Source: Dryocola sp. LX212 (lineage in GTDB: Bacteria > Pseudomonadota > Gammaproteobacteria > Enterobacterales > Enterobacteriaceae). From it: a stretch of 64,000 nt of DNA. The position numbers and the translations under genes were made by a program. This document shows positions 1 through 64,000 of this stretch, piece by piece. The notes beneath the pieces were generated by a model. The model searched no databases, had not been told where the DNA came from, and saw only the letters and a program-made list of their open reading frames with translations. The stretch covers positions 3,534,001-3,598,000 of the forward strand of contig CP167917.1 of NCBI GenBank assembly GCA_041504365.1. The letters run 5' to 3'. Position 1 is the stretch's first letter. Each line of letters begins with the position of its first letter.

Positions 1-1
1 G

Positions 2-514
2 ACGTTACAAGGTAATATCTGGTACTACATCAAACCAATGGTGCTGAAGGCCAACACAAATACATTACGTATTGCCGCAATGCTCAGTTATTTTTCCGAT
101 CAGGAGGCTGACATTATTTCTCTTGATACGCTTACGAAGGCAGCAACGATAATAGTCTGGTATCTCAACCATGCTGCATCCTGGTTTTATCAGTTCACTG
201 ATGAATCTAAATTTAAGCAAGACGCTTACGAACTCCATATGTGGATTTACCAACGATTTATTACCAATAACTGTATGCCAATCAAAAAGAATGATGTTAT
301 TAAATATGGACCCAACAAATTTCGCCGTAGTGATAAACTCGAACCACTACTGAATGCCATATTGAACACCGGGAGTATTTTATACTGTCGCTCAAACCCC
401 CACTCTGCTGTGCATATTACATTGCGGATGAACAACGGAGGGTATGCTCCACTTATCGAGAATTTAGGGGGACCGCAGTTGTCTCCACAGCACGATATTA
501 AACATCTCAATTAG
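2..514 (+). CDS. DUF3987-type (YfjI-like) island protein, C-terminal part only
   Basis: This is the last 170 or so codons of a gene whose 5' end lies outside the window; the frame is open from base 2, upstream of the first ATG at 38. The residues fit the C-terminal region of DUF3987 proteins such as YfjI of the E. coli CP4-57 element: a helical stretch with YLNHAASWFYQFTD, a short winged-helix-like portion (YELHMWIYQRFI, then RRSDKLEPLLNAIL), and a terminal strand region. YfjI-like proteins are usually about 450 residues, often next to alpA and integrase genes in P4/CP4-type elements. Their biochemical role is not established; a role in element replication is an inference from context. The assignment rests on remembered family resemblance and on the island neighbours. 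Confidence 0.65.
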   Translation, partial: TLQGNIWYYIKPMVLKANTNTLRIAAMLSYFSDQEADIISLDTLTKAATIIVWYLNHAASWFYQFTDESKFKQDAYELHMWIYQRFITNNCMPIKKNDVIKYGPNKFRRSDKLEPLLNAILNTGSILYCRSNPHSAVHITLRMNNGGYAPLIENLGGPQLSPQHDIKHLN

Positions 515-885
515 ATTTTCATTTTTAGGCTGGTAACAAACCCACATCACATGATGCGTAATTGTTATCAGCGCCTTCATCTCACTGGCTTGCAATCGGG
601 AGGTATCTGCGAGCCTTTACCATTTGAGTATTTACCAAAGGTGTATTTTACTTCTGCTACAAACGCTACAGTAGCGGGCTGTAGCGATACTTTTAAAGAT
701 GCCTGCAATAAAAACCATTCAAATCGTGCAGTTATCCTTCAGTTTTGCTCCTGATGGTTCACCCCCCTGTAGTCTTGCTCCAAACGACTGCAAGCCGCTA
801 ATGTTAATATTGCGTTACACCACCAGTCGCTACAACTCTGCTACAGCTCTTATCGAATTACAGTTTAACGGTGCTACTAAATAAT
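515..885. other. Intergenic stretch between convergent island genes
   Basis: No convincing gene is present. Short open frames (551 to 754, 699 to 884) lack ribosome binding sites and family resemblance. The stretch has repeated GCTACA/TGTAGC words, for example an inverted pair around 667 to 688 and CTACA words again around 829 to 845. It separates the DUF3987 gene from the oppositely oriented YfjJ-like gene. Confidence 0.4.
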
Positions 886-1509
886 TCAGGACTGGCTGCA
901 ACCAAAATTCCTGTGTTTGTCAGAATTATCTTTACTAAATCGCTTAGCCAGATAAGACAGTCTTCTCATGATAGTATCGTAATGCCAGGCAAAATGTTCC
1001 CCATTTGCATTCAAATTAAAATCACCTTCATGTACAAACTCTATCAGGGGATAATATTTTTTTTGATACTCCGGATATGCGTGAAGGTTCAACGTTCTGA
1101 TCCATGCCTCCATAATCATCAATCCCAGACAGTGAACGTAATGTCCCTGTATCGGATAATAGGTACCGGCACTGTAATAGGCATCGTTATTCAGCATCAA
1201 TGCTACATGATAATGCTTCTTTCCTTTTTCTTCACCGAACTCTCTCGCCCATACATAACGAACGTTACGGGGATGAACTCGTTTACCCTGTTTTACCTTT
1301 CTCTTCTGCGTTTGTTTAATCTGTGATTTTAACGACTCCATAAAGCGGGTTATCAATTGATGATCTGTCTTATAGCTTTCGTAATTAGCATCAGGAAACC
1401 TCAGAATAATATTCAGGATAAACGTCCTTGGGTACTCACGTAAGGAATTCTGCAGTGTTTCATGAATACGGTTGATGTGATGCTGATTGTAACCCATATC
1501 GTTGCTCAT
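886..1509 (-). CDS. YagK/YfjJ-type inovirus Gp2-like protein
   Basis: The 207-residue product matches the YagK/YfjJ family (inovirus-type Gp2 C-terminal domain) found in P4/CP4-type elements. Visible signatures are the central VRYVWAREFGEEKGKKHYHV segment, where the HYH pattern recalls the metal-binding HUH motif of rolling-circle initiators, and a C-terminal tyrosine-containing helix (RRLSYLAKRFSKDN). HUH relaxase-like activity is an inference; the known fact is only that family members resemble filamentous phage replication proteins. A start at 1509 gives MSNDMGYNQHHINRI, preceded by a weak purine-rich stretch. In E. coli CP4-57 the homologue sits beside yfjI; here it is inverted relative to the DUF3987 gene, so the module has been rearranged. 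Confidence 0.75.
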   Translation of the reverse strand: MSNDMGYNQHHINRIHETLQNSLREYPRTFILNIILRFPDANYESYKTDHQLITRFMESLKSQIKQTQKRKVKQGKRVHPRNVRYVWAREFGEEKGKKHYHVALMLNNDAYYSAGTYYPIQGHYVHCLGLMIMEAWIRTLNLHAYPEYQKKYYPLIEFVHEGDFNLNANGEHFAWHYDTIMRRLSYLAKRFSKDNSDKHRNFGCSQS

Positions 1510-2102
1510 ACTTCAATCCTTGTGTTATTCATCTCAATACAATCTGCAGGAAGAGTTAATTAATACATTCAAATTTACATTCTAGGCAATAGTCAATGTT
1601 ATTGACTTAACTGTATTAAGTCATCTTTATTATTATAATACCAATCAGACATTTAATATTAACCGACAGGCATTTTTGCTATAGAAGAAAGAAACACTTA
1701 ATAACATCAATTAACTTACATAATATAGTCAATAATCACTCTGAAGTTAGATACTTTAAAATGAGTAATCAGCATTATGATGATTTGTGATTTATCCGAC
1801 GGATAAAATTGTATTACAGATCATTTCAAACCTATATCACCCTGATGAATCAGTCTGACTAATGTCATTCGGTTGCTGCAACTTGTTGATCTGTCGCACC
1901 GATCGATACTCAACATTAGATAGCTTTAACCTATTGGTTATCATCAATTGATCGATTTTATAATAGATAATAACGATCAATTCCAGTTAACCGATCTGTA
2001 TTAACGATTATCCGCAGCATCATTTAATCAATACGATCAGCCTGCTCCCCTTAAAACGGAAGCAGGCTTTTTTGTATGTAAATCATCAGGAAAGGAAACT
2101 AA
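1510..2102. other. AT-rich island intergenic region with clustered GATC sites
   Basis: No gene is visible. The left half is very AT-rich (1540 to 1760). From about 1885 to 2040 there are six GATC sites, mostly inside a recurring CGATC word (CCGATCGATA, TGATCGATTT, ACGATCAATT, CCGATCTGTA, ACGATCAGCC). The region ends in a strong terminator at 2040 to 2073, just before the exported-protein genes. It may contain the promoter of those genes, Dam-methylated control sites, or a small RNA gene ending at the terminator. Confidence 0.5.
2040..2073 (+). terminator. Intrinsic terminator upstream of exported-protein genes
   Basis: A GCCTGCT arm (2040 to 2046) pairs with AGCAGGC (2061 to 2067), followed by six T. 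No protein gene lies upstream on this strand for more than 1.5 kb, so either an untranslated RNA ends here or it insulates the downstream genes. Confidence 0.75.
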
Positions 2103-2537
2103 ATGCTCAGAAACCATTACGCAACTCTGGCTGGACTACTGGTGCTTAGCCACAGTGCCAGCGCCGAACAGGCTGACCAGCAATGGGGGGACTGGTACGG
2201 GAACATCAGTGCCATGGAGTTTGAACTCAATACTCAAAATGCTTCAGGTGAAGTGCTCACACTGACCTGTACAAGCGGAAAGCTGGCTGCTGCTTACAGC
2301 GTACCAGCGGAGGATTACCGCGTCTCGTCACAAACAGGACTTTCTGAACCTGGAGTCAGTATCAATGGTACGAACCATCCTCTGGATGAAACTGCCTTTA
2401 CTGCGCTAAAAGCGACATGTGAAAAAGACGTAATAAAAATGACCTCTATGAATGCCGTTATCTCTAGAAAATTCAGCGCCAAAGGGCTGAATGAGGCACT
2501 GGCTGATGCCACATGGCAGGACTGCATTAATCATTAA
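2103..2537 (+). CDS. Exported protein of unknown function (144 aa)
   Basis: I do not recognise a named family. The N-terminus MLRNHYATLAGLLVLSHSASA looks like a Sec signal peptide with cleavage after about residue 21. The mature part has three cysteines (LTCTSG, KATCEK, WQDCIN), is mildly acidic, and reads like a small secreted beta-rich domain. The start has a good ribosome binding site, AGGAAAGGA, ending about 7 bases before ATG. The next gene starts 20 bases downstream and also encodes an exported protein, so the two are probably co-transcribed. The gene lies within a CP4-type island, so it is probably cargo. The export prediction is reasonably firm; the function is unknown. Confidence 0.7.
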   Translation: MLRNHYATLAGLLVLSHSASAEQADQQWGDWYGNISAMEFELNTQNASGEVLTLTCTSGKLAAAYSVPAEDYRVSSQTGLSEPGVSINGTNHPLDETAFTALKATCEKDVIKMTSMNAVISRKFSAKGLNEALADATWQDCINH

Positions 2538-2556
2538 TAAACTGAAAGGAAACCTT

Positions 2557-3360
2557 ATGCGTAAACTCGTTGTTTTATCTCTCAGCTCCGCAGCACTGTT
2601 TTTTCCATTGGTCTCGTCTGCAATGACAATTCACGGCGACATACATCCCGAACGCTATACCTTCTTTTTGACTCAGGAAGGCAGTAATCAACTTAAACAG
2701 GCAAATGACCGGATAGCGAAAAATCCGCAGGCTTATACGCTTGATGTGAATCATACCGGCATTCAACCCTTTGACGCTGTTCGCTGGGACGGGAAGCCTG
2801 TAAAAGCCGTCACCTGCATCCTGGTAGACGGCGTGATGATGGGACAAAAAGCCACGTGGTCACAATGTAAAGACGAGAGCGGTGCTGAGTATTTCGGCAA
2901 TAAAGGTTGGCTGGTACGTGATTACGTCGCAAAAGCCTGTGAAGTCGGAAAATCAGATTGTCCTGTTTATCTTGTGCTTCAAACAGATCCTCCAACAATG
3001 CGAAGTGATATGGCTAACTTCGTTCCTGCCCCTAAAAACTTTAATGCTTCGACAAGCCTGACGGATGAAATTAAATCTGAAGGTTGCCAGATGGCGGATA
3101 ACTCCTTTGAACATGCCAAAAGTAGTCTACGTTGTCGTGCCATTAATACCGTGCGTTTCATCCGCAAACAAAATACCGAAGCGGCATATGAAGCTGATGT
3201 AACTACCACGACAGGTGAAACATTCACGATGTCAGTGGGGTATTCCTACGGTAATCCGTCCGCCAACGAGCCGGGCTGGCGCACGATTTCGATCAACCAG
3301 GGAGACATCATTACTGATATCCGTAAGCAGGGCCATTGGGTTCCCAATGGTTATAAATAA
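2557..3360 (+). CDS. Exported cysteine-containing protein of unknown function (267 aa)
   Basis: The start at 2557 is chosen because GAAAGGA lies 7 bases upstream and the product then begins with a clear signal peptide, MRKLVVLSLSSAALFFPLVS followed by SAM; the longer frame from 2491 overlaps the preceding gene and lacks this logic. The mature protein has six cysteines (VTCILV, WSQCKD, KACEVGKSDCPVY, EGCQMA, LRCRAI), consistent with up to three disulfides after export to the periplasm or beyond. I see no catalytic motif that I can name. It sits in the same presumptive operon as the exported protein upstream. It may be an envelope or defence-related cargo protein of the island, but nothing in the sequence decides this. 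Confidence 0.75.
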   Translation: MRKLVVLSLSSAALFFPLVSSAMTIHGDIHPERYTFFLTQEGSNQLKQANDRIAKNPQAYTLDVNHTGIQPFDAVRWDGKPVKAVTCILVDGVMMGQKATWSQCKDESGAEYFGNKGWLVRDYVAKACEVGKSDCPVYLVLQTDPPTMRSDMANFVPAPKNFNASTSLTDEIKSEGCQMADNSFEHAKSSLRCRAINTVRFIRKQNTEAAYEADVTTTTGETFTMSVGYSYGNPSANEPGWRTISINQGDIITDIRKQGHWVPNGYK

Positions 3361-3410
3361 CCTTATCAGTGAGATAACTTTTTATTCGGCATTCAGCTAA
3401 TTGAGGTTCC

Positions 3411-3590
3411 GTGGGAAAAACATTACAGCAGGAAACGCCACCAACCGTGGACTGTACCTGGCAACTTGTTTTGAGTGTTGCCGGTGTGACATTGATGCGC
3501 AGCAATTCTGTTGGGATTAAAGCACTGGGAGCCAGCCTCACCACACTGAGTCTGATACGCATCATAAAAAAACTTGCCACACTCGCCTGA
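3411..3590 (+). CDS. Small hydrophobic protein of unknown function (59 aa, GTG start)
   Basis: A GTG at 3411 opens a 59-codon frame, preceded by TTGAGGTTCC, a moderate ribosome binding site. The residues from about 17 to 50 (WQLVLSVAGVTLMRSNSVGI, then KALGASLTTLSLIRIIK) are amphipathic to hydrophobic and could form a membrane hairpin or a helical pair. It lies between the exported-protein gene and the next island gene, all on the same strand with short gaps. No family is recognised. The frame is short and the start is not ATG, so this is a moderate call. Confidence 0.45.
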   Translation: MGKTLQQETPPTVDCTWQLVLSVAGVTLMRSNSVGIKALGASLTTLSLIRIIKKLATLA

Positions 3591-3625
3591 TCACCCTTTC
3601 TGAGCGCTCAGAGGATCAAAGTAAT

Positions 3626-4054
3626 ATGTCTGAAAATACCCAGGGGAAACTCAAAGGACTGAAAGAGAAATTCAGTATGCGGCGAAATGTCTCCTCCACT
3701 GATAATCCGGTTGAGCGGGTTGAAGAAAATGTCAGTGAGCAAACGACAGAAGGGCCAGAATCCCGTACTACACGATATAAGCGATTGCTCGATATTATCG
3801 TTATCAACGGCTTGTTGAACATTGCTGAAGATAAACTCAGTGACGATGTGTTTATCGAGTCGGTGTTCAGTAAGGCTTATGAGCTTCTGCCCGTACCGGT
3901 CAGACTGGTTGTCAGAAGGGAATGGTGCCTGGCTTATCTCCAGTCACGGAAAGCCCCGTTACTAGCGCAACTTCAGCTCTACCGGGCCGAAAGACACGGC
4001 TCAGCAGTACTGATGTCACCTGCGCTGCAACCAACGTTACCACCAGCGACCTAA
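3626..4054 (+). CDS. Hypothetical island protein (142 aa)
   Basis: The product starts MSENTQGKLKGLKEKFSMRR, a basic N-terminus, followed by an acidic low-complexity linker (NPVERVEENVSEQTTEGPES) and a helical domain (residues about 50 to 120) with LLDIIVINGLLNIAEDKLSD and VRREWCLAYLQSR. A GAGG ribosome binding site lies 9 bases before the ATG. No transmembrane segment is seen and I do not recognise the family. A terminator follows at 4078 to 4103, so this gene probably closes the transcription unit that begins with the exported proteins. Confidence 0.6.
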   Translation: MSENTQGKLKGLKEKFSMRRNVSSTDNPVERVEENVSEQTTEGPESRTTRYKRLLDIIVINGLLNIAEDKLSDDVFIESVFSKAYELLPVPVRLVVRREWCLAYLQSRKAPLLAQLQLYRAERHGSAVLMSPALQPTLPPAT

Positions 4055-4077
4055 TCAGACTCATTAATAACAGACAG

Positions 4078-4103
4078 GGCCATCCTTCGGGGTGGCCTTT
4101 TTT
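4078..4103 (+). terminator. Intrinsic terminator after the 3626 to 4054 gene
   Basis: GGCCATCC and GGGTGGCC arms around a TTCG loop are followed by six T. It separates the exported-protein unit from the YfjQ-like gene. Confidence 0.75.
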
Positions 4104-4129
4104 ATGCCCATTTTCTACAGGAGTTTTTT

Positions 4130-4951
4130 ATGACCCGTTTAGCCAGCCGCTTCGGCTCAGTCAATCTTGTTCGCCGCGACCGCCCGTTAACCCGTGACGA
4201 ACTGGCACACTATGTGCCGAGTGTCTTCAGCGAAGATAAACATGAATCCCGCAGTGACAGGTACACCTATATCCCGACTATTTCCCTTCTCGATAACCTA
4301 CAACGCGAAGGCTTCCAGCCATTCTTTGCCTGCCAGACCCGAGTTCGGGACCAGAGCAAGCGAGAGCACACCAAACACATGCTGCGCCTGCGTCGCGAAG
4401 GCCAGATCACTGGCAAACAGGTGCCAGAAATCATCCTCCTTAATAGCCACGACGGCTCCAGTTCATACCAGATGCTACCGGGATTATTTCGTTCAGTTTG
4501 TCAGAATGGTTTGATTTGTGGTGAGTCGTTTGGGGAAGTACGCGTGCCGCATAAAGGTAATGTGGTGGAGAAAGTCATTGAAGGGGCTTACGAAGTATTG
4601 GGGATTTTTGACCGGGTGGAAGAGAAGCGCGATGCCATGCAGTCGCTTTTGTTACCGCCACCGGCACAGCAGGCGATGGCGAAAGCAGCATTAACCTATC
4701 GCTTTGGTGAAGAACATCAGCCGGTGACGGAATCGCAAATCCTTTCCCCGCGCAGATGGCAGGACGAGAGTAACGACCTGTGGACCACTTACCAGCGTAT
4801 TCAGGAAAACCTGATTAAAGGTGGACTGTCTGGGCGAACTACCAAAGGTAAACGGGCCCATACACGCGCCGTTAAAGGTATCGACGGTGATGTGAAACTC
4901 AATCGTGCACTGTGGGTGATGGCCGAGAATATGCTGCTGCTCGCTTCATGA
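4130..4951 (+). CDS. yfjQ: YfjQ/YafZ-type DUF932 protein
   Basis: The 273-residue product matches the DUF932 proteins YfjQ and YafZ of E. coli CP4-57 and CP4-6 in both length and sequence character: N-terminal LASRFGSVNLVRRDRPLTRDE (shown in part), a middle IILLNSHDGSSSYQMLPGLF containing the family N-S-H-D-G-S block, and GLICGESFGEVRVPH. DUF932 proteins are widespread on plasmids and phage-like islands and have no settled molecular function. The ribosome binding site ACAGGAG precedes the ATG. It heads the conserved yfjQ, RadC-like, CbeA, CbtA block; ArdB (YfjX), which commonly sits in this block, is not present here. Confidence 0.85.
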   Translation: MTRLASRFGSVNLVRRDRPLTRDELAHYVPSVFSEDKHESRSDRYTYIPTISLLDNLQREGFQPFFACQTRVRDQSKREHTKHMLRLRREGQITGKQVPEIILLNSHDGSSSYQMLPGLFRSVCQNGLICGESFGEVRVPHKGNVVEKVIEGAYEVLGIFDRVEEKRDAMQSLLLPPPAQQAMAKAALTYRFGEEHQPVTESQILSPRRWQDESNDLWTTYQRIQENLIKGGLSGRTTKGKRAHTRAVKGIDGDVKLNRALWVMAENMLLLAS

Positions 4952-5017
4952 GTCTTTATTTCCATTATTCAGACCCTGCCAATAAAACGGTGGGGCTTTT
5001 TGTTTTAAGGAACGATT

Positions 5018-5488
5018 ATGTCTGTAGTCAATTTATCTCCTGTATTTCCTGCAAATGAGCAGCGAGTCATTCGCCGTGCATTGCGCCTACTGGAGAAGTA
5101 TCAGCGTCAGCCCAGTGAGTCATTTACCTCCACTAGTTTCACCAAAACATGGCTTCAGCTCCAGATGGCTCATCAGGAACGCGAAGTCTTTATCGTGCTG
5201 TATCTCGACAATCAGCACTGTCTGCTGGAACGAGAAACACTGTTTACCGGCACACTCAGCCATACCGAAGTGCATCCACGTGAAGTGGTTAAATCGGCCC
5301 TGAAGCGCAATGCAGCTGCGGTAATTCTTGCCCACAACCATCCATCGGGTACGACAGAAATCAGCCAGCAGGATAAACATATCACTCAGCGGATCGTAAA
5401 AGCGTTGGCACTGGTGGAAGTGCGGGTGCTGGATCATCTCGTAGTCGGGAACGAAGTGGTTTCTTTTGCCGAGCGTGGTTTGCTTTGA
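5018..5488 (+). CDS. RadC-like JAB/MPN-domain protein (YeeS/YfjY/YkfG type)
   Basis: At 156 residues this is the short RadC form found in CP4-type islands. The JAB/MPN metal-binding signature is visible near residues 110 to 125 as [15 protein letters not shown], with the upstream glutamate-containing EVVKSAL helix. Chromosomal RadC proteins have an additional N-terminal helix-hairpin-helix domain; here the N-terminus is short. A role in DNA repair is often written for the family but is not supported by experiment that I can cite; a metal-dependent hydrolase fold is the safer statement. AAGGAACG precedes the ATG. In E. coli a DUF987 gene (YeeT/YpjJ) normally lies between this gene and the antitoxin; it is missing here. 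Confidence 0.85.
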
Positions 5489-5500
5489 ACGGAGGTATTC

Positions 5501-5824
5501 ATGCCATTTACACCATCCCATGAGTGGGGGTTACAAAGCGATATCACCCCAAGATTTGGAGCCAGGTTAGTTCAAGAAGGCAATCGCCTACATTACCTCG
5601 CTGACAGAGCCGGTTTGACGGGGAGTTTTAGTCCAGAGCAATTACAGAAACTGGAACAAACTTTCTCTCTGTTTATAGCACAACTGGAAAATATGCTGCG
5701 TTCCGGCGAGCTCAACCCTCGTTGGCAACATCAGGTGAAGGTTAACCTTGCCGGATTAAGCTGTGTAGCTGATACCCGTGCCAGTTGCGGCTACGTTTAC
5801 ATTTCAATTTATCCAGCCCAGTAA
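5501..5824 (+). CDS. CbeA/YfjZ-family antitoxin
   Basis: The 107-residue product matches the CbeA (YeeU), YfjZ and YafW antitoxins: it starts MPFTPSHEWGLQSDITPRFG and contains RLVQEGNRLHYLADRAG, the LEQTFSLFIAQLENMLRSGE helix and the terminal CGYVYISIYP strand. In the E. coli pairs the antitoxin acts without a stable complex, by stabilising MreB and FtsZ filaments that the toxin destabilises (type IV). GGAGG lies 7 bases before the ATG, and the gene starts 12 bases after the RadC-like stop. The toxin gene follows after 36 bases, so the two are co-expressed. Confidence 0.85.
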   Translation: MPFTPSHEWGLQSDITPRFGARLVQEGNRLHYLADRAGLTGSFSPEQLQKLEQTFSLFIAQLENMLRSGELNPRWQHQVKVNLAGLSCVADTRASCGYVYISIYPAQ

Positions 5825-5860
5825 CACCTTCTATCTTCTTCTTTTACCAGGACTTCACTC

Positions 5861-6181
5861 ATGCAAATTTCAACTGTACCGGCCACGGTGCCGGTTTCGT
5901 CACGTCTGTCGCCGGTTCAGGTATGGCAGCAATTGTTAACGTATCTTTTAGAGCACCATTACGGCCTCACACTTAACGACACACCATTCCATGACGATGC
6001 AGCAATACTGGAGCATATTGAAGCGGGAATAACGCTGGCTGATGCGGTAAATTTCCTGGTGGAGCGCTATGAACTTGTACGTATTGACCGCAAGGGATTC
6101 ACCTGGCATGAACAAACACCTTTTCTTACCGCTACCGATATTCTCACAGCCAGGAAAGCTACCGGATTAATGCACACATAA
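5861..6181 (+). CDS. CbtA/YpjF-family toxin
   Basis: The 106-residue product matches CbtA (YeeV), YpjF and Ykf[21 protein letters not shown], then [20 protein letters not shown], the [20 protein letters not shown] block, and a C-terminal [15 protein letters not shown]. These toxins bind the cytoskeletal proteins MreB and FtsZ and cause rounded cells when over-produced. The length is in the normal range with no visible lesion, so the toxin may still be active. It is the last gene of the island before the attachment-like sequence, the same position as ypjF at the end of CP4-57. Confidence 0.85.
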
Positions 6182-6320
6182 ATAGCGTTAGTCTTCCTTC
6201 CTATCTCGCCTTTCTTTTCTCATCAAAAATAGGTGAAAAAACTTTTAGGCACCTATATAGGCACCAAAGAAAAGTTGAATTAGAACTTAGGTCAACCATT
6301 TCAATATATTACATCACCAA

Positions 6321-6342
6321 TTCAGACTCCCCCAGCCCACCA
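6321..6342 (+). other. Probable attR: ssrA (tmRNA) 3'-end remnant
   Basis: The sequence TTCAGACTCCC, then CCAGCCCACCA, ends in CCA and resembles the terminal T-arm and acceptor strand of enterobacterial tmRNA as I remember it, with a few mismatches. The following bases (AAAATCC, then a GTTACCAGAG word) and the GC-rich terminator at 6387 to 6418 also resemble the sequence just downstream of ssrA in E. coli. CP4-57 integrates in ssrA and ends with the same antitoxin-toxin genes, so this is the expected place for the right attachment site. The left copy and the intact ssrA are outside the window. Another RNA gene end cannot be excluded. Confidence 0.55.
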
Positions 6343-6386
6343 AAATCCTTTGTTGACGGTTACCAGAGCCAGATACGAAGTCCTGA

Positions 6387-6418
6387 AAGCCCGCTAGCGC
6401 AAGCTACGCGGGCTTTTT
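6387..6418 (+). terminator. Terminator, probably the original ssrA terminator
   Basis: AAGCCCGC and GCGGGCTT arms (with an inner TAGCG/CTACG pairing) are followed by TTTTTT. It lies about 45 bases after the tmRNA-like 3' end, the position expected for the native tmRNA terminator displaced by the island. Confidence 0.75.
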
Positions 6419-6472
6419 TGTGTCTGTTGTTTGTCCGTGGATGTCCGAGGAGATTCACCTGAATCCAGTGAT

Positions 6473-6528
6473 AATTGGTACACGTTTAGGTATACGGTAA
6501 GATGTAGGTCTAAAAACGTATACCAATT
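6473..6528. promoter_or_regulatory. Long inverted repeat upstream of the integrase remnant
   Basis: The left arm AATTGGTACACGTTTA (6473 to 6488) and the right arm AAAACGTATACCAATT (6513 to 6528) are inverted copies with one or two mismatches, separated by 24 bases that include a further GGTATAC copy. It ends 17 bases before the ATG of the integrase remnant. Such an element could be an operator for integrase control or an arm-type binding site for integrase or excisionase. Confidence 0.55.
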
Positions 6529-6545
6529 ATGGAAGGAATCCAGCC

Positions 6546-6794
6546 ATGGCGCGGCTAACCCGCCCCCTCACTAACACCGAAGTTATACGAGCCAAAGCAG
6601 GCTATAAAGAGCTGACGCTTCATGAAGAGCACTTTGTTCCTTTATCTGCTCAAGCGTTAGAAATTTTGGAAGTCATGAAGACTATCAGTGCTCATCGTGA
6701 GCATGTTTTTCCAAGGAGAAACGATCCAAAGCAACCAATGAACAGCCAGACGGCTAATGCAGCAGTTTTATGGCCTATGGTACAATCACGGTGA
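6546..6794 (+). pseudogene. P4-type tyrosine integrase, internally deleted
   Basis: The first 25 codons (MARLTRPLTNTEVIRAKAGY) are the N-terminus typical of P4/CP4 integrases. The frame then jumps, without a stop, to a segment that fits a region near the C-terminal catalytic domain (FVPLSAQALEILEVMKTISA, then REHVFPRRNDPKQPMN). Intact enzymes are about 400 residues; here some 300 central residues are missing. The reading continues only to SQTANAA before losing resemblance, so the second catalytic half with the terminal R-H and tyrosine motifs is also gone. The fragment lies immediately right of the island attachment site in the orientation expected of an integrase gene beside attL of a second element. 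The product cannot recombine DNA. Confidence 0.8.
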
Positions 6795-6798
6795 CCTG

Positions 6799-7062
6799 AT
6801 GATCGCGAAAATTCTCACTCTGAGTGCATTGCTGGTTGTGTGGTTTATTGTAGCGTCAGTTGCCTGGACGACGCTGTTTCCTCTTGAATGGGTGCTATCC
6901 ATCGATGGATACCTGGTATCACAAGGCATCCACATTTATGGCGAGCAGGAATTCGGCGATGAGCGGATTTATGACTTTATGGCTGATCTCTGTATCGCCA
7001 GCTCAGCTTTACTGTCAATCATTCTGACCACCCTCACCTACCGACTAACCCGACGTAAGTAA
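6799..7062 (+). CDS. Small inner-membrane protein of unknown function (88 aa... two TM)
   Basis: Starting at ATG 6799 the 87-residue product has two likely membrane helices, residues about 3 to 25 (ILTLSALLVVWFIVASVAW) and about 63 to 83 (LCIASSALLSIILTTLTYRL), joined by an acidic loop containing GEQEFGDERIYDF. The C-terminus is basic (TRRK), suggesting both ends are cytoplasmic. The start overlaps the decayed tail of the integrase remnant and no strong ribosome binding site is seen, so the true upstream context may have been lost. I do not recognise the family. It may be the surviving last gene of the second integrated element. Confidence 0.55.
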   Translation: MIAKILTLSALLVVWFIVASVAWTTLFPLEWVLSIDGYLVSQGIHIYGEQEFGDERIYDFMADLCIASSALLSIILTTLTYRLTRRK

Positions 7063-7091
7063 TGAGTGGGGCCATGCCCCACTTTCAAGTT

Positions 7092-7122
7092 GTTGGATGG
7101 CGCTGCGCTTATCCAACCTACC
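7092..7122 (+). repeat. REP-type palindromic repeat
   Basis: GTTGGATGGCGCTGCGCTTA followed by TCCAACCTACC is the REP/PU-type imperfect palindrome that recurs at several places in this window (for example 7931 to 7962, 43231 to 43259, 60374 to 60405). Confidence 0.75.
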
Positions 7123-7324
7123 AGACCCTATATTCCGAGGAAGTTCCCCGATCTGCTGCAACGCCTGCAACACAAAAAATATCTTTGGAAAACAACTCGC
7201 ATTCCCTCTGTTACCGGGTTGGTTAACGGTTTCGTTTTACGATATAGTCTCCTCGCTGCGGCAACATCCGCAGCCGGGTTTCGCAGCCTGGTAAAAACTA
7301 TAGGGATGCACTTGATGCTACGCA

Positions 7325-7525
7325 TTGAGTGGCAATGTCTTTGCACACCTGTTGTTAGCGCAGTTCAAAAACTGTACGAACAACATCAATGGTGGCTCAG
7401 GCAGGGCAGCCTTCGGGCTGGCCGGTGTCCTTGTAGGCCGGTACTGCGAACCCTGTCTGGGCTACCACCCAAAGAGTTTCGCAGCTCCGGTGGTAGTTAT
7501 TACTGCTACAAGGAGACATATATGA
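7325..7525 (+). CDS. Possible leader ORF coupled to the Ner-like gene (66 aa)
   Basis: This frame ends with a TGA that overlaps the ATG of the Ner-like gene as ATGA, a usual translational-coupling arrangement. The product starts MSGNVFAHLLLAQFKNCTNN and contains AFGLAGVLVGRYCEPCLGYH, with a CEPC pair. The DNA around it has strong local pairing (GGCAGCCTTCGGGCTGGCC; GGTGGCTCAGGC near 7390). I do not recognise the family. It could be a genuine coupled gene, a regulatory leader, or chance. The ribosome binding site for its ATG is weak. Confidence 0.35.
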   Translation: MSGNVFAHLLLAQFKNCTNNINGGSGRAAFGLAGVLVGRYCEPCLGYHPKSFAAPVVVITATRRHI

Positions 7526-7812
7526 AACTGCCTCACGATCCCACTTTCCTGCCCTTTCAGCCAGACTGGCACAAAGCCGATATCATCGCGGCGCTGCACA
7601 AGAAAGGTACTTCGCTCGCGGCTGAATCCCGCGCCGCAGGGTTAAGCTCTGCAACGCTTGCCAATGCGCTGGTGCGCCCATGGGCGAAAGGGGAACTGCT
7701 GATCAGTAAAGCGATTGGCGTACCCGCCGAAACCATCTGGCCGAGCCGCTATTTTGACGCGCAGACGCACCGGCCCCTCGCCCGGCCAATGCGTAACAGA
7801 AATTCGCTATAA
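7522..7812 (+). CDS. Ner/SfsB (Nlp)-family DNA-binding protein
   Basis: The start at 7522 is chosen over the much longer open frame from 7066 because AAGGAG lies just upstream and the product then matches the SfsB/Nlp and Ner family from its first residues: FQPDWHKADIIAALHKKGTS, LAAESRAAGLSSATLANAL, RPWAKGELLISKAIGVPAET, then IWPSRYFD. The helix-turn-helix spans about residues 20 to 60. Phage Ner proteins are repressors; E. coli SfsB is reported to influence maltose genes. The 96-residue length is normal for the family. The two codons before the helix differ from E. coli SfsB, and the gene is outside the usual sfsB neighbourhood, so this is probably a paralogue or a phage-derived relative. 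Confidence 0.8.
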   Translation: MKLPHDPTFLPFQPDWHKADIIAALHKKGTSLAAESRAAGLSSATLANALVRPWAKGELLISKAIGVPAETIWPSRYFDAQTHRPLARPMRNRNSL

Positions 7813-7851
7813 CTAAGCTGAATCACTGGAATAAAAGCTCCTGGTTGTATC

Positions 7852-7873
7852 AAGCCCGCCTGCGGGCTTTTTT
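7852..7873 (+). terminator. Terminator of the Ner-like gene
   Basis: GCCCGC and GCGGGC arms with a CT loop, followed by six T, 40 bases after the stop codon. Confidence 0.8.
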
Positions 7874-7892
7874 ACAGATTTGATATGGCAGT

Positions 7893-7962
7893 TGTAGGGC
7901 GGATAAGCGCAGCGTCATCCGCCGATAAAATGTTGGATGGCGCTTCGCTTATCCAACCTACC
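7893..7962. repeat. Two REP elements in inverted orientation
   Basis: GTAGGGCGGATAAGCGCAGC (7894 onward) and TTGGATGGCGCTTCGCTTAT (7932 onward) are opposite orientations of the same REP palindrome. The rest of the 7813 to 8245 gap is AT-rich and holds no gene that I can support; it should contain the promoter of the chemoreceptor gene. Confidence 0.7.
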
Positions 7963-8245
7963 CCATCCCTTATCCCGGAGTGTAAGGATAATCAACCCGC
8001 CCTTCTTTTTATGCAAACCGAAAACTTTAATAGATTATTATGAATTCATGATTCACTTCACATGAAATTACATAATAAAATAACCAATATATTATATATG
8101 TTAATTAACCCGCACGCACTACCGGGTAAAAAACCTTTTAGTTAGCTTAAATCGACATTTAAAATTGTTCTTCGCGAAAGTATGGCTTTCCTGACGAAAT
8201 AGATAATAAATAGTATACCCCCCTGAGAAGCTACAGGTTTCCCCC

Positions 8246-9376
8246 ATGCTTAAAAATGCCAGCGTCAGAAGCGTTATCGCTTTATTCCTGTTGTTGTCTT
8301 TTGCAGTCGTTGACTTGTTAGCCTTTGTTTTATCAGCCGATTATAAAATCATGCTGATGCTCAATATCGTCTGGGTTATTGTGCTTGGTTCGCTGTGGTC
8401 GTATATGACGATATATCTTGTCAGGCCCATCAACCAGGTTAAAAGCAATATAGACGAGATAAACTCAGGTAATTTATCCGTGTATATTCCTGAATTTGGC
8501 GGTAACTGCGCGGGGCGATTAATTCCCGGCATCAATACACTGTCCGCAGAAATAACAACGTTAGTGATGGATATCCGCAGGTCATCCCAGTCGGCCAAGA
8601 ATATCTCCGAAACGCTGGCGTTGCAGAGCGCGACGCTGTCGGTCAAAACGGAGCAGCAGTCGGCCATGCTGATGCAGACGGCTTCCAGCATGGAACAAAT
8701 TTCTGCGGGCACGAGGAACAACGCCGAAAGCACCCGCCAGCTAAGCGATATCACCAGCGGTGCTCACCGGTCGGCCAACCACGGCAGCGATCTGATGCAG
8801 AAGCTGACGACAAATATGACGTCCATCACCGACTGCGCCAATAAAATGACGGAAATCATCAGCATCATTGACAGCATCGCCTTCCAGACCAATATCCTTG
8901 CGCTTAATGCCGCCGTCGAAGCGGCGCGAGCCGGGGAGCACGGCAAGGGGTTTGCCGTGGTGGCCGGTGAGGTCAGAAATCTGGCGCATAAAAGTTCGGA
9001 GTCGGCTAAAAACATTAAGTCGCTAATAGATCTAACTAATCAAAACGTGATGCAGGGAGCAACCCTGGTGTCTGAGGCCGAAAAAAATATGCACGATATC
9101 GTCTCCGGCTCAGAATCCATCGATGCGCTGATGGGGCATATTTTTATCTCGACGAACGAGCAGGAAAAAGGCATTCAGCAGATTACCCTCGCTCTCTCCG
9201 AGCTTGAGAAAGCAACCCAAAGCAACGTGGCCGTCGTTGAAGAGCTGGCTGGCTCCTCAGAAGTGCTGAATAAACAGGTGTTCGAGTTGCAAAAAAGAAC
9301 CAGCAACCTGCGACTGGGGGAAGGAGAAGAAGCTACCCGGGCGGCGCCAGCGCGTCCGGCTACAGCAACAGCTTAA
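8246..9376 (+). CDS. Methyl-accepting chemotaxis protein lacking a periplasmic sensor domain
   Basis: The 376-residue product has two adjacent membrane helices (about residues 9 to 30 and 35 to 58) separated by only a few residues, so there is no periplasmic ligand-binding domain. A HAMP-like segment follows ([20 protein letters not shown]), then a long coiled-coil with the conserved signalling tip near residues 210 to 260 ([40 protein letters not shown]). Classical enterobacterial receptors are about 540 residues with a 150-residue periplasmic domain. No C-terminal NWETF-like pentapeptide for CheR/CheB tethering is present; the tail is alanine/proline rich. It may sense membrane or cytoplasmic conditions, or assist other receptors in arrays. 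The signalling tip looks intact. Confidence 0.9.
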
Positions 9377-9466
9377 TGCCGGCTTGACGAGCGGTGCCGG
9401 AACCAGCGCCTATTATCTTCTTCGTTATTGGTACGAAATGCGGCAAAAATAAGGTATAAAGCCCGC

Positions 9467-10324
9467 ATGAAAATTCCAAACCGAATCCAGCCGCTGGTTG
9501 ATGATGGCCTGATAGACGACGTGCTTCAGCGGCTGAAAAGCGGCAAAGAAGCCGACGTGTATACCGTGCTATGCGGCGACAAAATCCAGTGTGCCAAGGT
9601 ATACAAAGAAGCAACGCAGCGTAGCTTTAAGCAGGCCGTGCAGTATCAGGAAGGACGTAAAGTCCGCAACACCCGTAACGCCCGCGCCATGCAGAAAGGC
9701 TCTAAATTCGGCCGCAAGCAGCAGGAAGAGACCTGGCAAACGGCAGAAGTCGACGCCCTGTTCCGGCTGGCCGAAGCCGGTGTGCGCGTGCCACAGCCCT
9801 ACCTGTGTATCGACGGCGTGCTGCTGATGGAGCTGGTGACGGATGCTGCAGGCTCGGTCGCCCCGCGCCTTAGCGACGTAACCCTGTCAGAAGAAGAAGC
9901 CATTGCCGATTTCGACACGATGATCCGCAATATCGTGCGCATGCTGTGTGCGGGCATCGTACACGGCGACTTATCCGAATTTAACGTGTTGCTGGATGGG
10001 CAGGGCCCGGTGATTATCGACCTGCCGCAGGCCGTCGACGCCGCCGCGAACAACCATGCCGAAGCCATGTTCGAACGTGACGTTAATAACATCACTGCCT
10101 ATTACGGCCAGTTCGCTCCGCAAATACTGTTAACGCACTATGCGAAAGAAATCTGGGCGCTCTACGAAGATGGCAAGCTGACGCCGGAAGTCGCCCTCAC
10201 AGGCCTTTTCGTGGAAGAGATCCATGACGTGGATATGGATTCCCTGATTGATGAGATCATCACGGCAGAAGACGAGTATTACGATCGCCAGCGGGCGGCT
10301 AAAGATCGCGATCAAGAGTATTGA
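9467..10324 (+). CDS. RIO1-family atypical serine protein kinase
   Basis: The start at 9467 is preferred because AAGG lies upstream and the product then begins MKIPNRIQPLVDDGLIDDVL as in bacterial RIO proteins. RIO motifs are visible: the nucleotide-binding loop LKSGKEADVYTVLCG (about residues 26 to 40), the catalytic loop IVHGDLSEFNVLL (about 165 to 177) with the catalytic aspartate, and the metal-binding VIIDLPQAVDA. A conserved acidic C-terminus (AEDEYYDRQ) is present. Archaeal and eukaryotic RIO kinases act in ribosome maturation; the role of bacterial ones is less clear. At 285 residues it is full length and apparently catalytically complete. It lies 90 bases after the chemoreceptor gene, but no functional link is implied. 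Confidence 0.88.
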   Translation: MKIPNRIQPLVDDGLIDDVLQRLKSGKEADVYTVLCGDKIQCAKVYKEATQRSFKQAVQYQEGRKVRNTRNARAMQKGSKFGRKQQEETWQTAEVDALFRLAEAGVRVPQPYLCIDGVLLMELVTDAAGSVAPRLSDVTLSEEEAIADFDTMIRNIVRMLCAGIVHGDLSEFNVLLDGQGPVIIDLPQAVDAAANNHAEAMFERDVNNITAYYGQFAPQILLTHYAKEIWALYEDGKLTPEVALTGLFVEEIHDVDMDSLIDEIITAEDEYYDRQRAAKDRDQEY

Positions 10325-10497
10325 TCAATAAGTAATTCAGGTGCTTTATTCAGGTACCGCCGTGAATTTCCGGCTGCCTGAAGCACCAGCCCTCAACGTA
10401 TCTTCTCGCAGATAATCCGGACTTTTCAGCATAACCTTATGGTTGAGTCAGCGCTCTTCTACCAGGCTTATCCGTTTGTTTAAGAGGATAATGCCGC

Positions 10498-10695
10498 ATG
10501 CGCCGTTTTTTAACGTCCATATTTTCCAGCCCCGAGTCCCTTCTGCAGGTCATGAGCCATCAGGAAATTATCGAAGCCGTTGAGGACGGCGACCGTATCA
10601 TCATCGATCAGGATGGTAACGCTTCCGTCAATTTCAAAAGCAGAGAAGTTCGTGAGGACTTTCTCCGCCACGTTAACGCCTTAAAGAGAGCCTGA
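10498..10695 (+). CDS. Hypothetical small protein (65 aa), first gene of a pair
   Basis: The 65-residue product MRRFLTSIFSSPESLLQVMS continues with an acidic helix-strand segment (HQEIIEAVEDGDRIIIDQDG) and a basic C-terminus. There is no membrane helix. AGAGGATAA precedes the ATG at suitable spacing, and the stop codon lies one base before the ATG of the next gene, so the two are certainly read together. I do not recognise the family. The tight spacing suggests the product is needed in fixed ratio with the downstream membrane protein. Confidence 0.65.
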   Translation: MRRFLTSIFSSPESLLQVMSHQEIIEAVEDGDRIIIDQDGNASVNFKSREVREDFLRHVNALKRA

Positions 10696-10696
10696 T

Positions 10697-11476
10697 ATGG
10701 GAACAGCTATTTTTATGGTGCTGATGGTCTGCGGCTACTGGTATACCAGCCGCGATCTGTCGACGCGTTTCAAAATCAAACGCTCCTTCGGCTGGGACGT
10801 CTATTTTCTCGTCGCCCTATATGGCTGCATCTTTGTCCTGCAGGGCGTTATTGCCACCGGGCTTATCTGGCTGGTGCTGCTGGGGGTATCCGCCGCCGTC
10901 AATACCCTGCATCTGATGCCGGGTGACTACGCTAACTGGCAAATTGATTTTATGAACTGGAGCTTTCTTGGCATCCAGGCGCCGGTGGTCATTATGCTGG
11001 CCTTCTCCATTCTCTTCTGCCTTTATCGATCCAACTGGGCGGGCAGCGCGCGGCTGGATGGCAACAGCAGGAAAAAGCTTTATAAACGGCTCGCCTGTTC
11101 AAACGGCATAGAGCAGCTGCTTTATCAATGCATGGAGGAAGGCGAGCTGGCGCTGCTGACGCTGAAGTCGAGGCGAATTTATATCGGGATGATCCACACC
11201 GCCACGCTGGAATACGATAAAACGGCAAACGTTGTCCTCATCCCGATGCTAAGCGGCTATCGCGACGGCAAAACGATGAACTTGTGCATCGAGAACAACT
11301 ACAGCAAATGGTATGCCGCTCACGATATTACTCTGGATTCAGAGCCTAAAAGCGCGATGGGTTTCAGGAAAGTGATCATGCTGGATCAGATCGAGAGCCT
11401 TTCACTCTTCGATCCCGCCAGCGCCAGCGCGCTGGCCATGGAGCAGCCGCCGGAGAAAATTGAAAAGGTGGCGTAA
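10697..11476 (+). CDS. Membrane protein of unknown function (259 aa)
   Basis: The N-terminal half carries about three membrane helices (roughly residues 1 to 15, 33 to 68 as one or two passes, and 90 to 110: FLGIQAPVVIMLAFSILFCL). From about residue 118 onward the product is soluble and mixed alpha/beta, with CSNGIEQLLYQCMEEGELAL, LTLKSRRIYIGMIHTATLEY and a block ending SLSLFDPASASALA. The pattern of a membrane anchor followed by a cytoplasmic domain that mentions cellular ligands in no recognised motif prevents a functional call. The ATG follows the stop of the small upstream gene by one base, so translation is likely coupled. Confidence 0.65.
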   Translation: MGTAIFMVLMVCGYWYTSRDLSTRFKIKRSFGWDVYFLVALYGCIFVLQGVIATGLIWLVLLGVSAAVNTLHLMPGDYANWQIDFMNWSFLGIQAPVVIMLAFSILFCLYRSNWAGSARLDGNSRKKLYKRLACSNGIEQLLYQCMEEGELALLTLKSRRIYIGMIHTATLEYDKTANVVLIPMLSGYRDGKTMNLCIENNYSKWYAAHDITLDSEPKSAMGFRKVIMLDQIESLSLFDPASASALAMEQPPEKIEKVA

Positions 11477-11739
11477 CCGGTGATGGTCGTTCAGCATTGA
11501 AGCCCGCAGGTTAAGAAGGAATAAAGTTTATATACCAAAAGCCTGGCATCATGGGCTAACGCCTGAGTTACAGCACTGACTGTAAAGGTAGCACATGGTG
11601 CCGGGTGCCTCTCGGTAAGCCTCAGGACAGTATCCCTGGCTTGCGTCCTTTTAAGCAACACTTTACTGTTTACGCCCCACGCAGAGAGGGATTCATTCCG
11701 CATTGAGAACGGTTTTATCCGTATATTTTTTGCATACGG

Positions 11740-12885
11740 TCAGCTGGTGATCACCTCCCAGATAGCAACGTAGATAAGGATCACAGACACGCAGGTATTC
11801 ACCATCAGCAAATCTGTAATATTAGCAATGACGGCAAGAACCAATAACGCAAGCAAACCGCCGATATGGGATGCTGGAAATCTGCCGTAAACAATCTTTT
11901 TGAAAAAGCTGCTGCTCAGTAAATATAAAGCTGGCGCGAAAATTAAAACCGCATTCGTCACTCGCGTTATATGCTCATCAGGATGAGCAATAGTCAGCTC
12001 ATTGCCCACGGCATAAACGATTATCGACCCCACTAACGCGACATGCACATAGTGAAAGTACGCTCCCATTTTTCCGGGATTAGAACTTTGCCTTATAGCC
12101 AGGCTCGCCGCTTTGCTGGTTTTATCAAAGTAGATCCACCACATGGCCAGACAACCAATAAATGACACAATAGAGGCAATGATGGTTGGCGGCTGCCAGA
12201 CGGCTAACCGGCTTAGGCTTGATCCGGTGATCAATAGCGTCTCCCCTAAGGCAACGATAACAAAAAGCTGGCAACGCTCGGCCAGGTGATGGCCTTCTAT
12301 CGTCCAGTCAGTTTCGCTTTTCGAGCGCCCTAAAAAGGGCAAATGATAACCCAGCATAGGAGAGATATATTCACAGAGCACAGCAATAAACCAAAACAGC
12401 AGCCTCGCGTTACCCTGATTAAATCCGCCGGCGATCCAAAAAGCCGCAGAGATGCAGAGCCAGCCGAGGATCCTCAGGAAATTCATGCGAAGAGGGCTGG
12501 ACGACTCGATAAAAAATAGCGTTGCGCAAGTTCGGCCCACCTGAATAGCGACAAAAAAAAGCGCGAAAATTAGCCCTCGCTCGCCAAAAGCTGAAGGTAT
12601 CGCGGCTGCCACATACAGCCCCAGCAGCATAAGAACAAACAGCATCAGCCGCACGGGCCGAGCTTCAGGATCAAACCAGTTTGTTATCCATGCGGTATAT
12701 TGCCAGGCAAGCCACACTGCAAACCAGAGTACCAGTGACTCAACAAAACCATTAACGGTTAAATGATTAAGCAAATAATGGGATATTTGCGTTACCGCGA
12801 AGACATAGATCAGGTCAAACAGAAGCTCGGCGAAGGAAACGCTGGCAACCTTACCGTTGCGGACACGAAGTAATTCATATTTCAT
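11740..12885 (-). CDS. ltrA: LtrA family (low temperature requirement protein A) membrane protein
   Basis: The 381-residue product is strongly hydrophobic with about ten membrane helices. Family marks are the N-terminal VSFAELLFDLIYVFAVTQIS block (the E-L-F-D-L-x-Y-V-F motif), RTCATLFFIES, and the central EGHHLAERCQLFVIVALGET with LLITGSSL. LtrA was named from a Listeria gene needed for growth at low temperature; its transport or enzymatic activity is unknown. The length is typical. It is read alone on the minus strand, with no close neighbour on the same strand. The 11477 to 11739 gap downstream contains no gene that I can support. Confidence 0.85.
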   Translation of the reverse strand: MKYELLRVRNGKVASVSFAELLFDLIYVFAVTQISHYLLNHLTVNGFVESLVLWFAVWLAWQYTAWITNWFDPEARPVRLMLFVLMLLGLYVAAAIPSAFGERGLIFALFFVAIQVGRTCATLFFIESSSPLRMNFLRILGWLCISAAFWIAGGFNQGNARLLFWFIAVLCEYISPMLGYHLPFLGRSKSETDWTIEGHHLAERCQLFVIVALGETLLITGSSLSRLAVWQPPTIIASIVSFIGCLAMWWIYFDKTSKAASLAIRQSSNPGKMGAYFHYVHVALVGSIIVYAVGNELTIAHPDEHITRVTNAVLIFAPALYLLSSSFFKKIVYGRFPASHIGGLLALLVLAVIANITDLLMVNTCVSVILIYVAIWEVITS

Positions 12886-13269
12886 AGCATATAACCATAT
12901 TTCTTATCCACAAGCATGCGGAGAGATACAAACTTCCCGCCTATTAAAAACAGACAGCAAAGTTATTCAGCCATGCTTAATGGCCATGAGTTTCGTAAAT
13001 CATACGTGAATAGCTTGGTTTTCTGAACGCTCCCGACCTTGCCTGTGATAAACAGTAGTTGCGCCTTTTTTATCCCATTCACGCTGAACTTCATGTATTC
13101 CTGAGTACAGGACATCAAGTCATCTTGTGGCGACTCAGCGCAATAGCTTCTTCTTTTCAAGCGACGCTGCGATTTAATCGAAAATAACATCGTACATTCT
13201 ACACCTTATACACATGCCTGCATCATTCTGTTTTTGCGATAAAAAAACAGTCGTTGCTTTTATATTAAA
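12886..13269. other. Gap with no supported gene
   Basis: A 75-codon minus-strand frame (12963 to 13190) is rich in basic and serine residues, has no good ribosome binding site and resembles nothing I recognise. I see no repeat or RNA gene here. The stretch must hold the LtrA promoter on the minus strand. Confidence 0.3.
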
Positions 13270-13692
13270 TCATCCTTTAATCGCTGCGATGAAATCGTCA
13301 CGAAACATTGAGCGCTGAGTATTATTTAGCACTTTACTTACGTTGAAATAGTATTTGATGCGCAGGTAGCTCATTTGCTCATCGAGGTGAGAAAATGCAG
13401 CCAACTCTTTTTTTAATTCTTTACCCTTCCACATCCCAGAGCTAAACATGTCGGTTACAATGCCAATTCGACAACTATCTAATTGTATATCTCTGATATC
13501 CGCATCAAATTTTTGGTACAGTAAATTCACGTTTTCCAACTGCTGTGGACTTAGCTTCAACCGCTGAATAATGGCGTCCTGGGAGGGGGGAGGCGCTTCG
13601 GCTTTACTGTAGGCCTGCGCTGAGAGCGGATAGCTACCAAAAATAATTATTGACAGCAAAGTTAAAGATAGCCCTTTCAAAAAACCAAACAC
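13270..13692 (-). CDS. Spy/CpxP-like (LTXXQ-type) periplasmic protein
   Basis: A GTG start at 13692 is supported by GGAGC about 8 bases upstream and by the signal peptide it gives (MFGFLKGLSLTLLSIIIFGS, ending near AQA). The 140-residue product then reads as an extended helical protein: IIQRLKLSPQQLENVNLLYQ resembles the LTxxQ motif of Spy, CpxP and ZraP, and the final NTQRSMFRDDF resembles the second such motif (LTPEQR-like). Spy-type proteins are periplasmic chaperones or metal-stress sensors. The similarity is to motif and architecture only, so the family call is moderate. One cysteine is present (DSCRIG). Confidence 0.55.
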   Translation of the reverse strand: MFGFLKGLSLTLLSIIIFGSYPLSAQAYSKAEAPPPSQDAIIQRLKLSPQQLENVNLLYQKFDADIRDIQLDSCRIGIVTDMFSSGMWKGKELKKELAAFSHLDEQMSYLRIKYYFNVSKVLNNTQRSMFRDDFIAAIKG

Positions 13693-14044
13693 AACTTGCT
13701 CCGAATTAACACTTACCTACACAAAGCTTTGCCATCTTTAACTTTCACAACAAACAATATAAACTTGCTTGAAGAATAAATTCGCTGCAAATCATACAAA
13801 TATAGCGCAGCAAAATACATAATCCAGATAGAACTCAACAAATGATAGCCTTCAAAAGACCAACAACAAAGTCCAGTATGAGACAAAACTTCAATTGTAT
13901 TTACACTGTATTGACGTAAAAGAACATGAACCACGCCTAAATGAACTGGCTGAACGCCAGATAAAACACTATGATAATGGACTGGTGGGTTAAATAGAAA
14001 GCAGATAGAATCGATTTATATTAAAAAATCACTTAATTGACATT
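13693..14044. other. AT-rich gap with no supported gene
   Basis: A 73-codon minus-strand frame (13713 to 13934) has a hydrophobic centre (LLSSIWIMYFAALYLYDLQ) and lies 20 bases upstream of the Spy-like gene, but has no clear ribosome binding site and no recognised relative. It could be a small membrane protein or chance. Confidence 0.25.
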
Positions 14045-14389
14045 ATGAATCTTTACTTAAAAAAGGAAAGAAAAGTTCAGCTTTGGGAGTCATTATACGA
14101 CCCTTCCCAAGCAGCACCTGAACTGAAGCTAAATCACCATCTAGCCTTGATTCTTGAACAAGTTCGTGTTGAACGCCTGGCCTGCTTTAAAGAGATTGCG
14201 GAGCTTCGGGCGCTACTTGACGATAAACATATAGCGCATGATAACGTCGAGCCCTGGATTCACCGTAGTGATAAGGTGCTGGACACTTTGCTTCGCTATA
14301 AGCTTGGTAAGTCTGGAAAACTCGTTAAAGAGGGTATGCTAACCATGCCATATCGCTGGCGCAGGAAATTCAGAAATGGTATTGCATGA
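14045..14389 (+). CDS. Hypothetical protein (114 aa)
   Basis: The product is helical and charged: KKERKVQLWESLYDPSQAAP, then LALILEQVRVERLACFKEIA and a basic C-terminus (MPYRWRRKFRNGIA). No membrane segment, signal peptide or catalytic motif is visible, and I do not recognise the family. There is no clear ribosome binding site before the ATG. It lies in an AT-rich, IS-containing neighbourhood, so it may be a horizontally acquired gene or a fragment of one. Confidence 0.4.
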   Translation: MNLYLKKERKVQLWESLYDPSQAAPELKLNHHLALILEQVRVERLACFKEIAELRALLDDKHIAHDNVEPWIHRSDKVLDTLLRYKLGKSGKLVKEGMLTMPYRWRRKFRNGIA

Positions 14390-14479
14390 GGTTCAGAATA
14401 AAAACTGCAGTGACCGGAAAATAGTATTTTGCGCCCTCCGGGGCGTGTGCTTCACCCCTTCCATCAATACGCTCTCTTT

Positions 14480-15035
14480 AGTTCACCACCATCTTGAATT
14501 TTAAGCTTTCTCAACACCTTCATGCTCTTTAAGCATGGCTCAGCTGGCCGATGAAACTACTCAAATATTTCCGTTTGTGATTCCAGTAATGTCCCTACCG
14601 CCGCAAGACCTGGAACAGCGTTGGAAAACCGTATCGTGCATACCGTTCGGCTACAGCCTGTAATGCCAAAATAACAGGCTCGTCACGCATATTATCCGGA
14701 CGGTAATGATAAACCATCCTGCTGATGGTTAAGGCTACGACAGGCCTGGCGAATACTGAGTCCGAATGTCGTTATCAGATGCGACACCGTCTCACGCCTA
14801 AAGGCTGGTTTTAAAGCTTGTTTGTATGATACCTTTCAGTGCACGACACTCCGGGCTCAGGTCAGCAAACATCTGCTTAGGATGTCGATTTTCATCCTCC
14901 ATGTCTTAAATCTTTTGATATCAAACACCTCCATGCCACCGTATTTAGACTTCCTGTTGTAGCACGTAGGTTCTGAGATATCGGCCTCGGGCAGACCTCT
15001 TCACACTTAGTCCGGCTTCAACCGACTTAATCACA
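14480..15035 (-). mobile_element. Decayed IS3-family (IS407-like) transposase remnant
   Basis: Read on the minus strand from about 15010, the translation gives ISEPTCYNRKSKYGGMEVFD followed after frameshifts by NRHPKQMFADLSPECRALKG, the signature of the IS3-family OrfA C-terminus. Further on come RREAVSHLITTFGLSIRQAC (OrfB start region) and, near 14590, HYWNHKR, the OrfB helix before the catalytic domain. There are several frameshifts and stops, no catalytic DDE core and no recognisable terminal inverted repeats, so the element is long dead. It marks past transposition in this plastic stretch. The whole 14390 to 15046 gap is covered by this remnant and has no intact gene. Confidence 0.75.
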
Positions 15036-15046
15036 ACAATGATCTT

Positions 15047-15325
15047 ATGTTCAGCAAAACGGGCTTTGAACATAGCGAACTCTGTAGTTGGAAGTATGAA
15101 TATGCCGGTACATCTCTAAATGCAAATGGCAAGATTAAGGGGGGATACACAATAAAATATAATAAATGGGAACGCGATCCTGGATTTTACCTCCATAGTG
15201 ATAATTGGAAAAATTATTTTTTTGTAAATGTATTTAACAAAACACAACCCCAGTACAGATCGATAAATAGTCCAGCAATGGACTACCTGGAGCGCAATCA
15301 AAGGAGTATCATTCCTATTTTATAA
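15047..15325 (+). CDS. Hypothetical protein or fragment (92 aa)
   Basis: The frame starts inside or at the edge of the IS remnant (MFSKTGFEHSELCSWKYEYA). The remainder is rich in tyrosine, asparagine and lysine (NKWERDPGFYLHSDNWKNYF, then RSINSPAMDYLERNQ), like a C-terminal piece of a larger AT-rich gene. There is no ribosome binding site that I trust, and no family is recognised. It is probably the 3' remainder of a gene cut by the IS insertion. Confidence 0.3.
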   Translation: MFSKTGFEHSELCSWKYEYAGTSLNANGKIKGGYTIKYNKWERDPGFYLHSDNWKNYFFVNVFNKTQPQYRSINSPAMDYLERNQRSIIPIL

Positions 15326-15655
15326 ACATCTAAAGAAAATGTGCGCTGGATACAGCCGACCAAATTCTTCATTCTTAGATGATAATGAAGAATAACTCTA
15401 ATTTTCGAAGTTACTGATGAAATGTTACATTTTCCTTTCATCAAAAGGTCATGATCCGTAGCATGCTTCGCTAAGCATATATTATTCAGGCACAGGCAAA
15501 ACCATCTCTCGTTAAAAAGTGGAGTAGTTCAGCAATTATCAGTCAGAGACATCCGAGTATTTATTCATTATTGTACTAATGAAACTGTTGAGAAAGATGC
15601 ACCAGGCTCGCCCCTTTCAATTAATTTTGCTTCGACAAACGTACGGTGATTAACC
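15326..15655. other. Gap with no supported gene
   Basis: AT-rich sequence with no open frame of note on either strand and no obvious RNA gene. A possible minus-strand frame (15568 to 15759) runs antisense into the next gene and has no support. Confidence 0.3.
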
Positions 15656-16318
15656 ATGATTAACTCAATGCATTGCGACGTGCAGCGACAAATCATCGCA
15701 GATAGAATGATGCTGTTTGGCCTATGTTTGAGCTTTCTGCTCCATTTATGCTGGCCCAAAAATGGGGGAATGGGAAGCTACCTGCCTTATAACATGGTGG
15801 GCTGGCTTTTTGCTGCAGTCATTTGTACCTCTTTTTTGCTTGTGCACCCCGGCAATGCGCCAGGTACATACGGAATGTTGCTGATTGCCGGTGCCTCCCT
15901 GATGACGCTACAGCTAATTTGGTCTCCCACGGGTGAAACCCGGTATTATGTCCTACCACGCATTACCGGATTGTGGGGGATCATTGCTTTCTGGATAACA
16001 CTGAAGCAGTGCCAATTTTCAGGTTTTCAGAAATTTCTTCTATTTTATGCGCTGGCTCTCGCTTGTATCGTAGAAAACCTTGTCGTGCCGATCGAGCCTC
16101 ATGGCTTCTCATCATGGCAACCCGAAAGCTGGCAGCTCATAATCGACAAATATGGCCAAAGAGGCGTGCGTGTTTCTCCGCAGGTTAATGTAGCCGACAG
16201 TTTTCTTGCCCAGTCGCTGGCAAGTTCTCTAACGAAAGCTATCCTGGGAAATGGGATTTCAATAAACACAGAGATCCGTTTAGGCAGGCACCATTCACCA
16301 ACGATAAAGAAACAGTGA
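15656..16318 (+). pseudogene. Truncated O-antigen ligase / PglL-like membrane protein
   Basis: The 220-residue product has about five membrane helices and resembles the N-terminal third of PglL/Wzy-type O-antigen ligases: hydrophobic helices (LFGLCLSFLLHLCWPKN, then MLLIAGASLMTLQLIW), followed by a loop with RGVRVSPQVNVADSFLAQSL, which corresponds to the family block around F-x-Q-x-N-x-x-A-S-F. Functional proteins are usually 400 to 600 residues with a Wzy_C domain; here the frame ends shortly after that block in an unrelated basic tail (RLGRHHSPTIKKQ). It is best read as a gene cut by a deletion, with no remaining ligase function. The match is by architecture and one loop, not by a whole-family comparison. 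Confidence 0.55.
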
Positions 16319-16620
16319 AGCTGATTTGAGATATACTGCTGGGCTCAACAATAAATCGCCACTTCATGCATTATGCATTGAAGGAAATTGTCTATCAAAG
16401 TCTTAACACGAATAAAAAAAATTAAGCACACACATCACCGCTGTTATTACTAAAATGCATTGACAATCAACACCTCTTAATTATGATACCAAAAGAAGCT
16501 GTAACTAATTTAGTTACTAACCTCAAACTCCGTAATTTACATTACACTTTCTGAAAATTTAAAATTAATTTTATAGCAGCTAGTTACACACGTACAAAAT
16601 GAACGTTGAGAGAATAAAAA
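16319..16620. other. AT-rich gap upstream of the IprA-like regulator
   Basis: No gene is visible. The sequence is strongly AT-rich (16380 to 16620), as expected for the promoter region of a horizontally acquired, H-NS-silenced gene. GTTGAGAGAATAA precedes the next start. Confidence 0.35.
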
Positions 16621-17259
16621 ATGCCTGATTTATTTAGCATGACTGAACATATCTATGCACAAACTGATTTCAGTTGTTTAAAAGAGAGCATAATGCAAAA
16701 AGGGCGTGAGATAACTTTTCCCGCCGGAGCAATCCTTCGTCCAAAAGAAGATGAAATCCTGATCTTGACATCCGGCCAGATGACAATGTCTAACAGTTCA
16801 AGCGAAGGACTGATGATAGGACAAATCTTCACTTTTATGCCAATTGGGTTACTCGAGAGACATTATCAGCTGCCGTTATATTATCAGGCTGAAAGTGAAG
16901 TGACGATTTTCCAGTTGACGACGAAAGAATTTAAAGAGATATTTTACGAGGTGCCTGAGAATGCAGAGCTTTTGAGCCAAATCCTGACCTATATGTCTTC
17001 TATGCTTATCCACATTTATTATGAGAGAAACAACGATTCTGGCTACGCAACCGTTAGACAGATGCTTCATCGCTACATGTACAGAATGGAAGAAAGTGCA
17101 CAGTTTAATGAGGGGATTGCAAGTTTTATACTTAAAAGAACGCGTTTATCAAGAAGCTATGTTTTCCAGATTTTGTCCGCGCTGAAATCTGGTGGCTATA
17201 TTACTATCAAAAATGCCCGACTGGTTGCCATCAATCGCGACATTCCGAAGCGTTTTTAA
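16621..17259 (+). CDS. IprA-like transcriptional regulator (cNMP-fold plus winged helix)
   Basis: The 212-residue product has a cyclic-nucleotide-binding-like beta-roll in the first 120 residues (EITFPAGAILRPKEDEILIL, then LTSGQMTMSNSSSEGLMIGQ) and a C-terminal winged helix (residues about 145 to 205: SFILKRTRLSRSYVFQILSA, LKSGGYITIKNARLVAIN). This architecture fits the IprA/YaiV group of helix-turn-helix proteins that are widespread in Enterobacteriaceae; Salmonella IprA influences oxidative-stress resistance. Residues needed for cAMP binding are not evident, as is usual in the group. It is transcribed alone between AT-rich gaps, and its target is unknown. Confidence 0.7.
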   Translation: MPDLFSMTEHIYAQTDFSCLKESIMQKGREITFPAGAILRPKEDEILILTSGQMTMSNSSSEGLMIGQIFTFMPIGLLERHYQLPLYYQAESEVTIFQLTTKEFKEIFYEVPENAELLSQILTYMSSMLIHIYYERNNDSGYATVRQMLHRYMYRMEESAQFNEGIASFILKRTRLSRSYVFQILSALKSGGYITIKNARLVAINRDIPKRF

Positions 17260-17800
17260 AATATTGTCTTTATCATTAACTTAAAGTACATTTTGCAGAT
17301 TGCGAAATTATTGGATTCCTGCGGCAAAATTAACTCGAATATTTAAAAATGAATCTTGTTTTATTTGACAAAGGAAAAGTTGAGATCGTACAATATTGAG
17401 TAAAAAAATTGAGACTTCATTCAAAGTTGCCAGTGTATCCTTTTTCTTGACACACTGGCCTTGCCTGAATGCAAAAAATTATTATTTTAATAATTCCTTT
17501 TGCCGAAGATATCTGAGATGTGATTCATAAGATTTTTTGTAGCAGCGTTGTATTTGACGTGAATTGTATGTTTCCCTTATTTAACTCTTTTATACTTTTT
17601 ATGCCAGCAAATCTCACCGGCTACAGCCCGGTCCACCAGGACATCTGTTCCTGTTGCACCCACTCGCTGCGCAGCAATTCGCCAATAAAATCACTTTTTT
17701 CAGTTCTATCCCCATCTTTGAAATAAGTCAATTCAGACTTTAACAATGTGCGTCAGCATTGCAGCAAGTTAACTGGCCCACTACCTGGGCGATGTGAATG
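17260..17800. other. Gap containing one hairpin, no supported gene
   Basis: Contains an inverted repeat GCCAGTGT (17429 to 17436) and ACACTGGC (17452 to 17459) around a T-rich loop; it may end transcripts of the regulator gene, although no T-run follows. A 68-codon plus-strand frame (17520 to 17726) has no support. Confidence 0.35.
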
Positions 17801-18295
17801 TCAGATATTTTCATTCTGCAGGAGATAGATATTCACGATGTGTAATAACAAGGCATTGACTGTTCTGGGACCACTGCCTTTTATGTGATTTTCAGCGGCC
17901 AGTTTCTCTATTTTACTCAGCTGCGTCTTCAAAATCGTAAACGTCCGGCTAGTCTTGTCTGCCTTGCGCTTACGATAATCTTCCAGAGTAAGGATCTCTT
18001 CAACGGTACCATTTAATGTAATATTGAACCGCAGCGGCTGATAACTTTCATATGCCTTATCCCGAAGGTCGCTTTGCAGCATGAGGTGTCCCGATATGAT
18101 TTCCCTGAGAAGCGCACTCACCGAACCGGGCTCGCGATCATGAATTTTATTTTGAGCAACGATATTGATCAGTGCCTTATCAGCACATTCGGAAAGGATA
18201 AATGTGCGTCGAACTAACACATCCGGACCTGACTCGTCGCCATTTTTTCCCTCAGCATCGTTTCTGAAGCGTGTAAAATCATCTCCTGACTGCAT
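17801..18295 (-). CDS. Protein with two copies of a ribbon-helix-helix-like motif (164 aa)
   Basis: The start at 18295 (MQSGDDFTRFRND) is chosen because AAGGGG lies 6 bases before it; an upstream ATG at 18361 in the same frame has no binding site. Two segments are clearly related to each other: residues about 29 to 73 (RRTFILSECADKALINIVAQ, then NKIHDREPGSVSALLREIIS) and about 116 to 160 (SRTFTILKTQLSKIEKLAAE, then NHIKGSGPRTVNALLLHIVN). Both have an R-T-F strand, a helix, an N-x-I turn and a helix beginning near S/T-V-x-A-LL. This is the layout of a ribbon-helix-helix DNA-binding unit, so the protein resembles a single-chain dimer as in TraY of F. No neighbour reveals a target. The DNA-binding role is an inference from the pattern. 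Confidence 0.6.
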   Translation of the reverse strand: MQSGDDFTRFRNDAEGKNGDESGPDVLVRRTFILSECADKALINIVAQNKIHDREPGSVSALLREIISGHLMLQSDLRDKAYESYQPLRFNITLNGTVEEILTLEDYRKRKADKTSRTFTILKTQLSKIEKLAAENHIKGSGPRTVNALLLHIVNIYLLQNENI

Positions 18296-18361
18296 TTTTT
18301 CCCCTTGAATGGGTACCTGTAAGATTGAATCCAAAAAAAGCATATTGTTTATTAATATCAC

Positions 18362-18879
18362 AAACCATTGCTTGTAATAGTTAATCTAATAATATCAAAA
18401 ACAGAAGTCTCTTTGCGAAGAAAGTGTAAATTTGAATTTTACCCATGAAATACTTTAAAATCATTCAATTACGTTAATGTTAATTACACACACAAAGCAA
18501 TATACTAAACCTTAAACCATTTTATCGGTCAGGGAGAACGTTACACCGCTGCCCTTACAGATTGACCTGCTGCATAAATACCAAATCAGGCACTAAAATA
18601 TAAATATAAGCCGTCACTATTCGCTATGAATTAATTTAAATGAGTAGAGTAGTTTGATTCAGCAGTTTGTGAAGCTGCCGGGCAGGAAAATGAGTAAAAT
18701 TTGACTTTCTTGTTTTCAAATAAATTATCGACTCACATGTTATTACTCCTCATAGTAATATAAAATACATATTTAGCAGCACTAAAAGAGCGCCAAATGT
18801 AATCATGTAAGAGCACAACCCCCTATAAATGCAAAAATATTATTTTAAATCAACATTTGACTTCTAACAGGAGCACAAA
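18362..18879. other. AT-rich gap with no supported gene
   Basis: No gene is seen on either strand. The sequence is AT-rich throughout, apart from a more balanced block around 18520 to 18570. It must contain the divergent promoters of the two flanking genes. Confidence 0.35.
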
Positions 18880-19176
18880 ATGAATAACTTTAACTTTGAT
18901 GATGACTACGTCAATATTTGCAATCTACTGGGCGGCTATTGCCTTGGGAAAGTAAAAGCAGGTAATACTCATTGCCGTGAATGCATTACGCACAGGCTTA
19001 ATCTGGTCAAGGAAGAGTTCTCGGAGATCATGGGGAACGAGTGGTCCTTGTTCAGTGAAACTGAAAGCAAGGAAAGTGAGGCCCAACCCGCTTCCAGCTT
19101 TGGTACGCCCCGCTGCTGCATAGAGCAAAACGTTGCGAATGCCCTTCAGGAAAAATGCCTTAGATCCGAATCCTAA
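18880..19176 (+). CDS. Small cysteine-rich protein of unknown function (98 aa)
   Basis: A good ribosome binding site (AACAGGAGC) lies 7 bases before the ATG. The product has seven cysteines: ICNLLGGYCLGK, a C-x2-C pair in THCRECITHR, PRCCIEQ and EKCLRSES. The first four could form a small zinc or iron site. There is no signal peptide, so the cysteines are likely cytoplasmic and reduced. The rest is acidic and serine rich. I do not recognise the family. It stands alone between AT-rich non-coding stretches. Confidence 0.5.
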   Translation: MNNFNFDDDYVNICNLLGGYCLGKVKAGNTHCRECITHRLNLVKEEFSEIMGNEWSLFSETESKESEAQPASSFGTPRCCIEQNVANALQEKCLRSES

Positions 19177-20060
19177 TAAAAAACATAATTTCATGATATT
19201 GATCATGCGAATCAGGGCTATTACTGTGGCAATAACGCATTTGTGGGGATTCTTTGTATTCAAAACCCGGTGAGCGCCATTTGGCCAGGCGCTCATCTTA
19301 TATAGGAAACCCGGGTCGTATTTTAAGTTAAGCAACGCTGTGTCTGATTCTGTTCTGCCGCGTAAACAGTATCGATTATCTGACCTTTCAACTATTTATG
19401 AATAAATAAACTCGTGTATTTCATATCTCTGCGTTTCGTTCGAAACCAATTTTCATGTTGTTCACACCCGCTTGCCTGACCATTTAAAATTCACGAATAA
19501 GTGCATTCATCTAAATATCCCTCGCTATAATCTAATAACCGACTCTTGCCGAAGCATATTAGATTACGAAAGTATCTTCTTATACACTCAGGAGTGCAAT
19601 AAAAGACAATGCTATAACTTTCCTGGCCCGCATGTATGCAAAAAACGGTAGGCTAACTCGCGCATTATGCGTCAGATCAATTTTGAGCATTTCGCCACTT
19701 TTTTGAAAATATATTTAATATCAAAATTGCACCTTCCGCATTTTGTCATTAACCTGGTCCAGACAAAATTTACCGTCAAATGGAATGACTATGAAAAAAG
19801 AAGCATAGCGGCAGGGTTACGATTTACTCAACACGGTCAACCGCGCAAAAATTGATAGCGATCAATTTTCTAAAAATGAAAATCTCCAGCAGCAGGGCGT
19901 TGCTGACAGGTCCTCCTTATCCCTGCTCTGTTTTGTACATCATAGTCCGGTCCCCAGAGGGTCTGAGGTGCCGGCCATCGCCTTAGCCAGCCTTTCACTT
20001 TCCACGACACTGGTTTAGCATCCTGTTAAATCAAGTTGCCCAGGAAGCGTTACGGAGCCT
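19177..20060. other. Long AT-rich gap, no supported gene
   Basis: Almost 0.9 kb without a convincing gene. Minus-strand frame 18925 to 19335 is antisense to the cysteine-rich gene and unsupported. Frame 19667 to 19855 lacks a binding site. The right end (from about 19900) changes to balanced composition and carries the ygaP promoter region; this composition change near 19.87 kb is the probable right edge of the accessory stretch. Confidence 0.4.
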
Positions 20061-20588
20061 ATGACTATTCAAACCATCTCCCCCGCGGAGGCCAAAGTCC
20101 TGCTTGCACAAGGTGCGGCGCTGATCGACATTCGCGAGCGGGACGAGTACGCGCGTGAAAATATTCCCGAGGCGCATCTGCTATCGCTTTCCGCCATCGA
20201 TAAGGGCGATCGTCTTGGCCCCTTCGATCCTTTCGATACGGTGATTTTTTACTGCCAGTCCGGGATGCGCACCTCGCAGAATGCCCAGAAGCTTGAGGCC
20301 GCCTTCGAACCGGCGAAGGTGATGCTGATTGAGGGCGGCCTGAACGCCTGGAAGAAAGACGGCCAGCAGACTCTGGCAGACCGCACCCAGCCACTTCCGG
20401 TGATACGTCAGGTGCAGATTGTGGCGGGTTCGCTCATTCTGGCAGGTGTCGTGCTTGGCTATGCCGTTCATCCGGGGTTCTTCATGCTGTCCGGCTTCAT
20501 CGGCGCTGGCCTGCTGTTTGCCGGTATCAGCGGTTTTTGCGGCATGGCCCGCCTTCTTGAAGTCATGCCGTGGAACCGCCGTCGTTAG
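20061..20588 (+). CDS. ygaP: Membrane-anchored rhodanese YgaP
   Basis: The 175-residue product matches E. coli YgaP in length and layout: a rhodanese domain (residues 1 to about 108) with the active-site loop YCQSGMRTSQN containing the catalytic cysteine, followed by two membrane helices (about 115 to 165: QIVAGSLILAGVVLGYAVHP and FFMLSGFIGAGLLFAGISGF). Rhodaneses transfer sulfane sulfur to acceptors such as cyanide or thiols. GGAG precedes the ATG. In E. coli ygaP follows ygaV, an ArsR-type repressor of the pair; no ygaV is present here, so control must differ. Confidence 0.92.
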   Translation: MTIQTISPAEAKVLLAQGAALIDIRERDEYARENIPEAHLLSLSAIDKGDRLGPFDPFDTVIFYCQSGMRTSQNAQKLEAAFEPAKVMLIEGGLNAWKKDGQQTLADRTQPLPVIRQVQIVAGSLILAGVVLGYAVHPGFFMLSGFIGAGLLFAGISGFCGMARLLEVMPWNRRR

Positions 20589-20662
20589 CAGCTGCTTTCT
20601 CGCTTTAACAAACTGATCTATGGTTAAAGTAGGGTTCCTTCACCAAGATAAAGAGGCAACGT

Positions 20663-20842
20663 ATGTTTAAAGCAGGCGATCTCGTTCAGCCGAAAAAAGG
20701 CGGACCAAAAATGGAAGTGATTGACGTTCAGGGGGAAGAGGTGACCTGTACGCCAGCGAATATCCTCAGCGGCGAGAAAATCACTTTTAAAGCCTCGGAG
20801 CTGGCGTTATATCAGGAAGAAGGAGATTTCGGCGTCTGCTGA
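20663..20842 (+). CDS. YodC-like DUF2158 protein (59 aa)
   Basis: A 59-codon frame starting MFKAGDLVQPKKGGPKMEVI matches the DUF2158/YodC family, which begins with an F-x-x-G-D-x-V-x-L-K-S-G-G-P-x-M block. The product is a small SH3-like beta barrel with no known function. AAGAGGCAAC precedes the ATG. It lies where E. coli has stpA, the H-NS paralogue, between ygaP and alaE; stpA itself is absent. Confidence 0.8.
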   Translation: MFKAGDLVQPKKGGPKMEVIDVQGEEVTCTPANILSGEKITFKASELALYQEEGDFGVC

Positions 20843-21182
20843 CCCCGGCCCTGCTGGCGGGCATCCCCCGCCGTCTCATCTCATACAGTCTTCTGTTCCT
20901 ATCTTCGCACGCTGTCCTGTCATGCCGCGGCTCCGGCTACTTTTATAACTAACTGATTAAAAGACAAATCCCTTCCTGCGAGCGAGAAAATAAGGAAAGC
21001 ACGTGCATATCGCCCCTTCCAGCGAATTTTATTGACGAAACGGCGATAAATAAAAATTTTACGCTAATTGATGATTTCTGCGCAGACATATAATCTACTC
21101 ATCGTAAATTACTCAAATCATCAAGCTAGTAATCAGCCAAATTACTGGTATTTATTACTCGTTGCATCCCGGAGCCAGAATA
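20843..21182. other. Gap between the YodC-like gene and alaE
   Basis: Contains a GC-rich hairpin-prone stretch shortly after the stop (GGCGGGCATCCCCCGCC near 20857) that may end transcription, then AT-rich promoter-like sequence before alaE. No gene is seen. Confidence 0.4.
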
Positions 21183-21638
21183 ATGTTTTCTCCTGAGTCA
21201 CGCCTGCGCCACGTAGCTGCAGATACTTTTGCTATGGTGGTCTATTGCTCGGTAGTGAACATGATGATTGAAATCTTTCTCTCAGGCATGAGCTTCGACC
21301 AGTCCCTCTCTTCACGCCTGGTGGCGGTGCCGGTCAATATTTTGATCGCCTGGCCATACGGGGTTTATCGCGATGCCTGCATGCGCTTTGCACGCCGCTA
21401 CAGCAGGGCAAGCTGGGTGAAAAACCTGGCGGACGTGCTGGCCTATATCACCTTCCAGTCCCCGGTTTACGCGCTGATTCTGTTAAGCGTGGGTGCAGAC
21501 TGGAACCAGATTGCCGCAGCGGTAAGTTCAAATATTGTGGTTTCGATGCTGATGGGGGCGGTTTACGGCTATTTTCTGGACTACTGCCGTCGGCTGTTCC
21601 GTCTTAGCGAATACAGTAACGCCAAAGCAGGCGTCTGA
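21183..21638 (+). CDS. alaE: L-alanine exporter AlaE
   Basis: The 151-residue product is nearly collinear with E. coli AlaE (149 residues): [76 protein letters not shown], and [20 protein letters not shown]. Four membrane helices are expected. AlaE exports L-alanine across the inner membrane and limits its toxic accumulation from peptides. The start at 21183 is taken because it gives the family N-terminus; the ATG at 21162 would add seven unrelated residues. It is convergent with ygaC. Confidence 0.95.
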
Positions 21639-21651
21639 CTCGCCAGAGCAC

Positions 21652-21671
21652 GACTGGCAGCGCTGCCAGTC
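21652..21671. other. Perfect 20-base palindrome between convergent alaE and ygaC
   Basis: GACTGGCAGCGCTGCCAGTC is self-complementary over 20 bases and lies between two convergent stop codons. It has no T-run on either side, so it may serve as a transcript-end stabiliser rather than a classical terminator. Confidence 0.5.
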
Positions 21672-21678
21672 CTGAAGA

Positions 21679-22020
21679 TTAATGCTCGCCAAACAGCCCT
21701 GAAAGATAACGCTCAAGCGCGATGCGGGAGCTAAAGCCGTGCGGAATACCGTAGTGCTGATGCACGTCACCGGCAAGGTACAGCGGGAACTGCTGATAGT
21801 GGTCGCAGGTTTTGATGTCCGTCGCCGGGTCGGCCAGTGACTGGCTACGCTCTTTCAGCGTCGGATGGATAATCAGCGCGGTGCGCCCCATCCGGGCTTC
21901 GCGATTGACGTAAACATAGTTGTCTCCACGGCGATAGCCGTACGCCTTTGGCGTCACTTCATCCATGGTAAAACCAGCTTTTTCCAGTACGCGGGCCACC
22001 TCATCAGGTCGTAAATACAT
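21679..22020 (-). CDS. ygaC: YgaC, DUF2002 family protein
   Basis: The 113-residue product matches E. coli YgaC in length and sequence: [60 protein letters not shown], and [20 protein letters not shown]. The function is unknown; in E. coli it is reported to be Fur-regulated. AGGAAAAAA precedes the start on the minus strand. It is divergent from ygaM. Confidence 0.92.
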
Positions 22021-22179
22021 TTTTTTTCCTCGTCATCTTCTTAGCCAGGCAACCATACATTAACCAGCAATAGCGCGGCTTTCGGAATAGTCCATAAAGA
22101 CGGTGAAAGTCCGTAACCGGACTCATTAGTTAACATTATGGTCTACACTAGAAATCACATCGCAAAAAGGGAGATAACA

Positions 22180-22506
22180 ATGTTTAACCGTCCAAATCGA
22201 AACGAAGTTGATGAAGGTGTTGATGATATTAACCGCGACGTGAACCAGCTGGCGGATACGCTGGAAGAAGTTCTCAAGTCTTTCGGTAGCGATGTTAAAG
22301 AGGAAGGTGAAGCGGCGCGTAAAAAGGCTGAATCCCTCCTGAAAGAGACACGAGCCCGTATGCAGGGCCGTGGCCGCGTAAAACAAGCCGCCTGTGACGC
22401 GCTGGGCTGTGCGGATGAATACATTCGCGATAAGCCATGGCAAAGCGTTGGGCTGAGCGCAGCGGTGGGCCTGGTGCTCGGCGCGCTGCTTTGCTCACGC
22501 CGCTAA
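22180..22506 (+). CDS. ygaM: YgaM, ElaB/YqjD-type DUF883 protein
   Basis: The start at 22180 follows AAAGGGAGATAAC and gives MFNRPNRNEVDEGVDDINRD. The 108-residue product has a long charged helix (residues 10 to 80) and a C-terminal membrane anchor (SVGLSAAVGLVLGALLCSRR), as in YgaM, YqjD and ElaB. YqjD binds ribosomes at the inner membrane in stationary phase; a similar role for YgaM is an inference. In E. coli this family is RpoS-dependent. A longer frame from 22138 is rejected because it lacks a binding site. Confidence 0.9.
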   Translation: MFNRPNRNEVDEGVDDINRDVNQLADTLEEVLKSFGSDVKEEGEAARKKAESLLKETRARMQGRGRVKQAACDALGCADEYIRDKPWQSVGLSAAVGLVLGALLCSRR

Positions 22507-22551
22507 GCTGGCTTTACGCACTCACAAACAGTGATCCTCAATGTGCGTTTG

Positions 22552-22581
22552 ACCCCGGTAGCCCTGGCTGCCGGGGTTTTT
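22552..22581. terminator. Terminator between ygaM and the MocR-type gene
   Basis: CCCCGG (22553 to 22558) pairs with CCGGGG (22571 to 22576) around an inner AGCC/GGCT stem and is followed by TTTTT, serving ygaM; it abuts the convergent MocR stop codon at 22580. Confidence 0.85.
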
Positions 22582-23956
22582 ACATTATGACCTGCCGAAG
22601 CTTAAGCGCGTAGCGCCTGGCCGTCTCCTGTGAGGAGATGTTCGTAAAGCTCATCACTATTCCCCCCTCGCCCGCAGACGTCATTCGCCAGTCGCTTAAT
22701 GCCTGTACGGCAAGGCCCGCCGCCCTGGCTTTAGCCACCATCGCGCAATCGTCTCCCTGCATGCGCATTACCAGTTGAATTCCCCCCGCCTGCGGCACCA
22801 CTTCAAACCCCTGCTCCGCCAGCGCGGACTCCAGCCAGACTCGTCGCTCGCTGTAGCACTGACGCATTTTCTTCAGATGGCGCCAGAAGTGGCCCTCACG
22901 CAGAAAATCGGCAATCGTCTGCTGGATTAATATCGGCACCGTGCAGGGAAGATGCCTGCTCTGGCGCACAAAGGCGGCCACCTGCTGCTGGGGTACCACC
23001 AGCCACGCGGTGCGTAACGCCGGAAACATCGACTTGCTGAAGGTCCCGGCATAAATTACCCGCTCCGGCCCATCCAGACTTTTAACCGGCGGCAGAGGTT
23101 TTCCCTGGTAACGGAATTCGCTGTCGTAATCATCTTCGATAATCCAGCTCTGCTGCGCGGATGCCCACTCCAGCAGCTGATGCCTCCGGGCAACGGAGAG
23201 CGCCACGCCCAGCGGGCTCTGGTGGGCAGGCGTCAACAGCGCAAAACGCGCCTGAGGATAATGCGCCAGGCCATAATCAATCTGCATTCCCTCGCCGTCC
23301 ACCGGTACCGGATGTAACGCCATTCCCGCGTCGGAAAATACCGGGCGGACGTAGCGATAGCCTGGATCTTCCAGCCAGATGCCATCGCCCGCTTTTGCCA
23401 GCGCCCTGACCACCAGCCGCATGGAGGCCTGAAAGCCCGCCGTAATAAAAATTTGCTCCGGCTGACAGTCGATGTTTCGCGAAAAGCGCAGGTAGTCCGC
23501 AATGGCCTGGCGAAGCGTCGATTCGCCGTTTGCCTCCGGCATCAGCAGATCGTAGCGCGTCTGCAGCCGTAACCTTCTGCCCGTCAACCTCGCCCACAGC
23601 GCCCTCGGGAAAGCATCCAGCGCGGGCAGGCCCATCTGAAAAGGCATCGGCGCACCCTGCGGCTGGCTGGACGCAATGTTTGCGCCGCTGGCCGTCGGGC
23701 TTGCGGAGGGGCTGACAAACGTCCCCGCCTGGCCACGCCGCTCCAGCCATCCCTGAGAAACCAGCTCACCATAGGCGTTTTCCACCGTCGCCCGAGCCAC
23801 GCCCAGCTCCAGCGCCATTGTCCGGCTGGACGGCAGGCGGCAGCCCGCCGCAAGCTCACCGTCGCCAATCGCCTGTCTGATCTGACGGGCAATCTGCTGG
23901 TAGCGGGGGATAGCGTGGTGAGCGTTCACTATCATTGAGGCAGGCTTATTTTTCAT
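22580..23956 (-). CDS. MocR/PdxR-type GntR regulator with aminotransferase domain
   Basis: The 458-residue product has an N-terminal GntR winged helix (residues about 15 to 82: IPRYQQIARQIRQAIGDGEL, RLPSSRTMALELGVARATVE) and a C-terminal fold-type-I aminotransferase domain. The PLP lysine is in YAGTFSKSMFPALRTAWLV, and the nucleotide-binding aspartate region is WIIEDDYDSEFRY. This is the MocR subfamily, whose members (for example PdxR, GabR) regulate vitamin B6 or amino-acid genes using PLP as effector. It is divergent from an AhpD-like gene across 87 bases, which is the likely target. No close family name is justified. Confidence 0.9.
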   Translation of the reverse strand: MKNKPASMIVNAHHAIPRYQQIARQIRQAIGDGELAAGCRLPSSRTMALELGVARATVENAYGELVSQGWLERRGQAGTFVSPSASPTASGANIASSQPQGAPMPFQMGLPALDAFPRALWARLTGRRLRLQTRYDLLMPEANGESTLRQAIADYLRFSRNIDCQPEQIFITAGFQASMRLVVRALAKAGDGIWLEDPGYRYVRPVFSDAGMALHPVPVDGEGMQIDYGLAHYPQARFALLTPAHQSPLGVALSVARRHQLLEWASAQQSWIIEDDYDSEFRYQGKPLPPVKSLDGPERVIYAGTFSKSMFPALRTAWLVVPQQQVAAFVRQSRHLPCTVPILIQQTIADFLREGHFWRHLKKMRQCYSERRVWLESALAEQGFEVVPQAGGIQLVMRMQGDDCAMVAKARAAGLAVQALSDWRMTSAGEGGIVMSFTNISSQETARRYALKLRQVIM

Positions 23957-24043
23957 GGTCTGCTTTTTTAGTTAATTTATGGCTCTCTGATGCAGTCCAT
24001 CATAGTGATAAATTGCCCCCACACCAACATGAGGAGCAACACC

Positions 24044-24475
24044 ATGATCGAATTACGCCAGCCTTACTACGACCTCTCCCCGGCCGTGTTTAAACCTATG
24101 CTTCAGGCGCTGAGCGGTCTGGAAGGCAGCTCGCTGGGTTCGACGCTGATAGAACTGGTTTTCCTGCGCGTGTCGCAGATTAACGGCTGCGCCTACTGCC
24201 TGGAGATGCACGCCAAAGCGCTGCGCAAGGGCGGCGTAGAGCAGAGTAAGCTGGACGCCCTCGCAGGATGGGAAGTAAGTAATCACTTCAGTGATAAAGA
24301 GCGCGCGGCACTGGCTTGGGCCGAAGCGGTAACGAAGATTACCGAAGGCGGCGCGGACGATGCCGTTTACCACCCGCTGCTGCAGTTTTTCACCGCGCAG
24401 GAGATAAGCGACCTGACCTTCACCGCCAGCCTGATGAACGCCTTTAACCGTCTGGCAATCAGTATGCGGATGTAG
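24044..24475 (+). CDS. AhpD/carboxymuconolactone decarboxylase-family protein
   Basis: The 143-residue product begins MIELRQPYYDLSPAVFKPML after GAGGAGC and contains the family signature NGCAYCLEMHAKALRKGGV, whose C-x2-C-x3-H pattern is the peroxidatic site of AhpD-type alkylhydroperoxidases. The rest (LALAWAEAVTKITEG-like helix, LTFTASLMNAFNRLAIS) fits the CMD fold, usually hexameric. Such proteins reduce peroxides or act in unknown redox steps. It is divergent from a MocR-type regulator, a common pairing in enterobacteria, and so is probably controlled by it. The longer frame from 23990 runs into the promoter and is rejected. Confidence 0.88.
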   Translation: MIELRQPYYDLSPAVFKPMLQALSGLEGSSLGSTLIELVFLRVSQINGCAYCLEMHAKALRKGGVEQSKLDALAGWEVSNHFSDKERAALAWAEAVTKITEGGADDAVYHPLLQFFTAQEISDLTFTASLMNAFNRLAISMRM

Positions 24476-24490
24476 ATTTTGTGATCTCCC

Positions 24491-24522
24491 GGTGGATGAC
24501 GCTATCGCTTATCCACCCTACA
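24491..24522 (+). repeat. REP-type repeat after the AhpD-like gene
   Basis: GGTGGATGACGCTATCGCTT followed by ATCCACCCTAC is a degenerate copy of the REP palindrome. Confidence 0.7.
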
Positions 24523-24565
24523 TTTTTTGCCACGCCCTCCTCCGCGCTACCCCCCCTTATCTAAA

Positions 24566-24612
24566 AATACTATATCTTGCGTGGTTGAATATCTTTTCAA
24601 CTACATCTAGTA
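24566..24612 (+). promoter_or_regulatory. Paired NrdR boxes before nrdHIEF
   Basis: Two similar elements, ACTATATCTTG (24569 to 24579) and ACTACATCTAG (24600 to 24610), are exactly 31 bases apart, three turns of the helix. Both fit the NrdR box (C-W-A-T-A-T-W-T-W-G-type) with one or two mismatches, and this spacing is the one seen in NrdR-regulated promoters. They lie 35 bases before the nrdH start, so they probably repress the operon when dATP is high. Confidence 0.75.
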
Positions 24613-24644
24613 TTCAATCATCAACCAATGAGAGAATACGAATC

Positions 24645-24881
24645 ATGCGCATTACCATTTACACGCGTAACGACTGCGTTCAGTGCCATGCAACCAAACG
24701 CGCCATCGAAAGCCGTGGCTTCGCCTTTGAGCTGGTGAATCTCGACCAGCAGCCCGAAGCGGCGGACGATCTGCGGGCCATGGGTTTTCGCCAGCTGCCG
24801 GTCGTTGTCACCGACCAGGAGAGCTGGAGCGGCTTCCGCCCGGACATGATCAACCGCCTGCGCCTCGCTGCCCAGGCATGA
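24645..24881 (+). CDS. nrdH: NrdH glutaredoxin-like redoxin
   Basis: The start at 24645 gives [20 protein letters not shown] with the redox-active C-V-Q-C pair at residues 11 to 14, as in NrdH proteins. At 78 residues it is close to the E. coli length (81). NrdH has a glutaredoxin-like sequence but is reduced by thioredoxin reductase, and supplies electrons to the NrdEF reductase. The FRPDMINRL tail is the family signature. The stop overlaps the nrdI start (ATGA). Confidence 0.95.
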
Positions 24882-25288
24882 GCAGCCTCGTTTATTTCTC
24901 CAGCGTTTCGGAAAACACCCGCCGCTTTGTCGGGCGGCTGGGGCTGCCCGCCCTGCGCATTCCGCTTGAGGTTAAACAGAAGCTGGTCGTGACCGAACCC
25001 TATATTTTGATCGTCCCCAGCTACGGCGGCGGCGGGATTGCAGGCGCGGTGCCGGCTCAGGTCATTCGCTTTTTGAACAACCCTGAAAACCGGGCTTTGC
25101 TGCGCGGGGTGATCGCCAGCGGCAACCGCAGCTTCGGGGAAGGGTTCTGTCGGGCGGGCGACGTGATAGCCCAAAAATGCCGGGTGCCGTACCTCTATCG
25201 TTTTGAGCTGCTCGGCACCGAACAAGACATCGAAAACGTGCGTAAAGGAGTGAGCGAATTTTGGCTACGACAGAATCAATCCGCGTAA
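24878..25288 (+). CDS. nrdI: NrdI flavodoxin-like protein
   Basis: The 136-residue product starts [20 protein letters not shown] (FMN phosphate-binding loop) and contains [20 protein letters not shown] and [15 protein letters not shown], which are hallmarks of NrdI. NrdI is the flavodoxin that generates the oxidant needed to build the Mn(III)2-tyrosyl radical in NrdF. Its start overlaps the nrdH stop by four bases, and its end overlaps nrdE by 28 bases, so the operon is translationally coupled. Confidence 0.95.
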
Positions 25289-27408
25289 CCGCGACCGGGA
25301 GCGCGGACTATCACGCGCTCAACGCCATGCTGAATCTTTATGATGCCGATGGCCGCATCCAGTTTGCCAAAGACGAGCTGGCGGTCGAAAAGTTCCATGA
25401 GCAGCACGTGCTGCCCCGCACCCGTCAGTATCCCAGCCAGCATGCAAGGCTCAGCGCTCTGGTTGCAGAAGGCTACTACGACGACTCAGTTCTGAAGCGC
25501 TACGAGTATGGCTTTGTCGTGGCGCTGTTTGAGAAGGCGCACAACAGCGGCTTCCGCTTCAAAACGTTCCTGGGCGCCTGGAAGTTTTACACCAGCTACA
25601 CCCTGAAGTCCTACGACGGTAAAGAGTACCTGGAGCACTTCGAGGATCGCGTCTGCATGGTAGCGCTGACGCTGGCGCAGGGCAGCGAGAAGCTAGCCTG
25701 GCTACTGATGGATGAGATGCTCTCCGGCCGCTTTCAGCCCGCCACACCCACCTTCCTGAACTGCGGCAAGCAGCAGCGCGGCGAGCTGGTCTCCTGCTTC
25801 CTGCTGCGCATCGAAGACAATATGGAGTCCATTGGCCGGGCGGTGAACTCTGCATTACAGCTTTCAAAGCGCGGCGGCGGCGTGGCATTTCTTCTCTCAA
25901 ACCTGCGCGAGGCCGGTGCGCCGATTAAGCGCATCGAAAACCAGTCGTCCGGCGTGATCCCCATAATGAAAATGCTCGAAGACGCGTTTTCCTACGCCAA
26001 CCAACTCGGCGCACGCCAGGGTGCCGGGGCCGTTTATCTGCACGCCCATCACCCGGACATTCTGCGTTTTCTGGATACCAAACGCGAAAACGCCGACGAA
26101 AAAATTCGTATCAAAACGCTTTCCCTCGGCGTGGTCATTCCTGACATCACCTTCCAGTTAGCGAAGGACAATCAGCCGATGGCGCTGTTCTCGCCGTATG
26201 ACGTTGAACGCCTCTACGGCAAGCCGTTTGGTGATATCGCGGTGAGCGAACGATATGAAGAGATGCTGGCGGACGAGCGCATCCGCAAAACGGTTATCAA
26301 CGCCCGAGACTTCTTCCAGCGGCTGGCGGAGATCCAGTTTGAGTCCGGCTATCCGTATATTATGTTTGAGGACACGGTTAATCGCGCCAATCCGATTGAT
26401 GGACGCATTAACATGAGCAACCTCTGCTCAGAGATTTTGCAGGTTAACAGCCCGTCCACCTATGACGAAAATCTCGACTACGCGCAGATCGGTAAAGACA
26501 TTTCATGCAATCTTGGCTCGCTGAATATCGCCCATACCATGGACTCGCCGAACTTTGGCCGCACGGTGGAGACGGCAATTCGTGGGCTGACGGCGGTCTC
26601 GGACATGAGCCATATCCGCTCGGTGCCTTCGATAGATGCCGGGAACGCGGCATCCCACGCGATTGGCCTCGGGCAGATGAACCTGCACGGCTATCTGGCC
26701 CGCGAGGGCATTGCCTACGGCTCGCCAGAAGGGCTGGACTTCACGAATATCTATTTCTACACCATCACCTGGCACGCCATTCGCGCCTCGAACCTGCTGG
26801 CTCAGGAGCGCAGCCAGCGCTTTGCGGGCTTTGAAAACTCCCGCTACGCCAGCGGCGACTATTTCCACCAGTATCTGGAAGAAGACTGGCAGCCGAAAAC
26901 CCACAAGGTACGCGAATTGTTTGCCGGGGCGGCGATAGAGATCCCGACGCGGGAACAGTGGCGGCAGCTGCGCGACGACGTTATGAAGCACGGCCTGTAC
27001 AACCAGAATTTACAGGCCATTCCGCCGACCGGCTCCATCTCGTATATCAACCATGCAACATCGAGCATTCATCCTATTGTCTCGCGCATTGAGATTCGCA
27101 AAGAGGGCAAAACCGGTCGCGTCTACTACCCTGCCCCGTTTATGACCAACGACAACCTCGAGTTTTATGAGGACGCCTACGACATCGGCCCGGAGAAGAT
27201 CATTGATACCTACGCCGAGGCCACACGCCACGTCGACCAGGGCTTGTCGCTGACGCTGTTTTTCCGGGATACAGCCACCACTCGCGACATCAATAAAGCA
27301 CAGATTTACGCCTGGAAAAAAGGCATTAAAACGCTCTATTACATTCGCCTCCGGCAGATGGCGCTGGAAGGAACGGAGGTGCTGGGCTGCGTGTCCTGCG
27401 CCTTATAA
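25261..27408 (+). CDS. nrdE: NrdE, class Ib ribonucleotide reductase large subunit
   Basis: The 715-residue product uses a TTG start at 25261 that overlaps nrdI; AAGGAG lies 10 bases upstream and the resulting N-terminus, MATTESIRV, fits NrdE. Recognisable blocks are [20 protein letters not shown] (active-site cysteine and regulatory serine region), [27 protein letters not shown] (radical-site cysteine region), and the C-terminal redox pair GCVSCAL. It binds NDPs and makes dNDPs; the class Ib form lacks the ATP-cone, consistent with the short N-terminus. It works with NrdF, NrdH and NrdI, especially under iron limitation or oxidative stress. Confidence 0.96.
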
Positions 27409-28380
<972 letters not shown>

Positions 28381-28401
28381 TATTGCCTGAGGTGTCTTAA
28401 G

Positions 28402-28541
28402 TGTCGGATGGCGCTGACGCTTATCCGACCTACAAAAACTAATGGATGGCGCTGGCGTTTATCCGATCTACAAAAACTAATGGGCAACGCTGGCGCTTAT
28501 CCGATTTACAAAAATGGGTGGATAAGCGCAGCGTCACCCGG
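28402..28541. repeat. REP cluster (BIME) between nrdF and betT
   Basis: Three plus-orientation copies of GGATGGCGCTGACGCTTATC-like units joined by CTACAAAAACTAATG spacers, followed by one inverted copy (GGTGGATAAGCGCAGCGTCA). It separates convergent nrdF and betT and can protect mRNA ends or bind gyrase, as known for BIMEs. Confidence 0.8.
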
Positions 28542-28545
28542 CTGG

Positions 28546-30540
28546 TTAACGAACCAGATGCAGGAAGTGCAGGTGCTTCTCGTACTGGTCAAGGATATCG
28601 TGGATGATCTGTTCCTGGTTCCAGCCCATCACATCGTAATCCTGCCCGCCTTCTCTCAGGTGAACCTCACCCCGGTAATATTTCTGTTCGTCGTCACGCT
28701 CTTCTTCGCTCAGGCCAGCCAGCGCAAAGGCGGGTTGAATATAAGCGCGCAGTCGAACTTCATACACGAAGTTGAGATCGTCACCAAAATCCACTTCGAA
28801 ACGAATGCGATCGTCCGCGGTATCGTCAATGGCGGAGACGGTATTCTGCTTAGCCAGCTCCGCTTCCACCAGCAGCATCGCCGGGTGGACCACTTCGCTG
28901 ACGAAGCGTTTAACCTGCGAACGCTTCGGGAAATAGGCGATGTTTCGCAGGCGGCGCTGCCAGGAGATCGGATTGCGGGCAGCGGTTGGCGCGATGGTGG
29001 TCATCTGCTGGCTGTCCTGCTTGTAGGCGTCAATACGTAGCGCCTTCAGCAAACCATAAATCGAGACCAGCAGGATGACAGAGAACGGCAGCGCACTGGC
29101 GATTGTCACCGTTTGCAGCGCCCCCAGCCCACCGGCAATCAGCAGAGCAATCGCTACTGCGCCCATCATGGCTGCCCAGAAGATCCGCTGCCAGACCGGC
29201 GTCTGGTCGGAGCCACCGGAGGCCAGGGTATCCACCACCATTGCGCCGGAATCCGCAGAGGTGACAAAGAACACCACGACCATTGCCATCGCGATAAGGG
29301 ACAGAACGGTAGAGAACGGGAAGTGCTCGAGGAAGTTGAACAACGCCAGCGAAACGTCGGTCTGAACCGTATTAGCCAGATCCTTCGCCCCTTTATTCAT
29401 AATCAGATTTATAGCCGTATTGCCGAATACCGTCATCCACAGCAGCGTAAAGCCTGCCGGAACGAACAGCACGCCCGTCACAAACTCACGAATGGTACGG
29501 CCACGGGAAACGCGGGCGATAAACATGCCGACGAACGGCGACCACGACAGCCACCAGCCCCAGTAGAGCAGCGTCCAGCCGCCCAGCCAGTTGGTGGATT
29601 TAGGCTCATAGGCGTAGAGGTTAAAGGTCTTACTGACGATCTCCGAAAGATAGCCGCCGGTATTCTCCACAAAGGATTTCAATATCAGGACGGTTGGGCC
29701 GAGGATCATGACCAGCAGCAGCAGCAGCACGGCAAGACCGAGGTTCAGTTCGGATAAGATACGAATACCCTTATCCAGCCCAGAGACTACGGAAAGCGTT
29801 GCCAGACCGGTGATGACCACTATCAGTATCACCTGCACGGTTTCGTTAATTGGCACGCCGAACAGGTGGTTCAGCCCCGCATTGACCTGCAATACCCCAT
29901 AGCCGAGCGAAGTAGCGACGCCAAATACCGTGCCGATAACAGCAAAGATGTCCACCGCATGGCCAATCGGCCCGTAAATTCGGTTGCCGATAATAGGATA
30001 GAGCGCGGAGCGCAACGTCAGCGGCAAACCGTGGCGATAGCTGAAGAAGGCAAGAATCAGCCCGACGATGGCATAAATTGCCCAGGCGTGAAGACCCCAG
30101 TGGAAGAAGGTCAGGCGCATGGCCTGCTTGGCGGCCTCTATAGTTTCCGGTGTGCCGACGGGCGGGTTCAGATAGTGCATCACCGGTTCGGAAACGCCAA
30201 AGAACATCAGGCCGATGCCCATGCCCGCAGAGAACAGCATGGCAAACCACGAGACATAGCTAAAATCTGGCTGAGCGTGATCCGGCCCAAGCTTGATGTT
30301 GCCGTAGCGGGACAGGCCCAGGTAGGTCACGCTAAGAAGAATGAGGGCAACGGCGAGGATATAGAACCAGCTGGCGTTAGTGAAAATTCCCTGCTGCAGC
30401 GCTTTGAATTTGCGGTCCGCTAACTCGGGAAAAACGGAAGAAAAAGTAACAAGAACAATGATTAATGCGGCAGAGATAAAAAACACAGGGGGATTTATCT
30501 TGCTGCGGCTAACGACGTTTTCCGTATCGTTTTGACTCAT
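28546..30540 (-). CDS. betT: BetT-type BCCT-family betaine/choline transporter
   Basis: The 664-residue product has twelve membrane helices and the BCCT signature around residues 330 to 370 (TLLYWGWWLSWSPFVGMFIA, RVSRGRTIREFVTGV), plus the aromatic box region FSAGMGIGLMFFGVSEPVMH. The soluble C-terminal tail of about 150 residues (from NIAYFPKRSQVKRFVSEV to the end) is typical of E. coli BetT, where it senses osmotic stress. E. coli BetT imports choline. Here the gene lacks the adjacent betIBA genes and is divergent from proVWX, so it may instead take up another osmoprotectant; substrate is therefore open. The start at 30540 follows AAAAGG. Confidence 0.85.
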   Translation of the reverse strand: MSQNDTENVVSRSKINPPVFFISAALIIVLVTFSSVFPELADRKFKALQQGIFTNASWFYILAVALILLSVTYLGLSRYGNIKLGPDHAQPDFSYVSWFAMLFSAGMGIGLMFFGVSEPVMHYLNPPVGTPETIEAAKQAMRLTFFHWGLHAWAIYAIVGLILAFFSYRHGLPLTLRSALYPIIGNRIYGPIGHAVDIFAVIGTVFGVATSLGYGVLQVNAGLNHLFGVPINETVQVILIVVITGLATLSVVSGLDKGIRILSELNLGLAVLLLLLVMILGPTVLILKSFVENTGGYLSEIVSKTFNLYAYEPKSTNWLGGWTLLYWGWWLSWSPFVGMFIARVSRGRTIREFVTGVLFVPAGFTLLWMTVFGNTAINLIMNKGAKDLANTVQTDVSLALFNFLEHFPFSTVLSLIAMAMVVVFFVTSADSGAMVVDTLASGGSDQTPVWQRIFWAAMMGAVAIALLIAGGLGALQTVTIASALPFSVILLVSIYGLLKALRIDAYKQDSQQMTTIAPTAARNPISWQRRLRNIAYFPKRSQVKRFVSEVVHPAMLLVEAELAKQNTVSAIDDTADDRIRFEVDFGDDLNFVYEVRLRAYIQPAFALAGLSEEERDDEQKYYRGEVHLREGGQDYDVMGWNQEQIIHDILDQYEKHLHFLHLVR

Positions 30541-31079
30541 AACATACCTTTTGGTTAGTCCGTTAAAGATATCTCTTTAATTGGGTAAAAACCTTTTAAC
30601 AAACGAAAAAATTGACGCCTGAAAAAGCTGAACCGCAGAGTTTACCATAAAGAAAATCCTAAATTATTAAAAAGGTCATACAGAAAAATCGTGCACGTAA
30701 TCTGTGGACGATCTCCTCCATTCCTTAAGTAGTGAGCGAAATATAACGAAGTGCGCTGACCAATTTTCAAAGCCACATTTATTTAAGAGAAATCACTTTT
30801 CATCTGTGTAATAGCTGCACATGATGAAGATCACAATTTACACAGAATGACATCCATTCCGGCAGAATAATCCACCGCTGACAAAAAACATCGCCTGCTG
30901 CGGGTTTGCCGTTAGCCCCTGCTATTACTGAAAATTTCGCCCACGCTTGTTTTGTGGATATTGTTCCAGGGGAGCTTGAGGGTTGTCTCAGAATCTGAGT
31001 ATGTTAGGGTATAACCCGGTAAATATTTCCATCAGGATATTGTGTATCGCTAAATTAAACATGGGATTAACTTTATTGC
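30541..31079. other. betT/proV divergent regulatory region
   Basis: This 539-base stretch has no gene. It contains the proU promoter (30983 to 31010) near its right side and must contain the betT promoter near its left. The sequence is AT-rich with A/T tracts near 30590 to 30700, as expected for H-NS control of proU, which also uses a downstream element inside proV in E. coli. Confidence 0.6.
30983..31010 (+). promoter_or_regulatory. proU sigma70 (P2-type) promoter
   Basis: TTGTCT (30983 to 30988), a 16-base spacer and TAGGGT (31005 to 31010) match the E. coli proU P2 promoter (TTGCCT, 16, TAGGGT) very closely, including the CTCAGAATCTGAGTATGT spacer. The distance to the proV ATG is about 70 bases. 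Confidence 0.85.
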
Positions 31080-32282
31080 ATGGCAATTAAATTAGAAGTA
31101 AAGAATTTATATAAAGTATTTGGCGAGCATCCACAGCGCGCATTCAAATATATAGAGAAAGGCCTTACTAAAGCAGAGATACTGGAAAAGACAGGGCTGT
31201 CACTTGGCGTGAAAGACGCCAGTCTGGCAATTGAAGAAGGCGAGATCTTCGTCATCATGGGGTTATCCGGCTCGGGTAAATCGACCATGGTTCGCCTTCT
31301 CAATCGCCTGATTGAACCAACCCGTGGACAGGTGCTGATTGACGGCGTGGATATTGCCAAAATATCAGATTCAGAACTCCGCGAGGTTCGCAAAAATAAG
31401 ATCTCAATGGTTTTCCAGTCCTTCGCTTTAATGCCGCATATGACCGTGCTGAATAATACCGCTTTTGGCATGGAATTAGCGGGCATGCCGGTTGCTGAAC
31501 GTCAGGAAAAAGCCCTTGATGCATTGCGTCAGGTTGGGCTGGAGAATTATTCCCACGCTTATCCTGATGAACTATCCGGCGGCATGCGTCAGCGTGTAGG
31601 ATTAGCCCGCGCGCTGGCCATCAATCCAGACATATTATTGATGGATGAAGCCTTTTCGGCCCTCGACCCGTTAATTCGTACTGAGATGCAGGATGAACTA
31701 GTTAAATTACAGGCGAAGCATCAGCGTACCATCGTCTTTATTTCCCACGATCTTGATGAGGCTATGCGTATTGGCGACCGGATTGCCATTATGCAGGGCG
31801 GTGAAGTTGTGCAGGTCGGCACGCCGGATGAAATTCTTAATAATCCGGCTAATGACTATGTGCGCACCTTCTTCCGCGGCGTGGATATCAGCCAGGTCTT
31901 CAGCGCAAAAGATATCGCCCGCCGCAGCCCGGCTGGCCTGCTGCGCAAGACCGCCGGCTTTGGTCCCCGCGTGGCCCTGAAGCTGCTGCAGGATGACGAC
32001 CGTGAATATGGCTATGTCATTGAGCGCGGCCAGAAGTTCCTCGGCATCGTCTCTACCGACTCCCTGAAAAGCGCACTGGCTAACGGGCTGGGTCTGGAAA
32101 GCGCGTTTCTGGAGTCCCCGGCGCCCGTCTCCGCCGACACGTCACTGAGCGACCTGCTCACCCATGTAGGCCAGGCTCCGTGCGCGGTGCCGGTAGTGGG
32201 CGATGAGAATCAGTACGTGGGCATCATCTCGAAAGGGGTGCTGCTGCAGGCATTAGACCGTGAGGGGGCAACCAGTGAGTAA
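31080..32282 (+). CDS. proV: ProV, glycine betaine/proline ABC transporter ATPase
   Basis: The 400-residue product has Walker [13 protein letters not shown] (about residues 60 to 71), signature [16 protein letters not shown], Walker [14 protein letters not shown], and two C-terminal CBS domains (residues about 285 to 400, with [20 protein letters not shown] and [12 protein letters not shown]), as in OpuA/ProV-type osmoregulated ATPases. It powers ProU uptake of glycine betaine and proline betaine. The stop overlaps the proW start. Length is the same as E. coli ProV. Confidence 0.97.
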
Positions 32283-33357
32283 TTCAGCAAATCCGTGGGA
32301 TACCGGCAGCGCGGCTGCCGACGCAACAACCAATCAGGCCGCTTCCAGCGCAGACGCGTGGGGCAGCCAGGCAGCATCAGCGCCTGCCGCCAGCGGCGGG
32401 TCAGACTGGCTGAATGCTGCTCCTGCGCCGCAGGCCGAACATTTTAATATTCTCGATCCGTTCCATAAGACGCTGATCCCGCTCGACACATGGGTAACAC
32501 ACGGCATCGATTGGGTGGTCACTAACTTCCGTCCGGTGTTCCAGGGCATCCGCGTGCCGGTAGATTACATCCTCAGTGGCTTCCAGCATTTTCTGCTGGG
32601 GATGCCCGCACCGGTGGCCATTATTATCTTCGCGCTGATCGCCTGGCAGATGTCCAGCCTCGGTATGGGGATCGCCACGCTCGTCTCGCTGGTCGCCATT
32701 GGTGCCATCGGGGCCTGGTCCCAGGCGATGGTCACCCTGGCGCTGGTGCTGACCGCCCTGCTGTTCTGCATGATTATCGGGCTACCGCTCGGCATATGGC
32801 TTGCGCGCAGCGAGCGGGCGGCAAAATTTATCCGACCGCTGCTTGATGCGATGCAGACCACCCCGGCATTCGTCTATCTGGTGCCGATTGTGATGCTGTT
32901 TGGCATCGGCAACGTGCCGGGCGTAGTGGTGACGATTATCTTCGCCCTGCCGCCAATCGTGCGCCTGACCATTCTGGGGATTAAACAGGTGCCGGAAGAT
33001 CTGATTGAGGCCGCTCGTTCGTTCGGCGCAAGCCCGCATCAGATGTTGTTCAAAGTGCAGCTTCCGCTGGCGATGCCGACCATCATGGCCGGCGTCAACC
33101 AGACGCTGATGCTCGCCCTTTCTATGGTGGTAATCGCCTCGATGATTGCCGTAGGCGGCCTTGGCCAGATGGTGCTGCGCGGCATAGGCCGTCTGGATAT
33201 GGGCCTTGCCACCGTCGGCGGCGTGGGGATCGTGATCCTCGCTATTATTCTTGACCGCCTGACGCAGTCCATTGGCCGCGATTCGCGTAGCCGTGGCAAC
33301 CGCCGCTGGTACACCACCGGCCCGCTGGGTCTTCTGACCCGTCCCTTCTGTAAATAA
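32275..33357 (+). CDS. proW: ProW, glycine betaine/proline ABC transporter permease
   Basis: A GTG at 32275, inside the last codons of proV (8-base overlap), gives [20 protein letters not shown], a long polar N-terminus of about 100 residues typical of ProW. The membrane part has seven or so helices and the binding-protein-dependent permease loop [20 protein letters not shown]. The in-frame GTG at 32260 is less likely because the family begins just before NPWDT. ProW is the ProU membrane channel. Confidence 0.95.
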
Positions 33358-33414
33358 GCCTGGCGGCGGCAGCTTTGCCGCCCCTTGCCCCATCACAACA
33401 ATTAAGGATTAACG

Positions 33415-34407
33415 ATGCGACACACTGCGATCTTAGCCACAGCCCTTGCCACACTCGTTACCACCAGCACCTTTGCCGCCGACCTGCCGGGCAAAGGCAT
33501 TACCGTTCAGCCGATTCAAAGCACCATCTCCGAAGAGACGTTCCAGACGCTGCTGGTGAGCCGAGCGCTGGAGAAAATGGGCTACACCGTCAATAAGCCA
33601 AGCGAAGTGGACTACAACGTGGCCTACACCTCAATTTCCTCTGGCGATGCCACTTTTACCGCCACTAACTGGCAGCCCCTGCACGACGACATGTTTGCCG
33701 CCGCCGGTGGAGACAAAAAGTTTTATCGCGAGGGGAATTATGTCGAAGGTGCCGCTCAGGGCTATCTCATCGATAAAAAAACCGCTGAGAAGTACAAAAT
33801 CAGCAATATTGCCCAGCTCAAAGATCCCAAAATCGCCAAACTGTTCGATACCAACGGCGACGGTAAAGCGGATCTGACCGGCTGCACGCCTGGCTGGGGC
33901 TGCGAAGCCGTTATCAACCATCAGATTGAGGCCTTCGGGCTGAGCAATACCGTGGTGCACAACCAGGGTAACTACTCCGCAATGATCGCCGATACCATTA
34001 CGCGTCATAAAGAAGGCAAGCCGATTCTGTACTACACCTGGACGCCGTACTGGGTGAGCGATGTGATGGTGCCGGGGAAAGACGTGGTCTGGCTGCAGGT
34101 GCCGTTCTCTTCCATGCCTGGCGAGCAGAAGGATATCGATACCAAGCTGCCTAACGGCGCGAACTACGGCTTCCCGGTGAACACCATGCACATCGTAGCG
34201 AACAAAGCCTGGGCGGAGAAAAACCCGCAGGCGGCGAAGCTGTTCAGCCTGATGAAGCTGCCGCTGGCGGATATCAACGCCGAGAATGCCATGATGCATG
34301 CCGGTCACGCTTCCGAAGCGGATATTCAGGGTCACGTTGACGGCTGGATCAAAGCGCACCAGGCGCAGTTTGACGGCTGGGTGAAAGAAGCTTTAGCCGC
34401 TAAGTAA
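33415..34407 (+). CDS. proX: ProX, glycine betaine periplasmic binding protein
   Basis: The 330-residue product has a signal peptide cleaved after about residue 21 ([22 protein letters not shown]). The mature protein carries the tryptophan-rich ligand box ([36 protein letters not shown]) that binds quaternary ammonium compounds, and a C-x5-C pair. AAGGATTAACG precedes the ATG. It delivers glycine betaine to ProVW. A repeat with a strong hairpin follows at 34420. Confidence 0.96.
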
Positions 34408-34419
34408 CGTTTCAGACAT

Positions 34420-34466
34420 CCCTCACTCTGCCCCTCCTCCCTCCAGGGAGAGGGCCGAGGTGAGGG
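34420..34466. repeat. Hairpin repeat after proX
   Basis: CCCTCACTCTGCCCCTCCTC and the inverted AGGGCCGAGGTGAGGG, around CCTCCAGGGAGAGG, form a long GC-rich hairpin of the CCCTCACCC/GGGTGAGGG type that recurs in enterobacterial genomes. It probably ends or stabilises the proU transcript. Confidence 0.6.
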
Positions 34467-34568
34467 TTATTGCTTCCCCATAACCGCACAATCCGACACC
34501 CACCCCACCTGTCTTAACCATCAATTTTCGTTATCATTCGCGATCTCAATGACAAGCTGAAGATAACA

Positions 34569-35753
34569 ATGAAAAATACCGCTCAGGGGCTCAGCCCCGC
34601 GCTGATTGCCCTGATGTCCGTGGCCACCGGCCTTGCCGTTGCCAGCAATTATTATGCGCAACCTCTGCTCGACACCATCGCCCGCGCCTTTTCTCTTTCC
34701 GTCAACCAGGCCGGGTTTATCGTCACCGCCGCCCAGCTGGGCTATGCCGCTGGCCTGCTGTTGCTGGTGCCGCTGGGGGATATGTTTGAACGACGCGGGC
34801 TTATCGTCTTTATGACGCTGCTGGCCGCGGGCGGCATGCTGATCACCGCCACCAGCCAGACGCTGCCGATGATGATCCTGGGTACCGCGCTCACCGGCCT
34901 GTTCTCCGTCGTCGCGCAGATCCTCGTGCCGCTTGCGGCTCACCTCGCGGAACCGGCTAAGCGTGGCAAAGTCGTGGGGACCATTATGAGCGGCCTGCTG
35001 CTGGGGATCCTGCTGGCGCGTACCGTCGCGGGCCTGCTGGCAAGCCTGGGCGGCTGGCGCACGGTTTACTGGGTTGCCAGCGTGCTGATGGTTATTATGG
35101 CTGTCGCCCTGTGGCGCGGTCTGCCAACCGTGAAGCAGGAAAACCATCTGAATTATCCGCAGCTTCTGGGTTCCGTATTCAGCCTGTTTATCAAAGACAG
35201 CCTGCTGCGCACCCGTGCCACGCTCGGCTGCCTCACCTTCGCCAACTTCAGCATTCTGTGGACCTCGATGGCGTTCCTGCTGGCTTCTCCGCCGTTTAAC
35301 TTCTCCGAAGGCGTCATCGGGCTGTTTGGCCTGGCGGGCGCGGCTGGCGAGCTGGGAGCGCGACCTGCGGGAGGATTTGCCGATAAGGGCAAGGCGCATC
35401 TCACCACAACCGTTGGTCTGGTGCTGCTGCTGCTCTCATGGATTGCCACCGCATTGGGCCAGTATTCGGTGATCGCGCTGATTATCGGTATTCTCGTCCT
35501 GGATCTTACCGTGCAGGGCGTTCATATCACCAACCAGACCGTGATTTACCGCATGATGCCGGAAGCCCGCAACCGCCTGACGGCTGGCTACATGACCAGC
35601 TATTTTATCGGCGGCGCCGCAGGGTCACTGATTTCAGCAAGTGCTTACCAACATGCTGGCTGGAATGGCGTTTGTGCGGCGGGCGCGATTATGGCCCTAC
35701 TAAACCTGGTGGTCTGGTGGCGCGGCTACCACCGCCAGGAGGTCTGCCAATAA
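34569..35753 (+). CDS. MFS transporter, intact YgaY-type exporter
   Basis: The 394-residue product has twelve membrane helices and the MFS signature between helices 2 and 3 (LVPLGDMFERRGLIV). The start MKNTAQGLSPALIALMSVAT follows GAAGATAAC. In E. coli the gene at this place (ygaY) is a pseudogene; here it is a full-length frame. Sequence character fits arabinose/drug-efflux-like (DHA1) exporters. The substrate is unknown. It stands between proX and ygaZ on the same strand, but a hairpin before ygaZ suggests separate transcription. Confidence 0.85.
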   Translation: MKNTAQGLSPALIALMSVATGLAVASNYYAQPLLDTIARAFSLSVNQAGFIVTAAQLGYAAGLLLLVPLGDMFERRGLIVFMTLLAAGGMLITATSQTLPMMILGTALTGLFSVVAQILVPLAAHLAEPAKRGKVVGTIMSGLLLGILLARTVAGLLASLGGWRTVYWVASVLMVIMAVALWRGLPTVKQENHLNYPQLLGSVFSLFIKDSLLRTRATLGCLTFANFSILWTSMAFLLASPPFNFSEGVIGLFGLAGAAGELGARPAGGFADKGKAHLTTTVGLVLLLLSWIATALGQYSVIALIIGILVLDLTVQGVHITNQTVIYRMMPEARNRLTAGYMTSYFIGGAAGSLISASAYQHAGWNGVCAAGAIMALLNLVVWWRGYHRQEVCQ

Positions 35754-35868
35754 TCCTTTACAACCCTTGTGGACAAACAAGGGTGTTAAGGCCTGGGGCA
35801 GTCTGGTAAGGTTGTCCCAGATTATTAATTCGAGTGACATTCACGCCGGTTATTTATAAAAATTTAAT

Positions 35869-36606
35869 ATGGACAGTCCCGCGACAATTTCAAACGACAA
35901 TCATCAGCACGAAGCGACCTGGGTTGAGGGGCTGAAAGACAGTTTGCCCATCGTCATCAGTTACCTCCCCGTGGCCTTTGCCTTCGGTCTGAACGCCACT
36001 AAGCTGGGGTTTACCCCGCTCGAAAGCCTGTTTTTCTCCTGCATTATCTACGCTGGTGCCAGCCAGTTTGTGATCACCGCGCTGCTGGCGGCGGGTAGCT
36101 CTCTGTGGGTGGCTGCCCTGACCGTGATGGCGATGGACGTCCGCCACGTGCTATACGGCCCCTCGCTACGCCAGCGAATCACTAAAACGCTCAGCAGGCC
36201 CAAAACGGCAGTCTGGGCCTTCGGGCTGACGGACGAGGTGTTTGCCGCTGCCACCGCGAAACTGGTGCGCGACAACCGGCGCTGGAGCGAAAACTGGATG
36301 ATCGGCATCGCCTTCAGCTCCTGGTTTTCCTGGGTGCTCGGCACCGCGCTCGGCTCCTGGTCCGGCAATGGCCTGCTCGATAGCTTCCCAGCTGTGGAGG
36401 CCGCATTAAGCTTTATGCTTCCCGTGCTGTTCCTGAGCTTCCTGCTCGCCTCGTTCCAGCGTAAGCAGTCCTGGACCGTTACCGCCGCCCTGGCGGGTGC
36501 CCTGCTCGGCGTGACGCTGGTGTCGATACCAGCCGCGATTCTGGCCGGTATCGTCTGCGGCTGCCTGGCCGCCGTGATCCAGGCGTTTTATCAGGAGGAG
36601 GCGTAA
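35869..36606 (+). CDS. ygaZ: YgaZ, AzlC-type valine exporter subunit
   Basis: The 245-residue product has the AzlC-family features: [40 protein letters not shown], and [16 protein letters not shown], and the same length as E. coli YgaZ. YgaZ with YgaH exports L-valine and other branched-chain amino acids, probably as an inner-membrane complex. Its stop overlaps the ygaH start by one base (TAATG). The start has only a weak binding site; a hairpin at about 35764 to 35789 lies upstream. Confidence 0.93.
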
Positions 36607-36941
36607 TGAGCACCCAGGTCCTGCTACTCGGCCTGCTGGTCGGCTTAGCCAACTATTTATTCCGCTATTTACCCCTTCGTCTGCGTGCAAACGCCACTCG
36701 CCCCGCTAAGCGCGGCGCCACCGGTGTGCTGCTGGATAGCATCGGCATCGCCTCAATCTGCGCGCTGCTGGTGGTCTCCTGCGCCCCGGAAATCATGCAT
36801 GACAGCAGGCGGCTGCTGCCGACGCTGGTCGGTTTTGCGGTTCTCGGCGTGAGCTTTTATAAGACTCGTAGCATTATCATTCCTACGCTTCTCAGTGCTC
36901 TGGGTTATGGATTAGCCTGGAAACTCATGATGGTGATATAG
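36606..36941 (+). CDS. ygaH: YgaH, AzlD-type valine exporter subunit
   Basis: The 111-residue product has four membrane helices and the AzlD pattern ([40 protein letters not shown]). It is the small subunit that works with YgaZ. Length equals that of E. coli YgaH. The shared stop/start base with ygaZ indicates translational coupling. Confidence 0.92.
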
Positions 36942-37032
36942 ACCCGACGGATAAAAAATCCCTGAACAATAGATTTACTTTATTTGTCACCATCGTTACT
37001 ATATCGGCTGCAACTAATGAGGTTATGCCAAA

Positions 37033-37563
37033 ATGGATAGTTCGTTTACGCCCATTGAACAAATGCTAAAATTTCGCGCCAAACGCCATCAGGACTTCCC
37101 GTACCAGGAGATCCTGCTGACCCGTCTGTGCATGCACATGCAGGGTAAGCTGCTGGAAAACCGCAATAAGATGCTGAAGGCTCAGGGGATTAACGAAACG
37201 TTGTTTATGGCGTTAATCACTCTTGAGTCCCAGGAGAACCACAGCATTCAGCCCTCTGAGCTAAGCTGTGCGTTGGGATCGTCCCGTACCAACGCGACGC
37301 GCATTGCCGACGAGCTGGAAAAGCGGGGCTGGATTGAACGCCGTGAAAGCGACAACGACCGTCGCTGTCTGCATTTGCAGCTGACCGATAAAGGTCATGA
37401 ATTCCTGCGTCAGGTCCTGCCACCGCAGCATAACTGCCTGCACGAGCTGTGGTCTTCCCTGAGCGGCTCTGAAAAAGAGCAGCTGGAAGCCATCACCCGC
37501 AAGCTGCTGACTCGTCTGGACAAAATGGACGTAGACCAGACCATGCTGGAAGCCGTTCGCTGA
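37033..37563 (+). CDS. emrR: EmrR (MprA), MarR-family repressor
   Basis: The 176-residue product matches E. coli EmrR in length and sequence: [20 protein letters not shown], the winged helix (residues about 75 to 130: [40 protein letters not shown]) and C-terminal dimer helix. It represses emrRAB and is released by phenolic and uncoupler compounds. Start preceded by AATGAGGTTATGCC. Confidence 0.96.
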
Positions 37564-37610
37564 CAGGACGCGTCAGACTCGATTAAGCATCCCGGAAAAC
37601 AGATAACTAC

Positions 37611-37639
37611 AGAGGCCAGCAACTCCATTGCTGGCCTCT
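37611..37639 (+). promoter_or_regulatory. Strong hairpin without a T-run between emrR and emrA
   Basis: AGAGGCCAGCAA pairs perfectly over 12 bases with TTGCTGGCCTCT around a CTCCA loop. No run of T follows, so it is not a simple terminator; it may partially terminate or stabilise the emrR message. Confidence 0.6.
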
Positions 37640-37694
37640 ATGCACTAACGGGTCAGCAAAGCTGACCATAATAATAATAAGTTTGGAGATTAGC

Positions 37695-38870
37695 ATGAGC
37701 GCACATGCGGAGCATGAAACCCCGCAGCAACCGGTGAACAATAAGAAAGGCAAGCGTAAGACCGCCCTTCTGCTGTTGACCTTGCTCTTCGTCATTATTG
37801 CTGTGGCATATGGAATTTACTGGTTCTTAGTCTTACGCCATTACGAAAACACGGACGATGCGTACGTCGCCGGTAACCAGGTGCAGATCATGTCCCAGGT
37901 TTCAGGCAGCGTCACCAAGGTCTGGGCTGACAATACTGATTTTGTAAAACAGGGTGATGTGCTGGTCACGCTCGACCAGGCCGACGCCCAACAGGCGTTC
38001 GATAAGGCGCAGACCGTGCTGGCCTCCAGCGTGCGTCAGACACGCCAGCAGATGATCAACAGCAAGCAGTATCAGGCCAATATTGAGCTGAAAAAGACCG
38101 CGCTGGCCCAGGCGCAAAGCGACCTGAACCGTCGTATACCTTTAGGCAGCGCAAACCTGATTGGCCGTGAAGAGCTGCAGCACGCCCGTGACACCGTGGC
38201 ATCCGCTCAGGCAGCGCTGGACGTCGCCGTTCAGCAGTACAACGCCAACCAGGCAATGATCCTCGGTACAAAACTCGAAGAGCAGCCCAACGTGAAGCAG
38301 GCCGCCGCCGAATTGCGTAACGCATGGATGGCCCTGCAGCGTACCAAAATCGTCAGCCCGATGACCGGCTATGTTTCCCGCCGTGCGGTGCAGGTCGGCG
38401 CGCAAATCAGCCCGACCACGCCTCTGATGGCCATCGTGCCGGCCAGCGGCCTGTGGGTTGATGCCAACTTCAAAGAAACCCAACTGGCACATATGCGTAT
38501 TGGGCAATCTGCGACCGTCGTCAGCGATATCTACGGCGACAACGTTGAATACACCGGCAGGGTTGTCGGCCTGGATATGGGGACCGGCAGCGCCTTCTCT
38601 TTGCTGCCAGCCCAGAACGCCACCGGTAACTGGATCAAAGTGGTTCAGCGTCTGCCGGTGCGTATCGAGCTGGATGCAAAACAGCTCGAACAGCATCCGC
38701 TGCGCATCGGCCTGTCGACCCTGGTCACCGTGAACACGACGGATCGCGATGGCAGCATGCTGGCAAGCAAGAGCCGTACCTCACCGGTTTACGAAAGTAA
38801 CGCCCGCGAGCTGGATCTGGCGCCGGTAAACCAGCTGATTAACCAGATTATCCAGGCGAATGCGGGTTAA
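37695..38870 (+). CDS. emrA: EmrA, multidrug efflux membrane-fusion protein
   Basis: The start at 37695 follows TTTGGAGATTAGC and gives MSAHAEHETPQQPVNNKKGK, as in E. coli EmrA. One N-terminal membrane helix (residues about 25 to 47) is followed by HlyD-family lipoyl halves (YVAGNQVQIMSQVSGSVTKV and TGYVSRRAVQVGAQISPTTP) and a coiled coil. The 391-residue length is normal. It links EmrB to TolC for export of hydrophobic drugs and uncouplers. The frame from 37683 adds only four unlikely residues. Confidence 0.96.
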   Translation: MSAHAEHETPQQPVNNKKGKRKTALLLLTLLFVIIAVAYGIYWFLVLRHYENTDDAYVAGNQVQIMSQVSGSVTKVWADNTDFVKQGDVLVTLDQADAQQAFDKAQTVLASSVRQTRQQMINSKQYQANIELKKTALAQAQSDLNRRIPLGSANLIGREELQHARDTVASAQAALDVAVQQYNANQAMILGTKLEEQPNVKQAAAELRNAWMALQRTKIVSPMTGYVSRRAVQVGAQISPTTPLMAIVPASGLWVDANFKETQLAHMRIGQSATVVSDIYGDNVEYTGRVVGLDMGTGSAFSLLPAQNATGNWIKVVQRLPVRIELDAKQLEQHPLRIGLSTLVTVNTTDRDGSMLASKSRTSPVYESNARELDLAPVNQLINQIIQANAG

Positions 38871-38885
38871 TAAAGCGGAGGTTGT

Positions 38886-40424
38886 ATGGCGCAGCTTAAA
38901 CCGCTAGAAGGAGCCCAGCTGGTCATCATGACCATCGCGCTGTCTCTGGCAACCTTTATGCAGGTGCTGGACTCCACCATCGCCAACGTGGCGATCCCGA
39001 CCATTGCCGGGAACCTTGGCTCGTCCCTGAGCCAGGGGACATGGGTTATCACCTCCTTCGGGGTGGCGAACGCCATCTCGATCCCGCTCACCGGCTGGCT
39101 GGCTAAACGCTTCGGCGAAGTGAAGCTGTTCCTGTGGTCGACCATCCTGTTTGTTATCGCCTCCTGGGCGTGCGGCGTCTCCAATAGCCTTGAGATGCTG
39201 ATCTTCTTCCGGGTCCTGCAGGGGATTGTCGCCGGGCCGCTGATCCCGCTGTCGCAAAGCCTGTTGTTAAGCAACTATCCACCGGCCAAGCGCAGCATTG
39301 CGCTGGCGATGTGGTCGATGACGGTCATCGTTGCGCCGATCTTCGGGCCGATCCTCGGCGGCTACATCAGCGATAACTATCACTGGGGCTGGATCTTCTT
39401 TATCAACGTGCCGATCGGCGTGGTCGTGGTACTGATGACGCTGCAAACGCTGCGGGGTCGGGAAACGCGAACCGAAAACCGGCGTATCGACGCCATCGGC
39501 CTTGCGCTGCTGGTGGTGGGGATTGGTAGCCTGCAGGTCATGCTCGACCGCGGTAAAGAGCTGGACTGGTTTAACTCAACAGAAATCATCGTGCTAACCA
39601 TCGTTGCGGTGGTGGCGATAAGCTTCCTGATTGTCTGGGAGCTGACGGACGATAACCCGATAGTTGACCTGTCGCTGTTTAAGTCGCGCAATTTTACCAT
39701 CGGCTGCCTGTGTATCAGCCTTGCCTACATGCTCTACTTCGGCGCGATTGTTCTGCTGCCGCAGCTGCTGCAGGAGGTATACGGCTACACCGCAACCTGG
39801 GCGGGCCTGGCTTCTGCTCCCGTTGGGATTCTGCCGGTACTGCTGTCACCGATCATCGGGCGCTTTGCGCACAAGCTCGATATGCGGCGGCTGGTGACGT
39901 TCAGCTTTATCATGTACGCAGTCTGTTTCTACTGGCGCGCGTACACCTTCGAGCCGGGGATGGACTTTGGCGGATCGGCGTGGCCGCAGTTTATTCAGGG
40001 CTTCGCGGTGGCGTGCTTCTTTATGCCGCTGACGACCATTACGCTGTCCGGCCTGCCGCCTGAACGTCTGGCGGCGGCATCAAGCCTGTCGAACTTCACC
40101 CGAACGCTGGCTGGTTCTATAGGTACGTCGATAACCACTACGCTGTGGACTAACCGTGAATCACTGCACCACGCGCAGCTCACGGAGTCGGTCACGCCGT
40201 TTAACCAGAATGCCGTGCAGATGTACAACGATCTGCAGAATCTGGGAATGTCGACCCAGCAGGCGTCCGGCTTTATTGCCCAGCAGATCACAAGCCAGGG
40301 GCTGATTATCTCGGCAAATGAGATTTTCTGGGTCTCCGGCGGCGTGTTCATTCTGCTGCTGGGGCTGGTCTGGTTCGCCAAACCGCCGTTTGGTGCAGGC
40401 GGCGGCGCCGGTGGTGCGCACTAA
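38886..40424 (+). CDS. emrB: EmrB, multidrug efflux MFS transporter
   Basis: The 512-residue product has fourteen membrane helices as in the DHA2 family, with the DSTIANVAIPTIAGNL motif in helix 1 and FRVLQGIVAGPLIPLSQSLL. GCGGAGG precedes the ATG, and the gene lies 15 bases after emrA. It pumps hydrophobic compounds through the EmrA-TolC conduit. The glycine-rich C-terminus (GAGGGAGGAH) is slightly longer than in E. coli. Confidence 0.96.
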   Translation: MAQLKPLEGAQLVIMTIALSLATFMQVLDSTIANVAIPTIAGNLGSSLSQGTWVITSFGVANAISIPLTGWLAKRFGEVKLFLWSTILFVIASWACGVSNSLEMLIFFRVLQGIVAGPLIPLSQSLLLSNYPPAKRSIALAMWSMTVIVAPIFGPILGGYISDNYHWGWIFFINVPIGVVVVLMTLQTLRGRETRTENRRIDAIGLALLVVGIGSLQVMLDRGKELDWFNSTEIIVLTIVAVVAISFLIVWELTDDNPIVDLSLFKSRNFTIGCLCISLAYMLYFGAIVLLPQLLQEVYGYTATWAGLASAPVGILPVLLSPIIGRFAHKLDMRRLVTFSFIMYAVCFYWRAYTFEPGMDFGGSAWPQFIQGFAVACFFMPLTTITLSGLPPERLAAASSLSNFTRTLAGSIGTSITTTLWTNRESLHHAQLTESVTPFNQNAVQMYNDLQNLGMSTQQASGFIAQQITSQGLIISANEIFWVSGGVFILLLGLVWFAKPPFGAGGGAGGAH

Positions 40425-40431
40425 AATTGTC

Positions 40432-40456
40432 GGGTAGCGCTCGCTTACCCGAACTA
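40432..40456 (+). repeat. Short REP-like palindrome after emrB
   Basis: GGGTAGCGCTCGCTTACCCG is a short REP-like palindrome followed by AACTACAAAAAC, like the tails of other REPs here. Confidence 0.55.
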
Positions 40457-40461
40457 CAAAA

Positions 40462-40503
40462 ACAGCCGTAGGGTGGATCGCCTTTGCACCCTATGGCTGT
40501 TTC
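40462..40503 (+). terminator. Terminator of emrRAB
   Basis: ACAGCCGTAGGGTG pairs with CACCCTATGGCTGT, one mismatch, with a GATCGCCTTTG loop and TTCT after it. Confidence 0.75.
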
Positions 40504-40587
40504 TCAGCACAGGTTGTCAGTTGTGCGCCAGTAATCTCCCCAACTAGTTGTCAGGATAAAGTCTGACCCGAGCAAAGGAGATCCCAC

Positions 40588-42258
40588 ATGTTGCAAGACC
40601 CGTCGCAAAAATACCTTCCGCATCCACCGGTTAATCTGCCGGATCGTCAGTGGCCGAATAAACAGCTAACCCATGCTCCGCGATGGCTTTCCACCGACCT
40701 ACGCGACGGCAACCAGGCACTGGCTGAGCCGATGGACAGCGCGCGCAAGCTGCGCTTCTGGGAACGGCTGCTCAAATGCGGTTTTAAAGAAATCGAGGTG
40801 GCGTTCCCGGCAGCCTCAGAAACGGATTTTCAGTTTGTGCGCCAGCTGATTGAAGAGCGCCGCATCCCGGAAGACGTCACCATCCAGGTCCTGACCCAGG
40901 CGCGTAGCGATCTTATCGAGCGCACCTTTGCGGCATTGCAGGATGCCCACCGCGCAACCGTGCATCTTTATAACGCCACCGCCCCGCTCTTCCGCCGCCT
41001 GGTGTTCCGCCAGAGCAAAGAGGAGATCGTTCAGCTTGCCGTCAGCGCCACGCGCCAGATCCGCGCCCTGTGCGAAGCTCATCCGCAAACGCAGTGGAGT
41101 TATGAATACTCCCCGGAAACGTTTTGCTTTACCGAGCCTGACTTCGCCCTGCAAATCTGCGAGGCGGTAGCGGACGTGTGGGAACCCTGCGCCGAACGGC
41201 CAATGATTATCAACCTGCCGGCGACGGTGGAGGTCAATACGCCAAACGTCTACGCCGATCAGATCGAATATTTCTGCCGCCGCTTCTCACGGCGTAATGC
41301 CGTGTGCATCAGCGTGCATCCTCATAACGATCGGGGAAGCGGCGTCGCCAGCGCGGAGCTGGCAATACTGGCAGGAGCCGATCGCGTGGAAGGCTGCTTA
41401 TTCGGTAACGGCGAACGCACCGGGAACGTCTGCCTGGTGACTATGGCGATGAACCTCTACAGCCAGGGGATATCGCCACGGCTCGACTTCAGCGATATGA
41501 AGCAGGTCGTGGAAGTTGTCGAACAATGTAATCAGCTGCCCGTCCATCCTCGCCATCCCTACGCCGGTAAGCTGGCCTTTACGGCCTTTTCCGGTTCGCA
41601 TCAGGATGCCATTAAAAAAGGATTTACCGCGCGCCAGCAGGCTTCCGATTCACGCTGGGAGATGCCTTATCTGCCCGTCGATCCGAACGATATCGGCTGC
41701 AGCTACGAAGCGGTGATCCGCGTTAACAGCCAGTCCGGTAAAAGCGGCGCGGCGTGGGTGCTGGAGCAGAATCACGGCCTGATGCTGCCGCGCGCTTTGC
41801 AGCAGGATTTCAGCCGTCACGTACAGGAGCAGACCGATCGCGACGGAAACGAGATGACGCTGGCCGCCATCTGGCAGCTCTTCCGCGAGCTGTACGGGCA
41901 TCACAAGGCCGCCGGACGGCAGCTGCTGGATTACCGTAGCGAAAGCCAGGGAGAGGGCCTGCTGTCGCTCCAGGCACGTATTCAGGCGGAAGTTGGCGTT
42001 ATTACGCTTCAGGGAAAAGGAAATGGTCTGCTGTCCGCCGCTGCCGATGCCCTGAAAAGCCTGATTAACGTCGCGTTCGCCATTGATGACTACCATGAAC
42101 ACACGCTCGGCAGGCACAGCGAGAGCCGTTCGGCGGCCTATATCCGCTGCACCTTCGCGAAAGGCGAAAGCCGCTGGGGCGTGGGTATCGATAACGACGT
42201 GGCGCGGGCTTCGCTTCAGGCGTTGCTTAATGCACTGCCGTCAGACGAGCGGTTCTGA
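40588..42258 (+). CDS. leuA: 2-isopropylmalate synthase, LeuA type 2
   Basis: The 556-residue product is a DRE-TIM aldolase: the catalytic start RDGNQALAEPMDSARKLRF carries R-D-G-N-Q, the metal ligands are in SVHPHNDRGSGVASAE (H-x-H) and LFGNGERTGNVCL, and a LeuA dimer/regulatory domain covers about residues 430 to 556. This is the type-2 form (560 to 600 residues) that begins with a TIM-barrel extension, typical of actinobacteria and some proteobacteria; the leu-operon enzyme of enterobacteria is type 1 and about 520 residues. It makes 2-isopropylmalate from 2-oxoisovalerate and acetyl-CoA, but the chain-elongation of other 2-oxoacids is possible. AAAGGAGATCC precedes the ATG. Its end overlaps the convergent AraC gene by 43 bases. 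Confidence 0.88.
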   Translation: MLQDPSQKYLPHPPVNLPDRQWPNKQLTHAPRWLSTDLRDGNQALAEPMDSARKLRFWERLLKCGFKEIEVAFPAASETDFQFVRQLIEERRIPEDVTIQVLTQARSDLIERTFAALQDAHRATVHLYNATAPLFRRLVFRQSKEEIVQLAVSATRQIRALCEAHPQTQWSYEYSPETFCFTEPDFALQICEAVADVWEPCAERPMIINLPATVEVNTPNVYADQIEYFCRRFSRRNAVCISVHPHNDRGSGVASAELAILAGADRVEGCLFGNGERTGNVCLVTMAMNLYSQGISPRLDFSDMKQVVEVVEQCNQLPVHPRHPYAGKLAFTAFSGSHQDAIKKGFTARQQASDSRWEMPYLPVDPNDIGCSYEAVIRVNSQSGKSGAAWVLEQNHGLMLPRALQQDFSRHVQEQTDRDGNEMTLAAIWQLFRELYGHHKAAGRQLLDYRSESQGEGLLSLQARIQAEVGVITLQGKGNGLLSAAADALKSLINVAFAIDDYHEHTLGRHSESRSAAYIRCTFAKGESRWGVGIDNDVARASLQALLNALPSDERF

Positions 42259-43013
42259 TGGAAGTAGTCGCCGGGGGAAACACCAAGGGTACGTCGGAAC
42301 ATGGCGCTGAACGCGCTGTGGCTCTCGTAGCCTAAATCCAGCGCTACCCGCAATACGGACTGGCCCTGGGCAAGACGGCTCAGGGCTTCCATCAGCCGCG
42401 CCCGCCGTACCCACTCGCTGAACGCCAGCCCGGTTTGCTGACGGAAATGCCGCAGCAGGGTCCTTTCACTGATATTGAGCAGCCCGGCGGCCAGCGCCGT
42501 GCTCCAGGTTTTGCCGGGTTCGGCCTGGATCTGACGACAAAGCGCCAGTAAGGCCGCCGACGCCGGTTCAGGTAAATTAAACGGCAGCACCGTCATCACG
42601 CGGATCTCATCGAGGATCAGCTCATAGATCCGCTCTTCCCTGCTCCCGGCCGCGTAGCTTTCGGGCAGCGTCAGCGAGCTGATAATAAGCTCACGCAGCA
42701 AATCTGAGATTTGCACCACCTGGCAAACCGAGGGCAGGTCCGCCCGCGCAAAAGGGTCAATGAACAACGTTCGGGCTGCAACATACCCCGTAACCTGAAA
42801 GCGATGCTGCGTCCCAGCAGGAAGCCATACGCCGCGGCTTGGCGGCACCACCCAGTATCCCTGCTCCGTCTCAACCCGCACCACGCCGCTGAGCGCGTGC
42901 AGAAGCTGCGCGCAATCGTGGCTGTGCCATGGCTCGGTAGCGCCATGCGGATAATCATGGGCAAACGGCACCAGCGGGCGGGTTGCGAAACTGAACTGGA
43001 GAGTGGTAGACAT
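42216..43013 (-). CDS. AraC-family regulator (cupin plus HTH), convergent with leuA
   Basis: The 265-residue product has a cupin-like N-terminus (HDYPHGATEPWHSHDCAQLL, then WVVPPSRGVWLPAGTQHRF) and two C-terminal helix-turn-helix units (about residues 165 to 255: LLNISERTLLRHFRQQTGLA and LDLGYESHSAFSAMFRRTLG). This layout is that of NimR/YeaM-type AraC proteins. The effector and target are unknown; the overlap with leuA is only physical. AraC regulators of this type often govern a neighbouring exporter (NimT in E. coli), which is missing here. Confidence 0.88.
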   Translation of the reverse strand: MSTTLQFSFATRPLVPFAHDYPHGATEPWHSHDCAQLLHALSGVVRVETEQGYWVVPPSRGVWLPAGTQHRFQVTGYVAARTLFIDPFARADLPSVCQVVQISDLLRELIISSLTLPESYAAGSREERIYELILDEIRVMTVLPFNLPEPASAALLALCRQIQAEPGKTWSTALAAGLLNISERTLLRHFRQQTGLAFSEWVRRARLMEALSRLAQGQSVLRVALDLGYESHSAFSAMFRRTLGVSPGDYFHQNRSSDGSALSNA

Positions 43014-43028
43014 AATTTTATTTCTTTA

Positions 43029-43053
43029 TAAAAAAGGAGCCGTCAGGCTCCTT
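43029..43053 (-). terminator. Minus-strand terminator upstream of the AraC gene
   Basis: AAGGAGCC and GGCTCCTT arms with a GTCA loop; in the minus direction this is followed by six T. It stops transcripts from luxS before they enter the AraC gene. Confidence 0.75.
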
Positions 43054-43150
43054 CAGAATGATGACAAACCTGAAATATTTAACGAATGAACAGATCTCAT
43101 CAAAAAAATAACCAGGAAAATCAATTCATTGATATTCGGCTGCTAATCAC

Positions 43151-43182
43151 AAAGAAGGAAAAACCACGCTTTTTCCTTCTTT
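43151..43182 (-). terminator. Second hairpin downstream of luxS
   Basis: AAAGAAGGAAAAA and TTTTTCCTTCTTT arms around CCACGC form a perfect 13-base stem; acts in both directions. Confidence 0.65.
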
Positions 43183-43192
43183 GTCAGCAATC

Positions 43193-43216
43193 AAAAGGAG
43201 CCATCCGGCTCCTTTT
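43193..43216 (-). terminator. Terminator downstream of luxS
   Basis: AAAAGGAGCC and GGCTCCTTTT arms with an ATCC loop form a bidirectional terminator 50 bases after luxS. Confidence 0.8.
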
Positions 43217-43230
43217 GTCGACAAGCTATG

Positions 43231-43259
43231 TCGGATGACGCTGCGCTTATCCGACCTAC
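43231..43259 (+). repeat. REP element downstream of luxS
   Basis: TCGGATGACGCTGCGCTTAT followed by CCGACCTAC is a standard REP unit. Confidence 0.75.
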
Positions 43260-43267
43260 TACTATTA

Positions 43268-43783
43268 CTAGATGTGCAGCTCTTTCAGCTTTTCTTTCGG
43301 CAGCGCCAGCTCGTCATTGCTGTTGACGCTCACACCGTGCTCTATGATATGGCGCGCAATGTCCTGCGCTTCCTGCAGAGAGTGCATGTGGTATGTGCCA
43401 CACTGATAGACGTTGAGTTCCGGGATCTGGTTCTGCTCTTTTACCTTCAGCACGTCTTCCATTGCCGCTTTCCATGCTTCGGCAACGCGGCTTTCTTCCG
43501 GCACGCCAATCAGGCTCATGTAAAAGCCGGTGCGGCAGCCCATCGGCGAAATATCGATGATCTCAACGCCGTTACCGTTTAAGTGATCGCGCATGAAACC
43601 TGCAAACAGGTGCTCAAGCGTATGGATCCCTTTTTCCGGCATCACTTCCTTGTTCGGGACACAAAAGCGCAGGTCGAATACGGTGATGGTATCGCCGCTT
43701 GGTGTGTGCATCGTTTTGGCTACACGTACTGCTGGCGCGCCCATGCGGGTGTGGTCGACAGTGAAACTATCCAACAATGGCAT
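43268..43783 (-). CDS. luxS: LuxS, S-ribosylhomocysteine lyase
   Basis: The 171-residue product matches E. coli LuxS in length. The metal site is visible as [10 protein letters not shown] (H-x3-H) and the cysteine in [12 protein letters not shown], with the catalytic cysteine in DQ-less [11 protein letters not shown] nearby. LuxS splits S-ribosylhomocysteine into homocysteine and the AI-2 precursor. GGAGGTGACCAG lies before the start. It is followed by three hairpins and a REP. The divergent sRNA MicA starts 70 bases upstream. Confidence 0.97.
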
Positions 43784-43821
43784 CTGGTCACCTCCGATAA
43801 GTGAATTTTTTTAAAATAAAA

Positions 43822-43849
43822 TGAACCATTTTTCCCGGCACGCGTCTGA
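43822..43849 (+). promoter_or_regulatory. Probable sigma-E promoter of micA
   Basis: GAACCATTT at 43823 and TCTGAA at 43845 fit the -35 GAACTT and -10 TCTGA elements of sigma-E promoters, with the -10 ending 6 bases before the expected MicA start. In E. coli micA is transcribed by sigma-E. Confidence 0.6.
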
Positions 43850-43855
43850 ATATAT

Positions 43856-43930
43856 GAAAGACGCGCATTTGTTATCATCATCCCTGTCTTCAGAGATGAA
43901 TATTTTGGCCACATTGATTGTGGCCATTTT
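43856..43930 (+). ncRNA. micA: MicA small regulatory RNA
   Basis: The sequence GAAAGACGCGCATTTGTTAT, then CATCATCCCTG, is the 5' end of MicA, which pairs with ompA and other porin mRNAs; it lies between luxS and gshA as in E. coli. The remainder holds a short AGAGATGAA segment and a terminator hairpin GGCCACA-TTGA-TTGTGGCC followed by a T-rich tail. The terminator stem differs in its loop from that of E. coli as I remember it, which is expected for an sRNA. MicA is Hfq-dependent and represses OmpA under envelope stress. Confidence 0.92.
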
Positions 43931-43935
43931 CTTTT

Positions 43936-45495
43936 CTACCGCGACTGTTTCTCAAGCCATGTCTCAAACGGCTCGCTGTCCCCGGCTTCGATATCACGCT
44001 GACGCTGCCATGAAGCATCGTGCTCCTGCTGCAGCACTTCCGTCGTCATAATCTCCAGCGGTTCATTGATAAGCTGTTGACGATACTGCTCCGCAAGCGC
44101 AAGCCCCGTACCGCCAATGCCATTATCAATCATAGACCGCAGAATGCGGGCTGAATACGTCAGCTCTGGATCGTCAAAGCTGGCGACAAGCTCATCGCAC
44201 ACTTTCTGATAATCGTCATTACCCGCGATGCCGTCCAGCGTTTGAGCAACCCGACGTAAATCAGCGAACAGATCTTTGCCCACCTGTGACAGCGGATGCT
44301 GGGAAGTTTCACAGCCCATACCCAGCGTCAGGCCAGGTTTACGTCCTTCCAGAATCACCCGGTTCCAGTTTGTGCGGGTGCAGAGCAGCTCGTCGCTGCT
44401 CATTTCCGGCGCGTCGGCCAGCACACACCAGATCATAAACAGGTCGAGGAAGCGAATCTGTTGCTCGTCCATGCCAATGGCGGAGAACGGGTTGATATCA
44501 AGCGAACGCACTTCAATATATTCGATACCGCCGCGCAGCAGCGCGTCTGACGGCGACTCGTCTTTCGCGGTCACGCGTTTCGGACGAATCGGCGCATAGA
44601 GTTCGTTTTCAATCTGTAGCACGTTAGTGTTGATTTGCAGACGCTTACCGTCTTTCTCCAGGCCAAGATGCGCATACTCTTCAGACGGCGTTTTAATCGC
44701 TTTCTTCAGCCCTTCAACATAGGTATGGAGATCGTTGAAGGTGATGCCCAGGTTGCTTTGCGATTTGTTGGTATAGCCCAGATCGCTTAAGCGCAGCGAC
44801 GTGGCATACGGCAGGTAGTTCATGCCACATTCTGTTTTCTCAAACGGCAGCGTGCTTTCTTTCCCTTGCAGGAAAGAGGAACAAATCGCCGGCGAGGCGC
44901 CAAACAAGTACGGAATAACCCAACCAAAACGGTAATAATTACGGATCAGACGGAAGTAGCCCGCAGAGATCTCTTCTTTCCCGCTTTCGGCATCTTTAAC
45001 ACCTAACCTTGCCTGCCAGAATTCCAGCGGCAGAGAGAAATTATAGTGCACGCCAGAGATGGTCTGCATCAACGCGCCGTAGCGGTTCTTCAGCCCTTCA
45101 CGATAAAGCGTTTTCAGACGGCCAGTGTTGGACGAGCCGTACTGCGCCAGCTCAATGTTCTGACCATCGTCGATATAGCACGGCATGCTCAGTGGCCACA
45201 TGCGCTCTTCGCCCAGTTCACGGGCCACATGGCGATGAATATCGCGCATGAAAGTGAGCATATGATCGATGTCACCGTCCACTGGCGTAATAAATTCCAG
45301 CAGGGCTTCGGCGAAGTCCGTGGTGATCCATTTATGTGTCAGCGCTGAGCCGAGGGTTTCCGGGTGACCTGTCGTTGCCAGTTCGCCCGTTGGCGTGACT
45401 CGCAGTGTTTCGCGTTCAAGACCGCGACAAATGCCCTTTACTGCCTGAGGATGCTTTTCCAGCCAGGCCAGCGCCTGTGATACGTCCGGGATCAA
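43936..45495 (-). CDS. gshA: GshA, glutamate-cysteine ligase
   Basis: The start is a TTG at 45495 with GGAGG 6 bases upstream, giving a product beginning [20 protein letters not shown], as in E. coli where gshA also starts with TTG. The 519-residue enzyme catalyses the first step of glutathione synthesis, the ATP-dependent joining of glutamate and cysteine. Recognised blocks are [34 protein letters not shown], and [20 protein letters not shown]. The upstream in-frame ATG (45573) directly abuts yqaA and would give an unrelated extension, so it is rejected. The gene is at the end of the yqaB-yqaA-gshA series. Confidence 0.96.
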
Positions 45496-45573
45496 ATTGA
45501 CCTCCCGCCTGTCGAATTCATTTTTATTAAGCATAATTGTTTTAGCGGACTTCCGTACTCTCGCACCACGCAA

Positions 45574-46002
45574 TTATTGCCACCACGCCATGCCTTGTAC
45601 CGTTGCAACCGTGACAACGATGTAGCGTAACGCTTTACCAAGGCACAAAAAAAAGATTACCGGCCCCCATGCCAGACGTAACCATCCGGCAAGCAGGCAC
45701 AATAGGTCGCCAATCAGCGGCAACCAACTCAGTAATAAAGCAGCCGGGCCGAATCGGGTCAGCCAGGCGGTCGCTTTTCCCTGCCAGCGAGACTGCGCAC
45801 GCTGCGGGAAAAAACGACCCAGAATAACGTTAGTTAGCCCCCCGAGGCTATTACCCATTGTTGCTATTAACACTAGCAACCAGGTGGGACCTGCGCCGCC
45901 AATCAATAACGCGACCAGCACGGCCTCGGAGCTGCCGGGCAGTAAGGTCGCACTCAGGAAGCTGCTGGTAAACAGCGAACCCAGTGACAGCAGCTCGTTC
46001 AC
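45574..46002 (-). CDS. yqaA: YqaA, DedA/SNARE-associated-like membrane protein
   Basis: The 142-residue product matches E. coli YqaA in length and sequence: LGSLFTSSFLSATLLPGSSE, ATMGNSLGGLTNVILGRFFP, and LLSWLPLIGDLLCLLAGWLR. Four membrane helices are predicted. It starts with GTG at 46002 inside the yqaB stop (GTGA). YqaA is a short member of the DedA-like (VTT) group; function in E. coli is not settled. Coupled with yqaB. Confidence 0.94.
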   Translation of the reverse strand: MNELLSLGSLFTSSFLSATLLPGSSEAVLVALLIGGAGPTWLLVLIATMGNSLGGLTNVILGRFFPQRAQSRWQGKATAWLTRFGPAALLLSWLPLIGDLLCLLAGWLRLAWGPVIFFLCLGKALRYIVVTVATVQGMAWWQ

Positions 46003-46565
46003 AGTAAGCGAACGTCCACACCGGCCATACCCGCTGCGCGAGCCGCTTCCAGACCAAAATCAGCGTCTTCAAACACCACACACTTCTCGGGCGGCACGCC
46101 CATTAGTTCAGCGCACTTCAGGAAAGTGTCCGGATATGGTTTATGATTTTTAACATGATCGGCGGCGACAACCGCAGAGAAATACTGGCGCAGGCCAAGA
46201 TGGTTAAGCAACGCTTCGGCGATATCACTCTCGCTGCCTGTCCCCACCGACATGGGACGACGGCCATGCCAGGTCTTCACCACCTCGATGAGCGGCAAAG
46301 GACGCACGGTGTCGAGCAGCATAGCTCTGACGGCCAGGGTCTTTTCCTGCGCTAAATGATGGGGATTTAGGTCTGCCTGATGAGAGTCGATAATGGCCTG
46401 CGCAATGCGCCAGGTGGGTGAGCCGTTTAGCGCAACCATTGCCTGCTCGTCAAACGTCATGCCGTAACGGGACAGCGTCTCACGCCATGCCTTACGGTGT
46501 GTCGGTTCGGTATCGAGGATGGTGCCGTCCATATCGAAAATAAGCCCGTCGTAACGTTCGTACAT
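45999..46565 (-). CDS. yqaB: YqaB, HAD-like fructose-1-phosphate/6-phosphogluconate phosphatase
   Basis: A start at 46565 gives MYERYDGLIFDMDGTILDTE (HAD motif I DxDGT), with motif II in SVGTGSES and motif IV in CVVFEDADFGLEAA. The 188-residue product equals the E. coli one, which hydrolyses fructose-1-phosphate, 6-phosphogluconate and other sugar phosphates. The ATG at 46592 would add nine unlikely residues. Stop overlaps yqaA start. Confidence 0.94.
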   Translation of the reverse strand: MYERYDGLIFDMDGTILDTEPTHRKAWRETLSRYGMTFDEQAMVALNGSPTWRIAQAIIDSHQADLNPHHLAQEKTLAVRAMLLDTVRPLPLIEVVKTWHGRRPMSVGTGSESDIAEALLNHLGLRQYFSAVVAADHVKNHKPYPDTFLKCAELMGVPPEKCVVFEDADFGLEAARAAGMAGVDVRLL

Positions 46566-46713
46566 CTCATCCCTCGCATAGCCAAATATCAAGGCGTTAC
46601 TTTAGCGTAAACACGGATATTTGTCGCTTTTGTCATGGAGGGTAGGTTTGAATGTCAGAACGATGTTGAAAACAATGGGGGAAAGGCAAGGAAAGGGTGC
46701 ATCAGGGAGAATA

Positions 46714-46736
46714 TGGTGCATCCGGGAGGATGACTC
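46714..46736 (-). repeat. Duplicated tRNA-Arg 3' end (copy 1)
   Basis: TGGTGCATCCGGGAGGATGA repeats the last 18 to 19 bases of the tRNA-Arg gene, 134 bases after the mature 3' end of the last tRNA on the minus strand. A degenerate further copy starts at 46697 (GGTGCATCAGGGAGA). Confidence 0.8.
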
Positions 46737-46847
46737 GCTGAAGGCTCGCCCTACGGGCCGTTGCTAAGGCAACGTTATCCTCCCTGGTGCTGGCTGAGAA
46801 CGTTAAGTTCTCTGGCTTTCTCTCATCGCTGAGAATCAGGAAAAATA

Positions 46848-46924
46848 TGGTGCATCCGGGAGGATTCGAACCTCCGACCGCTCGGTTCGTAGCCGAGTAC
46901 TCTATCCAGCTGAGCTACGGATGC
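46848..46924 (-). tRNA. tRNA-Arg(ACG)
   Basis: Read on the minus strand, the 77-base gene begins GCATCCGTAGCTCAGCTGGA, has anticodon ACG in CTACGAAC, the T-loop GGTTCGAATCC, and encoded CCA. Identical to the other three arginine tRNA genes here and to the E. coli argV/Y/Z/Q type. It decodes CGU/CGC/CGA after A34 becomes inosine. It is the last tRNA of the operon. Confidence 0.97.
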
Positions 46925-46981
46925 ATTGGGGACTGCTGATTTACTGCGGTATCTAATCATCAGGGAAGATAATCAGAAATA

Positions 46982-47004
46982 TGGTGCATCCGGGAGGATG
47001 ACTC
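46982..47004 (-). repeat. Duplicated tRNA-Arg 3' end (copy 2)
   Basis: TGGTGCATCCGGGAGGATGA again, followed (on the plus strand) by CTCGCCGAAGGCTCGCCCTG and GCTAAAGCAACG, which form hairpins. It lies 134 bases downstream of the tRNA at 47116 to 47192. Confidence 0.8.
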
Positions 47005-47115
47005 GCCGAAGGCTCGCCCTGCGGGCCGTTGCTAAAGCAACGTTATCCTCCCTGGTGCTGGCTGAGAACGTTAAGTTCTCTGGCTTTCTCTCATCGCTGA
47101 GAGACAGGAAGAATA

Positions 47116-47192
47116 TGGTGCATCCGGGAGGATTCGAACCTCCGACCGCTCGGTTCGTAGCCGAGTACTCTATCCAGCTGAGCTACGGATGC
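47116..47192 (-). tRNA. tRNA-Arg(ACG)
   Basis: Second copy of the same 77-base gene, with identical arms and anticodon. Confidence 0.97.
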
Positions 47193-47256
47193 ATCGGGAA
47201 CTGCTGATTTACTGCTGACTCAATGTCGCTCAACTTGCCGCAACACTGAAGAGATA

Positions 47257-47279
47257 TGGTGCATCCGGGAGGATTACTC
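47257..47279 (-). repeat. Duplicated tRNA-Arg 3' end (copy 3)
   Basis: TGGTGCATCCGGGAGGATTA, 138 bases downstream of the tRNA at 47395 to 47471. Confidence 0.8.
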
Positions 47280-47394
47280 ACCGAAGGCTCGCCCTACGGG
47301 CCGTTGCTTGCTAAAGCAACGTTTTCCTCCCTGGAGCATGCTGAGAACACTAAATTCTCTGGCATACTATCATCGCTGATAGTCAGGAAGAAGA

Positions 47395-47471
47395 TGGTGC
47401 ATCCGGGAGGATTCGAACCTCCGACCGCTCGGTTCGTAGCCGAGTACTCTATCCAGCTGAGCTACGGATGC
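47395..47471 (-). tRNA. tRNA-Arg(ACG)
   Basis: Third copy of the same 77-base gene. It and its spacer are nearly identical to the next unit (two differences noted in the 279-base unit). Confidence 0.97.
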
Positions 47472-47535
47472 ATCGGGAACTGCTGATTTACTGCTGACTC
47501 AATGTCACTCAACTTGCCGCAACACTGAAGAGATA

Positions 47536-47558
47536 TGGTGCATCCGGGAGGATTACTC
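47536..47558 (-). repeat. Duplicated tRNA-Arg 3' end (copy 4)
   Basis: TGGTGCATCCGGGAGGATTA, 138 bases downstream of the tRNA at 47674 to 47750. Confidence 0.8.
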
Positions 47559-47673
47559 ACCGAAGGCTCGCCCTACGGGCCGTTGCTTGCTAAAGCAACG
47601 TTTTCCTCCCTGGAGCATGCTGAGAACACTAAATTCTCTGGCATACGATCATCGCTGATAGTCAGGAAGAAGA

Positions 47674-47750
47674 TGGTGCATCCGGGAGGATTCGAACCTC
47701 CGACCGCTCGGTTCGTAGCCGAGTACTCTATCCAGCTGAGCTACGGATGC
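47674..47750 (-). tRNA. tRNA-Arg(ACG)
   Basis: Fourth copy, the first arginine tRNA in the transcript, four bases after tRNA-Ser. Confidence 0.97.
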
Positions 47751-47754
47751 AAAA

Positions 47755-47847
47755 TGGCGGTGAGGCGGGGATTCGAACCCCGGATGCAGCTTTTGACCGC
47801 ATACTCCCTTAGCAGGGGAGCGCCTTCAGCCTCTCGGCCACCTCACC
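47755..47847 (-). tRNA. serV: tRNA-Ser(GCT)
   Basis: The 93-base gene begins GGTGAGGTGGCCGAGAGGCT and has anticodon GCT in CCCTGCTAAGGGAG, a long variable arm as in serine tRNAs, and encoded CCA. Same place and length as E. coli serV, upstream of the arginine tRNAs. It decodes AGU/AGC. Confidence 0.97.
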
Positions 47848-48172
47848 ACACGCCTCTTTCGAGTCGCACCGCTGAACTTGTTTCTGCTCATCGGCACTGC
47901 GTGGCGCACATATTACTTTCCCGCACTTATAAGTCAAACAATTTTTCCCGACTCGTAATCAATTGCACAATTCCCATGCAATTCGCGTAATTTGAAGGCA
48001 AAAAGAGTGTTTTATCAACAGGCAAGATATGAGAAACGGGAAGAAATAGAGATACTGCTCAGTAAGAAAAATTCGGGAAGCTACAGGTTAAAACGAACAA
48101 AGGGGGAGAGAACGGGGAAATACGGAAGAAGAAAGAGAGCGCCTCGCCAGCAGCTGGCGAGACGCAGTAACT
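47848..48172. other. Gap between the tRNA operon and csrA
   Basis: Holds the tRNA operon promoter (47910 to 47937) and the csrA 3' end region, including a hairpin GCGCCTCGCCAGC/GCTGGCGAGACGC (48139 to 48165) that is the likely csrA terminator. No protein gene is seen; a plus-strand frame (47992 to 48285) is antisense to csrA. Confidence 0.5.
47910..47937 (-). promoter_or_regulatory. Promoter of the tRNA-Ser/tRNA-Arg operon
   Basis: On the minus strand TTGACT (47937 to 47932), a 16-base spacer and TAATAT (47915 to 47910) precede a GC-rich discriminator GTGCGCC. This is a strong stable-RNA promoter, and the GC-rich discriminator suggests stringent control. Confidence 0.8.
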
Positions 48173-48358
48173 TTAGTAACTCGTTTGTTGCGATTTTTCA
48201 GCCTGGATACGTTGGTAGATCTCTTCGCGGTGTACAGAGACTTCCTTCGGGGCGTTCACACCAATACGGACCTGGTTGCCTTTAACCCCTAGTACTGTCA
48301 CTGTCACCTCATCCCCAATCATGAGGGTCTCACCAACTCGACGAGTCAGAATAAGCAT
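48173..48358 (-). CDS. csrA: CsrA, carbon storage RNA-binding regulator
   Basis: The 61-residue product [20 protein letters not shown] followed by [20 protein letters not shown] is essentially E. coli CsrA. It binds ANGGA motifs in mRNA leaders and controls carbon flux, motility and biofilm genes. AAGGAGCAAAG lies before the ATG. alaS lies upstream on the same strand, as usual. Confidence 0.98.
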
Positions 48359-48604
48359 TCTTTGCTCCTTGAAAGATTAAAAGAGTCGGGTCTGTGCGTA
48401 TCCCGGCATTATCCATCATATAACGCCAAAAAGTAAGCGATGACAAACACATATGTGTAAGCAGTCACGGCATTACATTCTGTTATGACTAAGTTTAGCC
48501 GATATACACAACTTCAACCTGACTTTATCATTATTGATAATGTGCAGATGAACGAGCGCCAGCCCACAAAACGGAACGGGCGCACGCCTCTACTTTATAG
48601 TGAC

Positions 48605-51232
48605 TTAAAGTTTTGCCGCGACCCAGGCTTCGATGCCAGACAGCGCGCCAGGCAAGGCTTGAGCGTCTGTACCACCCGCTTGCGCCATGTCCGGACGACC
48701 ACCACCTTTGCCTCCAACCTGCTGTGCAACCATCCCCACCAGCTCCCCGGCCTTAACGCGGTCGGTCACATCTTTGGAGACACCAGCAATCAGAGAAACC
48801 TTACCTTCTGACACGGTGGCCAGAACGATTACCGCTGAGCCAAGCTGATTTTTCAGGTCATCGACCATCGTACGCAACATCTTAGGTTCAACGTTGCTCA
48901 GTTCGCTCACCAGCAGTTTCACGCCCTTCACTTCTGTTGCTTTGCTGGAAAGATTTGCGCTCTCCTGCGAAGCCTGCTGCTCTTTTAACTGCTGCAATTC
49001 TTTTTCCAACTGACGGGTACGTTCCAGCACCGAACGCACTTTCTCGTTCAGGTTCTGGCTGTCGCCCTTCAGCAGGTGTGCAATCTCGTGCAGCTGATCG
49101 CTCTGCGCATGCAGGCTGCTCAGCGCACCTTCACCTGTTACCGCTTCGATACGGCGTACGCCCGCCGCAGTGCCGGATTCCGCCACAATGCGGAAGAGAC
49201 CGATATCACCGGTACGGTTAGCGTGAGTACCGCCACACAATTCGGTTGAGAAGTCGCCCATGCTCAACACGCGGACGTGATCGTCATATTTCTCACCGAA
49301 CAGCGCCATCGCCCCCTTCGCTTTAGCCGCTTCGAGATCCATAACGTTGGTTTCGACCGGCAGGTTGCGACGAATCTGAGCGTTAACGATATCTTCGACA
49401 GCACGAACTTCGCTCGGTTTCATCGCTTCAAAATGGGAGAAGTCGAAACGCAGGCCTTTGTCGTTGACCAGAGAACCTTTCTGCGCGACGTGTGTGCCTA
49501 ATACCTGACGCAGCGCCGCATGCAGCAGGTGCGTTGCAGAGTGGTTCAGACGGATACGTGCACGGCGCTCCTCGTCAACTTCCGCCTTAACGCTGTCGCC
49601 CACTTTCAGCACGCCGCTCGCCAGTTTGCCCAGATGCCCAATGGCCTGGCCGTACTTCTGGGTGTCGCTGACGGTGAAGTCGATACCGTTGCCTTTGATG
49701 GCACCTTTGTCGCCCACCTGGCCACCGGATTCGCCGTAGAATGGCGTTTCGTTCAGCACAACGACCGCATCCTGTGCCGCTGAAATCTGCTCTACGGCTT
49801 TGCCGTCAACAAACAGTGCGGTGACCTTCGCAGTCAGATCGAGATGATCGTAGCCTTTGAAGGTGGATGGCGTATCAACGCGGATCATGCTGTTGTAGTC
49901 CGCGCCGAAACCGCTGGATTCGCGCGCGCGACGGCGCTGCTCTTCCATTGCGGCTTCAAATCCAGCTTCATCTACCTTCAGATTGCGCTCACGGCAAACG
50001 TCCGCCGTCAGGTCAACCGGGAAGCCGTAGGTGTCATACAGGCGGAAAGCCGTTTCGCCGTCCAGCGTGTCGCCTTTCAGGTTTGCCAGCTCTTCATCCA
50101 GCAGGGCCAGACCGCGCTCAAGCGTACGGGCAAACTGCTCTTCTTCGGTTTTCAGAACCTGCTCAACCAGCGCCTGCTGGCCTTTCAGCTCATCGCCTGC
50201 GGAGCCCATAACCTCAACCAGCGGCCCCACCAGCTTGTAGAAGAAGGTGTCTTTGGCGCCCAGCATGTTGCCATGGCGGATAGCGCGGCGAATAATGCGG
50301 CGCAGCACGTAACCACGACCTTCGTTGGACGGCGTAACGCCATCGGCAATCAGGAAGGCGCAGGAACGGATATGATCGGCAATAACGCGCAGGGATTTGC
50401 TGGTCAGGTCAGTCGCACCGGTGACGTTGGCAACGGACTGGATAAGCTTGCTGAACAGGTCGATTTCATAGTTGGAGTTGACGTGCTGCAGAACCGCCGC
50501 AATACGCTCCAGCCCCATGCCGGTATCAACCGATGGCTTAGGCAGTGGCAACATAGTGCCATCCTGCTGACGGTTGAACTGCATGAAGACGATATTCCAG
50601 ATCTCGATATAACGGTCGCCATCTTCTTCGGCGCTGCCCGGAGGGCCGCCCCAGATGTGATCGCCATGATCGAAGAAAATTTCGGTGCACGGGCCGCAAG
50701 GACCAGTGTCGCCCATCTGCCAGAAGTTGTCAGACGCATAGGCCGCACCTTTGTTGTCGCCGATGCGAATAATACGCTCGCGCGGCACGCCCACTTCTTT
50801 TTCCCAGATTTCAAACGCTTCGTCATCGGTTTCGTACACGGTAACCCACAGACGCTCTTTTGGCAGGTTAAACCACTGCTCGCCGGTCAGCAGTTCCCAG
50901 GCGAAATTAATTGCGTCGTGTTTGAAGTAATCCCCGAAGCTGAAGTTGCCCAGCATTTCGAAGAAAGTATGGTGACGCGCGGTGTAACCGACGTTTTCCA
51001 GATCGTTATGTTTACCGCCCGCTCGAACGCAACGCTGTGACGTTGTGGCGCGGGAATAGTTACGCTTATCGAGGCCCAGGAATACATCCTTGAACTGGTT
51101 CATCCCGGCGTTGGTAAACAGAAGGGTCGGGTCGTTATTCGGCACCAGAGAGCTGCTCGCTACAACCTGGTGACCTTTACTATGGAAAAAGTCGAGAAAC
51201 GCCTGACGGATCTCAGCGGTGCTCTTGCTCAT
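48605..51232 (-). CDS. alaS: AlaS, alanyl-tRNA synthetase
   Basis: The 875-residue product is full length: class II core ([20 protein letters not shown], then [20 protein letters not shown] and [20 protein letters not shown]), the editing domain with metal ligands in [18 protein letters not shown] and [14 protein letters not shown], and the C-terminal oligomerisation/GG domain ([16 protein letters not shown]). It charges tRNA-Ala and hydrolyses misacylated Ser- and Gly-tRNA-Ala. Followed by csrA on the same strand with a 246-base gap holding csrA promoters. Confidence 0.98.
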
Positions 51233-51371
51233 AATTATCCTGAAATCAAGCTAAAGAGGTGTTGCAAACCTGACATTCCCTACAGGGTTACTGAAGCGAT
51301 GGCAAGCTTACCTGGAAAAAAGTGGGAATAAGATAAGTTTTCTGGTCAGGGAAGTAAAATACCGTATGACT

Positions 51372-51881
51372 CTAATCGGTAAAATTTCGGTAGATGGCCT
51401 GGATATCTTCCATAAAGAAACCACGATACATCAGGAAACGCTGCACTTTGGCACGCTCTTTCCACTCTGTCGGCAACGGATCGCCAAATTTTTTTTCAGC
51501 CATTTCTCGCGCCATCGCCGGCCAGTCCACCTCACAGTTCATCATGGCGGTTTCACCCGTAGCCCTGTCGATGCCTTTTTGCTGCAGCTCCTGACGTATA
51601 CGCTGCGGCCCATAGCCTTTACGGCCACGGCTGGCGATAAAGCGGGCGGCAAACTGCGCGTCGTCCAGGAAGCGGTGTTCATAGCACCAGGCAATAACCT
51701 TTTCGATGTCTTCCGGGGTGAAGGCAGGTGGCTCTGCGGTTTGGCTGCCGGGGAAAGTGGGTGCGGCGCTAAGTTTGCGCCTGAGCTCATGCTCGCTGTG
51801 ATCCCGCATCGCAAGAACACGGGTGGCTTTGTCGAGTAAGCGCGCGTAGGCGCTGCGTTTTGGAGAGGAGGATTCAGACAT
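51372..51881 (-). CDS. recX: RecX, regulator of RecA
   Basis: The 169-residue product begins [20 protein letters not shown] and carries the RecX three-helix repeats ([53 protein letters not shown]). RecX caps and blocks extension of RecA filaments. It lies 67 bases after recA; in E. coli most transcripts stop at the recA terminator between them, which keeps RecX low. Confidence 0.95.
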
Positions 51882-51916
51882 AGGCTATAAACTGCGGGAA
51901 TTGAGCGCTAAATGCA

Positions 51917-51942
51917 ACAAGGGCCGCATTTCGCGGCCCTAT
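51917..51942 (-). terminator. recA-recX intergenic terminator
   Basis: AGGGCCGC and GCGGCCCT arms around GAAAT, followed on the minus strand by TTGTTGC. The short U-run suits the partial read-through to recX known in E. coli. Confidence 0.75.
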
Positions 51943-51948
51943 TTCTCA

Positions 51949-53082
<1,134 letters not shown>

Positions 53083-53085
53083 TTA

Positions 53086-53105
53086 TACTGTATGGTCATA
53101 CAGTA
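53086..53105 (-). promoter_or_regulatory. LexA (SOS) box of recA
   Basis: TACTGTATGGTCATACAGTA is a near-perfect LexA operator (CTGT-N8-ACAG), located 73 bases before the recA start. It overlaps the last codons and the stop of pncC (53096), so the operator is partly coding sequence. Confidence 0.95.
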
Positions 53106-53605
53106 TCAAGCTTATTTTTTAGAAATTCATCCCACAGGGTTTGCAGAGCATATTCCGTGGCCTTACGCCGTACCGCATCCCGGTCACCGTCAAAAAGCTG
53201 CTGCCGGGCAAGGGTGCCATCCTGCTTTGAGGCGAAGCCAAACCACACAGTACCTACCGGTTTTTCATCGCTCCCTCCGTTGGGACCGGCGATGCCGCTG
53301 ACGGAAATCGCGTAGTCTGCTCCGGCTGCATAAAGCGCGCCCTGAGCCATTTCACGAACCACGGCTTCACTGACCGCGCCATGCGTTTCAAGCGTGCAGC
53401 TGTCAACGCCGATCATTTGATGTTTAGCCTCGTTGCTGTATGTCACAAAGCCGCGTTCAAACCAGGCCGAACTTCCCGAGACATCCGTGATGATCTTGGC
53501 TATCCATCCGCCGGTACAGGATTCTGCGGTGGTTACGGTAGCCCCCAGCGGGCCTAAAACCTCACCAAGTTGATGGCTTAGTTGTCGCAATGTTTTATCC
53601 GTCAT
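53096..53605 (-). CDS. pncC: PncC, nicotinamide-nucleotide amidohydrolase
   Basis: The start at 53605 gives MTDKTLRQLSHQLGEVLGPL, as in E. coli PncC (165 residues); this one has 169. The catalytic region is TTAESCTGGWIAKIITDVSG and FVTYSNEAKHQMIG, and SISGIAGPNGG-like VSGIAGPNGGSDEKPVGTVW closes the site. It converts nicotinamide mononucleotide to nicotinate mononucleotide in pyridine nucleotide salvage. It ends KNKLDTV with TGA inside the recA LexA box, so read-through transcription into recA is easy. Confidence 0.95.
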   Translation of the reverse strand: MTDKTLRQLSHQLGEVLGPLGATVTTAESCTGGWIAKIITDVSGSSAWFERGFVTYSNEAKHQMIGVDSCTLETHGAVSEAVVREMAQGALYAAGADYAISVSGIAGPNGGSDEKPVGTVWFGFASKQDGTLARQQLFDGDRDAVRRKATEYALQTLWDEFLKNKLDTV

Positions 53606-53703
53606 AGCTGCTCCGATTGTAGTCATGTCGTTTATTACCAGGGTAGCATTTTACGGCGCTTTCAGAAGATTACATCATGAAGCTAGAGGACGATTCCAGA
53701 AAT

Positions 53704-53728
53704 GAAAAAGGCCAGCAGAAGCTGGCCC
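53704..53728 (-). terminator. Terminator of the metal ABC operon
   Basis: GGCCAGC and GCTGGCC arms with an AGAA loop, followed on the minus strand by five T, just after the binding-protein gene. Confidence 0.85.
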
Positions 53729-53734
53729 ATGGTG

Positions 53735-54613
53735 TTATTTCATGCTGCTGGCAATGGTTTCGACGTTATGTTTGAACGCCATTTCATAGGTCGCAGCCGG
53801 GCCGTCTGCGGCAGATAACGCTTCAGGATAAAGCTCCCCGCCCGGCTTCGCCCCGCTGGCAGCGGCGATCTGCTGCACCAGGCGCGGATCGGTTTGATTC
53901 TCGATAAAATAGGTTTTGATGTGCTGCACCTTGAGCTGCTTAATTAACGCGGCCACGTCACTGGCGCTGGCTTGAGCTTCCGTAGAGATACCCACCGGGG
54001 CAAGGAACGTTACCCCATACGCCTTACCAAAGTAGCCAAACGCATCGTGGCTGGTCAGCACATGGCGGCGGGCCTTTGGGATAGCTTCAAAGCGCGTTTT
54101 CGCCCAGCTGTCCAGCAGCTTCAGACGCGTAATGTAATCCTCACCCCCCTGACGAATCTCCGGCGCGTCCTGTGGGTCGGCAGCAATCAGCGCCTGCAAA
54201 ATGTTGCTGGCGTAAATCGATCCGTTTTCCGCACTGTTCCAGGCGTGCGGATCGGTGATAGTTTTCCCGTCTTCTTCCATGCTGCGGGTATCCACTCCCT
54301 GAGAAGCAACAACAATTTTGCCTTTATAGCCCGATGCGTTCACCAGCCTGTCCATCCACCCTTCCATGCCCAGACCGCTGACGATCACGACATCCGCATG
54401 GCTCAGCGCCACGCTGTCTTTCGGGGACGGCTCAAAGCTGTGCGGGTCGCCGTCAGGCCCGACAAGGCTCGTCACTTTCACATGCTTGCCCCCCACCTGC
54501 TTTGCCATATCCGCCAGTACGGTAAAACTGGTTACGACGTTTATTTCTTTCGCCATTGCCGTCTGGCCTGAAATCGCCACGGCTAACGTTAATGCCATCC
54601 CAAAACGTTTCAT
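53735..54613 (-). CDS. Metal (probably Zn) ABC transporter binding protein, AztC/SitA-like
   Basis: The 292-residue product has a signal peptide (MKRFGMALTLAVAISGQTAM, AKE) and the cluster A-I metal-binding-protein fold: metal ligands are likely the histidines in GDPHSFEPSP, DPHAWNSAENG and TSHDAFGYFGKAYG, plus a C-terminal acidic residue (ENQTDPRL region). It lacks the His/Asp-rich loop that ZnuA carries between the first two ligands, as in AztC and SitA. The Zur box before the operon favours zinc as the substrate. The start overlaps the permease stop by four bases (ATGA). Confidence 0.82.
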   Translation of the reverse strand: MKRFGMALTLAVAISGQTAMAKEINVVTSFTVLADMAKQVGGKHVKVTSLVGPDGDPHSFEPSPKDSVALSHADVVIVSGLGMEGWMDRLVNASGYKGKIVVASQGVDTRSMEEDGKTITDPHAWNSAENGSIYASNILQALIAADPQDAPEIRQGGEDYITRLKLLDSWAKTRFEAIPKARRHVLTSHDAFGYFGKAYGVTFLAPVGISTEAQASASDVAALIKQLKVQHIKTYFIENQTDPRLVQQIAAASGAKPGGELYPEALSAADGPAATYEMAFKHNVETIASSMK

Positions 54614-55494
54614 TTAATCCCCTTGCTGATTGTTAACCCATTCCGGAAGAAGCTCCGAAGTAGCCCACTGCGTGGCCCGAAAAGAAGAGACAGAACGAAT
54701 GCGCCGCTGGCGGTCAGTACGATGGCAGGCCCGGCAGGCAGCGAGGCGCTGAATGACCAGGCCAGACCTAGCCAGGCACAGCACAGACCGCAAAGCACCG
54801 CAATAGCTATTGAGCCCGCCAGCGTTTTCGCCCAGCAGCGGGCGGCAACGGCGGGAAGCATCATCAACCCGACGGACATTAAGGTGCCGAGTATCTGAAA
54901 GCCAGCCACCAGGTTAAGCACCAGCAGCGCCAGAAAAACACCGTGCAATAGATGAGGAATCAGACGCCCGTTGACCCGCAGAAACGCCCGGTCAAACGTC
55001 TCCATGACAAGGCCGCGATAAATCAACGCCAGCAGGATCAGGGTCACGCTGGCAATAATGCCGACAAATATTGTCGCCCCACCATCAACGGCAAGGATGG
55101 AACCGAATAATAGATGAAGCAGGTCGACGCTCGAACCACGCAGGGAAATCAGCGTGACGCCAAGAGCCAGAGAGCCCAGGTAAAAACCGGCGAAGCTGGC
55201 ATCTTCTTTAAGATTCGTGCGGGCGCTTACCAACCCGGAAATTAACGCCACCACTACTCCGGCAATAAAGCCGCCAATACCCATCGCCACCAGCGACATG
55301 CCCGCAAGCAGATACCCCACGGCAACCCCCGGCAAAATCGCGTGGGATAACGCATCCCCCACCAGGCTCATCCGGCGCAGCAGCAGGAGAATCCCCAGCG
55401 GGGCCGTGCTTAGTGATAGAGCCAGACAGGCAACCAGCGCCCGGCGCATAAAGCCGTAGTCAATAAACGGCTCAATTAAAAATTGATAGATCAT
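54610..55494 (-). CDS. Metal (probably Zn) ABC transporter permease, AztB/SitC-like
   Basis: The 294-residue product has about eight membrane helices and the family mark LRRMSLVGDALSHAILPGVA near residues 40 to 60, typical of ZnuB, MntB, SitC and AztB. It forms the channel for the metal delivered by the binding protein. Its start overlaps the ATPase stop by four bases and its end overlaps the binding-protein start by four, so all four genes of the operon are coupled. Confidence 0.85.
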   Translation of the reverse strand: MIYQFLIEPFIDYGFMRRALVACLALSLSTAPLGILLLLRRMSLVGDALSHAILPGVAVGYLLAGMSLVAMGIGGFIAGVVVALISGLVSARTNLKEDASFAGFYLGSLALGVTLISLRGSSVDLLHLLFGSILAVDGGATIFVGIIASVTLILLALIYRGLVMETFDRAFLRVNGRLIPHLLHGVFLALLVLNLVAGFQILGTLMSVGLMMLPAVAARCWAKTLAGSIAIAVLCGLCCAWLGLAWSFSASLPAGPAIVLTASGAFVLSLLFGPRSGLLRSFFRNGLTISKGIK

Positions 55495-56186
55495 ACAGAT
55501 AGCGCCAGATGAGAGCCTGATGACAGGTAACCAGGTAAAACTTGTGACGTTGCTCCCCAGTGCGTGGTTTGCAGGCCAAGCAGCAGAACATCCGGGAAAA
55601 AACGCTCTACGAGTTCGTTATCATGCAGCACGGTGATCACCGTCTGCCCCTCCTCGTGCATCTGCCGAATAAGCGTCATCAGGAAGTTTGTGGTCTGCAC
55701 GTCAATACCGGTGAACGGCTCATCGAGCAGCACCAGCGGCGCGTTCTGGACAAGCAGGCGAGCAAAGAGCATGCGCTGATATTGGCCGCCGGACAGGGTT
55801 TCAATGGGCTGTTTCGCCATCAAGCTCAGCCCAACGCGCTCTATTGCCTCCGCCACCCGTTGCCTGCACCGACGGTTAAGGCCGGAAAAAATGCTCCGCG
55901 CGGGCCAGCTTCCCATGCTCACCACGTCGTAAACTGTCGTCGGGAACTGGCGATCCATCTCGGCAAGCTGCGGCAGCCAGGCTACGCGTGGCATGGCACC
56001 TCGGCTGTAAACGACCTTCCCAGAGACGGGAGCCTGAAGCCGAATCAGGGTTTTAAGCAGCGTCGATTTTCCCGTGCCGTTCGCGCCGATCACCGCCGTC
56101 ATGCTGCCCGCGTGAAAGGTACCGGATAGCGCGGGAGCGACCGCCCTACCCTGATAGCCCGGCACAACCCGTTCAAGTTCGATCAT
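55491..56186 (-). CDS. Metal (probably Zn) ABC transporter ATPase, AztA-like
   Basis: The start at 56186 gives MIELERVVPGYQGRAVAPAL and sits in an ATGA with the stop of the small upstream gene. The 231-residue product has Walker A GANGTGKSTLLKTL, signature LSGGQYQRMLFARLLV and Walker B LVLLDEPFTGIDV. It drives the importer. The longer frame from 56228 would run through the 39-codon gene in another frame and is rejected. The AztA-like name is an inference from gene order ATPase-permease-binding protein and from size. Confidence 0.85.
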   Translation of the reverse strand: MIELERVVPGYQGRAVAPALSGTFHAGSMTAVIGANGTGKSTLLKTLIRLQAPVSGKVVYSRGAMPRVAWLPQLAEMDRQFPTTVYDVVSMGSWPARSIFSGLNRRCRQRVAEAIERVGLSLMAKQPIETLSGGQYQRMLFARLLVQNAPLVLLDEPFTGIDVQTTNFLMTLIRQMHEEGQTVITVLHDNELVERFFPDVLLLGLQTTHWGATSQVLPGYLSSGSHLALSV

Positions 56187-56302
56187 GGCAGCGCTACCGC
56201 CCATAAAACGGCCAGCCAAAGACAGCACAGCACGATGAGGATCCCCCCGATACGTAGCAGTGCGGAGGCAGAGAAAAGCGTTGAGGGGTGGGGTAAATCC
56301 AT
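56183..56302 (-). CDS. 39-residue membrane peptide, first gene of the Zur-box operon
   Basis: A 39-codon frame begins with ATG at 56302: the product begins MDLPHPSTLFSASALLRIGG and ends with a hydrophobic stretch (ILIVLCCLWLAVLWAVALP), that is, one membrane helix with two adjacent cysteines. Its stop forms ATGA with the ATPase start, the same four-base overlap used by the other genes in the operon, and the frame lies between the Zur box (about 22 bases upstream) and the transporter genes. The ribosome binding site is weak (GAGTATGCTGCC). I do not recognise the peptide. It is too short for most gene finders. The overlap pattern makes it likely to be translated. Confidence 0.55.
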   Translation of the reverse strand: MDLPHPSTLFSASALLRIGGILIVLCCLWLAVLWAVALP

Positions 56303-56323
56303 GGCAGCATACTCAAATTGATT

Positions 56324-56338
56324 TGTTATAACATAACA
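56324..56338. promoter_or_regulatory. Zur box
   Basis: TGTTATAACATAACA matches the Zur consensus core TGTTATAnTATAACA at all but one position. It lies just upstream of the operon start on the minus strand. Zur with zinc represses high-affinity zinc uptake, so the operon is expected to be on when zinc is low. Confidence 0.8.
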
Positions 56339-56414
56339 TAAACCAACTTGAGCAACTTGTAAATTGCAGAGTTAAACCAAAGCTATACCGGCGCAACATG
56401 GCCGCCAACGAAAG

Positions 56415-56439
56415 AAATCGCCCCGGAACGGGGCGATTT
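56415..56439 (-). terminator. Terminator of mltB
   Basis: AAATCGCCCCG and CGGGGCGATTT arms around GAA form a perfect 11-base stem two bases after the mltB stop; minus-strand transcripts end in TTTC. Confidence 0.8.
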
Positions 56440-56441
56440 AA

Positions 56442-57518
56442 TTACTGAACGCGCGCCAGCGCAACCGCCTGGCCAAGCTGCCAGACTGCCATCGCGTAGT
56501 GCGTGCTGTGGTTATAGCGGGTGATGGTGTAGAAGTTCGGCATGCCGTACCAGTACTGATAGCGGTCGCCCATATCCAGGCGCAGAAGGCTGGCTTCCTG
56601 ATGGTCACCCAGCGAACTCTGCGGCGTCAGGCCTGACTGCTGCAACGCAGAGACGGAGTATTTGGTTTTGAAGCCATCCGCCAGGCCCGGCACCTGCCCG
56701 TTTGCCGGTACCGCAACCAGATCGCCCTTCACCCAGCCGTGGCCTTTAAAGTAGTTCGCCACGCTGCCGATGGCATCTTCCGGATCCCACAGATTAACGT
56801 GGCCGTCGCCGTTAAAATCAACCGCATACTCTTTGAAAGAAGAAGGCATAAACTGGCCATAGCCCATAGCGCCCGCGAAGGAACCTTTCAGCGTCAGCGG
56901 GTCATCCCCTTCGTTACGCGCCATGATCAGGAAGGTTTCCAGTTCGCTTGCAAAGTACTGCGCACGGCGCGGATACGCGAAGGCCAGAGTAGACAACGCA
57001 TCAATAATGCGGGTTTTACCCATCACGCGGCCCCAGCGGGTTTCTACACCGATAATTCCGACGATGATCTCAGGCGGCACGCCGTAGACCTGGAAAGCGC
57101 GCTTGAGCGCATCATCATATTGGTTCCAGAAAACCACGCCGTTTTGCACGTTATCAGGCGTGATAAATTTGCCCCGGTAGCGCAGCCATGCACCGTTCGG
57201 GCCCGCAGGTGGTGCAGTAGTCGGCGCCTGCCGATCCATAAGGCGCAGCACGTAATTTAGCTTTTTGGTCTGCGAAAAGACTTCATGCAGCTGCTGACGG
57301 TCGAAACCATGCTCGCTGACCATCTTGTCGATAAATTTTTCGGCTTCCGGGTTGTAGGCAAAATCCCCGGTTTGCATAAAGACATCATGCTGCGGCTGCA
57401 GCAGGAAGCCTCCGGATGGCTTACCAGCCGTCGGCTGGGTCTGCGCCTCAGTTTTTGGCTTGCTACTACAAGCGCTGAGTAAAACAAGAAGCGGGAGGAG
57501 TGCTGCTGAATAACGCAT
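56442..57518 (-). CDS. mltB: MltB, membrane-bound lytic transglycosylase B
   Basis: The 358-residue product is a lipoprotein: MRYSAALLPLLVLLSACSSK with lipobox LSAC (cysteine 17). The catalytic domain has VPPEIIVGIIGVETRWGRVM with the catalytic glutamate and SFAGAMGYGQFMPSSFKEYA, DFNGDGHVNLWDPEDAIGSV. It cleaves the glycan strands of peptidoglycan to 1,6-anhydromuramoyl ends. Length is close to E. coli (361). In E. coli the srl operon follows; here the metal ABC operon lies to the left and mutS is divergent to the right. Confidence 0.96.
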   Translation of the reverse strand: MRYSAALLPLLVLLSACSSKPKTEAQTQPTAGKPSGGFLLQPQHDVFMQTGDFAYNPEAEKFIDKMVSEHGFDRQQLHEVFSQTKKLNYVLRLMDRQAPTTAPPAGPNGAWLRYRGKFITPDNVQNGVVFWNQYDDALKRAFQVYGVPPEIIVGIIGVETRWGRVMGKTRIIDALSTLAFAYPRRAQYFASELETFLIMARNEGDDPLTLKGSFAGAMGYGQFMPSSFKEYAVDFNGDGHVNLWDPEDAIGSVANYFKGHGWVKGDLVAVPANGQVPGLADGFKTKYSVSALQQSGLTPQSSLGDHQEASLLRLDMGDRYQYWYGMPNFYTITRYNHSTHYAMAVWQLGQAVALARVQ

Positions 57519-57808
57519 GGGCTGTGATATCCGTATGTCTGACCAGTATGGGTTGCTCTAATGGTAAAGCAAAATGGCAAAAACATCCGCAGCGAAAATA
57601 ACGAGAATATTTAGTTATAAATTACTGATTAAGTTAAACGCTAGCGAAGGTAGGATTTTTAAGTTCTTCCCTCTTATGCCGCTTAGTCTGCAGGATGTGA
57701 GATGCACCGAATCCTCCCATTATGATACGCTTTGCAGCACTCGCGATCCTGGCCCGGATGTTCAGGATTGCTTTTTAATTCGACTACGAAGTTGGTTAAT
57801 AAAATCAA

Positions 57809-60370
57809 ATGACTACTATGGAAAACTTCGACGGCCACACGCCAATGATGCAGCAGTATCTGCGCCTGAAGGCCCAGCATCCTGAAATTCTGCTGTTTTA
57901 TCGTATGGGGGATTTTTACGAACTCTTTTATGACGACGCGAAACGCGCGTCGCAGCTGCTGGACATCTCGCTGACCAAACGCGGGGCTTCAGCGGGCGAG
58001 CCTATCCCCATGGCGGGTGTACCGTACCACGCCGTAGAAAACTACCTGGCAAAACTGGTCAACCTCGGTGAATCCGCAGCGATTTGCGAGCAGATTGGCG
58101 ATCCGGCAACCAGCAAAGGTCCGGTCGAGCGTAAAGTTGTGCGCATCGTGACGCCCGGCACCATCAGCGACGAAGCGCTGCTCCAGGAGCGTCAGGACAA
58201 CCTGCTCGCCGCCATCTGGCAGGACAGCAAGGGCTTCGGCTACGCGACGCTGGATATCAGCTCCGGCCGTTTCCGTCTGAGCCAGCCGGAAGATGTCGAA
58301 ACCATGGCCGCCGAGCTCCAGCGTACCAATCCTTCTGAGCTGCTGTATGCAGAAGATTTTGCCGAGATGCGCCTGATCGAAGGCCGCCGCGGCCTGCGCC
58401 GCCGACCGCTGTGGGAGTTTGAGATTGAAACCGCTCGCCAGCAGCTGAATCTGCAGTTTGGCACCCGTGATTTAACGGGCTTCGGCGTCGAAAACGCTCG
58501 TCACGCCCTTTGTGCCGCGGGCTGCCTGCTGCAGTATGTTAAAGACACCCAGCGCACGTCGCTGCCGCACATCCGTTCCGTCACCATGGACAGGCAGCAG
58601 GACAGCATCATTATGGATGCCGCCACGCGCCGCAATCTGGAGATCACCCAGAATCTGGCCGGCGGCTTTGAAAATACGCTGGCTTCGGTGCTGGACTGCA
58701 CCGTCACGCCGATGGGCAGCCGCATGCTTAAACGCTGGCTGCATATGCCCGTTCGCAGCGTCGAGGTGCTGAAGAAACGTCAGAGCACCATTGCCGCCCT
58801 GCAGGACCGCACGGCGGAGATCCAGCCGGTGCTGCGCCAGGTAGGCGATCTTGAGCGTATTCTCGCGCGTCTGGCGCTACGTACCGCCCGTCCACGCGAT
58901 TTAGCCCGCATGCGTTACGCTTTCCAGCAGCTTCCTGAACTGCGTGAAATGCTGGCGGACGTGCCAACGGATTACGTGCAGACGTTGCGCGAGAATATTG
59001 GCGAATTTACCGAACTCCGCGAACTCCTTGAGCGCGCGGTTATTGAGTCTCCGCCGGTTCTGGTACGTGACGGCGGCGTTATCGCGCAAGGCTATAACGA
59101 AGAGCTGGACGAATGGCGCGCGCTGGCAGACGGCGCGACGGATTACCTTGATAAGCTGGAAATCCGCGAACGAGAAAGACTGGGGCTGGATACGCTGAAA
59201 GTCGGCTACAACGCCGTTCACGGCTACTTCATCCAGATAAGTCGTGGGCAAAGTCACCATGCGCCAATCCACTATGTCCGCCGCCAGACCCTGAAAAACG
59301 CCGAGCGCTACATTATTCCCGAGCTGAAAGAGTACGAAGATAAGGTGCTGACCTCGAAGGGCAAGGCGCTGGCGCTTGAGAAACAGCTCTACGATCGGCT
59401 GTTTGATACGCTGCTGCCCCACCTGGAAGCCCTGCAGCAAAGCGCCACAGCGCTGGCGGAGCTGGACGTGCTGGTCAACCTGGCCGAGCGCGCCTATACC
59501 CTGAACTATACCTGTCCGCAGCTTAGCGATAAGCCGGGCATAAAGGTAGTTGGTGGACGTCACCCGGTAGTCGAGAAAGTATTGAGCGAACCGTTTATCG
59601 CTAACCCGCTTAACCTGTCCCCCCAGCGACGAATGCTGATTATAACCGGTCCAAATATGGGCGGTAAAAGTACCTATATGCGGCAGTCGGCGCTGATCGT
59701 CCTGCTTGCCTATATAGGCAGCTTTGTTCCCGCACAGCAGGCCGAAATCGGACCAATCGACCGTATCTTCACCCGAGTTGGGGCGGCAGACGATCTGGCC
59801 TCCGGCCGCTCTACCTTCATGGTGGAGATGACCGAAACGGCCAATATTCTGCACAATGCCACCGAACACAGTCTGGTGCTGATGGACGAAATTGGGCGCG
59901 GGACGTCAACCTACGACGGGCTGTCGCTTGCCTGGGCCTGTGCCGAAAATCTGGCAAACCGTATCAAGGCGCTGACGCTGTTCGCGACCCACTATTTCGA
60001 GCTGACCACCCTGCCGGAAAAAATGGAGGGCGTAGCCAACGTCCATCTGGATGCGCTGGAGCACGGCGACACCATTGCCTTCATGCACAGCGTGCAGGAC
60101 GGAGCGGCAAGCAAAAGCTACGGTTTGGCCGTTGCGGCACTGGCAGGCGTACCGAAGGAGGTGATTAAACGGGCGCGTCAGAAGCTTCGCGAGCTGGAGA
60201 CAGTTTCTGGTAACACCGCGGCAACTCAGGTCGACGGTACGCAGATGTCGTTACTGTCGGTCGCGGAAGAGACGTCGCCTGCGGTAGAAGCGCTGGAAGC
60301 ACTCGATCCGGATTCTCTGTCGCCACGTCAGGCGCTGGAGTGGATCTATCGCTTGAAGAGTCTGGTGTAG
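57809..60370 (+). CDS. mutS: MutS, DNA mismatch recognition protein
   Basis: The 853-residue product is collinear with E. coli MutS: mismatch-binding motif [20 protein letters not shown] (Phe-x-Glu), connector and clamp domains, Walker [14 protein letters not shown] (about residues 614 to 626), Walker [18 protein letters not shown], and the C-terminal tetramerisation helix ([15 protein letters not shown]). It starts mismatch repair with MutL. The start at 57809 ([14 protein letters not shown]) aligns one residue longer than the E. coli N-terminus. Followed by a REP and a terminator, then rpoS in the opposite direction. Confidence 0.98.
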
Positions 60371-60373
60371 AAA

Positions 60374-60405
60374 ACGCCGGATGACGCTGCGCTTATCCGG
60401 CCTAC
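60374..60405 (+). repeat. REP element after mutS
   Basis: GCCGGATGACGCTGCGCTTA followed by TCCGGCCTAC is a standard REP. Confidence 0.8.
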
Positions 60406-60413
60406 AAAAACAT

Positions 60414-60446
60414 AAAAAAAGCGGTGACATCAGTCACCGCTTTTTT
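60414..60446. terminator. Bidirectional terminator between mutS and rpoS
   Basis: GCGGTGAC (60421 to 60428) and GTCACCGC (60433 to 60440) around ATCA, flanked by AAAAAAA and TTTTTT, ends both convergent transcripts. Confidence 0.9.
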
Positions 60447-60459
60447 ATTTGAAGGGTCT

Positions 60460-61452
60460 TTATTCGCGGAACAGCGCTTCGATGTTCAGCCCCTGAGTCT
60501 GCAGAATTTCACGCAGACGACGCAGACCTTCAACCTGAATCTGACGAACACGTTCACGAGTCAGGCCGATTTCACGACCTACATCTTCCAGTGTTGCAGC
60601 TTCATAGCCTAACAGACCAAAGCGACGAGCCAGCACTTCACGCTGCTTAGCGTTCAGTTCAAACAGCCACTTTACGATGCTTTGCTTCATATCATCGTCT
60701 TGCGTGGTGTCTTCAGGTCCGTTGTCTTTTTCGTCTGCCAGAATGTCCAACAGCGCTTTCTCAGAGTCACCGCCCAGCGGGGTGTCTACTGAGGTGATGC
60801 GTTCGTTAAGGCGCAACATACGGCTGACGTCATCAACGGGTTTATCCAGCTGCTCTGCAATCTCTTCCGCGCTCGGCTCATGGTCGAGCTTGTGGGAGAG
60901 TTCACGAGCGGTACGCAGATAAACGTTCAGCTCTTTCACGATATGAATTGGCAGGCGAATCGTACGGGTTTGGTTCATGATTGCCCGTTCGATGGTCTGA
61001 CGAATCCACCAGGTTGCATAGGTTGAGAAGCGGAACCCACGCTCAGGGTCAAACTTCTCTACCGCACGAATCAGCCCCAGATTCCCCTCTTCAATCAGAT
61101 CCAGCAGTGCCAGACCACGATTGCTGTAACGACGGGCAATTTTTACCACCAGACGCAGGTTACTTTCGATCATGCGACGGCGGGAGGCAACATCACCACG
61201 CAGCGCGCGGCGGGCAAAGTAAACTTCTTCTTCGGCGGTCAGTAATGGGGAATAGCCAATCTCCCCAAGATAAAGCTGAGTCGCATCTAATACACGCTGC
61301 GTGGCGCCCTGTGACAACAGCTCCTCTTCGGCAATGTCGTTATCACTGGGTTCCTCTTCTACAAGGGCTTTTTCATCAAAAGCCTCAACTCCGTTCTCAT
61401 CAAATTCCGCGTCTTCGGTTAATTCATTAACTTTCAGCGTATTCTGACTCAT
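60460..61452 (-). CDS. rpoS: RpoS, stationary-phase sigma factor
   Basis: The start at 61452 gives [20 protein letters not shown] and a 330-residue protein, the same length as E. coli RpoS. Region 2 ([40 protein letters not shown]), region 3 and region 4 ([20 protein letters not shown]) are intact. It directs the general stress response. The frame has no disruption. Like E. coli, the main promoter is expected inside nlpD. Confidence 0.98.
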
Positions 61453-61510
61453 AAGGTGGCTCCTACCCGTGATCCCTGGGCAAAGCACTTATGTGGAGTG
61501 CTTTGCCGGC

Positions 61511-62674
61511 TTATCGCTGCGGCAAATAACGCAGCGGGTTGACGGATTTCCCCTTGTAACGAATTTCAAAATGCAATCTTGTTGAACTGGTTCCGGTGCT
61601 ACCCATGGTAGCTATCTTCTGCCCCGCCGTGATTTCTTGTTGTTCCCGGACCAGCATCGTATCGTTATGGGCGTAGGCACTCAGGTAATCATCGTTGTGT
61701 TTAATGATGATCAGATTACCGTAACCACGCAGTGCGTTACCGGCATATACTACGCGGCCTGAAGCGGTCGCGATGATAGCCTGTCCTTTACTGCCGGCGA
61801 TATCGATCCCTTTATTACCACCCTCAGTGGCAGAGAAGTTCTCGATAACCTTGCCATCAGTCGGCCAGCGCCAGGTCGAGATTGGCGCGCTGTCGGACGT
61901 GCTGCTGGCAGTGGGTGCGGTAGTTGTAGAGCTAACCACAGGTGCCGTAGCCGGTGCTGTGACGGTTGTCGCAGCTGGCTTATTATCCGGCAACATTTTG
62001 TTAGCACTCTGTTCACCTGAGTCCTCAGAATACGTAATTGTCGGTGTAGAAGCAACCACTGCGGTTGAGTTTTGCGCAGCCGGATTGTTCACACCCTGAG
62101 CAGTCGCATCAGCCTGGGTGACGGCATTTCCGCCGGTAATTGGCGTGCCGGATGCGCTACCAACTTGCAGGGTCTGACCCACCTCCAGACCATACGGGGC
62201 CGCGACGTTGTTACGTTGCGCAAGGTCACGGAAATCGTTGCCGGTGATCCACGCAATGTAGAACAAGGTATCCCCGCGCTTCACCGTGTAGGTGCTGCCT
62301 CCGGCATAGCTGCCTTTCGGAATATTCCCATACTTGCGGTTATAAACGATACGTCCGTTTTCCGTCTGTACAGGTGCAGACTGTACGGCGGGCTGGCTTT
62401 GAACCGGCTGGGCCTGCTGTACTGGCTGAGTCTGTACAGGCTGGATCGCCGGCTGTTGAACCGGCTGAACTTGAGGGGTCGGCACTGGCGCAGACATCTG
62501 TGGAGGCTGGGCTACCTGTGCACCGTCAGCACTGCTGCTCCCTGCGCTACTGCTGTCACCGACAGAGCTAATTGGTGCCTGAGTCGTGCTATTGCTACAA
62601 CCAGCCAGCCACAGGCTAACCAGCGATAGCGTCGCAATGCGACGTAGAGTAAAAGTCGGGCTTCCCGCGCTCAT
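61511..62674 (-). CDS. nlpD: NlpD, LysM/M23 lipoprotein, amidase activator
   Basis: The 387-residue product is a lipoprotein ([10 protein letters not shown], lipobox LAGC), with a long proline/glutamine-rich repeat stretch (residues about 55 to 110: [20 protein letters not shown]), a LysM domain ([20 protein letters not shown]), and a C-terminal M23-like domain ([40 protein letters not shown]). The M23 site is degenerate, so it activates amidase AmiC rather than cutting peptidoglycan. The start at 62674 is chosen because it gives the family N-terminus [20 protein letters not shown]; the extra 8 codons of the longer frame are unlikely. Confidence 0.96.
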
Positions 62675-62778
62675 AAATCCCCCAAAAAATGAAACCACTA
62701 CATGCTTATGAAAATACGATAGGTTTAACCCTGCAACGTTACGCTAAGGCCCTGGTTAAAAAACAAGAAATATCCAGG

Positions 62779-63405
62779 TTATGCCAGTTCGCCCTTTACT
62801 AAGGGTACAAAACGAACGGCTTCTACCGTATCAATAGTAAATTCGCCACCGTGGCGACGAATGCGTTTTAAAAATTGCCGTTCTTCGCCTACCGGCAGAA
62901 CCAGAATGCCGCCCTCGTCCAGCTGTGATAATAAAGCCGAAGGGATCTCAGGCGGCGCAGCCGTAACAATGATAGCGTCAAATGGCGCGCGCGCATGCCA
63001 GCCTTGCCAGCCATCACCGTGGCGGGTAGAAATATTATGCAAATCCAGCTGTTTCAGGCGACGCCGTGCGTGCCATTGCAGCCCTTTAATGCGCTCAACG
63101 GAACACACGTGGTGGACCAGGTGGGCGAGAATTGCGGTCTGATAACCTGAACCGGTGCCGATTTCCAGCACCCGGGATTCCGGCGTCAACTCCAGCAGTT
63201 CGGTCATGCGGGCAACCATATACGGCTGTGAAATGGTCTGGCCTGAGCCAATCGGCAGCGCCGTATTTTCCCAGGCTTTGTGCTCAAACGCTTCGTCGAC
63301 AAATTTTTCCCGCGGCACCAGCGCAATCGCATCCAGGACATTGTCGTCCTGAATGCCCTGAGCACGAAGCTGAGTGAGAAGAGCTTGTACGCGTTTGCTT
63401 ACCAT
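62779..63405 (-). CDS. pcm: Pcm, protein-L-isoaspartate O-methyltransferase
   Basis: The 208-residue product matches E. coli Pcm in length, with the SAM-binding motif [20 protein letters not shown], and [20 protein letters not shown]. It methylates isoaspartyl residues in damaged proteins so that they can be repaired. Its start overlaps the surE stop by seven bases, as in E. coli. Confidence 0.97.
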
Positions 63406-64000
63406 TCCCCGGCAACTCCCGCTTTAGTTAACCAGCTGCTCACAACGTCATGGGCGCTATGAGCGGTTAAATCAACGTGCAGGGGGGTAACAGAGACATA
63501 GCCTTCTTCAACGGCGGCAAAATCCGTGTCCGGACCGGCATCGTGCTTGTCTCCCGGCGGACCAATCCAGTAGAGCGTGTTGCCACGCGGATCTTCCTGT
63601 GGGATGACTTTATCTGCCGGATGGCGACTGCCGCAGCGCGTGACGCGAATCCCCTTAATTTCATCAAGGGGCAAATCAGGCACGTTGATGTTAAGAATAC
63701 GGCCGGTACGCAGCGGTTCGCGCGATAAAGCTCGCAAAATTGAACAGGTGACGGCAGCCGCCGTATCGTAATGCTGATAACCATTTAATGAGACGGCAAG
63801 CGCAGGAAAGCCCAGGTGACGCCCTTCCATGGCGGCAGCGACGGTGCCGCTGTAAATAACGTCGTCGCCCAGATTTGGCCCGGCATTAATACCGGCGACC
63901 ACCACGTCAGGGCGAGGGCGCATCAGCGCGTTCACGCCAAGGTAGACGCAGTCCGTCGGCGTGCCCATCTGGACGGAAATGTCGCCGTTAGCCAGCGTAA
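63399..64000 (-). CDS. surE: SurE, 5'/3'-nucleotidase (3' part of gene; 5' end outside the window)
   Basis: The frame runs off the right end of the window; about 200 codons are visible. The reading continues upstream of the internal methionine at 63968 with [10 protein letters not shown]. Visible family blocks are [60 protein letters not shown] and the C-terminal [20 protein letters not shown]. SurE is a metal-dependent survival nucleotidase/exopolyphosphatase. It precedes pcm, nlpD and rpoS in the conserved order. The start and the N-terminal metal-binding DDG motif lie outside the window. Confidence 0.95.

What the first reader, a model, noticed from the sequence alone, without database searches (positions are those of the whole stretch)
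56183..56338. Unannotated 39-residue membrane peptide at the head of a Zur-controlled metal uptake operon
Seen: a 39-codon frame with a single hydrophobic helix and a cysteine pair (VLCCLW) sits between a near-perfect Zur box and the ATPase gene, and shares a four-base ATGA overlap with it, exactly as the ATPase, permease and binding-protein genes do with each other. Inference: a small protein co-made with a zinc importer would be expected to modulate it, for example by regulating the permease or sensing zinc. I know of no described small peptide in this place. The four consecutive ATGA overlaps argue against chance.
Basis: partly seen in the sequence, partly recalled or inferred. Interest (0 to 1): 0.72.

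Follow-up and report, generated by a model that had tools for sequence, protein, structure and literature searches.

The report
Hidden fourth gene of zinc importers
A 39-residue single-helix membrane protein, missing from many gene tables, is encoded first in a zinc-starvation-type zinc-importer operon here and in many related bacteria, so the importer probably has a small fourth part that has been overlooked.

Summary
The frame is real and under protein-level selection. It lies 22 nt behind the only Zur-type box of the window and overlaps the ATPase start by ATGA. The operon is the ZniCBA zinc importer described in Klebsiella pneumoniae (PMC10797113), reported there as three genes. A frame of the same kind stands before the ATPase in 259 of 285 distinct operons collected, from Enterobacterales to Pseudomonas, Neisseria and Alphaproteobacteria. 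Controls gave 0 of 301 against 273 of 301. dN/dS is 0.15-0.19 in this frame, about 1 to 2 in the other two on the strand. Eleven of 12 reduced genomes with the operon keep it. No Pfam, NCBIfam or PDB match was found. The signature is R-x11-W-x4-W in one helix, probably N-in, C-out. The cysteine pair is not conserved (1 of 117), so that part of the reading fails. In 22 of 70 members outside the window's family the N-tail carries 4-18 histidines, which suggests zinc binding there. Best reading: a missed small membrane subunit of Zni-type importers. Expression and function are untested.

The parts
56183..56302 (-). 39-residue single-helix membrane peptide, first gene of the operon (MDLPHPSTLFSASALLRIGGILIVLCCLWLAVLWAVALP)
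   Evidence: conserved in 126 of 137 operons of the family; dN/dS 0.15-0.19; AlphaFold helix at residues 7-37, mean pLDDT 84.7, pTM 0.46
56252..56254 (-). codon of Arg17, the most conserved residue with Trp34 and Leu38, at the presumed cytosolic edge of the helix
   Evidence: R in 102 of 103 right-aligned peptides, with 7 codons in that column
56216..56218 (-). codon of Trp29 of the R-x11-W-x4-W signature
   Evidence: W in 96 of 103; R-x11-W in 222 of 259
56201..56203 (-). codon of Trp34 of the signature
   Evidence: W in 102 of 103; R-x11-W-x4-W in 197 of 259
56325..56337 (.). Zur-type box GTTATGTTATAAC, ending 22 nt ahead of the peptide ATG
   Evidence: only fit in 64 kb; 97 of 126 family leaders fit 13 of 13, best shuffled 12
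56183..56186 (-). ATGA overlap of peptide stop and ATPase start
   Evidence: the frame ends in ATGA in 121 of 126 family operons
55491..56186 (-). ABC ATPase, ZniC/AztA-like
   Evidence: ABC_tran 2.7e-25; AztA 200.6 bits, below its cut-off of 220
54610..55494 (-). ABC-3 permease, ZniB/AztB-like
   Evidence: ABC-3 4.4e-50; AztB 237 bits, below its cut-off of 280; model aligns along nearly its whole length with PsaB 7kyp (281 columns, TM 0.75, rmsd 6.3)
53735..54613 (-). periplasmic metal-binding protein, ZniA/AztC-like
   Evidence: ZnuA family 3.3e-81; AztC 260.9 bits, below its cut-off of 350

Best explanation
The frame encodes a small single-pass inner-membrane protein (N-terminus probably in the cytosol, C-terminus at the periplasmic face) that is made together with the Zni-type zinc importer when Zur lets go of its box. 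Most likely it is a structural or activity-supporting fourth subunit: its R-x11-W-x4-W helix packs against the permease, and the short tail ahead of the helix lies near the cytosolic exit or the ATPase. Shown: the gene, its place, the box, its conservation and selection on its amino acids. Inferred: that it is made, that it binds the permease, and that it helps assembly or turnover. In lineages with His-rich tails the tail probably also binds zinc.
For: Tied to the importer: 100 of 101 peptide matches in 294 family genomes, and 57 of 58 in 348 genomes of the phylum draw, sit before the ATPase on the same strand, at most 60 nt away; the 58th also does, its ATPase being under the cut (L234). 77 of 79 named operons in which an ATPase was found have it. 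Selection acts on protein, not on signal alone: dN/dS 0.15-0.19, third codon positions most variable, nearly invariant R and W columns. The peptide outlives the coupling: in reduced genomes L130, L136 and L148 the ATGA overlap is lost but the peptide stays, and 46 of 259 operons have a gap instead of an overlap, by the ATPase start chosen. 11 of 12 family genomes of 1.4 Mb or less with the ATPase keep it, which fits a working part better than fine tuning. Presence follows the permease tree: 4 changes against a mean of 24 in shuffles. K/R lie mostly on the N side (158 against 5 of 197, the rest ties).
Against: No expression, protein or phenotype data. No complex could be modelled (single chains only). 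The permease model is complete without it: it matches PsaB over 281 columns, so the peptide does not replace a missing helix. 26 of 285 operons lack it, including the reduced genome Ca. Ecksteinia adelgidicola (L353) and the main no-peptide clade, which contains Shinella aztABC with aztD, so related importers work without it. The start of the window's peptide has a weak predicted ribosome-binding site (dG -2.2), and the ATPase start has a stronger one (window -6.6; medians -3.8 and -6.2 of 126). The clustering on the tree may in part only reflect shared descent.
Confidence: 0.6

Rival explanations
1. Zinc-responsive brake or hand-off tail: the peptide binds the permease, its cytosolic tail binds zinc leaving the importer, and the bound form slows transport (trans-inhibition) or passes zinc on.
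For: 22 of 70 members outside the family have 4-18 His in the N-tail, e.g. tails such as MVPAASHAHRHDHAHSHSHAHGHGHDHTHAHVHY (L256) or MSEHTHRHNKEGPCHF (L238); the charge pattern puts this tail in the cytosol.
Against: The 127 family members counted, the window included, have 0-3 His in the tail; the window's Cys pair is its own. 48 of 70 outside members have fewer than 4 His. Kept in strongly reduced genomes, where regulation is usually lost (recalled). Start codons of the tails were chosen by rule, not mapped.
Confidence: 0.2
2. Leader frame: translating it only serves to bring ribosomes to the ATPase start (translational coupling) or to stall them; the peptide itself does nothing.
For: The frame ends in ATGA in 121 of 126; a purine-rich ribosome-binding core (AGGA, GGAG or GAGG) before the ATPase in only 2 of 126; a C-terminal LP before the stop in 90 of 126.
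Against: Low dN/dS over 29 codons with the last four left out, and an Arg column 23 codons before the stop that is nearly invariant in protein but not in codon; the peptide persists where the overlap is lost; the ending varies (LP 90, LA 17, others 19 of 126). By duplex energy the ATPase start pairs better with the anti-SD than the peptide start does (medians -6.2 and -3.8), so coupling may not be needed.
Confidence: 0.1
3. A separate zinc-starvation membrane peptide that shares the operon but acts on some other target.
For: No physical evidence ties it to the permease.
Against: It was almost never found away from this ATPase (100 of 101 and 57 of 58 places adjacent); presence follows the permease tree.
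Confidence: 0.07

Closest known systems
ZniCBA zinc importer of Klebsiella pneumoniae (PMC10797113; section 5 and passages read)
   Same: Same three large genes, same flanks mltB and pncC, raised under zinc limitation; K. pneumoniae loci L013 and L308 carry the peptide.
   Different: The paper describes three genes (EW045_RS05535, 05540, 05545); the terms 'small protein' and 'open reading frame' do not occur in its main text.
AztABCD of Paracoccus denitrificans (PMC5387054, PMC6689063, PMC7731109; passages seen)
   Same: Related ATPase, permease and binding protein; Zur controlled.
   Different: The window's proteins fall below the AztA, AztB and AztC cut-offs. The Shinella aztABC operon with aztD has no peptide and lies in the main no-peptide clade. 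The Paracoccus operon itself was not looked at.
CydX / CydY / CydZ of cytochrome bd oxidase (PMC4325964; abstract start and passages seen)
   Same: Single-helix small protein in the operon of a membrane complex, few conserved residues, presence follows a clade of the large subunit, often missed by annotation.
   Different: Other complex; first instead of last in the operon; the peptide matches no Pfam family.
KdpF, AcrZ and similar small transporter partners (recalled; seen only in search listing)
   Same: Small hydrophobic partner of a transporter.
   Different: None that I know of (recall) belongs to a zinc or cluster A-I ABC importer.

Membership tests
ZniCBA-type zinc importer (operon) | ATPase, ABC-3 permease and ZnuA-type binding protein in one unidirectional operon | tested here: met
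ZniCBA-type zinc importer (operon) | place between mltB and pncC | tested here: met
   mltB-like 56442-57518 (SLT_2) and CinA/PncC-like 53096-53626 flank it
ZniCBA-type zinc importer (operon) | zinc-dependent control and zinc transport | not testable with these tools
   Zur-type box present; regulation and transport need experiments
AztA/AztB/AztC equivalogs (NCBIfam) | score above the curated cut-off of each model | tested here: not met
   200.6 of 220, 237 of 280, 260.9 of 350
Small single-pass subunit of a membrane complex (CydX/KdpF kind) | under 50 residues with one membrane helix, gene within the operon of the complex | tested here: met
   window peptide; some relatives with His tails are longer
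Small single-pass subunit of a membrane complex (CydX/KdpF kind) | conserved as protein and inherited with the large subunits | tested here: met
Small single-pass subunit of a membrane complex (CydX/KdpF kind) | physical association and loss of function on deletion | not testable with these tools
   needs pull-down and a deletion
Regulatory leader peptide | attenuator or room for one between leader and first gene | tested here: not met
   the frames overlap by 4 nt in the window and lie at the same offset in 201 of 259 operons
Regulatory leader peptide | constraint limited to the stalling end or the start signal of the next gene | tested here: not met
   constraint over the 29 codons before the last four; Arg at -23 in 102 of 103
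Any described protein family | match in Pfam-A, NCBIfam or PDB sequences | tested here: not met
   0 families for 25 members at E 0.01; 0 PDB sequences at E 1; PHROGs and PADLOC not searched

The most novel reading that the evidence does not exclude
Zni-type zinc importers across Pseudomonadota have an overlooked fourth subunit, one of the first small single-helix subunits of a metal-uptake ABC importer, whose cytosolic tail (His-rich in many lineages) receives or senses imported zinc and sets the rate of the importer from within the complex.
Probability: 0.25. Interest if true: 0.88.

Novelty: new variant of a known kind. Interest (0 to 1): 0.76.

Why it matters
ZniCBA and its relatives have been studied as three-gene importers. 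If a fourth gene is part of the machine, deletions, reconstitutions and structures made without it may be incomplete, and the zinc-starvation set of many bacteria (relatives in Klebsiella, Yersinia, Serratia, Pseudomonas, Neisseria, rhizobia and insect symbionts) gains a new protein family that matched nothing in Pfam or NCBIfam. It also offers a clean test case for what single-helix partners do to ABC importers, with a natural comparison clade that lacks it.

Tried and rejected
Cysteine pair as a conserved metal site: rejected, 1 of 117. Peptide as a split-off permease helix: not supported, as the permease model (28 rows, pLDDT 80.5) aligns along nearly its whole length with PsaB, and the printed ends of the 25 no-peptide permeases show no plain counterpart of the peptide, though a few are longer (judged by eye). 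Stalling at Pro-stop as a general mechanism: not supported, as the ending varies. Leader attenuator: no room. AztD as the counterpart in the no-peptide clade: looked for only in the upstream parts of 15 of 25 no-peptide loci, by eye; not settled. First impression that E. coli 536 lacks the peptide: wrong, it has it. A lead left unchecked: in Rhizobium leguminosarum the Zur motif lies 153 bp before the first zni gene (PMC12183173, passages seen), which leaves room for such a frame; I did not see that sequence, and nine loci of Rhizobiaceae-like genomes (my guess from size and kin) lack the peptide. Order draw: 17 of 247 genomes; class draw: 6 of 276; the 10 hits outside the family in these two draws were all fetched and all stand before an ATPase. 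A plasmid tblastn with one relative gave 1 record, at E 0.9; it was followed only because it sat at the right place. Circularity: the second-round profiles were built from part of the sequences they then score, so counts after lean upward; the first-round search with 12 seeds already gave 120 of 137. Limits: E 0.01, E 0.03 in the merged counts. 'Distinct' means different ATPase sequence, so one species can occur more than once among the 285. Ribosome-site figures are crude. Co-variation between peptide and permease was not computed. Solved ZnuB entries (9oko and others) were seen only in a listing.

Full report
What is there. The window carries, on the minus strand, a Zur-type box (56325-56337), a 39-codon frame (56302-56183), an ABC ATPase (56186-55491), an ABC-3 permease (55494-54610) and a ZnuA-family binding protein (54613-53735); each of the three junctions is an ATGA overlap. 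mltB-like and pncC-like genes flank the operon. This is the place and make-up of zniCBA, described in Klebsiella pneumoniae as three genes (PMC10797113; section 5 read, other passages seen). The large proteins score below the NCBIfam cut-offs for AztA, AztB and AztC, so I file the operon as Zni-type, not AztABC. By permease the nearest named relative is Dryocola boscaweniae (88%), then Buttiauxella (the window's own record may be left out there).

Is the frame more than chance. A frame of this size is common (79 of 30 aa or more in 8.5 kb), so the test is conservation. A single-sequence search found it in 9 of 60 genomes, the own one included. A 12-row profile found it in 100 of 294 family genomes, while the ATPase was found in 124 of 294 at E 1e-40. 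Of 101 peptide places 100 lie before the ATPase, 94 with the very same offset. After fetching the DNA, 120 of 137 distinct family operons scored with the first profile and 126 of 137 with the second. Same-strand controls at the permease start and shuffled leaders gave 0 of 301 each, against 273 of 301 (E 0.03); the profiles were built from part of these sequences, so the last figure leans upward, the zeros do not.

Selection. In 103 right-aligned peptides Arg at -23 is kept in 102 with 7 codons in the column, Ser at -27 in 93 with 10 codons in the column, Trp at -11 in 96, Trp at -6 in 102, Leu at -2 in 103; mean entropy is highest at third and lowest at second codon positions. Pairwise counts over 29 codons, leaving out the last four, give dN/dS 0.15-0.19 in frame, about 0.95-1.05 in frame +1 and 1.7-2.0 in frame +2 (29 to 73 pairs, four divergence windows); one antisense frame mirrors the third positions (0.30-0.34). 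The pairs are not independent.

How far it reaches. In a draw of 348 genomes of the phylum the profile hit 58 and the ATPase 86; 57 of the 58 peptide hits are before the ATPase, 45 of 46 outside the family, and the last one too once its weaker ATPase is counted (L234). A scan of named genomes by permease gave the best 80 loci: 77 with the peptide, 2 without, 1 with no ATPase in the stretch. They include Klebsiella, Yersinia, Serratia, Enterobacter, Pantoea, Erwinia, Pseudomonas, Neisseria, Snodgrassella, Rhizobium wuzhouense, Methylobacterium, Kushneria and Ca. Doolittlea endobia. Merged by ATPase sequence: 285 operons, 259 with the peptide. In the records I opened it is listed as a protein of unknown function in K. 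aerogenes, Thioclava and Skermanella, and not listed in E. hormaechei, K. pneumoniae 176, E. coli 536 and Bartonella HY406 (the plasmid tables are incomplete).

Where it is missing. 26 of 285 operons lack it. On a FastTree of 220 permeases the presence label needs 4 changes (shuffled mean 24; near copies cluster in any case). The main no-peptide clade holds Shinella aztABC with aztD, Rhizobiaceae-like loci (my guess) and an enterobacterial paralogue whose leaders show Zur-type boxes. The permeases of eight of those loci end in HHRHRTA. L285, with a binding-protein gene upstream, and its tree neighbour L286 look like another operon type. Among 12 family genomes of 1.4 Mb or less with the ATPase, 11 keep the peptide.

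Anatomy. One hydrophobic helix (AlphaFold: residues 7-37, mean pLDDT 84.7); K/R are more frequent on the N side in 158 and on the C side in 5 of 197, so N-in, C-out is the likely topology. R-x11-W occurs in 222 and R-x11-W-x4-W in 197 of 259. Outside the family 22 of 70 have 4-18 His ahead of the helix; inside it the 127 counted have 0-3. The box fits 13 of 13 in 97 of 126 family leaders and 33 of 70 others (shuffled at best 12 and 10) and ends a median of 21 nt before the peptide start in the family, so the peptide is the first frame of the presumed transcript (inference). The ATPase start pairs better with the anti-SD by duplex energy than the peptide start does (medians -6.2 and -3.8), although a purine-rich core is seen before it in only 2 of 126 against 31 of 126; whether the two are coupled is open.

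How it most likely works. A small membrane subunit made with the importer, packing its Arg/Trp helix on the permease, helping assembly or turnover (confidence 0.6). Tie to the importer, selection on the protein, retention in reduced genomes and survival after loss of the overlap support this; binding and effect are inferred. The zinc brake or hand-off reading (0.2) rests on His-rich tails of other lineages. A mere leader (0.1) is disfavoured. The permease is complete without the peptide, so it is not a missing helix.

Literature. Searches of the held library listed no paper that by title or abstract start deals with a small peptide in this place; I saw listings for most, section 5 of one and passages of seven papers; a term search in an eighth, on small membrane proteins, found no mention of zinc or ABC transporters. 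One search returned mostly unrelated papers. Most subscription papers are not held, so this is not proof of absence. The nearest precedent is the CydX/CydY/CydZ set of small proteins whose presence follows a clade of CydA (PMC4325964; abstract start and passages seen).

Noticed in passing
L206, L230, L238, L253, L255-L257, L273-L276 (leaders before the ATPase): Relatives of the peptide in other families carry long His-rich N-tails (up to 18 His), a likely metal-binding extension.
   Followed up: partly
L224, L225, L226, L228, L229, L233, L270, L271 (permease ends): In eight no-peptide loci of one clade the permease ends in HHRHRTA, as if a His tail sits on the permease where the peptide is missing.
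   Followed up: partly
L128, L135, L137-L139, L147, L150, L153, L156: A second, paralogous importer operon of enterobacteria has a Zur-type box and no peptide; where a genome holds both (e.g. G207, G027), it offers a natural comparison.
   Followed up: partly
L292: A record named Martelella alba (an alphaproteobacterial name, recalled) carries an enterobacterial-like operon; the name or the assembly looks odd.
   Followed up: no
L347: A metagenome bin named Planctomycetota carries an operon whose peptide is almost like those of alphaproteobacterial bins of the same site; probably mis-binned.
   Followed up: no
L110, start of the ATPase: A run of near-identical 15-base units (ATGATCGCACCACAT) lies between peptide and ATPase, giving several in-frame ATG codons.
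   Followed up: no
window 56183-56186, 55491-55494, 54610-54613: All three gene junctions of the operon are ATGA overlaps. A purine-rich ribosome-binding core before the ATPase is found in only 2 of 126 family operons, yet the duplex energy there is good, so coupling is open.
   Followed up: partly
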